A stretch of DNA of 38,187 bases from an uncultured Clostridia bacterium (GTDB lineage: Bacteria > Bacillota > Clostridia > Christensenellales > Borkfalkiaceae), in NCBI GenBank assembly GCA_947630605.1, contig CANRIO010000007.1, forward strand, positions 1 through 38,187, read 5' to 3'. How positions within the stretch are numbered: the first letter of the stretch is position 1; every line of letters starts with the position of its first letter. A program made the translations under genes and the position numbers. The notes beneath the pieces were generated by a model. It was given only the letters and a program-made list of their open reading frames with translations. It ran no database searches and had not been told where the DNA came from. Positions 1 through 38,187 of this stretch are shown piece after piece.

Positions 1-470
1 TCACCGCGGACGAGAGCTGCGGGAAGTGCACCCCCTGCCGCATCGGCACCAAGCGGCTTCTGGAACTTCTGACCAAGATCACCGAGGGCAAGGGGAGCGA
101 GGAGGACCTCGTCAAGATCGAAGAGATCGCCGAGCACATGAAGTCCTCTTCCCTCTGCGCGCTCGGCCAGTCCGCGCCCAACCCCATCCTCTCCACCCTC
201 TCCAAGTTCAGGAAAGAGTACGAGGATCATATCTACAACCACCACTGCACGGCGGGCGTCTGCAAAGCCCTTCTCACCTATCAGATCGACAAAGAGAAGT
301 GCATCGGATGCGGCATGTGCGCACGCAACTGCCCCGCTTCCGCCATCACGCGGACGGACTACACTGCCCCCGGACACAAGCTCGCATCCTTTGCGATCGA
401 CCCCGCAAAGTGCATCAAGTGCGGCGTCTGCCTCCAGAACTGCAAGTTCAAGGCCGTCGAGAGAAAGTGA
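1..470 (+). CDS. hydB: Bifurcating [FeFe] hydrogenase beta subunit (NuoF/HndC-like), C-terminal part
   Basis: Only the last 155 codons are in the window; the reading frame is open from base 3 to the TGA at 468-470. Seen: the NuoF-type N3 cluster motif ESCGKCTPCRIG at the very start, its fourth cysteine in SSLCALGQSAPNP, then a bacterial ferredoxin-type domain with CIGCGMCARNCP and CIKCGVCLQNC. This order (NuoF iron-sulfur site followed by two added [4Fe-4S] motifs) is typical of HydB/HndC, the flavin-bearing subunit that exchanges electrons with NAD(P)H in trimeric hydrogenases. It lies 10 nt before hydA, so they form one operon; the HydC subunit probably lies upstream, outside the window. 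The flavin and NADH-binding parts are not visible, so NAD versus NADP preference cannot be told. Confidence 0.92.
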   Translation, partial: TADESCGKCTPCRIGTKRLLELLTKITEGKGSEEDLVKIEEIAEHMKSSSLCALGQSAPNPILSTLSKFRKEYEDHIYNHHCTAGVCKALLTYQIDKEKCIGCGMCARNCPASAITRTDYTAPGHKLASFAIDPAKCIKCGVCLQNCKFKAVERK

Positions 471-480
471 GGTGAAAACA

Positions 481-2196
481 ATGGTAAATCTCAAGATCAA
501 TAATATTCCCGTAACCTGCCCCGAAGGCTCCACCATTTTGGAAGCTGCACGTCTTGCACATATCGAGATCCCCACCCTCTGCTTTTTGAAGAACGTGGCG
601 TGCGTCGGCTCCTGCCGTATGTGCCTCGTCGAAGCGACGGGTGCGCGCGGCCTCGTGGCGGCATGCGTCTATCCCGTTGCCGAGGGCATGGAGGTGCATA
701 CCAATACCCCGAAGTGCAGAAAGAGCAGAAAGGTGACTTTGGAACTGCTTCTCTCCAAGCATAAGAAGAAGTGCCTCTCCTGCGAGCGCGCGGGCAACTG
801 CGAGCTCCAGCGGCTCTCCGTCGAATACAATGCGGATGAGGACCGTTTCGAGGGCGCAAATCCCTCCTTCCCCATCGACGACTGCAACCCCTCCGTCGTG
901 CGTGACAACGAGAAGTGCATCAACTGCATGCGCTGTGTGGCCGCTTGCAAGAAACAGCATGTCGGCGCGATCGGGCCCATCGGAAGAGGGTTCAACGTGC
1001 ACATCGGAAGTGCGGGCGGCATGACGCTTGCCGAGAGTTCCTGCGTGGGCTGCGGACAGTGCATCGTGGCCTGCCCCGTGGGTGCGCTCACCATCAAGTC
1101 GGATGAGGCAAAGGTGCAGGCCGCGCTCGAGGATCCCGCGAAGAAGGTCGTCTTCTTCACCGCGCCCTCCGTGCGTGCGACGCTCGGCGAGGCGTTCGGC
1201 CTTCCCGTCGGCACCAATGTCGAGGGCAAGATGGTCGCGGCCATCCGCCGTCTCGGCGACTGCGAAGTGTTCAACATGGACGTCACCGCCGACCTCACCA
1301 TCATGGAGGAGGCCAACGAGCTTCTGGACCGCATCCAAAAGGGCGGCACCCTTCCCATGTTCACCTCCTGCTGCCCCGGCTGGGTGCGCTTCATCGAACA
1401 GCACCACCCCGATATGATCCCCCATCTTTCCACCTGCAAATCCCCGCAGGAGATGTTCGGCGGCCTTCTTAAGAGCTACTATTGCGAAACGCACGGCATC
1501 GATCCCGAAGATCTCTTCGTCGTCTCCGTCATTCCCTGCACCGCGAAGAAGTATGAGTGCGCCCGTCCCGAAATGGGCGGCGAAGTGAACGTTGCGCTCA
1601 CCACCCGCGAGCTCGCCCACATGATCAAGACGGCGGCCATCAAGTTCTGCGATCTTCCCGACGAGGCCTTCGACGATCCCTTCGCGACCTGCTCGGGCGG
1701 CGGCACCATCTTCGGTGCCACGGGCGGCGTCATGGAGGCGGCCCTCCGCGTTGCGGCAAAGAAACTCGACGGCAAGTTCGAAGTCGTCGACTTCCCCGAA
1801 GTGCGCGGCACCTCCCCCATCAAGGAGGCGACATACAGCGTCGGCGGAAAGAGGGTGCGCGTGGCCGTTGCGAGCGGCCTCGAGAATGCCGAGACCGTCA
1901 TTCAGGCCATCAAGTCGGGCGAGAAGCAGTACGACTTCGTCGAGATCATGGCATGCCCCGGCGGGTGCGTCAACGGCGGCGGCCAGCCCTCCCTTCCCGA
2001 CAGCATCCGCAACAGCGTCGAGCTTCGGGATGAGCGCGCCAAGGCACTCTACACGAGCGACAAAAAGAACACCCTCCGCCGCTCGGATGAGAGCCCCGTC
2101 ATGGAAGTTTTGTACCGCGACTACTTCGGCTCCCCCAACAGCCACAAGGCGCACGAAGTTCTGCACACTTCCTACAAACCCAACCCCCGCGTATAA
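481..2196 (+). CDS. hydA: [FeFe] hydrogenase catalytic subunit HydA/HndD
   Basis: A 571-residue iron-only hydrogenase that reduces protons or oxidises H2 in the cytoplasm. Domains in order: [2Fe-2S] ferredoxin (C34, C45, C48, C62), His-Cys3 [4Fe-4S] site (H94, C98, C101, C107), two [4Fe-4S] sites (C146/149/152/156 and C188/191/194/198), then the H-cluster domain with TSCCPGW (C297 proton relay, C298 ligand), IPCTAKKYE (C353) and EIMACPGGC (C492, C496). Length matches the CpI/HndD type. The start ATG 481 has AGGTG upstream and gives the normal ferredoxin N-terminus; longer readings into hydB are rejected. With hydB directly upstream this is likely an electron-bifurcating enzyme (inference). 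Odd: the Met before Pro-Cys in motif L2 is Ile (I351). Confidence 0.97.
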   Translation: MVNLKINNIPVTCPEGSTILEAARLAHIEIPTLCFLKNVACVGSCRMCLVEATGARGLVAACVYPVAEGMEVHTNTPKCRKSRKVTLELLLSKHKKKCLSCERAGNCELQRLSVEYNADEDRFEGANPSFPIDDCNPSVVRDNEKCINCMRCVAACKKQHVGAIGPIGRGFNVHIGSAGGMTLAESSCVGCGQCIVACPVGALTIKSDEAKVQAALEDPAKKVVFFTAPSVRATLGEAFGLPVGTNVEGKMVAAIRRLGDCEVFNMDVTADLTIMEEANELLDRIQKGGTLPMFTSCCPGWVRFIEQHHPDMIPHLSTCKSPQEMFGGLLKSYYCETHGIDPEDLFVVSVIPCTAKKYECARPEMGGEVNVALTTRELAHMIKTAAIKFCDLPDEAFDDPFATCSGGGTIFGATGGVMEAALRVAAKKLDGKFEVVDFPEVRGTSPIKEATYSVGGKRVRVAVASGLENAETVIQAIKSGEKQYDFVEIMACPGGCVNGGGQPSLPDSIRNSVELRDERAKALYTSDKKNTLRRSDESPVMEVLYRDYFGSPNSHKAHEVLHTSYKPNPRV

Positions 2197-2210
2197 GCAA
2201 ATTTCCCTCG

Positions 2211-2247
2211 GGACGGCCGTCTGAAATATGGCGGCCGTCCTTTTTTT
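2211..2247 (+). terminator. Terminator of the hyd operon
   Basis: A perfect 9-bp stem (GGACGGCCG at 2211-2219 with CGGCCGTCC at 2232-2240) is followed by seven T. It lies 14 nt after the hydA stop. Confidence 0.93.
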
Positions 2248-2272
2248 ATGCGGCGGGGCCTATCGCCCGTAT

Positions 2273-2320
2273 TTCTTACTATGGTAAGAAGTGGCTCATA
2301 TTTTCTTACTTTTGTGAGAA
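2273..2320. promoter_or_regulatory. Twin operator upstream of the XRE gene
   Basis: Two inverted repeats have the same 7-4-7 build: TTCTTAC-4-GTAAGAA at 2273-2290 (perfect) and TTCTTAC-4-GTGAGAA at 2303-2320 (one mismatch). Their centres are 30 bp apart, about three helical turns, so two dimers would sit on the same DNA face. The second ends 9 nt before the XRE start codon, which suggests autoregulation by that protein (inference). I could not place a convincing -35/-10 pair here. Confidence 0.75.
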
Positions 2321-2329
2321 AATAGCGGT

Positions 2330-2542
2330 ATGGACCATGTGATAGAGTTCGCAGAGAGCCTCAAAGAACTTCGGAGGGAGCATAGGCTCGGACAGGCGGA
2401 GCTCGCGGCCGCGATCGGCGTGAGCAACGGGATCGTCAGTCTTTGGGAGAACGGACGGCGGGAGCCGACACTCTCCCATCTCGTCGCGATCGCCGATTAT
2501 TTCCAGGTCTCGCTCGACTATCTCGCGGGAAGAAAATTATAG
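2330..2542 (+). CDS. Small XRE-family transcriptional regulator
   Basis: A 70-residue protein that is almost only a Cro/CI-type helix-turn-helix: the segment GQAELAAAIGVSNGIVSLWE (residues 21-40) is the HTH, followed by NGRREPTLSHLVAIADYFQVSLDYLAG, a standard XRE tail. There is no sensor domain, so it probably acts as a constitutive or protein-interaction-controlled repressor. The ATG at 2330 has no clear Shine-Dalgarno site; a GTG at 2339 is an alternative start. The gene stands alone between two terminators, right behind the twin operator at 2273-2320, which is its most likely binding site. Its other targets are unknown. Confidence 0.88.
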   Translation: MDHVIEFAESLKELRREHRLGQAELAAAIGVSNGIVSLWENGRREPTLSHLVAIADYFQVSLDYLAGRKL

Positions 2543-2551
2543 ACTGTTTCG

Positions 2552-2578
2552 GCCCGCCCCTCCCGTGCGGGCTTTTTT
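2552..2578 (+). terminator. Terminator after the XRE gene
   Basis: Stem GCCCGC (2552-2557) with GCGGGC (2567-2572) followed by six T. Confidence 0.85.
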
Positions 2579-2599
2579 GCACAAAAGGGCCATTTCTTG

Positions 2600-2628
2600 T
2601 TGCTATTTTCCCGAAAATGTGGTAAGAT
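2600..2628 (+). promoter_or_regulatory. Promoter of the UPF0104-type gene
   Basis: -35 TTGCTA at 2600-2605, 17-bp spacer, -10 TAAGAT at 2623-2628. The expected transcription start near 2635 leaves a leader of only about 13 nt before the ATG at 2648, with GGAA as a weak ribosome site. Confidence 0.6.
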
Positions 2629-2647
2629 ACGATTTGGAACAAGTTTT

Positions 2648-3976
2648 ATGGATAACTTCAGGCAAGACAAAATTCAGATCGGCGAGACGCCCGTGGACGA
2701 AAAAAAGCCGCATATCATGTCCAAGGAAGATTTCCTTGGGGAGGAAAATGAGGCTACCATGTCCGAGGGAGAGGGGCTTGATAGCGCCTCTGCCTCCAAA
2801 AAAGACGGGAATGATTTTACCGACCTCGAAAAAAGTTCGGCCGAAAAAAAGCGGCAGGATGAGAAGCGGAAGAAGCGGAATTGGTGGATCAAGACCGCCC
2901 TTCTTTTCGTGCTCATCGGCCTTTCCATCTATACGCTCTTCCCCATCACGAAGGGGATCACGGGCGAGAATGCGATGGGGTTTATCCCCATGGTGAAGGG
3001 CGCGAGCCTTCCCTTCTTCTTCATTCTCCTCGGCGTCGTCCTCCTCTACATACTCACCGAGAGCTTCCAATACTCCTTTATCCTCAAAACTTCGACGGGC
3101 AGATTCCGCTTTAAGAACTCCGTCAAGGTCGCCCTTCTCGGGAAATATTACGACGCGGTGACCCCCCTCGGCACGGGCGGACAACCCTTCCAGATCTACT
3201 ATCTGCATAAAAAGGATATCCCGAAGGGCGTGGCGACGGCCGTTCCCATCGTGAAGTACACCTTCTCGACGTTTGCGAAGGGCATTTTCTCCATCATCTT
3301 TTTCTCGCTCGTCTTCGTCATACTGCCCCCCGACGTCTACAAGAATCCCGGCTTTACGGCCATCTATGTGCTCGCGTGGGTCTCGATGTTTTTGAACATG
3401 CTCATTCCCGTCATCATGATCTTCGGCTCCCTCTTCCCCAAGGCGGGCAAGAAGCTCATGATCCGCATCATCGCTCTCCTTGCGAAGATGCACATCGTCA
3501 AGCGCAAATACAAGGTGACGAAGAAGTATGTCACCGAGATGAGCGAATACCGCCGTTCCCTCAAGGAGATCTTAAAGAGGTGGTGGATCGTCATCACCCT
3601 CCTTCTCATCGCCCTCGTGACGGCGCTTTTCAACTTCTCCATCCCCTTCTTCACGGTGACCGCGCTCGCCAACACCACGCCCACATGGCACCTTTGGGCG
3701 CAGATGTTCTGCGGAGGGCTCCTCGCCTACTACTCCGCCTCCCTCCTTCCCACTCCCGGCAACTCGGGCGGGATCGAAGCGACCTCAGGCCTCGTGTTTG
3801 CCTCGGTGCTCTCCTTCGTCCCGGGCGGCGAAAACGGCGCGATCGCCCTTTGGATCATCATCGCATGGCGCTTCCTCACCTTCTATGTCTACATCATCAC
3901 GGGGATCGGGATCAATATCTTCGACATCATCCGCAGTGCGGTGAGAAACCGCCGTGCCAAAAAACAGGAACTGTAG
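2648..3976 (+). CDS. UPF0104 / lysylphosphatidylglycerol synthase-type integral membrane protein
   Basis: A 442-residue polytopic membrane protein of the family that includes the flippase-like domain of MprF and YbhN. The first ~78 residues are a charged, soluble, low-complexity tail ending in a Lys/Arg cluster (KKRQDEKRKKRN); the membrane segments follow from residue ~80. Family-like blocks seen are GKYYDAVTPLGTGGQPFQIY, LLPTPGNSGGIEATSG and the terminal WRFLTFYVYIITGIG. No soluble aminoacyl-transferase domain is present, so it cannot lysinylate lipids itself; a lipid or lipid-linked substrate transport role is the usual inference. The start at 2648 agrees with the promoter at 2600-2628; an in-frame start at 2597 would lie upstream of the predicted transcript. 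Single-gene unit closed by a strong terminator. Confidence 0.85.
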   Translation: MDNFRQDKIQIGETPVDEKKPHIMSKEDFLGEENEATMSEGEGLDSASASKKDGNDFTDLEKSSAEKKRQDEKRKKRNWWIKTALLFVLIGLSIYTLFPITKGITGENAMGFIPMVKGASLPFFFILLGVVLLYILTESFQYSFILKTSTGRFRFKNSVKVALLGKYYDAVTPLGTGGQPFQIYYLHKKDIPKGVATAVPIVKYTFSTFAKGIFSIIFFSLVFVILPPDVYKNPGFTAIYVLAWVSMFLNMLIPVIMIFGSLFPKAGKKLMIRIIALLAKMHIVKRKYKVTKKYVTEMSEYRRSLKEILKRWWIVITLLLIALVTALFNFSIPFFTVTALANTTPTWHLWAQMFCGGLLAYYSASLLPTPGNSGGIEATSGLVFASVLSFVPGGENGAIALWIIIAWRFLTFYVYIITGIGINIFDIIRSAVRNRRAKKQEL

Positions 3977-3994
3977 TTTCTCTTTTCATGAGAG

Positions 3995-4033
3995 CCGCCC
4001 GCCATTTCCAAAATGGCGGGCGGTGATTTTTTT
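3995..4033 (+). terminator. Terminator between convergent genes
   Basis: A 13-bp perfect stem (3995-4007 with 4011-4023, arm CCGCCCGCCATTT) is followed by a T-rich run to 4033. It serves the + strand gene; the same stem may also stop the minus-strand operon ending at 4041, although that side lacks a good T run. Confidence 0.92.
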
Positions 4034-4040
4034 GCTCTAT

Positions 4041-4508
4041 CTATGCGAGCGGGACGATGGTGGGCGTCACCTTTCCTTGGTGCAGGACGAGATAGCAATA
4101 GCTCGGGTCGCTGTAGGAGCCGAGCGCCCCCGGGTTGACGCAGAGGACGCCCTCCTCCTCGCGGATGTCCGCGCGGTGGGTGTGTCCATAGAGGGCGACG
4201 GTGCAGCCGAGCTCTTTTGCCCGCATGGCAAGGCGGGAGAGATTCCCCTTCACGCCGTATCTGTGGCCGTGACAGCAGAAGATGCGCACCCCCTCCTCCT
4301 CGAGGACGAGCTCCTCTTCGCCGAAGGAGAGGTCGCAATTGCCCGAGAGGACGAAGGTCTTTTGGGGGAAGGCATGGCGGCAGTCCCGCATGTCTGCGGC
4401 ACCGTCGCCGAGATGGACGATGAAGTCGTTTTCCGCAAAGAGGGGGGATATCTTTTGAAGGGCCGCCCTTCTCCCGTGGGAATCGGAAAGGATGACGAAG
4501 GTTTTCAT
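4041..4508 (-). CDS. YfcE/MJ0936-family metallophosphoesterase
   Basis: A 155-residue single-domain calcineurin-like phosphodiesterase. All metal-binding motifs are present in order: D-S-H (9-11), GD (34-35), GNCD (56-59), CHGH (79-82) and GHTH (108-111). Family members hydrolyse phosphodiester bonds with Mn or similar metals; the natural substrate is generally unsettled. Its start overlaps the rdgB stop by 4 nt (ATGA), so the two are translationally coupled. It is the last gene of the ABC-ade-rdgB-yfcE operon, a grouping that suggests nucleotide housekeeping (inference). Confidence 0.93.
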   Translation of the reverse strand: MKTFVILSDSHGRRAALQKISPLFAENDFIVHLGDGAADMRDCRHAFPQKTFVLSGNCDLSFGEEELVLEEEGVRIFCCHGHRYGVKGNLSRLAMRAKELGCTVALYGHTHRADIREEEGVLCVNPGALGSYSDPSYCYLVLHQGKVTPTIVPLA

Positions 4509-5065
4509 AGCTGTTTTTTGAGGGCCATAAGGGCGCGTCCGCGGTGGGAGACGGCGTTCTTTTCCTCCTCCGTCGCCTCGGCAAAACTCTTCTGAAGGTC
4601 TTCGGAGAAAAAGAGCGGATCGTAGCCGAAGCCATTTTTCCCGCGCTCTTCCTCGAGAATGGTGCCGAAGGTTCTTCCCTCGGCGGTGTATTCTCTGCCG
4701 TCGGGAAAGACGAGGGCGACGGCGCAGCAGAAGTGGGCGCGGCGGTCCTCCTTTCCCGAAAGATTTTTAAGAAGGAGGGCGCGGTTCTCCCTGTCTCCGC
4801 CCCCCGAATAGCGGGCACTGTAGATCCCGGGTGCACCGCCGAGCGCGTCTACCGAGAGGCCGCTGTCATCGGCGAGGGCGGGAAGACGCAGGGCATGGGC
4901 GACGGCACGGGCCTTGAGGAGGGCGTTCTCGAGAAAACTCTTCCCCGTCTCCTCGACCTCCCCCGTAAAGCCAGCTTCCCTTGCGGAGAGAATTTCATAT
5001 TCCCTTAAAATTTGCCGTATCTCCTGCAATTTATGGGCGTTGCCCGTGGCGGCGATGAGCTTCAT
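4505..5065 (-). CDS. rdgB: XTP/dITP diphosphatase (HAM1/RdgB)
   Basis: A 186-residue enzyme that hydrolyses non-canonical purine triphosphates (XTP, dITP, ITP) to monophosphate and pyrophosphate, keeping deaminated bases out of nucleic acids. Motifs seen: TGNAHK (7-12) for phosphate binding, ADDSGL (65-70) with catalytic acidic residues, FGYDPLF (146-152) and SHRGRA (173-178) for base recognition; the length is typical. The start ATG directly abuts the TAA of ade, with GGAGGAG just upstream. Its position right after adenine deaminase is sensible, because that enzyme makes hypoxanthine, the precursor of the IMP/ITP pool (inference). Confidence 0.97.
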   Translation of the reverse strand: MKLIAATGNAHKLQEIRQILREYEILSAREAGFTGEVEETGKSFLENALLKARAVAHALRLPALADDSGLSVDALGGAPGIYSARYSGGGDRENRALLLKNLSGKEDRRAHFCCAVALVFPDGREYTAEGRTFGTILEEERGKNGFGYDPLFFSEDLQKSFAEATEEEKNAVSHRGRALMALKKQL

Positions 5066-6790
5066 TTACTCCTCCTCCAAGGGGACGAAGCCGTAGGTGG
5101 CGAGCTTCACGAGGCCCCGATCCGTGAGCTTCAATTCGGGAATGACGGCGAGGGACAAGAAGGCGAGGGTCATGAAGGGCGCATAGCCCTCCTTCACCCC
5201 CATTTGGCGGGCCCGCTCCTGAATGGCGGAGGTGCGGGCGATGACCTCCTTCGCGGGAGCACTGCTCATGAGGCCCGCGATGTCGAGGGGAAAGACTTCC
5301 TCCCCGCCCTCGAAGACGGCCGCCATGCCCCCGCCTGCCTTGGCAAGAAGTGCGACGACCCGCGACATGGCCCCGTCGTCGTCGCCCAAAACGACGAGAT
5401 TGTGGCTGTCGTGTGCGACGGAGATGCCGATCGCGCCGCCACGGAGACCGTACCCCTTCACGAAGCCCAGCCCGATGTTGCCCGTCGCCTGATGCCGCTC
5501 GACGACAGCGAGTTTCAGAAGGTCGGTGCCCTTCACCTCCACCCTTCCCGCGGGAGGGGTGAAGAAGGTCTCCTTGGTAAAGAGGGTATGGGGCAAAATT
5601 TCCAAGGCGCGCATCCTTCCCCCGTGCGATATGACGGTGAAGCTCTCCGCCATGACGGGCTTGATCTTCACCGTGCCGACGACGGCCGCGGGAAGGTAGC
5701 GACGGCTCGTCTCAAAGAGGGCCTCGCCCTCCCTCGCTACGAGCACGCCCCGCTTGAAAGTGGCCCGAACATGGAAGCTCTCGACGTCATCGACAAGTAC
5801 CATGTCCGCGACATACCCCGGAGCAACGGCGCCGACGCCTTGGAGACGGTAGCAGTCGGCGATATTGATCGTCGCCATGGGAATGGCATATTTTGCGGGG
5901 ACGCCCGCCTTGACGAGGCGGCAAAGTGCGTCGTCGATGTGCCCGCGGGTGAAGAGGTCCTTGGCGTTCTTATCGTCTGAACAGAGGACAAAACGGCGGA
6001 AGTTGAAGCCGTCCACAGCCTTTGCGATGTCCGCGAGATTTTCCGTAGAGGAGCCGCAACGCGCCTGCACGAACATGCCCCGCGCGATCTTTTCGCGGCA
6101 CTCCCCGGGGGTGAGCGACTCGTGGTCGGTGAGGATCCCGGCCGCCCTGTAGGCATTCAGCCCGTCCCCCGTGACGCCGGGGGCATGGCCGTCGACGGGC
6201 TTATGCAGCCTTTGCGCCGCGGCGATCTTTTTGAGGACGTCCTCCTCAGCGCCGAGCACCGCGGGGAAGTTCATCATCTCCCCGAGGCCGAAGAAGAGAT
6301 CGCGCGCAAGTTCCCGCTCCGTCTCCCTTCCGTCGAGGGAGGCGCCGCTCGTCTCGAAGGGGGTCGCGGGGACGCAGGAGGGAAGCTCGAGCAGGACGTC
6401 TATGGGACTCACCCCGTCCTTTTTGATGCGGGAGACGGCCTCTTTGATGTATTCCGCCCCCTCCACGCCGCAGACGTTGACGATCTCATGCGGATCCGCG
6501 ATGATCGCCGTCGTCCCGTGCGGGGAGCAAAGGCCCACCCATGTCTCGGGGGCGAGCATCGAACTCTCGACATGGATATGCGAATCGATGAGCCCGGGCA
6601 GGAGCACTTTCCCCCCGCCGTCGAACGCTTCTTCCCCTTCATATCCCTTGCCGATGCCGACGATCGTGCCGCACTTTATGGCGACTTCGCCCTCCTCCAT
6701 CTCCCCCGAAAAGACGTTGAAGATGCGCACGTTCCTTATGACGAGGTCGCTCCTCTTTCGCCGCATGGCGCAATCGATGAGTTCTTTCAT
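5066..6790 (-). CDS. ade: Adenine deaminase
   Basis: A 574-residue amidohydrolase that converts adenine to hypoxanthine and ammonia in purine salvage. Metal and substrate motifs seen: PGLIDSHIHVESSML (H71, H73), ADPHE (98-102), GEMMNFP (170-176), GHAPG (201-205), TDHES (221-225) and LCSDD; the C-terminal domain has the family block HQATGNIGLGFVKGYGL and AHDSHN. Length and motif order match bacterial Ade. The start follows the ABC transporter stop by 6 nt, and its ribosome site AAAGGAG lies inside the end of that gene, so the two are co-transcribed. Confidence 0.97.
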   Translation of the reverse strand: MKELIDCAMRRKRSDLVIRNVRIFNVFSGEMEEGEVAIKCGTIVGIGKGYEGEEAFDGGGKVLLPGLIDSHIHVESSMLAPETWVGLCSPHGTTAIIADPHEIVNVCGVEGAEYIKEAVSRIKKDGVSPIDVLLELPSCVPATPFETSGASLDGRETERELARDLFFGLGEMMNFPAVLGAEEDVLKKIAAAQRLHKPVDGHAPGVTGDGLNAYRAAGILTDHESLTPGECREKIARGMFVQARCGSSTENLADIAKAVDGFNFRRFVLCSDDKNAKDLFTRGHIDDALCRLVKAGVPAKYAIPMATINIADCYRLQGVGAVAPGYVADMVLVDDVESFHVRATFKRGVLVAREGEALFETSRRYLPAAVVGTVKIKPVMAESFTVISHGGRMRALEILPHTLFTKETFFTPPAGRVEVKGTDLLKLAVVERHQATGNIGLGFVKGYGLRGGAIGISVAHDSHNLVVLGDDDGAMSRVVALLAKAGGGMAAVFEGGEEVFPLDIAGLMSSAPAKEVIARTSAIQERARQMGVKEGYAPFMTLAFLSLAVIPELKLTDRGLVKLATYGFVPLEEE

Positions 6791-6796
6791 AAAACT

Positions 6797-9394
6797 TTAC
6801 TCCTTTGCGCGGATGATCTCGCGCGGCTTTACCTTCCGAAGGATGAGCAGCGGGACGATGATGCTCACCACCGAGAAGAAGAGCAGGAGCCCGACGTCCA
6901 GCAGGGCGACCTTGGGCATGAAGCGGATGAAATGCACCTCCCGCATGAAGGCGTTCTTGGAGAAGGCTGCAAATCCCGCCCCGAGGATGATGTTGCACGC
7001 CTCCGCGCCGAAGAAAAGTCCCAGCACGGAGATGAGCGCTGCGGCAATTCCGACGAGGAGCTGTTGGAGGGCAAACGCCGCGACGAGGTGCCGCGTCCGC
7101 GCCCCCTGCGCACGCAAAACGCCGATCTCATACATGCACTTTTTGATGCTTCCGATGGAGAAGCTCAAAAGCGTCACGACGGTGAGCAGGATCATCACAT
7201 AGATGATGAGTTTGAAAAGGTCGATAAAGACTTCGGCGGCGCGGGCGACGGTGTAGAGGGCGTTCCCCGTGGGAGAGAGCAGTTTGAAACCCATCTCCTC
7301 CCCCATCGTGAAGGACTGCATGACGTCGCCGCCGTCGATCGCAACGGCATAACAGAAGACGGAATATTTCAGGAAATCTTTGAAGTCATCGAGGGAGACG
7401 GTGAGCGCGTTGTTGTTTCCCCCCGTCACCTTGCCGGCGATCTTGAAGGTCCTTTCGAAGTTGGCGTTTTCCGAGCCGTAATCCCCCACCCTGAGGGTGA
7501 TCTCCGTCCCAATGACCTTGTCCCAATCGACGGTAAGCGTCGGGATATGCATGATCGAACGGTAGAGGTCCTCGCGAATGAGGATCTCCCCCTTTTTCAG
7601 GGCGCCTGACTTATAGACATGCTGCACGGAGGCGGTGTATGTATTATCCCCCGATGTGAAGACACACCCGCCGTAGTAGGCAAAGCCGAGGGAGGTGTCC
7701 CGGACGAATTCCTCGCCGAAATTCGGGTTGAAGGTGTAGCCGAGGTTGAGGCTCCCGTCGAGTTCCTCATAGAAATCGACGAGCTCCTTGGACTTTGTAT
7801 CGATGGTCTCGCCGTTCGTATAGCGATCGATGAGGTCGGCATAGCGTTCCTCGTACCCCGTTTCGATGACCGCACGGACGCGGTAGCGGCTGAAGAGCAC
7901 ATTTCCCGTGGTGATCTTGCTGTACTTATTTCCGCCCGCATTGATCTCCTCTTCCGAGAGGCGGAGGCTCGGGCTCCAATAGAGAATGCTGTCGGCATTA
8001 TAGTCGGTGAGGATGACGCCGACGCCGTCCTCCCCGAGTTCTCCCGAAAGGACGGTGAGCTTGCCCTCTTTGCCGAAGAGAGAGGCAAGGTACTTCTCCG
8101 TCGTCTGCATGACGCCCAGCCCCGACTTTGCATAGAAATATTGATAATTGTCCCTGTCGTCGGGGCGGACATAGCTCTGGACTGTGCCCGAAGCTCCCGC
8201 CGAAGTGCCCGACTGCAGCGAGACGCCGTAGATGGGATAGACGTCTGCGCCGTTTTGGCGGAATTTCTCCATATCCTTCTCCGTCACGCGGACAAAGCGG
8301 GAATTCTTGAGGATGGACTCCTCCTCCCCGTCCGTCTTCTGCAGGGAGATGACGGAGGAATTTTCCGCCATGATGTTGCGGATCTCGGCGCTCGGGTCAA
8401 AGCGGGTGAAGAATTGGCTCACGCCGAGGACGACGACCATGAAGACGAGAGAGAGGACTGCGATGAGGGCGCTCACCCACCGCTTTTTGATAAAGAGCGT
8501 AAAGATGGTGCGAAAGCCCCTGCGGCTCAACTTCTTCCGCACGAGGGCGGCGTGGCCGGTATCCGCCTCGGGCTGGACGCTCGGACGGAAGCGGGTGTCC
8601 GTCTGGACGAGCGTTCCCCCATTGTTGAGGGCATGCGAGACGGTGGCAAGCTCCTCCTCCGTAAAGTCGTGCCCGCGCTGGAAGACGACCTTGTCGGGCA
8701 GGACGGTGAGCTCCTTTGCCTCGGGATCGCGGGTGACATCCGAGATGATCTGCCCGTCCGAGAGCTCGAGGATGCGGTCGGCATACGTATTCGCGTCCGC
8801 GCGGTTGTGCGAGACGATGAGGACGAGGCGGGTCTTGGAGAGCTCTTTGAGAAGGTTGAGGACGATGTGGCTCGAGGCGGCATCGAGGTTGCCCGTCGGC
8901 TCGTCTGCGAGGACGTACTTCGCCTCCTTGGCAAGCACGCGGGCGATGGCGACGCGCTGGCGTTCCCCGCCGGACAGCTCCGTGGTGTCATTGTCGATCT
9001 TCTCGGAGAGCCCCACGAGGGCAAGGGATCTCTTCACCCGTTCGTCGTCTTCGCCCCCTTGGAGCTCGAGGGACAGGGCGACGTTTTTGCGCACGGAAAG
9101 TCCATCTAAAAGGCAGAAATCCTGATAGATGAAGCCGATCGTCACATTGCGGTATTTATCGAAATCGGGAGCACTGAACGCGGACATGGGGTTGCCGTCG
9201 ACGATGATGTCCCCATCCGTGATGCGGTCTCCCCCGCCGATAAGATTGAGAAGTGTGGACTTGCCGCAGCCGCTCTTGCCCACGACGAACACCATGCCCT
9301 TCTCGGGCAAATTGAAGGTGACGCCGCGGAGCGCCTGCGTCTCTTTGTGATGCTTTCCTTTGTAAACTTTTGTAACGTTTTTAAGCTGGATCAT
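6797..9394 (-). CDS. ABC transporter, ATPase fused to FtsX/MacB-type permease
   Basis: An 865-residue single-chain exporter half. The N-terminal ATPase has Walker A GKSGCGKST (39-47), signature LSGGERQ (140-146), Walker B YVLADEP (160-166) and the switch H196. After a linker comes a first membrane span (about 310-330, VSALIAVLSLVFMVVVLGV), a large extracytoplasmic domain of about 380 residues, and three C-terminal spans beginning LFKLIIYVMILLTVVTLLSF, the FtsX/MacB layout, ending with the usual positively charged PREIIRAKE. Such proteins work as mechanotransmitters or extrude peptides or lipids; the substrate is not visible. No partner subunit is adjacent, so a homodimer is likely. It heads an operon with ade, rdgB and the phosphoesterase. 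There is no ribosome site: see the promoter entry. Confidence 0.93.
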   Translation of the reverse strand: MIQLKNVTKVYKGKHHKETQALRGVTFNLPEKGMVFVVGKSGCGKSTLLNLIGGGDRITDGDIIVDGNPMSAFSAPDFDKYRNVTIGFIYQDFCLLDGLSVRKNVALSLELQGGEDDERVKRSLALVGLSEKIDNDTTELSGGERQRVAIARVLAKEAKYVLADEPTGNLDAASSHIVLNLLKELSKTRLVLIVSHNRADANTYADRILELSDGQIISDVTRDPEAKELTVLPDKVVFQRGHDFTEEELATVSHALNNGGTLVQTDTRFRPSVQPEADTGHAALVRKKLSRRGFRTIFTLFIKKRWVSALIAVLSLVFMVVVLGVSQFFTRFDPSAEIRNIMAENSSVISLQKTDGEEESILKNSRFVRVTEKDMEKFRQNGADVYPIYGVSLQSGTSAGASGTVQSYVRPDDRDNYQYFYAKSGLGVMQTTEKYLASLFGKEGKLTVLSGELGEDGVGVILTDYNADSILYWSPSLRLSEEEINAGGNKYSKITTGNVLFSRYRVRAVIETGYEERYADLIDRYTNGETIDTKSKELVDFYEELDGSLNLGYTFNPNFGEEFVRDTSLGFAYYGGCVFTSGDNTYTASVQHVYKSGALKKGEILIREDLYRSIMHIPTLTVDWDKVIGTEITLRVGDYGSENANFERTFKIAGKVTGGNNNALTVSLDDFKDFLKYSVFCYAVAIDGGDVMQSFTMGEEMGFKLLSPTGNALYTVARAAEVFIDLFKLIIYVMILLTVVTLLSFSIGSIKKCMYEIGVLRAQGARTRHLVAAFALQQLLVGIAAALISVLGLFFGAEACNIILGAGFAAFSKNAFMREVHFIRFMPKVALLDVGLLLFFSVVSIIVPLLILRKVKPREIIRAKE

Positions 9395-9403
9395 AACTTT
9401 ATA

Positions 9404-9432
9404 ATTTTATCATATGTGCGCCCTGTTTTCAA
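9404..9432 (-). promoter_or_regulatory. Promoter of the ABC-ade-rdgB operon, leaderless type
   Basis: On the minus strand -35 TTGAAA (9427-9432), 17-bp spacer, -10 TAAAAT (9404-9409). Only nine bases separate the -10 from the ATG at 9394, so the transcript would start within about three bases of the start codon. Confidence 0.65.
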
Positions 9433-9454
9433 GTACCGTTTTCAAAATTTTCGT

Positions 9455-9487
9455 AAAAAAATCCCCGCCTCCGATCCAGAAGACGGG
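9455..9487 (-). terminator. Terminator of the membrane-protein gene
   Basis: Minus strand: stem CCCGTCTTC with GGAGGCGGG (9463-9487, including G-U pairs), then one A and seven T (9455-9461). It sits about 45 nt after the stop at 9533 and just upstream of the ABC promoter. Confidence 0.75.
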
Positions 9488-9532
9488 AGCCACCTGCAAT
9501 GGAAGCATGTGGAAAAATTTTTGCCGAAACGA

Positions 9533-10582
9533 TCATTTCTCCGAGGCGGGAACAATCGGTTTGCTCTTCACATGATCTGCGATCGCAAGGGCAAAGTTTG
9601 CGAGCGCAAAGATGAGGATGACGATCTGTGCTGCCGACCCGAAATTCGTCCCCTTGATGCCCAAAGGTCCGATAATTGCGGCGATAAGCCCGAACATTGC
9701 CACCGTGTCCGCAAGCCATGTCGCTTTGCGGAATTTTTTTGCCTGAATGCGGGGCACGGAGAGCTGCTTGAAATATCTGATGAGCTGTAACACGCAGAAG
9801 AGGATGAGAAGGAGGGTCACGATGACGCCGAGAGCGCAAGTCAAAAGCGTCGTACTATCCACGATCCCGTCGGGTCCGTTTGCCCCATTCAGATAGTCGA
9901 GGAAGTTCACCTCTGCCTTTCCCGCTTTGATAAGGGGTTGTCCCGCAAAGGCAAGCACCATGACGGTGCAGAGCGTTCCGCATGCCGTGAGAATGAAGTG
10001 CAGGAGCGTCTTTTTATCCGCAAATGTTTGCTTGGCAACGGGCAAAAAGCGAAGGACGATCATCGCCCCGATCATGGCCCCGCCGATCACGGCACCTGCG
10101 ATCGACCCCGCATTCAGGCGATAATTTGCAGGGTCGCCCGAATAGAGGGCGAGAATTGCCACCTGTGCAAAAAGGAAGGCTGCATATGCGCCGAATGCGC
10201 TTCCGCATGCCTTGCCGAAATCTTTTGACTTCATGCCGCGCACAAACATGACGATGCCGCGGATGAGCATCACAAGTAGGGCGATGAGCATTCCCGCGAC
10301 GCATATGATCGCCAATATGTACCGAAGAAGGGTGCCGAGATCGGGTCCCGTCTTCGTTCCCATGAGTTTGATGAGGGCGTCCCATGTGGACCCTGCGGAA
10401 AAGTTGAAGAATTCAAAGACGCCAAACCCCTCTCCTTGCCCCGCCGTGAGGCCGCCAAGACAGCCGCAGACGATCGAGATCGCGATGACGGCAAGCCCCA
10501 GAATGCCCGCAATGAGCGAAAATTTCCCGCCCTTTTGCTCGTTCGCATCGCTTTCCGATGCGACTCTGATGTTGTGTTTCAT
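9533..10582 (-). CDS. Polytopic membrane protein of unknown function
   Basis: A 349-residue protein with a short polar N-terminus and about eight hydrophobic segments, for example KFSLIAGILGLAVIAISIVC, LLRYILAIICVAGMLIALLV, AGAVIGGAMIGAMIVLRFL and the last span near AQIVILIFALANFALAIADH. I recognise no catalytic or transport motif and give no function. The ATG at 10582 has GGAG seven bases upstream; a GTG-type start five codons earlier lacks one. It is transcribed divergently from an XRE regulator, and its promoter is overlaid by two matching operator sites, so it is probably the main target of that regulator. The 5' leader contains a small stem with GAAA loop at 10607-10620. Confidence 0.8.
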   Translation of the reverse strand: MKHNIRVASESDANEQKGGKFSLIAGILGLAVIAISIVCGCLGGLTAGQGEGFGVFEFFNFSAGSTWDALIKLMGTKTGPDLGTLLRYILAIICVAGMLIALLVMLIRGIVMFVRGMKSKDFGKACGSAFGAYAAFLFAQVAILALYSGDPANYRLNAGSIAGAVIGGAMIGAMIVLRFLPVAKQTFADKKTLLHFILTACGTLCTVMVLAFAGQPLIKAGKAEVNFLDYLNGANGPDGIVDSTTLLTCALGVIVTLLLILFCVLQLIRYFKQLSVPRIQAKKFRKATWLADTVAMFGLIAAIIGPLGIKGTNFGSAAQIVILIFALANFALAIADHVKSKPIVPASEK

Positions 10583-10629
10583 ACAATTACTCCTCACTTG
10601 TCAATTTCCGCTTTCGCGGAGTTGTCTCT

Positions 10630-10658
10630 ATTTTAACTCATTTGAGTTTGTATGTCAA
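10630..10658 (-). promoter_or_regulatory. Promoter of the membrane-protein gene
   Basis: Minus strand: -35 TTGACA (10653-10658), 17-bp spacer, -10 TAAAAT (10630-10635). A near-consensus promoter whose spacer is filled by the perfect operator at 10635-10648. Confidence 0.85.
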
Positions 10659-10670
10659 CTGTTTTGAGTT
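10635..10670. promoter_or_regulatory. Twin XRE operators in a divergent promoter region
   Basis: Site 1, AACTCA-TT-TGAGTT at 10635-10648, is a perfect 6-2-6 palindrome. Site 2, AACTGT-TT-TGAGTT at 10657-10670, keeps the outer AACT/AGTT. The centres are 22 bp apart, two helical turns. Site 1 covers the spacer and -10 of the minus-strand promoter; site 2 covers its -35 and the -35 of the + strand promoter, so binding would repress both genes. Confidence 0.8.
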
Positions 10671-10697
10671 ATCAATTTAACCCATTTTCGTTATAAA
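10669..10697 (+). promoter_or_regulatory. Candidate promoter of the XRE regulator
   Basis: -35 TTATCA (10669-10674), 17-bp spacer, -10 TATAAA (10692-10697). The -35 is weak and abuts operator site 2. Confidence 0.5.
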
Positions 10698-10723
10698 ATA
10701 TCGCAAAAGGGGGAAATCCTTGT

Positions 10724-11023
10724 ATGATGAACATTCTCGAACGGATAGATGAACTGCGAAAGGCGCGCGGCTGGTCGGTCAACAATCTTGCCATGGAGGC
10801 AATGCTCACGCAGTCCACCGTCAACAATCTCTATTCGCGAAAGTCCGAGCCGAAGCTCTCGACCCTCCGTGCGATCTGCGGTGCGTTTGGGATCACTCTC
10901 TCGGAGTTCTTTGCGGAAGAGGACGGAGAGGGCGGGACATGCGCCGAACTGCACCGCCGTATCGACCGCATGACGCCCGCAAGGCGGGAGGCGTTGCTCG
11001 CCTTTCTCGATTCGATGCGTTGA
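10724..11023 (+). CDS. XRE-family transcriptional regulator
   Basis: A 99-residue protein with an N-terminal Cro/CI helix-turn-helix (residues ~15-45, SVNNLAMEAMLTQSTVNNLY then SRKSEPKLSTLRAICGAFGITLSEFF) and a short polar C-terminal helix that may help dimerisation. The start at 10724 has a purine-rich site (AAAGGGGG at 10706-10713); a second ATG follows immediately at 10727. It is divergent from the unknown membrane protein and ends at a shared bidirectional terminator. The two operator sites in the intergenic space suggest that it represses both itself and the membrane protein (inference). Confidence 0.9.
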   Translation: MMNILERIDELRKARGWSVNNLAMEAMLTQSTVNNLYSRKSEPKLSTLRAICGAFGITLSEFFAEEDGEGGTCAELHRRIDRMTPARREALLAFLDSMR

Positions 11024-11034
11024 ATTTTTCTATC

Positions 11035-11067
11035 AAAAAACCGCTTCACCCACGAAGCGGCTTTTTT
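11035..11067. terminator. Bidirectional terminator
   Basis: Stem CCGCTTC (11041-11047) with GAAGCGG (11054-11060), six A before and six T after. It serves the XRE gene on + and the P-type ATPase operon on minus. Confidence 0.92.
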
Positions 11068-11087
11068 ATTTCTTCTTCTAATCATTT

Positions 11088-13142
11088 TCAAAGTTTCCCG
11101 CGCATGCGGAGGGAGTTGAGGACGGCGAGGAGCATGACGCCGACGTCGCCGAACACTGCCGCCCAGAGCGGGATGAAACCGAACACGGACAGAACCATGA
11201 GGGCGACTTTGACCGCGATGGAAAAGAGGATGTTTTCAAAGACGATGCGGCGGGTCTTCTTTGCCCCTTTGAGTGCCTTGGGAAGGGCGGTAAGACTGGA
11301 AGAGAGGACGAAGTCGCTCGCCTCGATGGCCGCGTCGCTCCCGAGGCCGCCCATTGCCACGGCGACGTCGCTTGCCGCCATGACGGGGGTATCGTTGATG
11401 CCATCCCCCACATAGAGGAGGGGGCCGCCCGCCTTGAGCTTTTCGGCGCAGAGCGGCTTTTCCTCCGGCAAGAGGCGGGCGCAGACGCTGTCCACAGGGA
11501 GATCTTTCAATGCCGCGCGGGCGCGCTCTTCCGTGTCCCCGGTGAGGACCGCGACGGTTGAGATGCCCTCCTTCTTCAAATTTTCGAGGGCCTCTTTTGC
11601 CTCTTTGCGGAGGCGGTCGGCGATCTCGATATGGCCGAGAAGCATCCCTTCCTCCGCGACATAGATGACGAGGTCACTGCTCTCCACATCCTCTAAGGGC
11701 ACACCATGTCCGCGAAGGAGGCGTGCGCTTCCGACGAGGATTTTTTTGCCTTCGACGACGGACGAGATACCCATGCCCGCGATCTCCTCGCAAAAGTCGA
11801 CATTCGGGGCGTCGATCTTCGCAAAGGCCTCGGCGAGGGGGTGCGAAGAGTTCTTTTCGGCCGCTGCGGCGAGATGCAGGACGCGGTCGCCGCCGACGAC
11901 TTTCGCAATGGAAAACTTCCCCTCGGTGAGCGTGCCCGTCTTGTCGAAGGCCGCTACCTTTGCCTTGGCAAGAAGGTCGAGCCCCACCGCACCCTTTGCA
12001 AGGACGCCGACGCGGGCAAGCGTTCCCACCCCCGAAAAATAGGTGAGGGGCACCGAGATGATGAGCGCGCACGGGCAGGAGATGACGAGGAAGTTGAGTG
12101 CGCGGGCGATCCAGACGGAGAAGTTATACCCTTGACAAAGCGGCGGGATGACGGCGAGAAGCAGGGCCGAGAGGACGACGACGGGCGTATAGATGCGGGC
12201 GAATTTCGTGATGAATTTTTCGGGCTTCGCCTTCTTCTCGGAGGAATTTTCGACCATCTCCAAAATTTTGGAGACGGCGCTCTTGGAGACGGGTCGAAGC
12301 ACTTTGCACCTGATGACGGCGCCGATGTTGACGCAGCCCGAGAGGAGCTCGTCGCCGACGCCCACCTCTTTGAGATAGGCCTCGCCCGTGAGCGACTTCG
12401 TGTCGAGGGAGGTCGCGCCCTCCATTACGGTGCAGTCGACGGGGATCTTATCCCCCCTTCGGATCAGGATGACGTCGCCGACGGACAGCTCTTCGGGATC
12501 GACCTCCTCCTGACCTTCGGAAAGAAGCCTTATCGCGGTGTCGCTCTTGAGAGAAAGAAGGCGCGTGATGGAGGAGCGAGAGGAGCCGACGGCGATGTTT
12601 TGCAGAAGCTCGCCGATCTCGTAGAGCAGCATGACGGCAGCCCCCTCCAGGTTCTCCCCGATTGCAAAGGCCCCCGCCGCGGCGATGGTCATGAGGAGAT
12701 TTTCGTCGAGAAGGACGGAGGGGTGGAACCCGCCGCGGAAGATGCGGGGAATATTGAGAGCGACCTTCCAGAGGACCGCCCAGCCCGCGGCAAGGGCGGA
12801 GGCAACAAAGAGCGAGAAACTCACCCAAGGCTGCAGGCCGAGAATGCGCAGAACGAGCGCGGGGAGGAAGAGGGCGGCCGCGATCGAAATGGAGAGCACC
12901 TCGGGAAGGTGGCGGTCCTTCTTTTGTGGGGCGTTCCCGTCAATGATCTCCACCTTCTCGAAGTGGGAGATGAGGTATATACATTTTTGTAAGGCCTCCT
13001 CGCCCTCATAGTCGAGCGAGACCTTCTGGTTGATGAAATCCGCGCTCGCCGCACTTACGCCCGCGACGGCGGCAAGCTCCTCGGAGAGCTCGGCGGCGCA
13101 GTTCGCACAGTCTAAATTTTTGATCCTGATGATTTTGTGCAT
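11088..13142 (-). CDS. Zn/Cd/Pb-type heavy-metal P1B ATPase
   Basis: A 684-residue P-type ATPase that pumps soft divalent metals out of the cytoplasm. Seen: N-terminal HMA-type DCANC site (C12, C15), actuator TGEA (252-255), transmembrane CPC (356-358), phosphorylation DKTGT (D400), nucleotide-binding HP (434-435) and GDGIND (579-584). In the last membrane part K645 and D666 are 21 residues apart, the same spacing as the K/D pair that marks ZntA/CadA-type Zn/Cd/Pb pumps, and there is no Cu-type motif set. It lies 73 nt after an ArsR-family sensor gene and is clearly co-transcribed, so efflux is metal-induced. A weak ribosome site (AAGAGG) lies some 12 nt upstream. It could be called cadA or zntA; I leave the symbol open. 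Confidence 0.95.
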   Translation of the reverse strand: MHKIIRIKNLDCANCAAELSEELAAVAGVSAASADFINQKVSLDYEGEEALQKCIYLISHFEKVEIIDGNAPQKKDRHLPEVLSISIAAALFLPALVLRILGLQPWVSFSLFVASALAAGWAVLWKVALNIPRIFRGGFHPSVLLDENLLMTIAAAGAFAIGENLEGAAVMLLYEIGELLQNIAVGSSRSSITRLLSLKSDTAIRLLSEGQEEVDPEELSVGDVILIRRGDKIPVDCTVMEGATSLDTKSLTGEAYLKEVGVGDELLSGCVNIGAVIRCKVLRPVSKSAVSKILEMVENSSEKKAKPEKFITKFARIYTPVVVLSALLLAVIPPLCQGYNFSVWIARALNFLVISCPCALIISVPLTYFSGVGTLARVGVLAKGAVGLDLLAKAKVAAFDKTGTLTEGKFSIAKVVGGDRVLHLAAAAEKNSSHPLAEAFAKIDAPNVDFCEEIAGMGISSVVEGKKILVGSARLLRGHGVPLEDVESSDLVIYVAEEGMLLGHIEIADRLRKEAKEALENLKKEGISTVAVLTGDTEERARAALKDLPVDSVCARLLPEEKPLCAEKLKAGGPLLYVGDGINDTPVMAASDVAVAMGGLGSDAAIEASDFVLSSSLTALPKALKGAKKTRRIVFENILFSIAVKVALMVLSVFGFIPLWAAVFGDVGVMLLAVLNSLRMRGKL

Positions 13143-13215
13143 GAAAAATTTAAGCCTCTTTTCTTATTTAGATATTTATCGAAATAAAAGATTTTTGCAT
13201 TTTTTGACAAAAAAT

Positions 13216-13563
13216 CTAAAGTTTACAGTGCAAATGTGCACAGGCGAGCTCGAGGACGGCGACGACGTGTTCGTCAGACAGGGAGTAGACGATGTTCTGC
13301 CCGTCGCGGCGGGATCTGACCATGCCGCACGCCTTGAGAAGGCGGAGCTGGTGGCTCACGGCACTCTGCGCGCCCCCCACCGCTTCGACGATGTGGAAGA
13401 CGCACATCTCACCGTGGCGCAGGGCAAACAAGATCTTGAGGCGGGAGGGCTCGGAGATCGCCTTGAACGTTGCAGCAACGCGGGCGACCTCCTCTTCGGG
13501 AGGCATGTTTTCGAGAGCGCGCCTTGCTGCCCCCTCGTGCTCGGTCTTATGATCACATTCCAT
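13216..13563 (-). CDS. ArsR/SmtB-family metal-sensing repressor
   Basis: A 115-residue winged-helix repressor that releases DNA on metal binding. The recognition helix region is AQSAVSHQLRLLKACGMV (65-82), followed by the wing RRDGQNIVYSL. The C-terminal alpha-5 metal site fits the SmtB/CzrA pattern: D97, H99 and H110 (spacing +2, +13), while the fourth position is C113 with H112 beside it. The alpha-3 CadC-type site is only half kept (EMCVFH, C54). Zn or Cd sensing is therefore likely. It has a good ribosome site (AGGAG) and is first in the operon with the metal pump. A perfect 12-2-12 operator overlaps its -10 box. Confidence 0.94.
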   Translation of the reverse strand: MECDHKTEHEGAARRALENMPPEEEVARVAATFKAISEPSRLKILFALRHGEMCVFHIVEAVGGAQSAVSHQLRLLKACGMVRSRRDGQNIVYSLSDEHVVAVLELACAHLHCKL

Positions 13564-13580
13564 TTCAAATCTCCTATATC

Positions 13581-13606
13581 AATATATGAATAACTATTCA
13601 TATATT
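13581..13606. promoter_or_regulatory. 12-2-12 ArsR/SmtB operator
   Basis: A perfect inverted repeat with 12-bp arms (AATATATGAATA at 13581-13592 and its complement at 13595-13606) around a 2-bp centre. This is the standard ArsR/SmtB operator geometry, and it overlaps the -10 of the arsR promoter. Confidence 0.93.
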
Positions 13607-13631
13607 ACTACATCAAAAAACGCTTTGTCAA
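13602..13631 (-). promoter_or_regulatory. Promoter of the arsR-P1B ATPase operon
   Basis: Minus strand: -35 TTGACA (13626-13631), 18-bp spacer, -10 TAATAT (13602-13607). The -35 hexamer overlaps the loop of the upstream gene's terminator hairpin. Confidence 0.8.
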
Positions 13632-13638
13632 GCGTTTT
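13615..13638. terminator. Terminator hairpin overlapping the arsR -35 box
   Basis: Stem ACGCTT (13620-13625) with AAGCGT (13630-13635), extended by flanking A and T runs, loop 13626-13629. On the minus strand it ends the rluA-type gene (stop at 13650); it has T runs on both sides. Confidence 0.8.
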
Positions 13639-13649
13639 TCGGAAATTTC

Positions 13650-14456
13650 TTATAAATTTTTCGGGGAGCGGAAGGTTTTTCCCTTCAGGTAGGCGAGCGG
13701 GCCGCCGGTGTCGAGCGTCAGTTCCTTTGCGAGAAGCCGCTGGCGGGCGGCATGGTATGCCCTGTTCTTCGCGTTGTCGCCGTACTTTTCGTCGCCGACG
13801 ACGGGGTGGCCGACATAGGCGAGGTGGGCCCTTATCTGGTGGGTCTTGCCCGTGTGGAGGGTGACGAGGAGCAAACTCATCTCCCCGCGCTCCTCCAAAA
13901 CTTCGTACTCAGTCACGATTTTTTCTCCCCGCCCCGCGGTGTTGAGGCGCACGCGCGCGTCCTTTTCGTCCTTTTGAAGGAAGGCCTCGAGTACCGCATG
14001 CCCCCTTTCCATCTTGCCGAACACGAGGGCGAGGTACGTCTTCCCGACTTTTCGCTCGCGGAAGGCGGAGAGAAGTTCTTCCTCGGCGCACTTGGTTTTG
14101 GCAAAGATCATCACCCCCTCGGTGTTGCGGTCGAGGCGGTGGATGAAGTAGCACGCGTATCTTTCTTGGAGGGCACAAAAGAGGGCCTCGGAGGAGACGC
14201 CGCTCTCCTTATCGACGACGAGCACATTTTCGTCTTCATATAAAATTGTATACGCGCGAAGGGCCTCCTCGGCGGGAGTCAGGTAGAAGGCGACCTCATC
14301 GCCCGGAAGAAGGGGAACATTTTCGCCCACCTTTTTGCCGTTGACGCGCACATCCTTGCGCCTCAAGAGGGTGCGAAGGGCCATCGACGCCTGTGCGTAT
14401 GTTGCGTCGGTGAAATCTTTGAGCGAACTTTTTTCCTGTACGAGAAACTTTTTCAC
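13650..14456 (-). CDS. RluA-family pseudouridine synthase with S4 domain
   Basis: A 268-residue RNA uridine isomerase. An N-terminal S4-like RNA-binding segment (residues ~5-60, with LLRRKDVRVNGKKVGENVPL) precedes the synthase domain, which has the RluA motif HRLDRNTEGV with catalytic D109 and the later HTGKTHQIRAHLAYVGHPVVGDEKYG. The target base in rRNA cannot be told from sequence. The chosen GTG start at 14456 has GGAAAG upstream and gives a complete S4 domain; an ATG at 14384 would cut it. The open frame continues upstream to 14798 but that part is only the shadow of feoB. It overlaps the end of the feoB frame by about 160 nt, which is unusual. Confidence 0.9.
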   Translation of the reverse strand: MKKFLVQEKSSLKDFTDATYAQASMALRTLLRRKDVRVNGKKVGENVPLLPGDEVAFYLTPAEEALRAYTILYEDENVLVVDKESGVSSEALFCALQERYACYFIHRLDRNTEGVMIFAKTKCAEEELLSAFRERKVGKTYLALVFGKMERGHAVLEAFLQKDEKDARVRLNTAGRGEKIVTEYEVLEERGEMSLLLVTLHTGKTHQIRAHLAYVGHPVVGDEKYGDNAKNRAYHAARQRLLAKELTLDTGGPLAYLKGKTFRSPKNL

Positions 14457-16176
14457 GATTCTTTCCGATGAGCAAACCCCCGATGAGGGGCACGAGGGCG
14501 AGGGCGATGTAGACCGCTCCGCCGATGAGGGAGAAGTAGACGGCGTAGGAAAGGAGCAGAGCCGTGACCGTCTGCACGGCGGCATAGAGGATGGCACGGC
14601 CCTTGCCCACTTCCCGCGCGGTCGCCGCGATCGCGGAGACGCAGGGGCTGCAGGCGAGGATGAAGACGGCGAAGGCAAACGCGCTTGCCCCCGAATAGGG
14701 AAAACTTCCAAAGAGCATGGCGATCGCCCCCGCGACGTTCTCCTTTGCCACAAGGCCCGAGATGGCCGCATAGGCAATGCGCCAATCCCCCATGCCAATG
14801 GGCGCGAACAGCCATTTTAGCCCGCCGCAAATTGTGGCCAGCATGCTCTCCTTCGGGTTGCAAAGCTCGAATGAAAAGTTGAAGGAGGAGAGAAGCCATG
14901 AGAGGAGAAAGAAGGCGAGGATGACCGTCGCCACCTTTATTATAAACTGTTTTATCTGAAAGAGCAAGGATTTGAGGACGAAAAGCGGGCGCGGAAGCTG
15001 GAGCGGGGCGAGTTCGGAAAGGAAGGGCGGCGTACTCTTTTTGAGAAAGAGGGCGACGAGGACGGCGAGGGCGACGCCGAGAAGATACAGAAGGATGACG
15101 GCGACGAAGGGGTCGGAAAAGAAGGAGGCGGAAAGGGTGAGGTAGACGGGGAGCTTCGCGCTACAGGAAATGTAGGGAAGGCACAAAATCACCCGCTTTT
15201 GCATCGCCCTGTCGTCGAGGCCGCGGGTGGTCGTGACGGCAGCGGCAGTGCAGCCGAAGCCCATCAGAATGGAAAAGACCGCCCGTCCCGAGAGGCCGAT
15301 CTTCGAAAAAAAGCCGTCGGTGAGAATGGCGAGACGGGAGAGAAGTCCGCTCTCCTCCAAGAGGATCAAAAAAAGATGCAAAAGAGCGATCTGCGGGAGG
15401 AAGCAGAGGACGCTCCCGAGGCTTCGCAGGATGCCGTCACGCACGAGGCTTCGCACGATTTCGGAGGGGATACCCTCGGACATGCCCCCCAGCAAATCGG
15501 TGAAAAGCCATTCGATGCCCTCCTTCATCATGTCTCCGGGGAGACCCTTTGCGAAGGTGAGAAGGAAGGCGAGAAGGAGCAGAAGGCAGAAAAGGGGCAG
15601 GCCGATAAAGCCGTTCAAAAGTAATTTGTCGGCACGCGAGAGACCGCCGCGGGCGGGGCGAAAGGCGTGGGAGAGGTCCCCTTCTTTCACGCTTGCAGGC
15701 GGGGCGGAGAGCATGGCGGCAAGAAAGGTTTTGAGCGATTTCTCCTCGGCAAAGCAGACGGGAATGCCGAGGATGGCAGAGAGGCGGGCGGCATCCACCT
15801 CGCCCCCGTTGCGCACGAAAGCCCTCCTCTTTGTGAGGACGAGGGCACAGCGGCGGCTATTTTTCGTGAGAGCGGCCATGAGGGGAAGGAAATTAGTCAA
15901 TCTTCCGCACTCGGCGACAAAGAGCAGGGCGGCCCCTTCGTGCTCCTCTATGTACCTCGAGGCGAACTTCTCCTCGAGGCTCCTCCCGGGGGCGGAATAG
16001 ATTCCGGGAAGATCGACGAGGGTGACGCGCTTTCCCCCAATATCCGTCTCCTTTTCGAGAGCATCCACCGTGACGCCGTGATAGTTGCCCACATGCGCAT
16101 GTGCGCGCGCAAGGCGGTTAAAAAGGGTGCTCTTGCCCGCGTTGGGATTGCCGCAGAGGAGGATCATGTCCGCCAT
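14296..16176 (-). CDS. feoB: Ferrous iron transporter FeoB-like, with degenerate G4/G5
   Basis: A 626-residue membrane protein for Fe(II) uptake. Seen: G1 GNPNAGKST (9-17), G2 region VGNYHGVTV, G3 DLPGIYS (55-61), then from residue ~190 a polytopic core with the FeoB gate motifs GFGCTAAAVTTTRGL, LPYISCSAKLPVYL and SPCVSAIAATAREVG. The base-specificity motif expected as NMxD reads TKRR (115-118), and no SA[RK] G5 is evident at ~141-147. The start at 16176 overlaps feoA by 13 nt. The last ~53 codons (RFHRRNIRTGVDGPSHPLEA onwards) run inside the downstream rluA-type gene and do not look like FeoB, so the true end may once have been near 14460. Confidence 0.9.
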   Translation of the reverse strand: MADMILLCGNPNAGKSTLFNRLARAHAHVGNYHGVTVDALEKETDIGGKRVTLVDLPGIYSAPGRSLEEKFASRYIEEHEGAALLFVAECGRLTNFLPLMAALTKNSRRCALVLTKRRAFVRNGGEVDAARLSAILGIPVCFAEEKSLKTFLAAMLSAPPASVKEGDLSHAFRPARGGLSRADKLLLNGFIGLPLFCLLLLLAFLLTFAKGLPGDMMKEGIEWLFTDLLGGMSEGIPSEIVRSLVRDGILRSLGSVLCFLPQIALLHLFLILLEESGLLSRLAILTDGFFSKIGLSGRAVFSILMGFGCTAAAVTTTRGLDDRAMQKRVILCLPYISCSAKLPVYLTLSASFFSDPFVAVILLYLLGVALAVLVALFLKKSTPPFLSELAPLQLPRPLFVLKSLLFQIKQFIIKVATVILAFFLLSWLLSSFNFSFELCNPKESMLATICGGLKWLFAPIGMGDWRIAYAAISGLVAKENVAGAIAMLFGSFPYSGASAFAFAVFILACSPCVSAIAATAREVGKGRAILYAAVQTVTALLLSYAVYFSLIGGAVYIALALVPLIGGLLIGKNREKVSRTGKKFAQRFHRRNIRTGVDGPSHPLEAQGCARQRQKGGRKCSPSSGR

Positions 16177-16394
16177 ACAAACACTCTCTTTGCGACGTCT
16201 TTTCCCACTGCCAAACGGCTCCCTGGAGCTTCTATGAGGCACCCATGTCCGAGGAGGAACCTCTTGAGAAGGGTGATTTTTGCCCCGGGGAAGATGCCCA
16301 GCGCGTGAAGGCGGTCGCGCGTTTCATCGTCCCCGTCGATTTTCAGGACGACGGCGCGGTCGCCCTTTTTGAGATCGGAGATGTCCATATCCAT
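16164..16394 (-). CDS. feoA: FeoA-like iron transport accessory protein
   Basis: A 76-residue SH3-like protein: ISDLKKGDRAVVLKIDGDDE, then RLHALGIFPGAKITLLKRF and a C-terminal VGKDVAKRVFV, the usual FeoA pattern. It is thought to act on FeoB at the cytoplasmic side. It overlaps feoB by 13 nt. The ATG at 16394 has no ribosome site and follows directly after a terminator-like hairpin with a six-T run. A start at 16439 would add 15 residues encoded by the hairpin itself (AGPRIFCVGSAFF), which looks artificial. Confidence 0.85.
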   Translation of the reverse strand: MDMDISDLKKGDRAVVLKIDGDDETRDRLHALGIFPGAKITLLKRFLLGHGCLIEAPGSRLAVGKDVAKRVFVWRT

Positions 16395-16436
16395 AAAAAA
16401 TGCGGACCCGACGCAAAATATGCGCGGACCCGCATT
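16395..16436 (-). terminator. Terminator-like hairpin between the DUF378 gene and feoA
   Basis: On the minus strand, AATGCGG and CCGCATT form the outer stem around an inner GCGCA/TGCG pairing, followed by six T that touch the feoA ATG. A direct repeat CGGGTCCGC occurs in both halves. It may end the DUF378 transcript or attenuate feo expression. Confidence 0.65.
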
Positions 16437-16453
16437 CACATTCGGAAAGTTGC

Positions 16454-16693
16454 TTACTTCGTCTCGCGGACAGTGCGATTGCCGCGGAGCTTCAACGCCC
16501 CGTTCGTGATGATGGGCGAGATGATGAGCCAGATCGCGGCGAGGGCGATGAGCGAGTAGATGATGATGGAACCGACCGCACGCGGGCCCATGAAGATCGC
16601 CGAGACGAGGTTGAAGTTGAAGATGCCGAACATTCCCCAGTTGAGCGCCCCGAGGAGCACGAGGATGTAGGCAATGAGATTTGCAATGACCAT
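16454..16693 (-). CDS. DUF378-family small membrane protein
   Basis: A 79-residue protein with two membrane spans and the DUF378 signature: LVLLGALNWGMFGIFNFNLV near the N-terminus and YSLIALAAIWLIISPIITNG in the second span. Its function is not known. It has a strong ribosome site (AGGAGG) eight bases before the ATG. It lies 59 nt upstream of feoA, from which it is separated by a terminator-like hairpin, so a functional link to iron uptake is doubtful. Confidence 0.88.
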   Translation of the reverse strand: MVIANLIAYILVLLGALNWGMFGIFNFNLVSAIFMGPRAVGSIIIYSLIALAAIWLIISPIITNGALKLRGNRTVRETK

Positions 16694-16770
16694 TTTGTTC
16701 CTCCTGCTCTTATCTTGCGCTACTCGGAAATGTTTATACGGAATGCGGTGAGAAATTTTGGGAACGCGTA

Positions 16771-16804
16771 CCCACCCCCTACCCCCTCCTCGGGAGGGGG
16801 CAAG
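16771..16804 (+). repeat. Repeat module C, copy 1
   Basis: CCACCCCCTACCCCCTC followed by the complementary GAGGGGG and CAAG. The second copy is at 30311-30347. A CCCCCTC/GAGGGGG hairpin can form. The intergenic stretch 16694-17138 holds only repeat modules and the terminator at 17071. Confidence 0.8.
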
Positions 16805-16809
16805 AATAA

Positions 16810-16840
16810 GGTGATGCTTCGACTACGCTCAGCATGACGA
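16810..16840 (+). repeat. Repeat module A, short form, copy 1
   Basis: Carries ATGCT...CTCAGCATGACG with a 12-base interval; arms ATGCT/AGCAT. Confidence 0.8.
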
Positions 16841-16886
16841 TATTTAGAACAGTTTGCTGTTTATCAATGTCACTGTTTTCATCCTC

Positions 16887-16956
16887 GGGATGCTTCGAGG
16901 AGGGGCTCTCATGGACATGGTATAGCCGTCTCGGCTCAGCATGACGCGGTACCCCA
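16887..16956 (+). repeat. Repeat module A, long form, copy 2
   Basis: GGGATGCTTCGA, a variable ~34-base insert, then GGCTCAGCATGACGCGG and a terminal ACCCCA. Confidence 0.75.
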
Positions 16957-16966
16957 TTGGGAGCTC

Positions 16967-17020
16967 AACCCTCATCAGTCACGCGAAGCGTGACAGCTTC
17001 CCCCATGGATGGGGGAAGCC
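16967..17020 (+). repeat. Repeat module B (double hairpin), copy 1
   Basis: Hairpin 1 GTCACGC (16978-16984)/GCGTGAC (16988-16994), one A, hairpin 2 GCTTCCCCC (16996-17004)/GGGGGAAGC (17011-17019). Both stems are perfect. Confidence 0.9.
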
Positions 17021-17028
17021 TTTGCTGC

Positions 17029-17059
17029 GGTGATGCTTCGACTTCGCTCAGCATGACGA
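17029..17059 (+). repeat. Repeat module A, short form, copy 3
   Basis: Nearly identical to copy 1: GATGCTTCGACTTCGCTCAG and CATGACGA. Confidence 0.8.
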
Positions 17060-17064
17060 ATAAT

Positions 17065-17101
17065 AGGAAAGGCCCGAGCGGCGGTGCCGCTCGGGCCTTC
17101 T
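17065..17101. terminator. Terminator of the giant lipoprotein gene
   Basis: A perfect 12-bp stem, GGCCCGAGCGGC (17071-17082) with its complement (17086-17097). On the minus strand it is followed by TTTCCTATT. It lies about 40 nt after the lipoprotein stop. Confidence 0.85.
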
Positions 17102-17138
17102 TGTACCTTGTGTTTGCTTCAAAGGCTTTTATGCCTTA

Positions 17139-20100
17139 TCAGCCTTGTGCGCCTGCAGCATCGCCACCGACATCGGCTTCACCGGTGCCGGGCACGGGTG
17201 CGGGCTCTGCCTCCTGCTTTGTGACGGTAACGGTGATCGTATACCCTTGATCGGTTTGACCAAGTGTAAACTCAACAATATAGGTATCTCCGTCCGACGT
17301 CACCGTCCAAGTGCCATCGTCATTGGGCGTATAGGTTGCATTCGGTAATTCGGGAGCAGTTGAGCCTTCGACTTTACCCACTTGGAAAATATAAGGAATG
17401 TCGAGTTGCGCCTGTCCGTCATCGCCTGCATACAGAGAGTAGAAGTATAGTACTGCATATTGCCTTGTAGAATCCATGACATAATTGGACATATGGCCCT
17501 GTGCAAGACCGAAGACATAGTCGTTCTCTGAGGCATCCCAAGAAATAAGAACAAGGAACGTTCCCAAAGTCGAATCCACGACCCAAACGCCGTCTTCGTA
17601 CATTGTGATGACCGCATCGGGATCAAACACTGCTTCCCCTTGACTTACGATCCCGAAGCCGTAGAGCGAAACAACATCGTGCGCGTCTCCTTCTTCAGAC
17701 TCATTAACAAGGTAGCCGAGAGCCAATCCGTTGCCAAATCCAACAACGTGTTGATCCGTATACTCTGAAACCGTAATACTGATCCCATATTCCTGTGACG
17801 TTGCTACAAGTTCAAATGTTACAACGTATTTTTCTTTGGATCCCGTCTCGACAGACCAGATCCCATTCCCGATTTCTTCGATCGCTGTGATGTCGAAGAG
17901 AGATACATCACTGCCATTATATGTCCCCATACCCAAGATGCAAGGAACTTCCAGTTCGGCTCCACTTTGTCCTGTAAGGATAACATATAAGAAATTGACA
18001 TAGTAGCTTCGTGAATTGTCCAGATACCCAAGCCTATATAGAGGCTCATTCGTAAAGCCGGTGATGGCGCCCGTCGTCTCATCCTCGGTGAGAATGATCC
18101 ACCAGATTTCCCAATCGTTAAGATCATCCTCTGTTGTCGTATCATAAATCGCCCAAACGATCGTCCCATCGTCCAAGAATTCGGCATGCGCAGGTTCAAG
18201 GTAGGTCGGATCGGATCCATCATCCGGTACGGAGAATAAACCTGCAGACATCACAGTCCCCTCAGGAATTTCAAATGCGTCACCGAAGATGGAAGTTTGA
18301 ATGCTAAGCCCAAGCGTCGATATGCCATCCGCACTATTTCTATCCGAAGATTGTGCCTCAAAGAACTGATAAAGGTTGACGGTATAGACAAGCAAATAAG
18401 GAGTTCCCTGGCCTTCTTCCCAAGGGTCAAAATTTGCAGTGACAAGGAAGAACTCAACGCAATACTCGTTATCGTCCGTGGAATCAAGCCAAATGCTATA
18501 TCTGGAACCATAGTAAATGTTCGTTCCAACCGGCGATTTGAGCGCCTCATCGTATTCTTCTCTCGTTAATATGACTTGGAGATATTCGTCGTTTGTATCA
18601 ACCGCATCCGTGATGATCATAACCATCTCCCCGGTACCCAAAACATCGCCGATGCCGAAATAACCGAAATCGATTTCACTGTAACCAGCGACATCCTCGA
18701 TCACATCGTCGTAGAGGAAGTATCCTTGGATCGTGAGAGCATTATTCTCCTCGTTATCGGGATCCCATTTGAGTTCCTTAATGGCGTAGTCGCCGTAGTG
18801 GGAGTCGTAGATCGTGAGCACAAACTCCTCGGTGCCATCGCGATTTTCGAGTACCTCGACATAGATATCGAAGCCGCCGACCGTGCTCTCCTGTCCCTCG
18901 GCATCCTGATAGGTGATGGTCGCAGACGCATTGAGTTCGGGCGATCCGTCGGGGATGAAGGTGAGAGTGATGTCAAGAGGATCGACGTAACCAAAGAAAT
19001 CTACCTGACCGCTGATCGAGATCTCCTCGCCCTCAGTCCAACGATAATACTTCTTTTCGTTCCAAGTATAAGTTTTTTCTCCCGCCTTGGGAAGAGAAAG
19101 CGTTGCGTGGGAGAAGACCCCCGTATCTTCATCGCGCACATAGACGGTCGCTGTCTCTTCGCCTTCCTCTACAACATAGTAGCCATACAGCTCGCCGTCG
19201 ATCATCACATAGCTTTCGCCGAATACGATCGAACTTGTGAAGGTGTCGGAGTAGAAGGTAGCGGCATATTTGGAATTGTCGACGCGGTGGAAGCTCTTTG
19301 CCGCGACGTCGTAGGAGATAAGATATCTGAAGGCACCGTTGATTTCGCTGATGATCAGATAGTCCTCGTTCACGATCGTCATGACGATCTTGTTATAGAT
19401 GCCCATCTCGTCGATGTAGTAGCCATCGCCGAAGCCGTCGATATTGAGGACGGAATAGCGGGGGCCGATATAGCTGCCCTCCATGACTTCGTCGGAAAGA
19501 ACGCAATATACGCCATAGCTCCCCTCATCGTCGAGTTTAACGTTCCAAGTAACTTTCGTCTCCTCCGTCTCGCCAAGCTGAAGGGTGACATCGTAGATCA
19601 TGTGCAACTCATCGACGACGACCCATTTGCCCGTCGCTTTGACTTCACCCTGATCGTCCTTGAGCTCGACAGTGCCGTCTGCGTTAAAGACGATGATGTG
19701 TCCTTCGTATCCTTCGACGGGTTGATAACTCGAATCGACGATACTGTAAGAATCGGCAAATTCCACAGGCTCCTCATAGAGGGCGATGGTATCGCCATCC
19801 ACCGTGAAGCGGAATTCATTCATCTTATCATCATAGAAGCGGATCTTGCCGTCCTGTTCAAGATTGTAATATCCGCCATAGGTCACACCGTTTTCATCGG
19901 TGTATTCCGCCCAGAATGCAAAGCCGTCGAGGAGAAGCTCGGAGCCGTCTGCACCCGTATAGATGCCGTTATGGTCACTATCATAGAGATAATAACTTGC
20001 ATAGTAGCAGATGAAGTCGAATGCAGCCACATCTTGCGTCCCCTCTGCGGGCGTGAAGGTGTAGATCACATCGCCGAATTCGGTCTCATCTTTCTCTGCA

Positions 20101-22691
20101 TAAGTGCCGTTCACCGCCACGCCATTCTTGGTGTAGACGGCGGAACCGTTCCCGTTAAGGAAGAGCGTTTCCACATAGCTCTGCACGCCCAAACTGTTCT
20201 TATAGTAGTAGGTGTGAGGTGCATCCTGCGCGACAACGTAGGTATAGGTTTCGTTGCCTTCGGTATCCGTCGTCTTCGTGACGATGAAGTAGATGTGCAT
20301 CGGATCTCCCGTTTCGGGATCGTATGTATAGAGATCCAAATACATGAGATCGGCATCTTCATCGAATCCGGTAATGTTGCCTCCGTAAGCGGTGCCGTCC
20401 GAATCGACATACAAGCTACCGATGTTTCTCATGCCGAGATCGCCGTACCAAATATATCCGCCCTCACCTTCCTCGGCACCTGCCTCGGAAACTTCGATGC
20501 AAGCAAGCTCGTCTTCCACCTCGAAGTAATAGTAGACATCAAGACCTACATTCGCCGTAAGGAAGCCAAGTTTTGTAAAGATAGCATTCCCAGTATACTC
20601 TGCGTCCTTTTCCGTCTCAACATAGGTATAGTAGAGAAGCTCTCCGCCGATCTCTTTCACGGTGTAGTAGCCGCTCGCCGCATGCTTGATTTCACGCGAT
20701 TGCCCACTCACGACAACGGAATAGATCTCCGCACGTTTTGCGCCTTCGGGGATGTTGGAATCTGCGTTCTCTGCATCCTCATAGGGCTCGTCGTAGAGAA
20801 GCATGGCAGGATAGTAAAGGTTGGGGTCGCCATATTCGTCAATGTCAAGCATGAGGTATTCCGTAAAGTTACCATACACATTGACCGAGAGAGATTCTCC
20901 GTCTTCGTCTATCGTGTAACTATAGAGAAGATTGTTCTTTTCATCATAAATATCGATGATCGTAATGCCAAGCACATCGATCTCACGGGCCCAATAGTAG
21001 CACTCTGTCTCTTTTTCACCGACAGTAATGGTGCCGCCGAGAAGAGCGGAGAACCCGGAGAGATTGATCGTAGCTTCTTCCCCGTCCACGGTGGCGGTAT
21101 AATCTCCAGCGTAGTCGTCTTGCACGACAAAAACGACCTCACCGCTCGTGAGAGGAACTGTCATGACCATAGTACGGCCAAAGTTCCCGCCGAGATCGAC
21201 TTCGATGAGGTAGAGCCTTTGCGGGCTGCCTTCGTTACCATATATATTATCGATTCTGTATTTGCCCGTAAGATATGTAAGGGAGGAGCCGTAAACGGTG
21301 TATTCCGCATTACCGATGCCGTCAAAATAAAGATAAACGTCTTCGTCAATAGAGAAGTAGCCTTCTACACTTATGAACAAGCCTTCGTGATACTCGCCAT
21401 ATACGTTATCGATGAGGGAGAAGGTCTCCTGCCCGTCGACTGTCTGAAGTTTGAAACGATAGACATACTCTTCCGTTTCAAGCACATACACGCCGCGTTC
21501 TTCGTCGGGATAGTAGACGCCCTTTTCCTCTACGTTCTTGGTTTCGTCTTTTTCGTCTTTATGGGTATAGGTCGCGTTGGTGGTCCCATCGAGCACAAGG
21601 GTCGAAGAAGCGTCGATGGAAGTGGTATTGCCGAGATAAGCACTGTAGCGATGATAGGTGCCTGCGACAGCCTTGCGATCATAACTGAAATATCTGCCGA
21701 TGATCTTGCCTTCAAGCGGTTCGCCTTCGTCTGGCTCAAACGTAAACGCGTCGCCGTCGCGAACGCCTTCGAATTCCATTCCGCCGCGGACAAGATGGGC
21801 GACAGTGTCATCTTCTCCCGAGAAGTAGATGACGTCTTCGCCGCCGTAGAGGTCGGTATAGCCGATATCCCAAACGGCATAGAGTACGATCAGCCCATTG
21901 ACTGTGATCTCATCGCCCACATCATAGATGATTTCGCCGTCATCGTTTGCCCAGCCAACAAGGCGGCGGACATCGGAGAGATCGAATGCTTCCTCGCCGA
22001 GGGCCGCGATCGTGTCGCCATAAGGGAGGTACTCTGCTACACGCTGTTCTTCGTCGTCGCCTTCGATGTTTGCGTAGAATAACACGCTGTAGTGATTTCT
22101 CGAAAGGTAGACATTGAAGGCGTAATTCGCCTGAAGTGCGTCGACCGAGAGGGTGCTTTCGGTTTCATCCAAAGCGAAGCCTTCGGGGATAGTGACGGCA
22201 GAAGTGACGTCGACGGGATCGAGATAGAAGGCCGAGGCCGAAAGGGTTTTGTCTGCCACATCGGGATAGCTCTCGTCGATGGCCTGCATGTAGATGTTGA
22301 TCGTATAGCCGGCGTTGTATTTTGCCGTAAGTTCGACGCCATCCTTGGACATGGTGGCCCCGTCCGCGATGGGAGAGCCGTTCAGATACCAGCCTGCGAA
22401 GGTGAGACCCGCTGCGGGCGTGGGAGCCTTATCCGCAAGGAATTCCTTGAGGTTTGCGCCCACTTCGACATTGTATTCTGTCGTGGAAAGTGTGCCGCCG
22501 CTCCCGACGTCGAGGGTCAATTCGGCCTCGACTTTTTGGCTGCCGCCGCCACCGCCGCTGCCGCTGCCGCCGCCGGTATCAGTGGAATCATTGCCCTTGG
22601 CCTTTCCGCAGCCCGCAACGATGCCGCACGTGGCCGCAACGACCATTGCGACGATCATGCCGCCGAGCCACAATTTGCGCGTTTTTTTCAT
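17139..22691 (-). CDS. Giant acidic surface lipoprotein (1,850 residues)
   Basis: The N-terminus is a lipoprotein signal: basic MKKTRK, a hydrophobic stretch, then lipobox VAGC with C28, followed by a Gly/Ser linker (residues ~40-51). Two InlB/Flg_new-like repeats follow (LTFAGWYLNG... and VRRLVGWANDDG...LYAVW). The rest is an array of beta-rich units rich in Asp, Glu and Tyr. One recurring pattern is LxLDGxGxAxYTxxGxxxxGxY (for example around LYFDGIGNAEYTVYG and LFLNGNGSAVYTKNG). The C-terminal part contains a clear duplication of ~83 residues (17229-17474 and 17769-18020). There is no membrane anchor at the C-terminus, so it is held by lipid at the outer face. I recognise no enzyme motif; adhesion or matrix roles are only possible. 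Ribosome site AAAGGAGG is perfect. Expression is likely controlled by the G9 promoter at 22777-22805. Confidence 0.9.
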   Translation of the reverse strand: MKKTRKLWLGGMIVAMVVAATCGIVAGCGKAKGNDSTDTGGGSGSGGGGGSQKVEAELTLDVGSGGTLSTTEYNVEVGANLKEFLADKAPTPAAGLTFAGWYLNGSPIADGATMSKDGVELTAKYNAGYTINIYMQAIDESYPDVADKTLSASAFYLDPVDVTSAVTIPEGFALDETESTLSVDALQANYAFNVYLSRNHYSVLFYANIEGDDEEQRVAEYLPYGDTIAALGEEAFDLSDVRRLVGWANDDGEIIYDVGDEITVNGLIVLYAVWDIGYTDLYGGEDVIYFSGEDDTVAHLVRGGMEFEGVRDGDAFTFEPDEGEPLEGKIIGRYFSYDRKAVAGTYHRYSAYLGNTTSIDASSTLVLDGTTNATYTHKDEKDETKNVEEKGVYYPDEERGVYVLETEEYVYRFKLQTVDGQETFSLIDNVYGEYHEGLFISVEGYFSIDEDVYLYFDGIGNAEYTVYGSSLTYLTGKYRIDNIYGNEGSPQRLYLIEVDLGGNFGRTMVMTVPLTSGEVVFVVQDDYAGDYTATVDGEEATINLSGFSALLGGTITVGEKETECYYWAREIDVLGITIIDIYDEKNNLLYSYTIDEDGESLSVNVYGNFTEYLMLDIDEYGDPNLYYPAMLLYDEPYEDAENADSNIPEGAKRAEIYSVVVSGQSREIKHAASGYYTVKEIGGELLYYTYVETEKDAEYTGNAIFTKLGFLTANVGLDVYYYFEVEDELACIEVSEAGAEEGEGGYIWYGDLGMRNIGSLYVDSDGTAYGGNITGFDEDADLMYLDLYTYDPETGDPMHIYFIVTKTTDTEGNETYTYVVAQDAPHTYYYKNSLGVQSYVETLFLNGNGSAVYTKNGVAVNGTYAEKDETEFGDVIYTFTPAEGTQDVAAFDFICYYASYYLYDSDHNGIYTGADGSELLLDGFAFWAEYTDENGVTYGGYYNLEQDGKIRFYDDKMNEFRFTVDGDTIALYEEPVEFADSYSIVDSSYQPVEGYEGHIIVFNADGTVELKDDQGEVKATGKWVVVDELHMIYDVTLQLGETEETKVTWNVKLDDEGSYGVYCVLSDEVMEGSYIGPRYSVLNIDGFGDGYYIDEMGIYNKIVMTIVNEDYLIISEINGAFRYLISYDVAAKSFHRVDNSKYAATFYSDTFTSSIVFGESYVMIDGELYGYYVVEEGEETATVYVRDEDTGVFSHATLSLPKAGEKTYTWNEKKYYRWTEGEEISISGQVDFFGYVDPLDITLTFIPDGSPELNASATITYQDAEGQESTVGGFDIYVEVLENRDGTEEFVLTIYDSHYGDYAIKELKWDPDNEENNALTIQGYFLYDDVIEDVAGYSEIDFGYFGIGDVLGTGEMVMIITDAVDTNDEYLQVILTREEYDEALKSPVGTNIYYGSRYSIWLDSTDDNEYCVEFFLVTANFDPWEEGQGTPYLLVYTVNLYQFFEAQSSDRNSADGISTLGLSIQTSIFGDAFEIPEGTVMSAGLFSVPDDGSDPTYLEPAHAEFLDDGTIVWAIYDTTTEDDLNDWEIWWIILTEDETTGAITGFTNEPLYRLGYLDNSRSYYVNFLYVILTGQSGAELEVPCILGMGTYNGSDVSLFDITAIEEIGNGIWSVETGSKEKYVVTFELVATSQEYGISITVSEYTDQHVVGFGNGLALGYLVNESEEGDAHDVVSLYGFGIVSQGEAVFDPDAVITMYEDGVWVVDSTLGTFLVLISWDASENDYVFGLAQGHMSNYVMDSTRQYAVLYFYSLYAGDDGQAQLDIPYIFQVGKVEGSTAPELPNATYTPNDDGTWTVTSDGDTYIVEFTLGQTDQGYTITVTVTKQEAEPAPVPGTGEADVGGDAAGAQG
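17229..17474 (-). repeat. Internal protein duplication, unit 2 of the lipoprotein
   Basis: Begins DSTRQYAVLYFYSLYAG and ends DQGYTITV. It aligns with unit 1 at 17769-18020 across conserved blocks: (N/S)xR, IPYI or VPCI, WTV or WSV, YIVEF or YVVTF, and YTITV or ISITV. Confidence 0.65.
17769..18020 (-). repeat. Internal protein duplication, unit 1 of the lipoprotein
   Basis: Begins DNSRSYYVNFLYVILTG and ends QEYGISITV; it is the partner of 17229-17474. The DNA of the two units has diverged clearly, so the duplication is old. Confidence 0.65.
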
Positions 22692-22776
22692 AGTTGCCTC
22701 CTTTTAACATTTTATATTATGCGCATAAAAATGCTGAAACTACACTTTTATACGATAATATAAATAAATATATCTT

Positions 22777-22805
22777 ATAATAGCACCCCCCCCCTTGGAT
22801 GTCAA
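22777..22805 (-). promoter_or_regulatory. Lipoprotein promoter with a nine-G tract in the spacer
   Basis: Minus strand: -35 TTGACA (22800-22805), 17-bp spacer, -10 TATTAT (22777-22782). The spacer is TCCAA, nine G, then TGC. An A-rich stretch lies upstream of the -35. The expected start is near 22770, giving a leader of about 80 nt that contains the palindrome TTATGCGCATAA (22717-22728) and the ribosome site. Loss or gain of one G changes the spacer to 16 or 18 bp. Confidence 0.8.
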
Positions 22806-22872
22806 CTTTTTTGAGGGTATTTCAGGAAAAAAATGAAAATTATTTTCAATTGTATTGTGTGGGGTCTCCGGC

Positions 22873-22899
22873 GCCGCGCCGCCCATCGGGCGGCGCGGC
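22873..22899. repeat. Perfect 12-bp GC-only inverted repeat
   Basis: GCCGCGCCGCCC, loop ATC, and the exact complement. The right arm runs directly into the 27-bp tandem repeats. Confidence 0.85.
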
Positions 22900-22966
22900 G
22901 GCGAGATGAGGACGTAAACACGCGGCGGCGAGATGAGGACGTAAACACGCGGCGGCGAGATGAGGA
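22895..22966 (+). repeat. 27-bp tandem repeat, 2.7 copies
   Basis: Two identical 27-base units (22895-22921 and 22922-22948) begin GCGGCGGCGAGATGAGGA; the third copy keeps 18 bases (22949-22966). There are no spacers between copies. Confidence 0.92.
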
Positions 22967-22998
22967 AGGGAGGGGTGCGGGGGACACCATTGGAAGCA

Positions 22999-23053
22999 CA
23001 ACCCTCATTCGTCACGCAGGGCGTGACACCTTCCCCCATGGATGGGGGAAGGC
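22999..23053 (+). repeat. Repeat module B (double hairpin), copy 2
   Basis: Hairpin 1 GTCACGC (23011-23017)/GCGTGAC (23021-23027); hairpin 2 CCTTCCCCC (23029-23037)/GGGGGAAGG (23044-23052). Both ends of stem 2 differ from the other copies in a compensating way. Six T follow after a C, so this copy can act as a + strand terminator. Confidence 0.9.
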
Positions 23054-23059
23054 TTTTTT

Positions 23060-23134
23060 GGACTTCGTATGGGGGGATGCTTCGGAGAGGAGCTCACATG
23101 GACTGCGTATAGGCAAATCGGCTCAGCATGACGC
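23060..23134 (+). repeat. Repeat module A, long form, copy 4
   Basis: Starts GGACTTCGTATGGGGGGATG, contains a ~35-base insert and ends CGGCTCAGCATGACGCC. Arms ATGCT/AGCAT. Confidence 0.8.
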
Positions 23135-23135
23135 C

Positions 23136-23187
23136 AACCCTCATCAGTCCGTAAACGGACAGCTTCCCCCTTTGGAAGGGGGAAGCC
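23136..23187 (+). repeat. Repeat module B (double hairpin), copy 3
   Basis: Hairpin 1 here is GTCCGT (23147-23152)/ACGGAC (23155-23160), different in sequence from copies 1, 2 and 4 but still perfectly paired. Hairpin 2 is GCTTCCCCC (23162-23170)/GGGGGAAGC (23178-23186), followed by nine T, a full terminator on the + strand. Confidence 0.9.
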
Positions 23188-23198
23188 TTTTTTTTTCG

Positions 23199-23282
23199 GA
23201 CTGCGTAGGAGGGGATCCTTCGAGGATGAGCGCGCCGTGGACTGCGTAATTGCAATTCGGCTCAGGATGACGCGGGCTACCC
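23199..23282 (+). repeat. Repeat module A, long form, copy 5 (variant arms)
   Basis: Arms are ATCCT...AGGAT instead of ATGCT...AGCAT, so both arms changed together. It ends GATGACGCGGGCTACCCA. The rest of 22692-23394 holds the lipoprotein promoter and the terminator at 23330. Confidence 0.8.
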
Positions 23283-23329
23283 ATTCGCGCATGAACTTTT
23301 CTCTCAATACAACGCAGAACATAAAGGGA

Positions 23330-23361
23330 AACGGCACCGCGAGGCGGTGCCGTTCCTTTAA
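23330..23361 (-). terminator. Terminator of the 949-residue protein gene
   Basis: A perfect 11-bp stem, AACGGCACCGC (23330-23340) with its complement (23344-23354), about 40 nt after the stop at 23395. Its T tail (TTTCCCTTT on the minus strand) is interrupted. Confidence 0.75.
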
Positions 23362-23394
23362 GGAAATATCAGGAGATCTTCTGTATGCGATATT

Positions 23395-26244
23395 TTACTT
23401 CTTCTTGGGTTTGTCCGTTCTCTTCTTGACTCCCTTGAGCTCGCTGAGGTCGACCTCGGAGAGGTTCTTCTCGTTGGGTTTGATGACGAGGAGAAGGATG
23501 ATCGCGATGAGGAGGACGGCGGAGACGGCGAAGAGGATGATCGCGGTCGTGTTGTTCTTGATCCAGTTGCTCGAACCGTAGAGGACGTCCGCTTCGTTCG
23601 TGATCTCGATGACCTTGTAGGCATGCGCGTTCAGCCCCGGATAGGTGCCGTCGGTGACGGCGATCTCGACGACGTAGTAGCCCACTGCCTGCGGTGTGAA
23701 GCTCAGGGAGGATTCGGGATCCCAAGCATAGTCGTTATCCGTGTCATCCCACCTGTCGTCCTTCTCGGTGACGGTGTCGTCGTATTCGCGGATGGCCGCG
23801 AGGCGGGAACCGAGCTCGCCGTTTAGATCGATCTCATCCTTGATCTCGTCAAAGAGTTTCACGAGCTCCTCGTAGCTGTAGGCCTTCTGCCCGCTGGCAA
23901 GGTCTGTATTCTTAAAGGTATAGAGCTTGTACTCCGTCTCGTACCCCTCGAGGGCGACGATGTCGAAACTCGAGATGGAATAGCTCTGCTTGTTGTAGCC
24001 GATGGACTGTTTGCCCGCTTCCTCGATCGTGGGACCGGTGTAGCCGATGTCGAACTCGAATTGGGGGATGCCCTCGATCTCGAAGACGTTGGAGGAGGTC
24101 AGGGTGACGAGATCGCCGTCCTCGTCATAATACTTCATCGCGTTGCCGTCGCCGTCCTGTGCGATGACACGGAAGACGTAGTGGCCCACTTTATCCACCT
24201 CGAAGCGGAGGTTGTTGTAGCGGAGCGAGGTCGCGGAGGAGGGAGAATCGCCGTCCTCGGCGCCCGGTTTGAAGTAGTAGATGCTGAAGCGGAGGTTGCG
24301 GTAGTCGGCGTACTCGCTCCCGATGATGTTCTGAAGGGAGGGAAGATAAAAGTATGCCCCGTCGCCTGCGCTGAGATCTTCGGCGGCATTATCGACCTCA
24401 TTCTGATAGTCGTTGAGTGCGTTCTTCCCATCCTTGTCCCAATCGGGAGTGTTTACACCCTTGGAGGAGCCCGGATGATCGAGGTCTGCCACCTCTTCGG
24501 TCTTGACGCCCAAATACTTCGGGCCGATGGGACCCTTGACCGCTTCGTCAATGCGGTTGACGATGATATAGTCGAAGTAGTTGTTGTGTTCTTCTACTTT
24601 CTCATACTCGGAGACTTTTTTGGTGCAGGGCGTTGTCGTCTTGTCGTCGCCCTCCCCCGTGGTGACGGTGCCCGTGCAGGTGGCATCCTGCGAGAGCTTC
24701 TCGTGATCGGCGACGGAATAGGCGTAGCCATCTTCCTTATGGTTGGAGCAGTTCGGATCGGAGCAGTTGTAGCCCACGAGCTTCGTATAGTTGTCATCTC
24801 CCATCGGTTTGACGACTTCTGCGTCGAGGTCGGCGTACCAGGTGAGGTAGACGTAGGTATCGTTGGCGTCGTTGTAGTCGTGCAATTTGAAGCGGATGGA
24901 GACGTAGGCGACTTCGTCCTCATCGTCCGTGGGCAAGAAGTAGGTGCTCGTCGTGCTGAGGGTGGAATAGTCGCTGTCTGTGGGCTTCACATAGTGCTTG
25001 TTGCCCTCTGCGGGGGTCTCCCCTTCGGTCTCCCCTTCAACGGGATCGGCCTCCTTTTTCAGCATGTAATATTGACGGGTCACAGTGACAGATTCGTCGC
25101 AGACGTCGATCGCCTCATAGGAGAGGGAGAAGCGTTTGCCGAGACGGAAGGAGTAGATCTTCTCGTTGATGACGAGCACGGCGGGCGCATTGTCCTCGAT
25201 GCGGGGGCCCGTGTGATTGGTTTCATCGGAAAATCCGGCCATGAAGCTCTGACCGTTGAGGTCCTTCATGAAAAGGAACTGCCTGACATCGTCGCAATCT
25301 CTGTATTTTTCATCGAGCGCGGAAGCATCGAATCCGGGCATGGTGGCCTCGAACGTCATCGGGAACTGCGGCGTCGAGGAGGAGGTGGAGCGGTACTCCA
25401 TGAAGTAGCCGCCGATGTTGGTGAAGGTGCCGATTTCCTCTCTTTCCCCTGTCCCTTGGGTGAGAAAAACGGTGAAGTCGCCGGGATTCTCTTCGACTTC
25501 TTCGAGTTCGAATTTGAGGTCGGCGGAGAGATCCCCGATGATCGTGGCGGCGTCGGGGTCGTCCACGTCCTCATCCTTGTCGAATTCGGAATTGCGGACG
25601 AACACTTTGAGCTGCTTTTCTGCGCCCTCTTCGGCGTCCTCGGGGAGTTTATACTCGAAGTGGAGGGCGTTGGTCGTCTGGCCTTCCTTGGTGACGTTTT
25701 CCTCCGCGCTCTGGAAGGTGATGTCGAATTCGTCGAACTGCACCGGGGAGGCGAGATCGAGACCGCAAATGGTGCAGACGTTGACGCCTTCGGTGAGATC
25801 ATTCTCCCCTTCCGCTTCGCCATAGCCGCAACGGGGGCAGATCTTGTAGACGTTCTCGCCCGCTGTCCTCGTTTCGTAGGAGACGGGGGCGAAGGAGAAT
25901 TGCATCGTGAAGTGATCGGACTTCCCGGGGTTCATCAAAGTCCCGTCATATTCCGTCTTCTCGCCTGCGGACACGAACCACTTGAGGGCGAGGTCGCGGC
26001 GATAGCGGACGCTGCTGCCCGTCTTGAGGGCGAACTGCACATAGGAAGCATTCCCGTCAAATTCGGAGAAATCCACCTCCGCGCCGTCGATATCGTCGAA
26101 GATGTCGGTCGGGTCGCTGATCGTCGTCGATGCGGCATGGGCGGTGCGGCCTCCGGGAAGGGCTGCAAGCGCAAAGCCGAGCGTAAAGACGCAGAGAATG
26201 GCCAGCGCAAGAATGGTGATCCAACGAAGTTTTGCCTTACTCAT
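23395..26244 (-). CDS. Secreted, C-terminally membrane-anchored protein with CxxC pairs (949 residues)
   Basis: Signal peptide: SKAKLRW, hydrophobic core ITILALAILCVFTLGFALAA, likely cut after AHA at residue ~37. The long extracytoplasmic region is acidic and beta-rich. A C-terminal span (TTAIILFAVSAVLLIAIILL, about residues 895-915) is followed by a Lys-rich tail ending KKRTDKPKKK, so the protein is anchored with its bulk outside. Two cysteine groups are unusual for this location: CPRC (136-139) and CTIC (157-160), spaced like a zinc ribbon, and a second group around YNCSDPNCSNH with two further Cys downstream. There is no sortase motif and no recognised enzyme domain. It is expressed from its own promoter (26305-26333) with ribosome site GGAG. 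It may belong with the neighbouring lipoprotein as a surface module, but nothing proves this. Confidence 0.88.
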   Translation of the reverse strand: MSKAKLRWITILALAILCVFTLGFALAALPGGRTAHAASTTISDPTDIFDDIDGAEVDFSEFDGNASYVQFALKTGSSVRYRRDLALKWFVSAGEKTEYDGTLMNPGKSDHFTMQFSFAPVSYETRTAGENVYKICPRCGYGEAEGENDLTEGVNVCTICGLDLASPVQFDEFDITFQSAEENVTKEGQTTNALHFEYKLPEDAEEGAEKQLKVFVRNSEFDKDEDVDDPDAATIIGDLSADLKFELEEVEENPGDFTVFLTQGTGEREEIGTFTNIGGYFMEYRSTSSSTPQFPMTFEATMPGFDASALDEKYRDCDDVRQFLFMKDLNGQSFMAGFSDETNHTGPRIEDNAPAVLVINEKIYSFRLGKRFSLSYEAIDVCDESVTVTRQYYMLKKEADPVEGETEGETPAEGNKHYVKPTDSDYSTLSTTSTYFLPTDDEDEVAYVSIRFKLHDYNDANDTYVYLTWYADLDAEVVKPMGDDNYTKLVGYNCSDPNCSNHKEDGYAYSVADHEKLSQDATCTGTVTTGEGDDKTTTPCTKKVSEYEKVEEHNNYFDYIIVNRIDEAVKGPIGPKYLGVKTEEVADLDHPGSSKGVNTPDWDKDGKNALNDYQNEVDNAAEDLSAGDGAYFYLPSLQNIIGSEYADYRNLRFSIYYFKPGAEDGDSPSSATSLRYNNLRFEVDKVGHYVFRVIAQDGDGNAMKYYDEDGDLVTLTSSNVFEIEGIPQFEFDIGYTGPTIEEAGKQSIGYNKQSYSISSFDIVALEGYETEYKLYTFKNTDLASGQKAYSYEELVKLFDEIKDEIDLNGELGSRLAAIREYDDTVTEKDDRWDDTDNDYAWDPESSLSFTPQAVGYYVVEIAVTDGTYPGLNAHAYKVIEITNEADVLYGSSNWIKNNTTAIILFAVSAVLLIAIILLLVIKPNEKNLSEVDLSELKGVKKRTDKPKKK

Positions 26245-26264
26245 AACTTACTCCGATACTTTCG

Positions 26265-26282
26265 TGCGGGCGTGCGCCCGCA
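26265..26282 (-). promoter_or_regulatory. Leader hairpin of the 949-residue protein gene
   Basis: A perfect 8-2-8 inverted repeat with arms TGCGGGCG/CGCCCGCA, inside the 5' leader and about 10 nt upstream of the ribosome site. It has no T run, so it is not a terminator; mRNA stabilisation or protein binding is possible. Confidence 0.6.
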
Positions 26283-26304
26283 TACAATTTCAAATAACTT
26301 TTTT

Positions 26305-26333
26305 ATTTTACACAAAATCTCGACCTTCGTCAA
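26305..26333 (-). promoter_or_regulatory. Promoter of the 949-residue protein gene
   Basis: Minus strand: -35 TTGACG (26328-26333), 17-bp spacer, -10 TAAAAT (26305-26310); leader about 55 nt. Confidence 0.8.
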
Positions 26334-26384
26334 GCACAATCGCCCTCTTTCGCGAGAATTTTCATCTTTCCCGCAAAAATAGGC

Positions 26385-27083
26385 TCAAACGGGGCGGACG
26401 GCCGTCTCGATGTCGAACTTCGACCAAGGCTGTCCTCCCTCGGGCGGGGGCGCGATAAAGCGCATCCGCTCCCCCCTCACGGGATGGGTGAAGGAGAGGG
26501 AATATGCCCAGAGGGCGAGCTTGCCCTTCTGCGCCCTCTCCCCGCCGTAGCGAAGATCCCCATACACGGGATGGGAGATGCCCGCCATCTGCACGCGGAT
26601 CTGGTGGCTCCTCCCCGTGTGCAATTCTATTTCGGCGAGGGACAAGTCCCCTTTGCTCTCGAGGATGCGATAGTCGAGCATGGCGAGCTTGGCACCGTCC
26701 GTCCCCTGTGTGGAGAGGTAGACGGTGTTGTTGACGGTGTTCTTCTTGAGATAATTTATCAGCCTGCCGCTCTCCTCATCGGGGGTGCCGACGAGGACGG
26801 CGAGGTAGCGCTTTTCGAAGTCCCCCGTCTTCATCTGCGCAGAGAGGCGGGATGCCGCCTTGCTCGTCTTGGCAAAGACCATCACGCCGCCCGTGGGACG
26901 GTCGAGACGGTGGACGAGGCCCAAATAGACGTTCCCCTTCTTTTCGTACTTCTCGCGGAAATACTCCTTGATGAGATCGAGCATGTTCTCGTCCCCGCTC
27001 TCATCCGGGCAGGAGGCGACATTCTGCGGCTTGAGCACGACGATCACATGGTTGTCCTCATAGAGGACGGTGAGTTCATTCAT
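26385..27083 (-). CDS. RluA-family pseudouridine synthase without S4 domain
   Basis: A 232-residue enzyme that starts directly with the synthase domain (LTVLYEDNHVIVVLKPQNVA). The catalytic motif is HRLDRPTGGV with D61, and HTGRSHQIRVQMAGISHPVYGDLRYG follows near the C-terminus. No S4 RNA-binding domain is present, unlike the second family member at 13650-14456. The RNA target is unknown. The ATG at 27083 overlaps the end of the upstream methyltransferase gene by 8 nt, with GGAGG 11 bases upstream, so both RNA-modification genes form one operon. A GTG seven codons upstream lies before that site and is rejected. Confidence 0.92.
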   Translation of the reverse strand: MNELTVLYEDNHVIVVLKPQNVASCPDESGDENMLDLIKEYFREKYEKKGNVYLGLVHRLDRPTGGVMVFAKTSKAASRLSAQMKTGDFEKRYLAVLVGTPDEESGRLINYLKKNTVNNTVYLSTQGTDGAKLAMLDYRILESKGDLSLAEIELHTGRSHQIRVQMAGISHPVYGDLRYGGERAQKGKLALWAYSLSFTHPVRGERMRFIAPPPEGGQPWSKFDIETAVRPV

Positions 27084-27936
27084 GGATGAAAATTCCTCCT
27101 GCACCGCACGGGAGCGGGATGCCCTCCTCCGTCGGAAGGCCCACTTCGTACGCCTCTATTTTGCCCTTTCGCCCCTGCAGAGAGAGGGAGAGGATATTGG
27201 ATAGCACGGTGGGCTGAAGGCCCGTCGTGTAACTGTTGATGAGAAAGAAGAGCGGATCGTCCGAGAGGAGCTCCGCACAGAGGGAGACGAAGGGAAAAAG
27301 CTCGGTCTCGATCTTCCACATCTCCCCGCCGGGACCGCGGCCGTAGGAGGGCGGGTCCATAACGATCGCGTCGTAGCGGTTGCCCCGCCGAAGTTCGCGA
27401 AGGACGAACTTCTTACAGTCGTCGACGATGTAGCGGATGCCGCTTTGGATACCCGAGAGACGTGCATTTTCGCCCGCACGCTCCACCATGCCCTTGGCGG
27501 CGTCGACATGGGTGACCTCCGCGCCCGCCTTTGCGAGGGCGACGCTCGCCCCGCCCGTGTAGGCGAAGAGGTTCAAAACCTTTACGGGGCGGCCCGCACC
27601 CTTCACGAGGGAGGAGGTTTTCTCCCAATTGACGGCCTGTTCTGGGAAGAGGCCCGTGTGCTTGAAGCCCATGGGCTTTATGCGGAAGGTGAGCTCCTTA
27701 TAGCGGATGTTCCAGCTCTCGGGGAGAGGGCGTTTGAACTCCCAGCCACCGCCCCCCTTGTCGCTCCTGTGATAGACGGCGGAAAGATCGGGGTGGGAGA
27801 AGAGGTCGCGCTGTGCCTCCCAGATGACCTGCGGATCGGGACGAAGGAGGGTAAACTCCCCCCAACGTTCGAGCTTATAGCCACCGCCCGTGGCGATGAC
27901 GGCAAAGTCTTTCCATTCGTCCGCAAGTTTTATCAT
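27076..27936 (-). CDS. Class I SAM-dependent methyltransferase, RlmI/RlmK-like
   Basis: A 286-residue methyltransferase. The SAM-binding motif is VLNLFAYTGGASVALAKAGA (120-139), then an acidic VTHVDAAKGM, and the catalytic/base-flip type motif MDPPSYGRG (193-201), which together fit the COG1092 (RlmI-type 23S rRNA cytosine methyltransferase) group. The N-terminal PUA domain of E. coli RlmI is absent. Pairing with a pseudouridine synthase in one operon supports an rRNA-modifying role (inference). The start at 27936 has no ribosome site and lies seven bases after a perfect TATAAT, so a leaderless mRNA is expected; a longer frame up to 28005 lies upstream of this promoter and is rejected. Confidence 0.88.
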   Translation of the reverse strand: MIKLADEWKDFAVIATGGGYKLERWGEFTLLRPDPQVIWEAQRDLFSHPDLSAVYHRSDKGGGGWEFKRPLPESWNIRYKELTFRIKPMGFKHTGLFPEQAVNWEKTSSLVKGAGRPVKVLNLFAYTGGASVALAKAGAEVTHVDAAKGMVERAGENARLSGIQSGIRYIVDDCKKFVLRELRRGNRYDAIVMDPPSYGRGPGGEMWKIETELFPFVSLCAELLSDDPLFFLINSYTTGLQPTVLSNILSLSLQGRKGKIEAYEVGLPTEEGIPLPCGAGGIFIHE

Positions 27937-27943
27937 GTGTCTT

Positions 27944-27972
27944 ATTATAATAGAACGCGCGCGATTTGTAAA
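27944..27972 (-). promoter_or_regulatory. Promoter of the methyltransferase operon, leaderless type
   Basis: Minus strand: -35 TTTACA (27967-27972), 17-bp spacer, -10 TATAAT (27944-27949), then seven bases to the ATG. Confidence 0.8.
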
Positions 27973-28048
27973 GCAAAACGCGCATGAAAGGGAAAAATTT
28001 TCCAAAGAGGAGGAAAAGGGGTTGGAATAAAAGGGGCGGGTGGCCTAT

Positions 28049-28100
28049 GGACTTCGTATGGGGGGATGCTTCGACAGGCTCAGCATGACGCGGTTACCCA
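28049..28100 (+). repeat. Repeat module A, copy 6
   Basis: GGACTTCGTATGGGGGGATG, CTTCGACAGGCTCAG, CATGACGCGGTTACCCA: the fullest short-loop form, joined directly to module B copy 4. Confidence 0.88.
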
Positions 28101-28156
28101 ACCCTCATCAGTCACGCGGAGCGTGACAGCTTCCCCCCTTCGTAAAGGGGGAAGCC
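28100..28156 (+). repeat. Repeat module B (double hairpin), copy 4
   Basis: Hairpin 1 GTCACGC (28111-28117)/GCGTGAC (28121-28127); hairpin 2 GCTTCCCCC (28129-28137)/GGGGGAAGC (28147-28155). No T run follows. Confidence 0.9.
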
Positions 28157-28159
28157 CTC

Positions 28160-28212
28160 GGACTTCGTAGTTCGGGATGCTTCGACAAGCTCAGCATGAC
28201 GCGGTTTACCCA
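28160..28212 (+). repeat. Repeat module A, copy 7
   Basis: GGACTTCGTAGTTCGGGATG, CTTCGACAAGCTCAG, CATGACGCGGTTTACCCA. Confidence 0.88.
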
Positions 28213-28213
28213 T

Positions 28214-28261
28214 GGACTTCGTAGTTCGGGATGCTTCGTCAAGCTCAGCATGACGCGGTTA
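28214..28261 (+). repeat. Repeat module A, copy 8, supplying the GH51 stop codon
   Basis: Same as copy 7 up to GACGCGGTTA; the TTA at 28259-28261 is the TAA stop of the minus-strand GH51 gene. The space 27937-28258 holds the methyltransferase promoter and these modules only. Confidence 0.88.
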
Positions 28262-30004
28262 TCTGCGGAAGATGAGGACGCTGAAACTGTGCGGGGGAAG
28301 GATGGCGGAGCGGGGTGCGGCGGGGGCGACGTCGCGGGCACGGAGCTTTGCGGGCTCCTCCAAAGAGTTGAAGGCGGCAAGGTCGCCCTCCATGCGGATG
28401 ACGCGGGTGAGGGAACCGAATTCGAAATCCCCCTCCACTTCCGCCTCCACGCTTTCCCCCGAGAGGTTGGCGAGTTTGACGATCGTAAAGACGTCCTGTT
28501 CGGAGGCCGAGGCACGGACGAAGTTTTCCTCCGCCTCCGCCTGCACGATGAGGTCGCCCGTATACAGGCTGAAGAGCTTCTGCACGTCGTAGCTCGGCGA
28601 GCAGAAGGAAGTGCTGCCGTCAAACCAGATGAGGGCGGGTGTGCGCCGTGCGAAGTTGATGCGGGCAAGAAGAGGCGCGAAGCTCTTGAAGGGTACCATG
28701 TCCGCGTTGCGCTCGAGAGAAATGAGACATGCCGCCTCTGCAAGTGCGCCCTGCCAGGTGGCCGACGCGGGGGAAATTTCCCCCTCCTTCGCGGCGGCGG
28801 AAAGCTCGAGGAAGCACTTTTTCTGCGGGGGGACGATCTCCTTCATAAGCTCCTCCGCGGGGGCGTGGAGACGCTGCCAGACGAGGTCCCCCTCGCTTGC
28901 GGGAAGGACGAGTTTGACATCCCCCATCCGACGGACGCGGGCGGCAAACGCCGACAAAACTTCCTCCGAAACGCCGTCCTCCACCGCGATCCACTTGACG
29001 CCGAAGGGGGCGGAATGGCCGAGTTCGTCGCGAAGGCTCCCCCACATCGTGTCCTTGTCGCCGTTGGCAAATTCAACGAGGTCGAGAAGGTCCTGCACGC
29101 ACGCCTCGAATTCGGGGTCGGAGGCGGGGACATCGGGGAGCATGACCGTCGGGACGGGGTATGCGCCCAAGTATTCGGCAAGGCGGAGGCACTCAAAATA
29201 GCCGAGGCCGAGCGTTTGACCGTAGTGGGGCTGCCCTTTGATCGCCCACGGATTGAAGAGCTGGCGCCTTCTCTCCGGCCGCGAGACGGAGTCCTTCCAA
29301 GCGTAAGGAGCGAGCGCGCAGCCGGGGATATGGCCGCCGGCAAAGCGCAAAAACTTGGGCTTCATCTCCTTGAGAAGGTCTAAAAGGTCGCGGCGGAAGA
29401 CGCCTAAAATGGCGTCCTCGGGCATGAGGGAGAAGTCATTGGCGTGTACCATGCCCGCCTTGCGGAGCACAAAAGCGAAATTTACGCCCTCGACGTCCGC
29501 GTTGCATTTGAGCTTGAGTTCGTAGTGCGTCCACTTGCCGTTGGGCTTGATCTTCACGCGCTTCACCGCGATGGGCTCTCCCTCCTTCCAGAGGCCCACA
29601 AAGGCGCAATCTTTATAGTCATAGGAGCGGACAAAGAAGGTCAGTCTGTACGCGACGCCCTTTTTTACGGTCATCCCGCCATACGCCCTGTTCTGCATGC
29701 CCACGCCGTCCGCACCCGCGACGACGCGCATGTAGTGCGGGGCCTCGGCAAAGAGCGGGCGGTCGGTCTTGAGCTTCAGGGCGACGTCTGCGCCCTTCGG
29801 CCACGGTTCCCAGCCGTAGGTGCCGCCGGCGGCGACGAGCACCCTGTCCCCGTCCGCCTTGACCTCCTTCGCCTCGAAGTTGCGGTTCTCGAGCATCTCG
29901 GCATACAATCCGCCGTCGAAGGCGTAGTTGACGTCCTCGAGGGAGATGCCAAAGCCGCTCTGCTTGGCGGGGATCATGCTGTTTTCGCTGATAAAGACTT
30001 TCAT
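28259..30004 (-). CDS. GH51 alpha-L-arabinofuranosidase-like protein, catalytic motifs degenerate
   Basis: A 581-residue protein with the fold signatures of GH51: an N-terminal FGISLEDVNYAFDGGLYAEM followed by LENRNFE, a carbohydrate-binding-like insert, then RFAGGHIPG, WKDSV, GLGYFECLRLAEYLGAYPV and the conserved ALAEAACLISLERNADMV, LIWFDGSTSFCSPSYDVQKL. No signal peptide, so it is cytoplasmic. At the acid/base site, where the family has W-x-x-G-N-E, this protein reads WIAVED (338-343). At the nucleophile site, where F-x-G-E-Y-A is usual, it reads FLELSA (398-403). It may have shifted or lost activity. Start 30004 has AAGGAG. It is a single gene flanked on both sides by repeat modules. No other sugar-use gene is nearby. 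Confidence 0.85.
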   Translation of the reverse strand: MKVFISENSMIPAKQSGFGISLEDVNYAFDGGLYAEMLENRNFEAKEVKADGDRVLVAAGGTYGWEPWPKGADVALKLKTDRPLFAEAPHYMRVVAGADGVGMQNRAYGGMTVKKGVAYRLTFFVRSYDYKDCAFVGLWKEGEPIAVKRVKIKPNGKWTHYELKLKCNADVEGVNFAFVLRKAGMVHANDFSLMPEDAILGVFRRDLLDLLKEMKPKFLRFAGGHIPGCALAPYAWKDSVSRPERRRQLFNPWAIKGQPHYGQTLGLGYFECLRLAEYLGAYPVPTVMLPDVPASDPEFEACVQDLLDLVEFANGDKDTMWGSLRDELGHSAPFGVKWIAVEDGVSEEVLSAFAARVRRMGDVKLVLPASEGDLVWQRLHAPAEELMKEIVPPQKKCFLELSAAAKEGEISPASATWQGALAEAACLISLERNADMVPFKSFAPLLARINFARRTPALIWFDGSTSFCSPSYDVQKLFSLYTGDLIVQAEAEENFVRASASEQDVFTIVKLANLSGESVEAEVEGDFEFGSLTRVIRMEGDLAAFNSLEEPAKLRARDVAPAAPRSAILPPHSFSVLIFRR

Positions 30005-30053
30005 AGAAACTCCTTGATGGGTTGGTTGGAATGAGGATGTCGCGGTTTGACCT

Positions 30054-30084
30054 CACGTCATTCTGAGCGAAGCGAAGAATCCCC
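30054..30084 (-). repeat. Repeat module A, inverted copy 9 (variant arms)
   Basis: Reads on the minus strand as GGGGATTCTTCGCTTCGCTC then AGAATGACG: arms ATTCT/AGAAT, a third compensating variant. It is the only inverted copy. Confidence 0.82.
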
Positions 30085-30097
30085 TTGATGAAAACGC

Positions 30098-30180
30098 GGA
30101 CTTCGTATGGGGGGATGCTTCGAAGATAGGCTCGCGGTTTTCATCCCTCTTGGTCGGCTCAGCATGACGCGGTGTCCCAA
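30098..30180 (+). repeat. Repeat module A, long form, copy 10
   Basis: GGACTTCGTATGGGGGGATG, then a ~37-base insert, then CGGCTCAGCATGACGCGG. The insert carries CGCGGTTTTCATC, which complements GATGAAAACGCG just left of the module, so a larger fold is possible. Confidence 0.8.
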
Positions 30181-30260
30181 TGCGGTTTGTTGGCCCGTTT
30201 TGGTTACCGTTATTTTATTATCCCGATAATCGGTTCCCGTTAAATCGCATAGCTGCAAAC

Positions 30261-30314
30261 GGACTTCGTATTGGGGGATGCTTCGACAAGCTCAGCATGA
30301 CGCGGGACGCCCCA
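30261..30314 (+). repeat. Repeat module A, copy 11
   Basis: GGACTTCGTATTGGGGGATG, CTTCGACAAGCTCAG, CATGACGCGGG, ending in CCCCA and fused to module C copy 2. Confidence 0.85.
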
Positions 30315-30347
30315 CCCCCCTACCCCCTCTCCCACGGAGGGGGCAAG
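30311..30347 (+). repeat. Repeat module C, copy 2
   Basis: CCCACCCCCCTACCCCCTC, hairpin to GGAGGGGG, then CAAG. It ends two bases before the Na/Pi transporter stop codon. The space 30005-30349 otherwise holds an AT-rich stretch (30200-30240) that I do not recognise. Confidence 0.8.
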
Positions 30348-30349
30348 CG

Positions 30350-32035
30350 CTATTCGATTGAATGGGCGATATAGTTTATATGATCGCCGGCGCGCTCAAG
30401 GTTGCTCACAAGGCTGATGAAGACGCTCGAGTTCTGCGGCTTGCACTTGCCCTCGTTGAGGCGCTTGATGTGCCGCTCCAGAAGCTCTTTTCGCTCGCGG
30501 TCGATCTCGTCCTCGAGGCGGTCCACTTCGGAAAGGGACTTCGGATCGCGGGAGAGGAAGGTGGCGAGGGAGAGCGTATACAGCCTTCGCACATTCTCGA
30601 ACATCACATTGAGCAGCCCCGAGAATTCCTCCGTGAACTCGAGTTTGTCCTCCACATAGCTGCGGGTGTATTTGGTGAGATTGTCGGCAAGTTCCCCGAG
30701 GCGCATGATGTCGCTCAGGACATAGTGCAGCGAGGAGACCATCTTCTCCTCCTCGATGACGAGGGGCGAGACGGACAGCCGAACGAGGTTGGAGACGGCG
30801 TTCTTGTTCGAAAGGGCAAGCTCCTCGTTGTGACGGCGCACCTTCTCCGCCGCCTCCGTGTCCTTATTCATAAAGGCGGTGAAGGAGATATCGAGGGTAT
30901 CCATGGCGTAGGAGAACATCTTGCCCGTCTCCTCATAGAGATAGCCGAGGGCGACGGAGGGCTGGCGGAGCAGTCTCTCGTCGGGGCCCATGATGAGCGG
31001 CTCCTCCCCCTTTTTCTCCTTGTCATGCACGCGAACGAGGTGTTCGGCGAGCCAGACGAAGCCCTTTACGAAGGGAAGAAAGAGGAGGGCGCAGGTGACG
31101 TTGAAGAGGGTATGGAAGAAGGCGATCTGCATGCCTGCCGCCATGTCGGTATTCCCGAGCGTCATGGAGCCTGCGGGGAAGACGCCCTCGAGGACGGTGC
31201 CCGCGAACTCCCTCCACGAGACGAGGAGGATCATGAAGATGACCGCGCCGAAGAGGTTGAACAGAAAGTGGATGAGGGCGGCGCGCTTTGCGTTGGGGCT
31301 CGCCCCGAGGGAGGAGATGAGCGCAGTGACGCACGTCCCGATGTTGGAGCCGATGATGATGTAGAGGGCGGCATTCCCCCCTCCGCCGATGGTGAGGCCG
31401 GAGGTCGCCATCGTGAGGATGATGGCGTTGACCGCCGTGGAGGACTGCACGAGGGCGGTGATGGCGATGCCGAGAAGGAGCAAAAGGGCTGGATTTTTAA
31501 TGGCGGTCAGCACCTTCGAGACGGCATCGTATTCGGGGGAACCCTTCTCGAAGGAGAGCGCGCCCGACATGAATTTGAGCCCCACGAAGATGAGCCCGAA
31601 GGCGGCGATGACGAGGCCGATGGTCGTGACCTTCTCCCTCTTCGAGAACATCGTCATGAGGATGCCGACGGCGGCGAGCCCCATGAAGAGGACGGTGATG
31701 TCCGATCCGCCGATCGCGATGACCCACGCGTTGAGCGTGGTGCCGATGTTTGCCCCCATGATGATAGCGGTCGCCTGAAAGAGGGTCATGATGCCCGCGT
31801 TGACGAGGCCGACGACCATGACCGTGGTAAAGGCCGAACTCTGCCCGAGGACGGTGACTGCCGCCCCGATGCCAAGGTTCGCAAACCTGCTCTTCGCCGT
31901 CCTGGAGAGCATGCTCTTGAGACGCCCGTGGGCGACTTTCGTCATGTTCTCGGAGAGAAGTTTCATGCCGACGAGGAATGTCCCCATCCCCCCGAAGATC
32001 TGCATGATGATTTTAACGATGTCCCATGCTCCCAT
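30350..32035 (-). CDS. Na+/phosphate cotransporter family protein with PhoU-like tail
   Basis: A 561-residue protein of the NptA/PF02690 family. Two inverted membrane repeats each hold the QSS signature: LGQSSAFTTVMVVGLVNAG (Q65) and ALVQSSTAVNAIILTMATSG (Q197), with GANIGTT and GSNIGTC following. From residue ~340 the protein is a soluble PhoU-like helical domain that ends NLERAGDHINYIAHSIE, the typical PhoU end. It should import phosphate with sodium; the PhoU part may gate or sense it. It is a single-gene transcription unit with its own promoter and a purine-rich GGGAAA site before the ATG. Confidence 0.94.
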   Translation of the reverse strand: MGAWDIVKIIMQIFGGMGTFLVGMKLLSENMTKVAHGRLKSMLSRTAKSRFANLGIGAAVTVLGQSSAFTTVMVVGLVNAGIMTLFQATAIIMGANIGTTLNAWVIAIGGSDITVLFMGLAAVGILMTMFSKREKVTTIGLVIAAFGLIFVGLKFMSGALSFEKGSPEYDAVSKVLTAIKNPALLLLLGIAITALVQSSTAVNAIILTMATSGLTIGGGGNAALYIIIGSNIGTCVTALISSLGASPNAKRAALIHFLFNLFGAVIFMILLVSWREFAGTVLEGVFPAGSMTLGNTDMAAGMQIAFFHTLFNVTCALLFLPFVKGFVWLAEHLVRVHDKEKKGEEPLIMGPDERLLRQPSVALGYLYEETGKMFSYAMDTLDISFTAFMNKDTEAAEKVRRHNEELALSNKNAVSNLVRLSVSPLVIEEEKMVSSLHYVLSDIMRLGELADNLTKYTRSYVEDKLEFTEEFSGLLNVMFENVRRLYTLSLATFLSRDPKSLSEVDRLEDEIDRERKELLERHIKRLNEGKCKPQNSSVFISLVSNLERAGDHINYIAHSIE

Positions 32036-32107
32036 GTTTGTTTCCCGTCAAAGATTTTGCGCCGCTGTCTCAAGCCCTTTAGTATGTAATAGCGCACAAA
32101 CAAGGAT

Positions 32108-32137
32108 ATTATAACAGGGAATGGGCATTTTTGTCAC
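32108..32137 (-). promoter_or_regulatory. Promoter of the Na/Pi cotransporter
   Basis: Minus strand: -35 GTGACA (32132-32137), 18-bp spacer, -10 TATAAT (32108-32113); leader about 65-70 nt. Confidence 0.75.
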
Positions 32138-32185
32138 GCATTTTTCAGTTTTCACGGAAAATTCTCTTGAAACTTCCGAAAAGTT

Positions 32186-32217
32186 TGCGGGCGCGCCGCA
32201 AACGCAGCGCGCCCGAA
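32186..32217 (-). terminator. Stem-loop after parC
   Basis: A perfect 9-bp stem CGGGCGCGC (32188-32196) with its complement (32207-32215). A second smaller stem (AAACTT/AAGTTT) follows on the minus strand. There is no strong T run. Confidence 0.6.
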
Positions 32218-32223
32218 AGTGAC

Positions 32224-34662
32224 TTAAATATCTTCGGCAAGGCGGTACTTCATGGCAAAGACCTCCTTCGGCTGCCATGTGACATTCTTGAGCGGCCTTC
32301 CGCGCGTGTTCGTCGCGTCGATGGGCACATCTTCGGTGCTGATCTCGGACATGGTACCCTCGTCCGTTGTCACGGCGAGCATATACGGCACGGTCACATA
32401 GTCGGCAAAGAGGACGCTCTCGCCCTTCAGGGACGCGATCTGCACCCCCTTCCGATAGCGGGCAAGGGGATCGATCCGCGCCGCAATGACGCGCTTCCAC
32501 CTGCCGCTCGAGATGGCGACGACGATCTCGCCCTCCCCGTCGATCTGTGCGGCAAAGAGCACTTCGTCCCCATCCGAGAGGTTCATCCCCTTCACGCCGC
32601 CCGCAACGCGGCCCTGAAGAGGGATATCGTCCTTCTTCGCATTCAGGCACATGCCGCCCTTTGTGACGAAGAAGACGGTCGTTCCCTCCTCCTTTTGGTC
32701 GGGTTCGACGTTGACGACGAGGTCGCCCTCATTGAGGCGGATGGCGGCAAAGCAGTTCTTCGAGAGGTTATATTCGCTCCATGCCGTCTTTTTGAGCATG
32801 CCCTGCTTGGTGATGAAGAGAAGATCTCCCTCGTCTGCCGCCTTCAGAACGGCGACGGGCGTCTCCCCCTTTTCGGCGTCGTCGAAGAGGTCGGAGAGGG
32901 CATAGCCCGTCTCGGTGAACTTCTTGGCGCAGTCCATGCCGAAGATGCGGTAGCAGTTGCCGCGGTCGGAGAAGACGACGGCGAGCTCGTCCGACATCAT
33001 ATTTGCGCACTTTACGGCGACCATGCTCTTCTTCGTGTTCTGTCCGACCGCCTTGCTCGCCCCCGCGAAGTTCTTCTCGGTGACGCACTTGAGCTTGCCG
33101 TCTGCCGTGATCATGAAAATGGAGGGAACACCCGGCTCGCGGATGTCCGTGCGCTCGATGTCGGCGTCCGCATCCGTCTCGGCGAGAACGGACTTCCTCG
33201 GCGTGCGGTACTTCTTCTTGATGGCGAGGATCTCCTCCTTGACGACCTGGAGCTGCAGCTTGGTGCTACCGACGATGGCGGTGAGCTTTTCGATGAGTTC
33301 CTTTAAGGCCTTGAGTTCTTCCTCGAGCTTGAACACTTCGAGCTTGGTGAGGCGGGCGAGGCGCAGATCGAGGATGGCCTGTGCCTGCCGTTCGGAGAGG
33401 TCGAAGCGGGCGCGGAGCTTGTCGCGTGCATCGGAGGTGGACTCCGCCCCCTTGATGATTTTTATGACCTCGTCGATGTTGCGCACGGCGACGATGAGGC
33501 CCTCTAAGATGTGACAGCGCTCCTTGGCCTGGTTGAGGTCGAAGCGGGTGCGGCGCAAGACGACTTCGCGCTGGAAGTCGACGTAGTGGCGGATGATGTC
33601 GAGAAGGCCCATGAGGACGGGCTTGCCGCCCGCGATCGCGACCATGTTGATGCCGAAGGTCACCTCGAGGTCGGTGTATTTATAGAGCGTCTTCATGAGC
33701 TTGGGGATGTCGGTATCCCCCCGCACTTCGACGACGGCGCGCATGCCGACGCGGTCGCTCTCGTCCGTGACGCGAAGCACCCCCGCAAGGTCCGCCTTCT
33801 TCTCCTCGCGAAGTTCCGCGATCTTCCGAAGGAGGGCGGACTTGTTCACCTGATAGGGAAGTTCGGTGATGACGATAAGCTTCTTGTCTGCCTCCCCCGC
33901 CTCCACGCGGATCTTAGCGCGGAGGGTAATGCGGCCCTTGCCCGTCTTATAGGCCTGTACGAGTTCGTTTGCGATGATATATCCCCCCGTCGGGAAGTCG
34001 GGGGCGGGGATGTATTTCATCATCCCCTCGAGGGTGATGCGGGGGTTATCGATGTAGGCGACGACGCCGTCGATCGCCTCCCCCAAATTGTGGGGCGGGA
34101 TGTTGGTCGCAAGGCCCACGGCGATGCCCGAGGCACCGTTCACGAGGAGATTGGGGAATCTCCCGGGGAGCATGTCGGGCTCTTTGAGCGAGTCGTCGAA
34201 GTTGAGCGAGAAGGGAACGGTGTTCTTGTCGAGGTCGCGGAGAAGCTCCAAGGCGAGCGGCTCGAGCCTCGCCTCGGTATAGCGCATGGCCGCCGCGGGG
34301 TCGCCGTCCACCGAGCCGAAATTGCCGTGCCCGTTGACGAGCGTCTTGCCCATGTTGAAGTCCTGCGCCATGCGGACCATGGCGTCGTAGACGGAGCTGT
34401 CCCCATGGGGATGGTACTTGCCCATGCAGTCGCCGACGATGCGCGCAGACTTCTTGTGCGGCTTGTCGGGCGTGAGCCCCATCTCGGACATGGTATAGAG
34501 GATCCGCCTCTGGACGGGCTTCAAGCCGTCCTCCACGCGGGGAAGCGCCCTATCTAAAATGACGAACTCCGCATAGGGGAGCATAGACTGGGGAAGCACT
34601 TCTTCGAGCGGGGTCACATAGAGATTGCCCGTCGGCTCGACGATCTTTTCAGCCTTCTTCAT
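32224..34662 (-). CDS. parC: Type IIA topoisomerase subunit A, topoisomerase IV ParC-like
   Basis: An 812-residue DNA-cleaving subunit. Seen: [11 protein letters not shown], the winged-helix region [20 protein letters not shown] with S89 and D93 at the usual quinolone positions (S83/D87 of E. coli GyrA), and the catalytic R127-Y128 in [11 protein letters not shown] coiled-coil tower and a beta-pinwheel C-terminal domain follow. I find no GyrA box (QRRGGKG type), which favours ParC over GyrA. It overlaps the parE end by 14 nt, and the ATG has GGAGGA upstream. The location away from dnaA/recF also fits topoisomerase IV, which unlinks daughter chromosomes. Confidence 0.9.
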
Positions 34663-36715
34663 TGCCGTCCTCCTTCTTGAGCTTTACGCGCTCCATAAAG
34701 CTGTCCTGTTTGTTGAAATTCGCATTGCGGGCGAGGAATTCCTTCCTCCCCTCCACCCGGTCGCCCATGAGCGTCGTGATCATGTTCTCGGCGGCGACGG
34801 CGTCTTCAAGCGTCACCTGCGTCAGGTTTCGCCGTGCGGGATCGAGGGTGGTCGCCCAGAGCTGTTCGGCACTCATCTCCCCGAGCCCCTTGTAGCGCTG
34901 GATGAGGTATCCCCTCCCCACCTTGTCGATCTTCTCCTGCAGTTCGTTGTCGTCGTAGGCGTACTCCTCCACGCTGCCGTTTTGCTTATAAACTTTATAG
35001 AGGGGCGGCATGCCGATGTAGACATGCCCCGCCGAGACGAGCGGCCGCATGTAGCGGAAGAAGAAGGTGAGAAGGATGCAGCGGATGTGGAAGCCGTCCT
35101 GGTCTGCATCCGAGAGGATGATGACCTTGTGGTAGTTGAGCTTATCGAGGTTGAAGTCGCTCCCGATGCCTGCGCCGAGGGCGGAGATGATGGTGCGGAT
35201 CTCCTCGTTGGCGAGGACCTGGTCGAGGCGTTTCTTCTCCACGTTCAAGGGCTTGCCGCGGAGGGGCAAAATGGATTGGAACTGCCTCACACGCGCCTGC
35301 TTTGCGGTGCCGCCCGCCGAATCCCCCTCGACGATGAAGAGCTCGTTCTGCTCGGGCTTTTTTCCCGAACAGGCGGCGAGCTTGCCGACGAGCATCAAAG
35401 AGTCGATACTGTTCTTCGCACGGGCGGTGTCCTTTGCCTGCCGCGCCGCAACGCGCACGCGCGCCGCACCCTGCGCCTTCTTTATGATCTCGTCGAACGC
35501 CCTCTTGAATTTGGAGTCGGCGGCAAGGGATTTCAGCCCCTCCACCGTGACGCTCTCGACGGGAGACTTTGCCTCGGGGTTGCCGAGCTTGGTCTTGGTC
35601 TGCCCCTCGAACTGCACGTTCTTCATCTTGATGGAGAGCACGGCGGTGAGGCCCTCGCGGAAGTCGTCGCCGAGGAAGTTCGGGTCCTTGTCCTTGAGGA
35701 ATTTATTGTCCCGCGCGAAGTCGTTGAGCATGCGGGTGAGCCCTCCGCGGAAGCCGATCTCGTGGAAGCCGCCCTCGGGGGTGGGGATGTTGTTGACGAA
35801 GGAGAAGAGGCTCTCGGTGAATTCGGAAGTGTGCTGGATGGCGAACTCGACAAGGATGCCGTCGCGCTCCCCTTTATAATAGAGGGGCTTTTGATAGAGT
35901 TTGCTCTTGCCCTCGTTCAAAAAGTTTGCAAAGTCGGAGATGCCCCCATCGTAGCGGAAGGTGGTGCTGTAGGGCTGCGTCGCGCCCAAAAGGTCGAGCT
36001 GGATGTCCTCCTCCGCCCTGTCCCCCTTGGCCGCCTCGTACTCGTTCTGCGTGATGCGCTCGTCGGTCAGCGTGATGGTCAGCCCGCGGTTGAGAAAGGC
36101 GAGCTCCTCGAGACGGTGCTCGACGGTCTCGAGAGAAAATTCCACCGTGGAGAACACGGCCTCGTCGGGCATGAAGTGGACGAAGGTGCCGTGCTTTTTG
36201 GTGCGCTGCTTTGTGTTGACGAGCGGCCCCTCTGGCACGCCCGCGATGTATTTCTTCTTCGTATTATCATAGTAGGAGCGGAAGGACATCTCCCACGTCG
36301 TCCCCTCGCGCATGACGCGGACTTTCAGCCACTTTGAAAGGGCGTTCGTGACGGAAGCGCCCACGCCGTGCAGGCCGCCCGAGAAGGAGTAGTTGTGTTC
36401 GTCGAACTTTCCCCCCGCATGCAGCTGGGTGAAGACGACCTGCACGCCCGAGACCTTGGTCTTGGGGTGGATGTCGGTGGGGATGCCGCGGCCGTTGTCC
36501 TCGACGGAGACGCTCCCGTCCTTATAGATGCGCACATCTATTTTGTCCGCAAAGCCGTTTGCGGCCTCGTCGATGGCGTTGTCGACGATCTCCCACAGAA
36601 TGTGATGGAGACCCTTGGGGCCCGTCGAGCCGATATACATGCCCGGGCGAAGGCGGACGGCGTCCAAACCCTCGAGAATGGTGATGTCGCTCGCATCATA
36701 ATGCCTGTTTTCCAT
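34649..36715 (-). CDS. parE: Type IIA topoisomerase subunit B, topoisomerase IV ParE-like
   Basis: A 688-residue ATPase subunit. The GHKL ATP site is [10 protein letters not shown] (N46), DNGRGIP (73-79) and GGLHGVG (113-119). The TOPRIM part has [13 protein letters not shown] and ILSDADQDG, and the C-terminus ends [14 protein letters not shown]. The start at 36715 has GAGG five bases upstream; a further upstream in-frame start lacks this. It is first in the parE-parC pair and divergent from rubrerythrin. ParE and GyrB cannot be separated with certainty by eye; the assignment follows from parC. Confidence 0.9.
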
Positions 36716-36760
36716 AGCTACCTCGAAATGTAAAAATTCTTTCCTGTGCAATATCCTGAC

Positions 36761-36789
36761 TTGACAATTTGCCGCATTTGTGCTATACC
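36761..36789 (+). promoter_or_regulatory. Rubrerythrin promoter
   Basis: -35 TTGACA (36761-36766), 17-bp spacer, -10 TATACC (36784-36789). The expected start is near 36796, with a ~34-nt leader. Confidence 0.78.
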
Positions 36790-36829
36790 CAAATTGCGGG
36801 ACGGGACCGTCTCACAAAAGGAGAATTTT

Positions 36830-37375
36830 ATGGGTAAGAACAATCCCTATGCGGGAACAAAGACGGAGAAAAACCTTTGGGAGGCGTTTGCGGGGGAGAG
36901 CCAGGCCCGCAACAAGTATACTTACTTCGCCTCCGTCGCCAAGAAGAACGGCTACGAGCAGATCGCGGAGCTCTTCTTAAAGACGGCGGAAAACGAGAAG
37001 GAGCACGCCAAACTCTGGTTCAAGGCTCTCGGCGAGCTCGGCACGACGGAGGAGAATCTCCTCGCCGCCGCAGAGGGCGAAAATGCCGAATGGACGGATA
37101 TGTATGAGCGCATGGCCCGCGAGGCGGAGGAGGAAGGGTTCACGGCCCTTGCCGCACAGTTCCGCGGCGTCGCCGCCATCGAGAAGGCGCATGAGGAGCG
37201 TTACCGTGCCCTTCTTCACAACGTCGAGGAAAAAGCGGTCTTCGAAAAGAGCGGGGTCACCGTCTGGGAATGCCGCAACTGCGGGCACATCGTCGTCGGG
37301 ACCAAGGCCCCCGAGGTCTGCCCCGTCTGCAACCATCCGCAGGCATTCTTCGAAGTGAAGAAGGAAAATTATTGA
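36830..37375 (+). CDS. rbr: Rubrerythrin
   Basis: A 181-residue non-haem iron peroxidase that reduces H2O2 with electrons from rubredoxin or NADH-linked partners, a main oxygen defence of anaerobes. The diiron four-helix bundle has E23 and the two ExxH motifs E56-H59 and E118-H121, plus E98/E102 in the REAEEEGF block. The C-terminal rubredoxin-like domain has C148-C151 and C164-C167. Length and order are standard. The ATG at 36830 has AAAAGGAG upstream; the longer frame from 36746 is rejected. Single-gene unit between its promoter and terminator. Confidence 0.97.
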
Positions 37376-37391
37376 GCTCTTTCGCTTTTGG

Positions 37392-37419
37392 CCGTCCGCC
37401 CCGTGCGGACGGTTTTTTT
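37392..37419 (+). terminator. Rubrerythrin terminator
   Basis: Stem CCGTCCGC (37392-37399) with GCGGACGG (37405-37412), then seven T. The T run touches the stop codon of the convergent HAD gene. Confidence 0.93.
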
Positions 37420-38095
37420 ATAGCCTTCCGATGAGGGCGAGGGCCTCGGGAAAGTCCCTTGCGATGTGGCCGCCGAAGGAGGCGCATTTCCCCCTCGGAT
37501 CGAAGAGGATGAAGTCGACGCAGGCCTCTTTTGCACATACCATGTCCGAGGTGAGGCTGTCACCAAGCCAGACGGCACGGCGCTCTTCGAAGGCGTCGAT
37601 GTGCGCTTTGACAAAGCTTGCAAACGCCCGCGAAGGCTTGTCCGCGCCCACCTCCTCCGAGATGAAGACGTCTGCGATATACGGGGAAAAGCCCGCTTTT
37701 TTTATGTGCGTGCGCTGGATGACCGCCCCGCCGTTGGTCACGATATACACCCTTCCCCGCGCGGAGAGCTCCTTCAAAAACTCTTTTGCGCCCGCAAACG
37801 GGAAGCAGATCTCGGGGAAATTGCGCCAATAGTCTTCGGCGATCGCTTCGGCGTCCGCGGCAATTCTTTTCTCTTCGAAGAGGCGGGAAAAGCGTTTTAC
37901 CTTGAGGCTCTCCCGCGAGATGCCGCCCTTTTCCAAGAGCTGCCAGAGCTCCTCATTTATCTCATGGAAACGGGAAAAAAGGTCCTCGTCCGCATGAACG
38001 CCCTTCTCTTCGAGCGTCAAAAAGAAATTTTCCCGCTCCGCCCGCTCGAAGTCGAGGAGGGTGTCGTCCATGTCCAAAAGGAAGATATCCTTCAT
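37418..38095 (-). CDS. HAD-family hydrolase, YjjG-like
   Basis: A 225-residue HAD phosphatase. Motif I DMDDTLLD (D8, D10), motif II VTNGG (T120, N121), motif III K153 and motif IV GDSLTSDM (D179, D184) are all present, with an alpha-helical C1 cap between motifs I and II. The TNG motif and size resemble YjjG-type nucleotidases, which clean up non-canonical pyrimidine monophosphates; other small phosphates are possible. The start at 38095 has GAGG upstream and lies one base after the stop of the upstream helicase-like gene, so the two are co-transcribed. Confidence 0.9.
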   Translation of the reverse strand: MKDIFLLDMDDTLLDFERAERENFFLTLEEKGVHADEDLFSRFHEINEELWQLLEKGGISRESLKVKRFSRLFEEKRIAADAEAIAEDYWRNFPEICFPFAGAKEFLKELSARGRVYIVTNGGAVIQRTHIKKAGFSPYIADVFISEEVGADKPSRAFASFVKAHIDAFEERRAVWLGDSLTSDMVCAKEACVDFILFDPRGKCASFGGHIARDFPEALALIGRL

Positions 38096-38096
38096 C

Positions 38097-38187
38097 TCAA
38101 TCCTCGACGATCGCGAGCTCGCTGAGGGCGCGCGTGTAGGCGATGTAACGCTCATTCTCGGACATGCCCCTGTCGTAGACCGCCACA
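38097..38187 (-). CDS. C-terminus of a probable UvrD/Rep-type SF1 helicase (partial)
   Basis: Only 29 codons and the stop are in the window, reading VAVYDRGMSENERYIAYTRA then LSELAIVED. The segment ERYIAYTRALSEL resembles helicase motif VI of UvrD/Rep/HelD-type enzymes (usually YVAxTRAxxxL), where the Arg contacts ATP. A protein ending so soon after motif VI fits this superfamily. The rest lies beyond the window end, so the identity is tentative. Confidence 0.55.
   Translation of the reverse strand, partial: VAVYDRGMSENERYIAYTRALSELAIVED

Follow-up and report, generated by a model that had tools for sequence, protein, structure and literature searches.

A nine-G promoter spacer ahead of a giant clostridial lipoprotein gene, one of a recurrent class of poly-G promoters and a candidate slippage switch

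The window, that is, the whole stretch of DNA analyzed (38,187 nucleotides), is contig C7 of a genome assembled in 82 contigs (1.34 Mb, 74% complete). Its minus strand carries a gene for a 1,850-residue lipoprotein, for which no Pfam match above the cut-off was found. Matches to this protein were present in 69 of 103 genomes of the genus, its own included and often several per genome; the best one in another genome showed 51% identity. Ten other open reading frames (ORFs) of the window were scanned as well. Eight belonged to Pfam families, among them gyrase/topoisomerase subunits A and B, an Na/Pi cotransporter, FeoB, and a P-type ATPase, and two had no Pfam family, one of them being the next gene upstream (23395-26244). 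The lipoprotein and its promoter comprise the following features:

22800..22805, minus strand: -35 hexamer TTGACA (sequence reading and promoter consensus scan)
22795-22799, minus strand: spacer flank TCCAA, next to the -35
22786..22794, minus strand: G9 homopolymer within the promoter spacer (C9 on the plus strand)
22783-22785, minus strand: flank TGC, next to the -10
22783..22799, minus strand: whole spacer TCCAA-G9-TGC, 17 bp, including the TGN of an extended -10
22777..22782, minus strand: -10 hexamer TATTAT (sequence reading and consensus scan)
22718..22727, minus strand: palindrome TATGCGCATA in the 5' leader, common to four of four homologous leaders aligned
22697..22702, minus strand: ribosome-binding site AGGAGG, 5 nt before the ATG (22691)
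17139..22691, minus strand: gene of the 1,850-residue lipoprotein (signal peptide with lipobox VAGC, by eye)
17068..17100, minus strand: terminator-like hairpin of 15 pairs, 3' of the lipoprotein gene (consensus scan only)

From 22805 to 22777, the minus strand reads TTGACA-TCCAA-GGGGGGGGG-TGC-TATTAT, and a homopolymer thus lies between recognizable -35 and -10 elements. The original prediction of TTGACA, a spacer of exactly 17 bp, and TATTAT was borne out, as were the ORF of 1,850 codons and its ribosome site. The TGC forms an extended -10 (TGN), a feature absent from that prediction, which may soften the dependence of this promoter on spacing. The -10 lies 85 nt from the ATG, and a transcript start near 22770 would be expected; the hairpin at the 3' end suggests a single-gene transcript. 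In a consensus scan of positions 16000-24000, the G9 promoter ranked top of 10 promoter-like sites, with 11 of 12 matches. Since shuffled sequence gave 7.5 such sites on average, promoter-likeness alone is weak evidence. A lone run of eight or more G is likewise ordinary for the window, as two overlapping matches were found, both within the G9 run, and 2.27 were expected. Its combination with the promoter hexamers, on the other hand, is unusual, as the pattern counts below show.

Gut bacteria are also known to switch surface genes at random by means of invertible promoters such as that of Akkermansia cps1 (PMC13343947, as excerpted). That type operates by inversion between inverted repeats, whereas a search of 22450-23350 for inverted pairs of at least 12 nt detected none flanking the window promoter; both pairs found were local hairpins upstream of it. 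Within this search range, an invertible promoter was therefore rejected. Upstream of the promoter, at 22894-22974 and 23099-23273, we observed repeats of two kinds. One consists of three tandem 27-nt copies (CGCGGCGGCGAGATGAGGACGTAAACA; third copy 78%); the other is a 36-nt unit, beginning with TGGACTGCGTA, that is present twice. By eye, GGACTGCGTA was seen to recur near another G run of the same genome.

Promoters of this architecture were found repeatedly. In the genome of the window, the pattern TTGAN..G6+..TANNNT gave 18 raw matches versus 6 for the reversed pattern. Across the genus, TTGACN{1,12}G7N{0,12}TANNNT matched 368 times (raw count) in 57 of 61 genomes, with up to 29 per genome, and the reversed control gave 3 in the same genomes; these raw numbers can count one promoter more than once, by alternative -10 ends. 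Order-wide, 130 of 396 genomes contained a match, and reversed matches numbered 8 in all. Judged by eye, match counts were high in the window's genus and in the families labeled f19, f28, and f32, and were zero in every genome searched of f16 and f31. The window's own genome holds 20 G/C runs of at least 8 (grouped from 37 overlapping matches), 11 of which are at least 9 long. Four of these 11 (those of the window promoter, C19, C28, and C59) consist of G and lie within a spacer of exactly 17 bp between TTGACA and TATAAT or TATTAT. A fifth spacer run is a C9 at 15 bp on contig C29, and C46 has a shorter G7 run at 15 bp ahead of a lipoprotein gene.

The runs strongly favor G on the coding strand. 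The corresponding C-tract pattern gave 25 raw matches in 19 of the 61 genomes, compared to 368 for G (reversed controls, 12 and 3, respectively), whereas in ordinary spacers G is barely above C (26.7% vs 20.5%, 133 promoters). Slippage alone does not predict this preference. It would suit an alternative in which the run is a stable element of a fixed G-rich promoter, serving DNA geometry or a bound regulator, with the spacing selected gene by gene. On the evidence below, we regard this alternative as unlikely. A few C-run promoters were seen in the same place in G019, G015, G021, G042, and other genomes; G019 has two similar ones, and a C7 form recurs unchanged in five genomes. Thus, the C orientation is possible, though rare.

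In one scan of genome contigs, the narrow form TTGACATN7G9TATAAT was detected at five loci, in records titled Verrucomicrobia, Treponema, Opitutales, Clostridia, and Saccharibacteria. A phage origin of the promoter class was considered and rejected: TTGACAN{0,10}G8N{0,10}TATAAT occurred in 8 stretches of the viral contigs, a scan that may omit records close to the window's own genome.

For quantitative comparison, we used a set of 134 G-tract promoters with at least 7 G, taken from the genus matches listed and from some genus members of the order-wide search. One recurrent match resembling coding sequence in three genomes was left out, and several fetched sites failed the hexamer filter, so that the 134 represent only some of the promoters that underlie the raw counts. 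Their tract lengths were read from assembled, partly incomplete genomes. The no-tract set, drawn from the window together with 1.46 Mb of retrieved genus DNA, comprised promoters with TTGACA, at least five of six -10 matches, and no G or C run above 4.

The genes behind the two sets differed clearly. The first downstream ORF encoded a lipobox signal peptide at 74 of the 134 G-tract promoters and at 12 of 130 no-tract promoters (p 3e-16). The latter were restricted to 16-18 bp spacing and runs up to 4. Paralogues were kept in this count, and sites without an ORF (4 and 7, respectively) were scored as misses; ORFs were chosen by a simple script using start codon, ribosome site, and length, not by a gene caller. 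With one promoter per distinct N-terminus, the first gene encoded a lipoprotein in 66 of 120. By eye, the N-termini of further targets resemble ABC transporter subunits and large secreted proteins. Surface exposure of the window lipoprotein is predicted from its lipobox signal peptide and from this bias of the class.

Spacing also set the two sets apart. Without a tract, 101 of 149 promoters had a 17-bp spacer and 130 of 149 one of 16-18 bp. With a tract, only 18 of 134 were at 17 bp (Fisher p about 2e-21), 62 within 1 bp of it, and 116 within 2 bp. The most common tract length was 9 (78/134), and the distance of the run to either hexamer ranged from 0 to 11 bp, a placement ill-suited to the regulator site that a fixed promoter might require. 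Many tracts sit in spacers of 15 or 19 bp, distances predicted to weaken a sigma-70 promoter. This would be expected if the runs were neutral relics that grow in promoters of little importance, with spacing drifting and unused as a switch, and the 20 runs of 9 found outside the promoter set point the same way, although some of them are visibly promoters lost to the strict filter. We consider a neutral origin very unlikely, given the strong lipoprotein bias and hexamers that remain near consensus (TTGACA in 122/134, TATAAT in 81/134), even if the filter itself favors such hexamers.

A natural series of run lengths among promoters ending ATAAT may indicate the length at which the spacer turns unstable. 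Of the exact G5 spacers among the matches listed, 102 of 145 were at 17 bp (after removal of 4 nested ends and of one row containing a G10 run). The proportion was 20 of 40 for exact G6 (40 of 41 rows; the omitted row holds a G9 run), 2 of 6 for G7, and 9 of 75 for pure runs of G8 or more, which spread over 13-21 bp. In contrast, when the run was interrupted (G4-H-G4), 18 of 22 spacers were at 17 bp and 22 of 22 at 16-18 bp. This control excludes rows not ending ATAAT, nested ends, and rows with a longer pure run, and it shares some rows with the G5 and G6 lists. Against pure G8+, Fisher tests gave p values of about 3e-17 (G5) and 1e-9 (interrupted runs). By the interrupted-run control, we rejected G-richness of the spacer as a general reason for odd spacing. 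Since interrupted runs stay near 17 bp, it is the unbroken run, not G-richness, that frees the spacing, as slippage predicts, and this counts against a fixed promoter. Judged from these sequences, loose spacing in the class is confined to G runs that are both unbroken and long (about 7-8 or more).

Homologous promoters, grouped by their flanks, gave a similar picture. Spacing varied in 9 of the 13 G-tract groups and in none of the 22 no-tract groups (p 1e-5), which argues further against fixed spacing. Tract length also differed in seven of the nine variable groups. In the remaining two, only the flanks differed, showing that not all spacing change is slippage and leaving the fixed promoter a point in its favor. 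In the clearest pair, G001 C36 and G056 C35, 444 of 450 bases outside the tract match, and the tracts differ by one G (16 vs 17 bp). In G031, two paralogous promoters with the same spacer flanks carry G8 and G9, and the copies in G009 carry G8 (six), G7, and once G23. Still, 31 of 57 homologous pairs differed in neither spacing nor tract. Unchanged examples include five copies of G9 in G030, the six G8 copies in G009, and a G7 with 19 bp common to three species; the last again suits a fixed promoter. The G23 promoter of G009 (contig C15, L240), which belongs to a lipoprotein family, has a 23-bp spacer made of the run alone, directly joining TTGACA and TACAAT and far beyond the usual 7-11. Downstream of it, the script chose a short ORF of 61 residues.

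Homopolymer lengths are difficult to determine, and some of the matches are near contig ends; tract lengths could in principle be consensus errors of the assemblies. This we hold to be exceedingly improbable. The promoter pattern is independent of exact length, two genome records give the same G9 and the same G10, and errors would not tie spacing to run interruption or gene class.

At the window locus itself, the state is conserved. The orthologue in the nearest relative, G478, has TTCAA-G9-TGC at 17 bp and encodes a protein 51% identical. The C59 promoter of the window's genome (AACA-G10-TGC, 17 bp) serves a paralogue of the lipoprotein (40% identity); compared to the window promoter, it has one more G and one flank base fewer, with spacing unchanged at 17 bp. 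An identical G10 is found at this paralogue in G478. The homologous group of the window promoter comprises four copies, with G9 or G10 and 17 bp in all. Between G000 and G478, DNA from upstream of the promoter through the signal peptide is 97% identical, in contrast to the protein at 51%, again contrary to neutral drift. Two long neighboring stretches are 86-93% identical, and the aligning parts of the rest of the gene 67-74%. We note that the leader and signal peptide of the giant lipoprotein (17139-22691; L252) are almost constant between the two species, while the whole protein is 51% identical.

Four orthologous promoters of G000 and G478 with a run of at least 9 in at least one of the two genomes were compared. 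Spacing was kept in all four: 17/17 (G9, G9), 17/17 (G10, G10), 17/17 (G9 vs G6+AAC), and 18/18 (G6 vs G9). In the last two, the run was altered by substitution and the distance was nevertheless held, which looks like selection for spacing, not free switching. We read this pair as probable selection for a 17-18-bp state. Such a conserved state fits a switch that favors the on position and also fits a promoter without switching. As the G478 orthologue also has G9 and 17 bp, a fixed 17-bp promoter remains compatible with the data at the window locus.

Weighing the architecture, the recurrence, the lipoprotein link, the loose spacing with pure long runs, and the differences between homologues, we consider it probable that the G9 tract is a slippage-prone spacer of a sigma-70-type promoter, which retunes transcription of the lipoprotein gene and is one of many such promoters. 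Replication slippage would add or remove G in the tract, the distance between -35 and -10 would change, and lipoprotein transcription would go up or down, with G9 (17 bp) as the predicted high state. One G more or less would then be expected to weaken the promoter. Many such promoters appear to exist in the genus and in several families of the order, mostly ahead of lipoprotein genes. If they slip independently, cells of one population would differ in their surface proteins, and the population would vary at the window locus as well. With regard to the original prediction of a porA-like switch, the class shows spacing that is loose with pure long runs and differs among homologues; the four copies at the window locus are all at 17 bp. 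Such a switch is the best reading and is partly supported, by comparative evidence stronger than a single sequence could give.

A broader proposal, to which we give about an even chance, is a lineage-wide stochastic surface coat, in which one promoter design, with a pure spacer tract of about nine G, precedes many lipoprotein and other envelope genes per genome in several families of the order and each promoter slips independently. Every population would then be a mosaic of coats. For the window locus, this proposal would have a leader and signal peptide that stay near constant and an outer protein part that diversifies.

Slippage at promoter spacers has precedents. In Neisseria meningitidis, the poly-G tract of porA lies between -35 and -10, and shortening of the optimal 17 nt abolishes transcription (PMC7864442, as excerpted). 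The likeness is a poly-G run in the spacer of a surface-protein promoter; porA, however, is a single gene, whereas in the present class one genome may carry many such promoters, most of them ahead of lipoprotein genes, as read from sequence. The same source describes a poly-G between -35 and -10 of tp0126 in Treponema pallidum, with an optimum of 17 nt, and tprL tracts of 7-11 G within isolates, 9 being most common, as in our set. In contrast to the present class, the excerpt names a handful of genes for T. pallidum. In the gut commensal Bifidobacterium breve, a pilus switch operates by replication slippage at a G tract (PMC9187656, as excerpted). The tracts studied there lie within coding sequence, a difference from the window promoter, and the excerpt mentions promoter-spacer G tracts without details, as outside the scope of that paper. 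Among the open-licence PMC matches listed, represented by title and start of abstract, no such promoter class in gut-type bacteria was found. Given porA and tp0126, we therefore regard the mechanism as known, and its scale and setting as apparently new. So far, spacer slippage has been described for single genes of few pathogens. Here, it appears to characterize a whole class of promoters, recurring in a little-known bacterial group and linked to lipoproteins. If this is borne out, surface genes that vary from cell to cell could be predicted across many genomes from one sequence pattern.

A G tract of another kind was observed on contig C6 of the same genome. A G10 run (C6:34725-34734) lies in frame within an open frame of 521 residues, stop to stop (L011:749-2311, minus strand). 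This frame matches N6_N4_Mtase, and the run is located just before the motif DPPYNVDYTG, making the frame a candidate phase-variable DNA methyltransferase.
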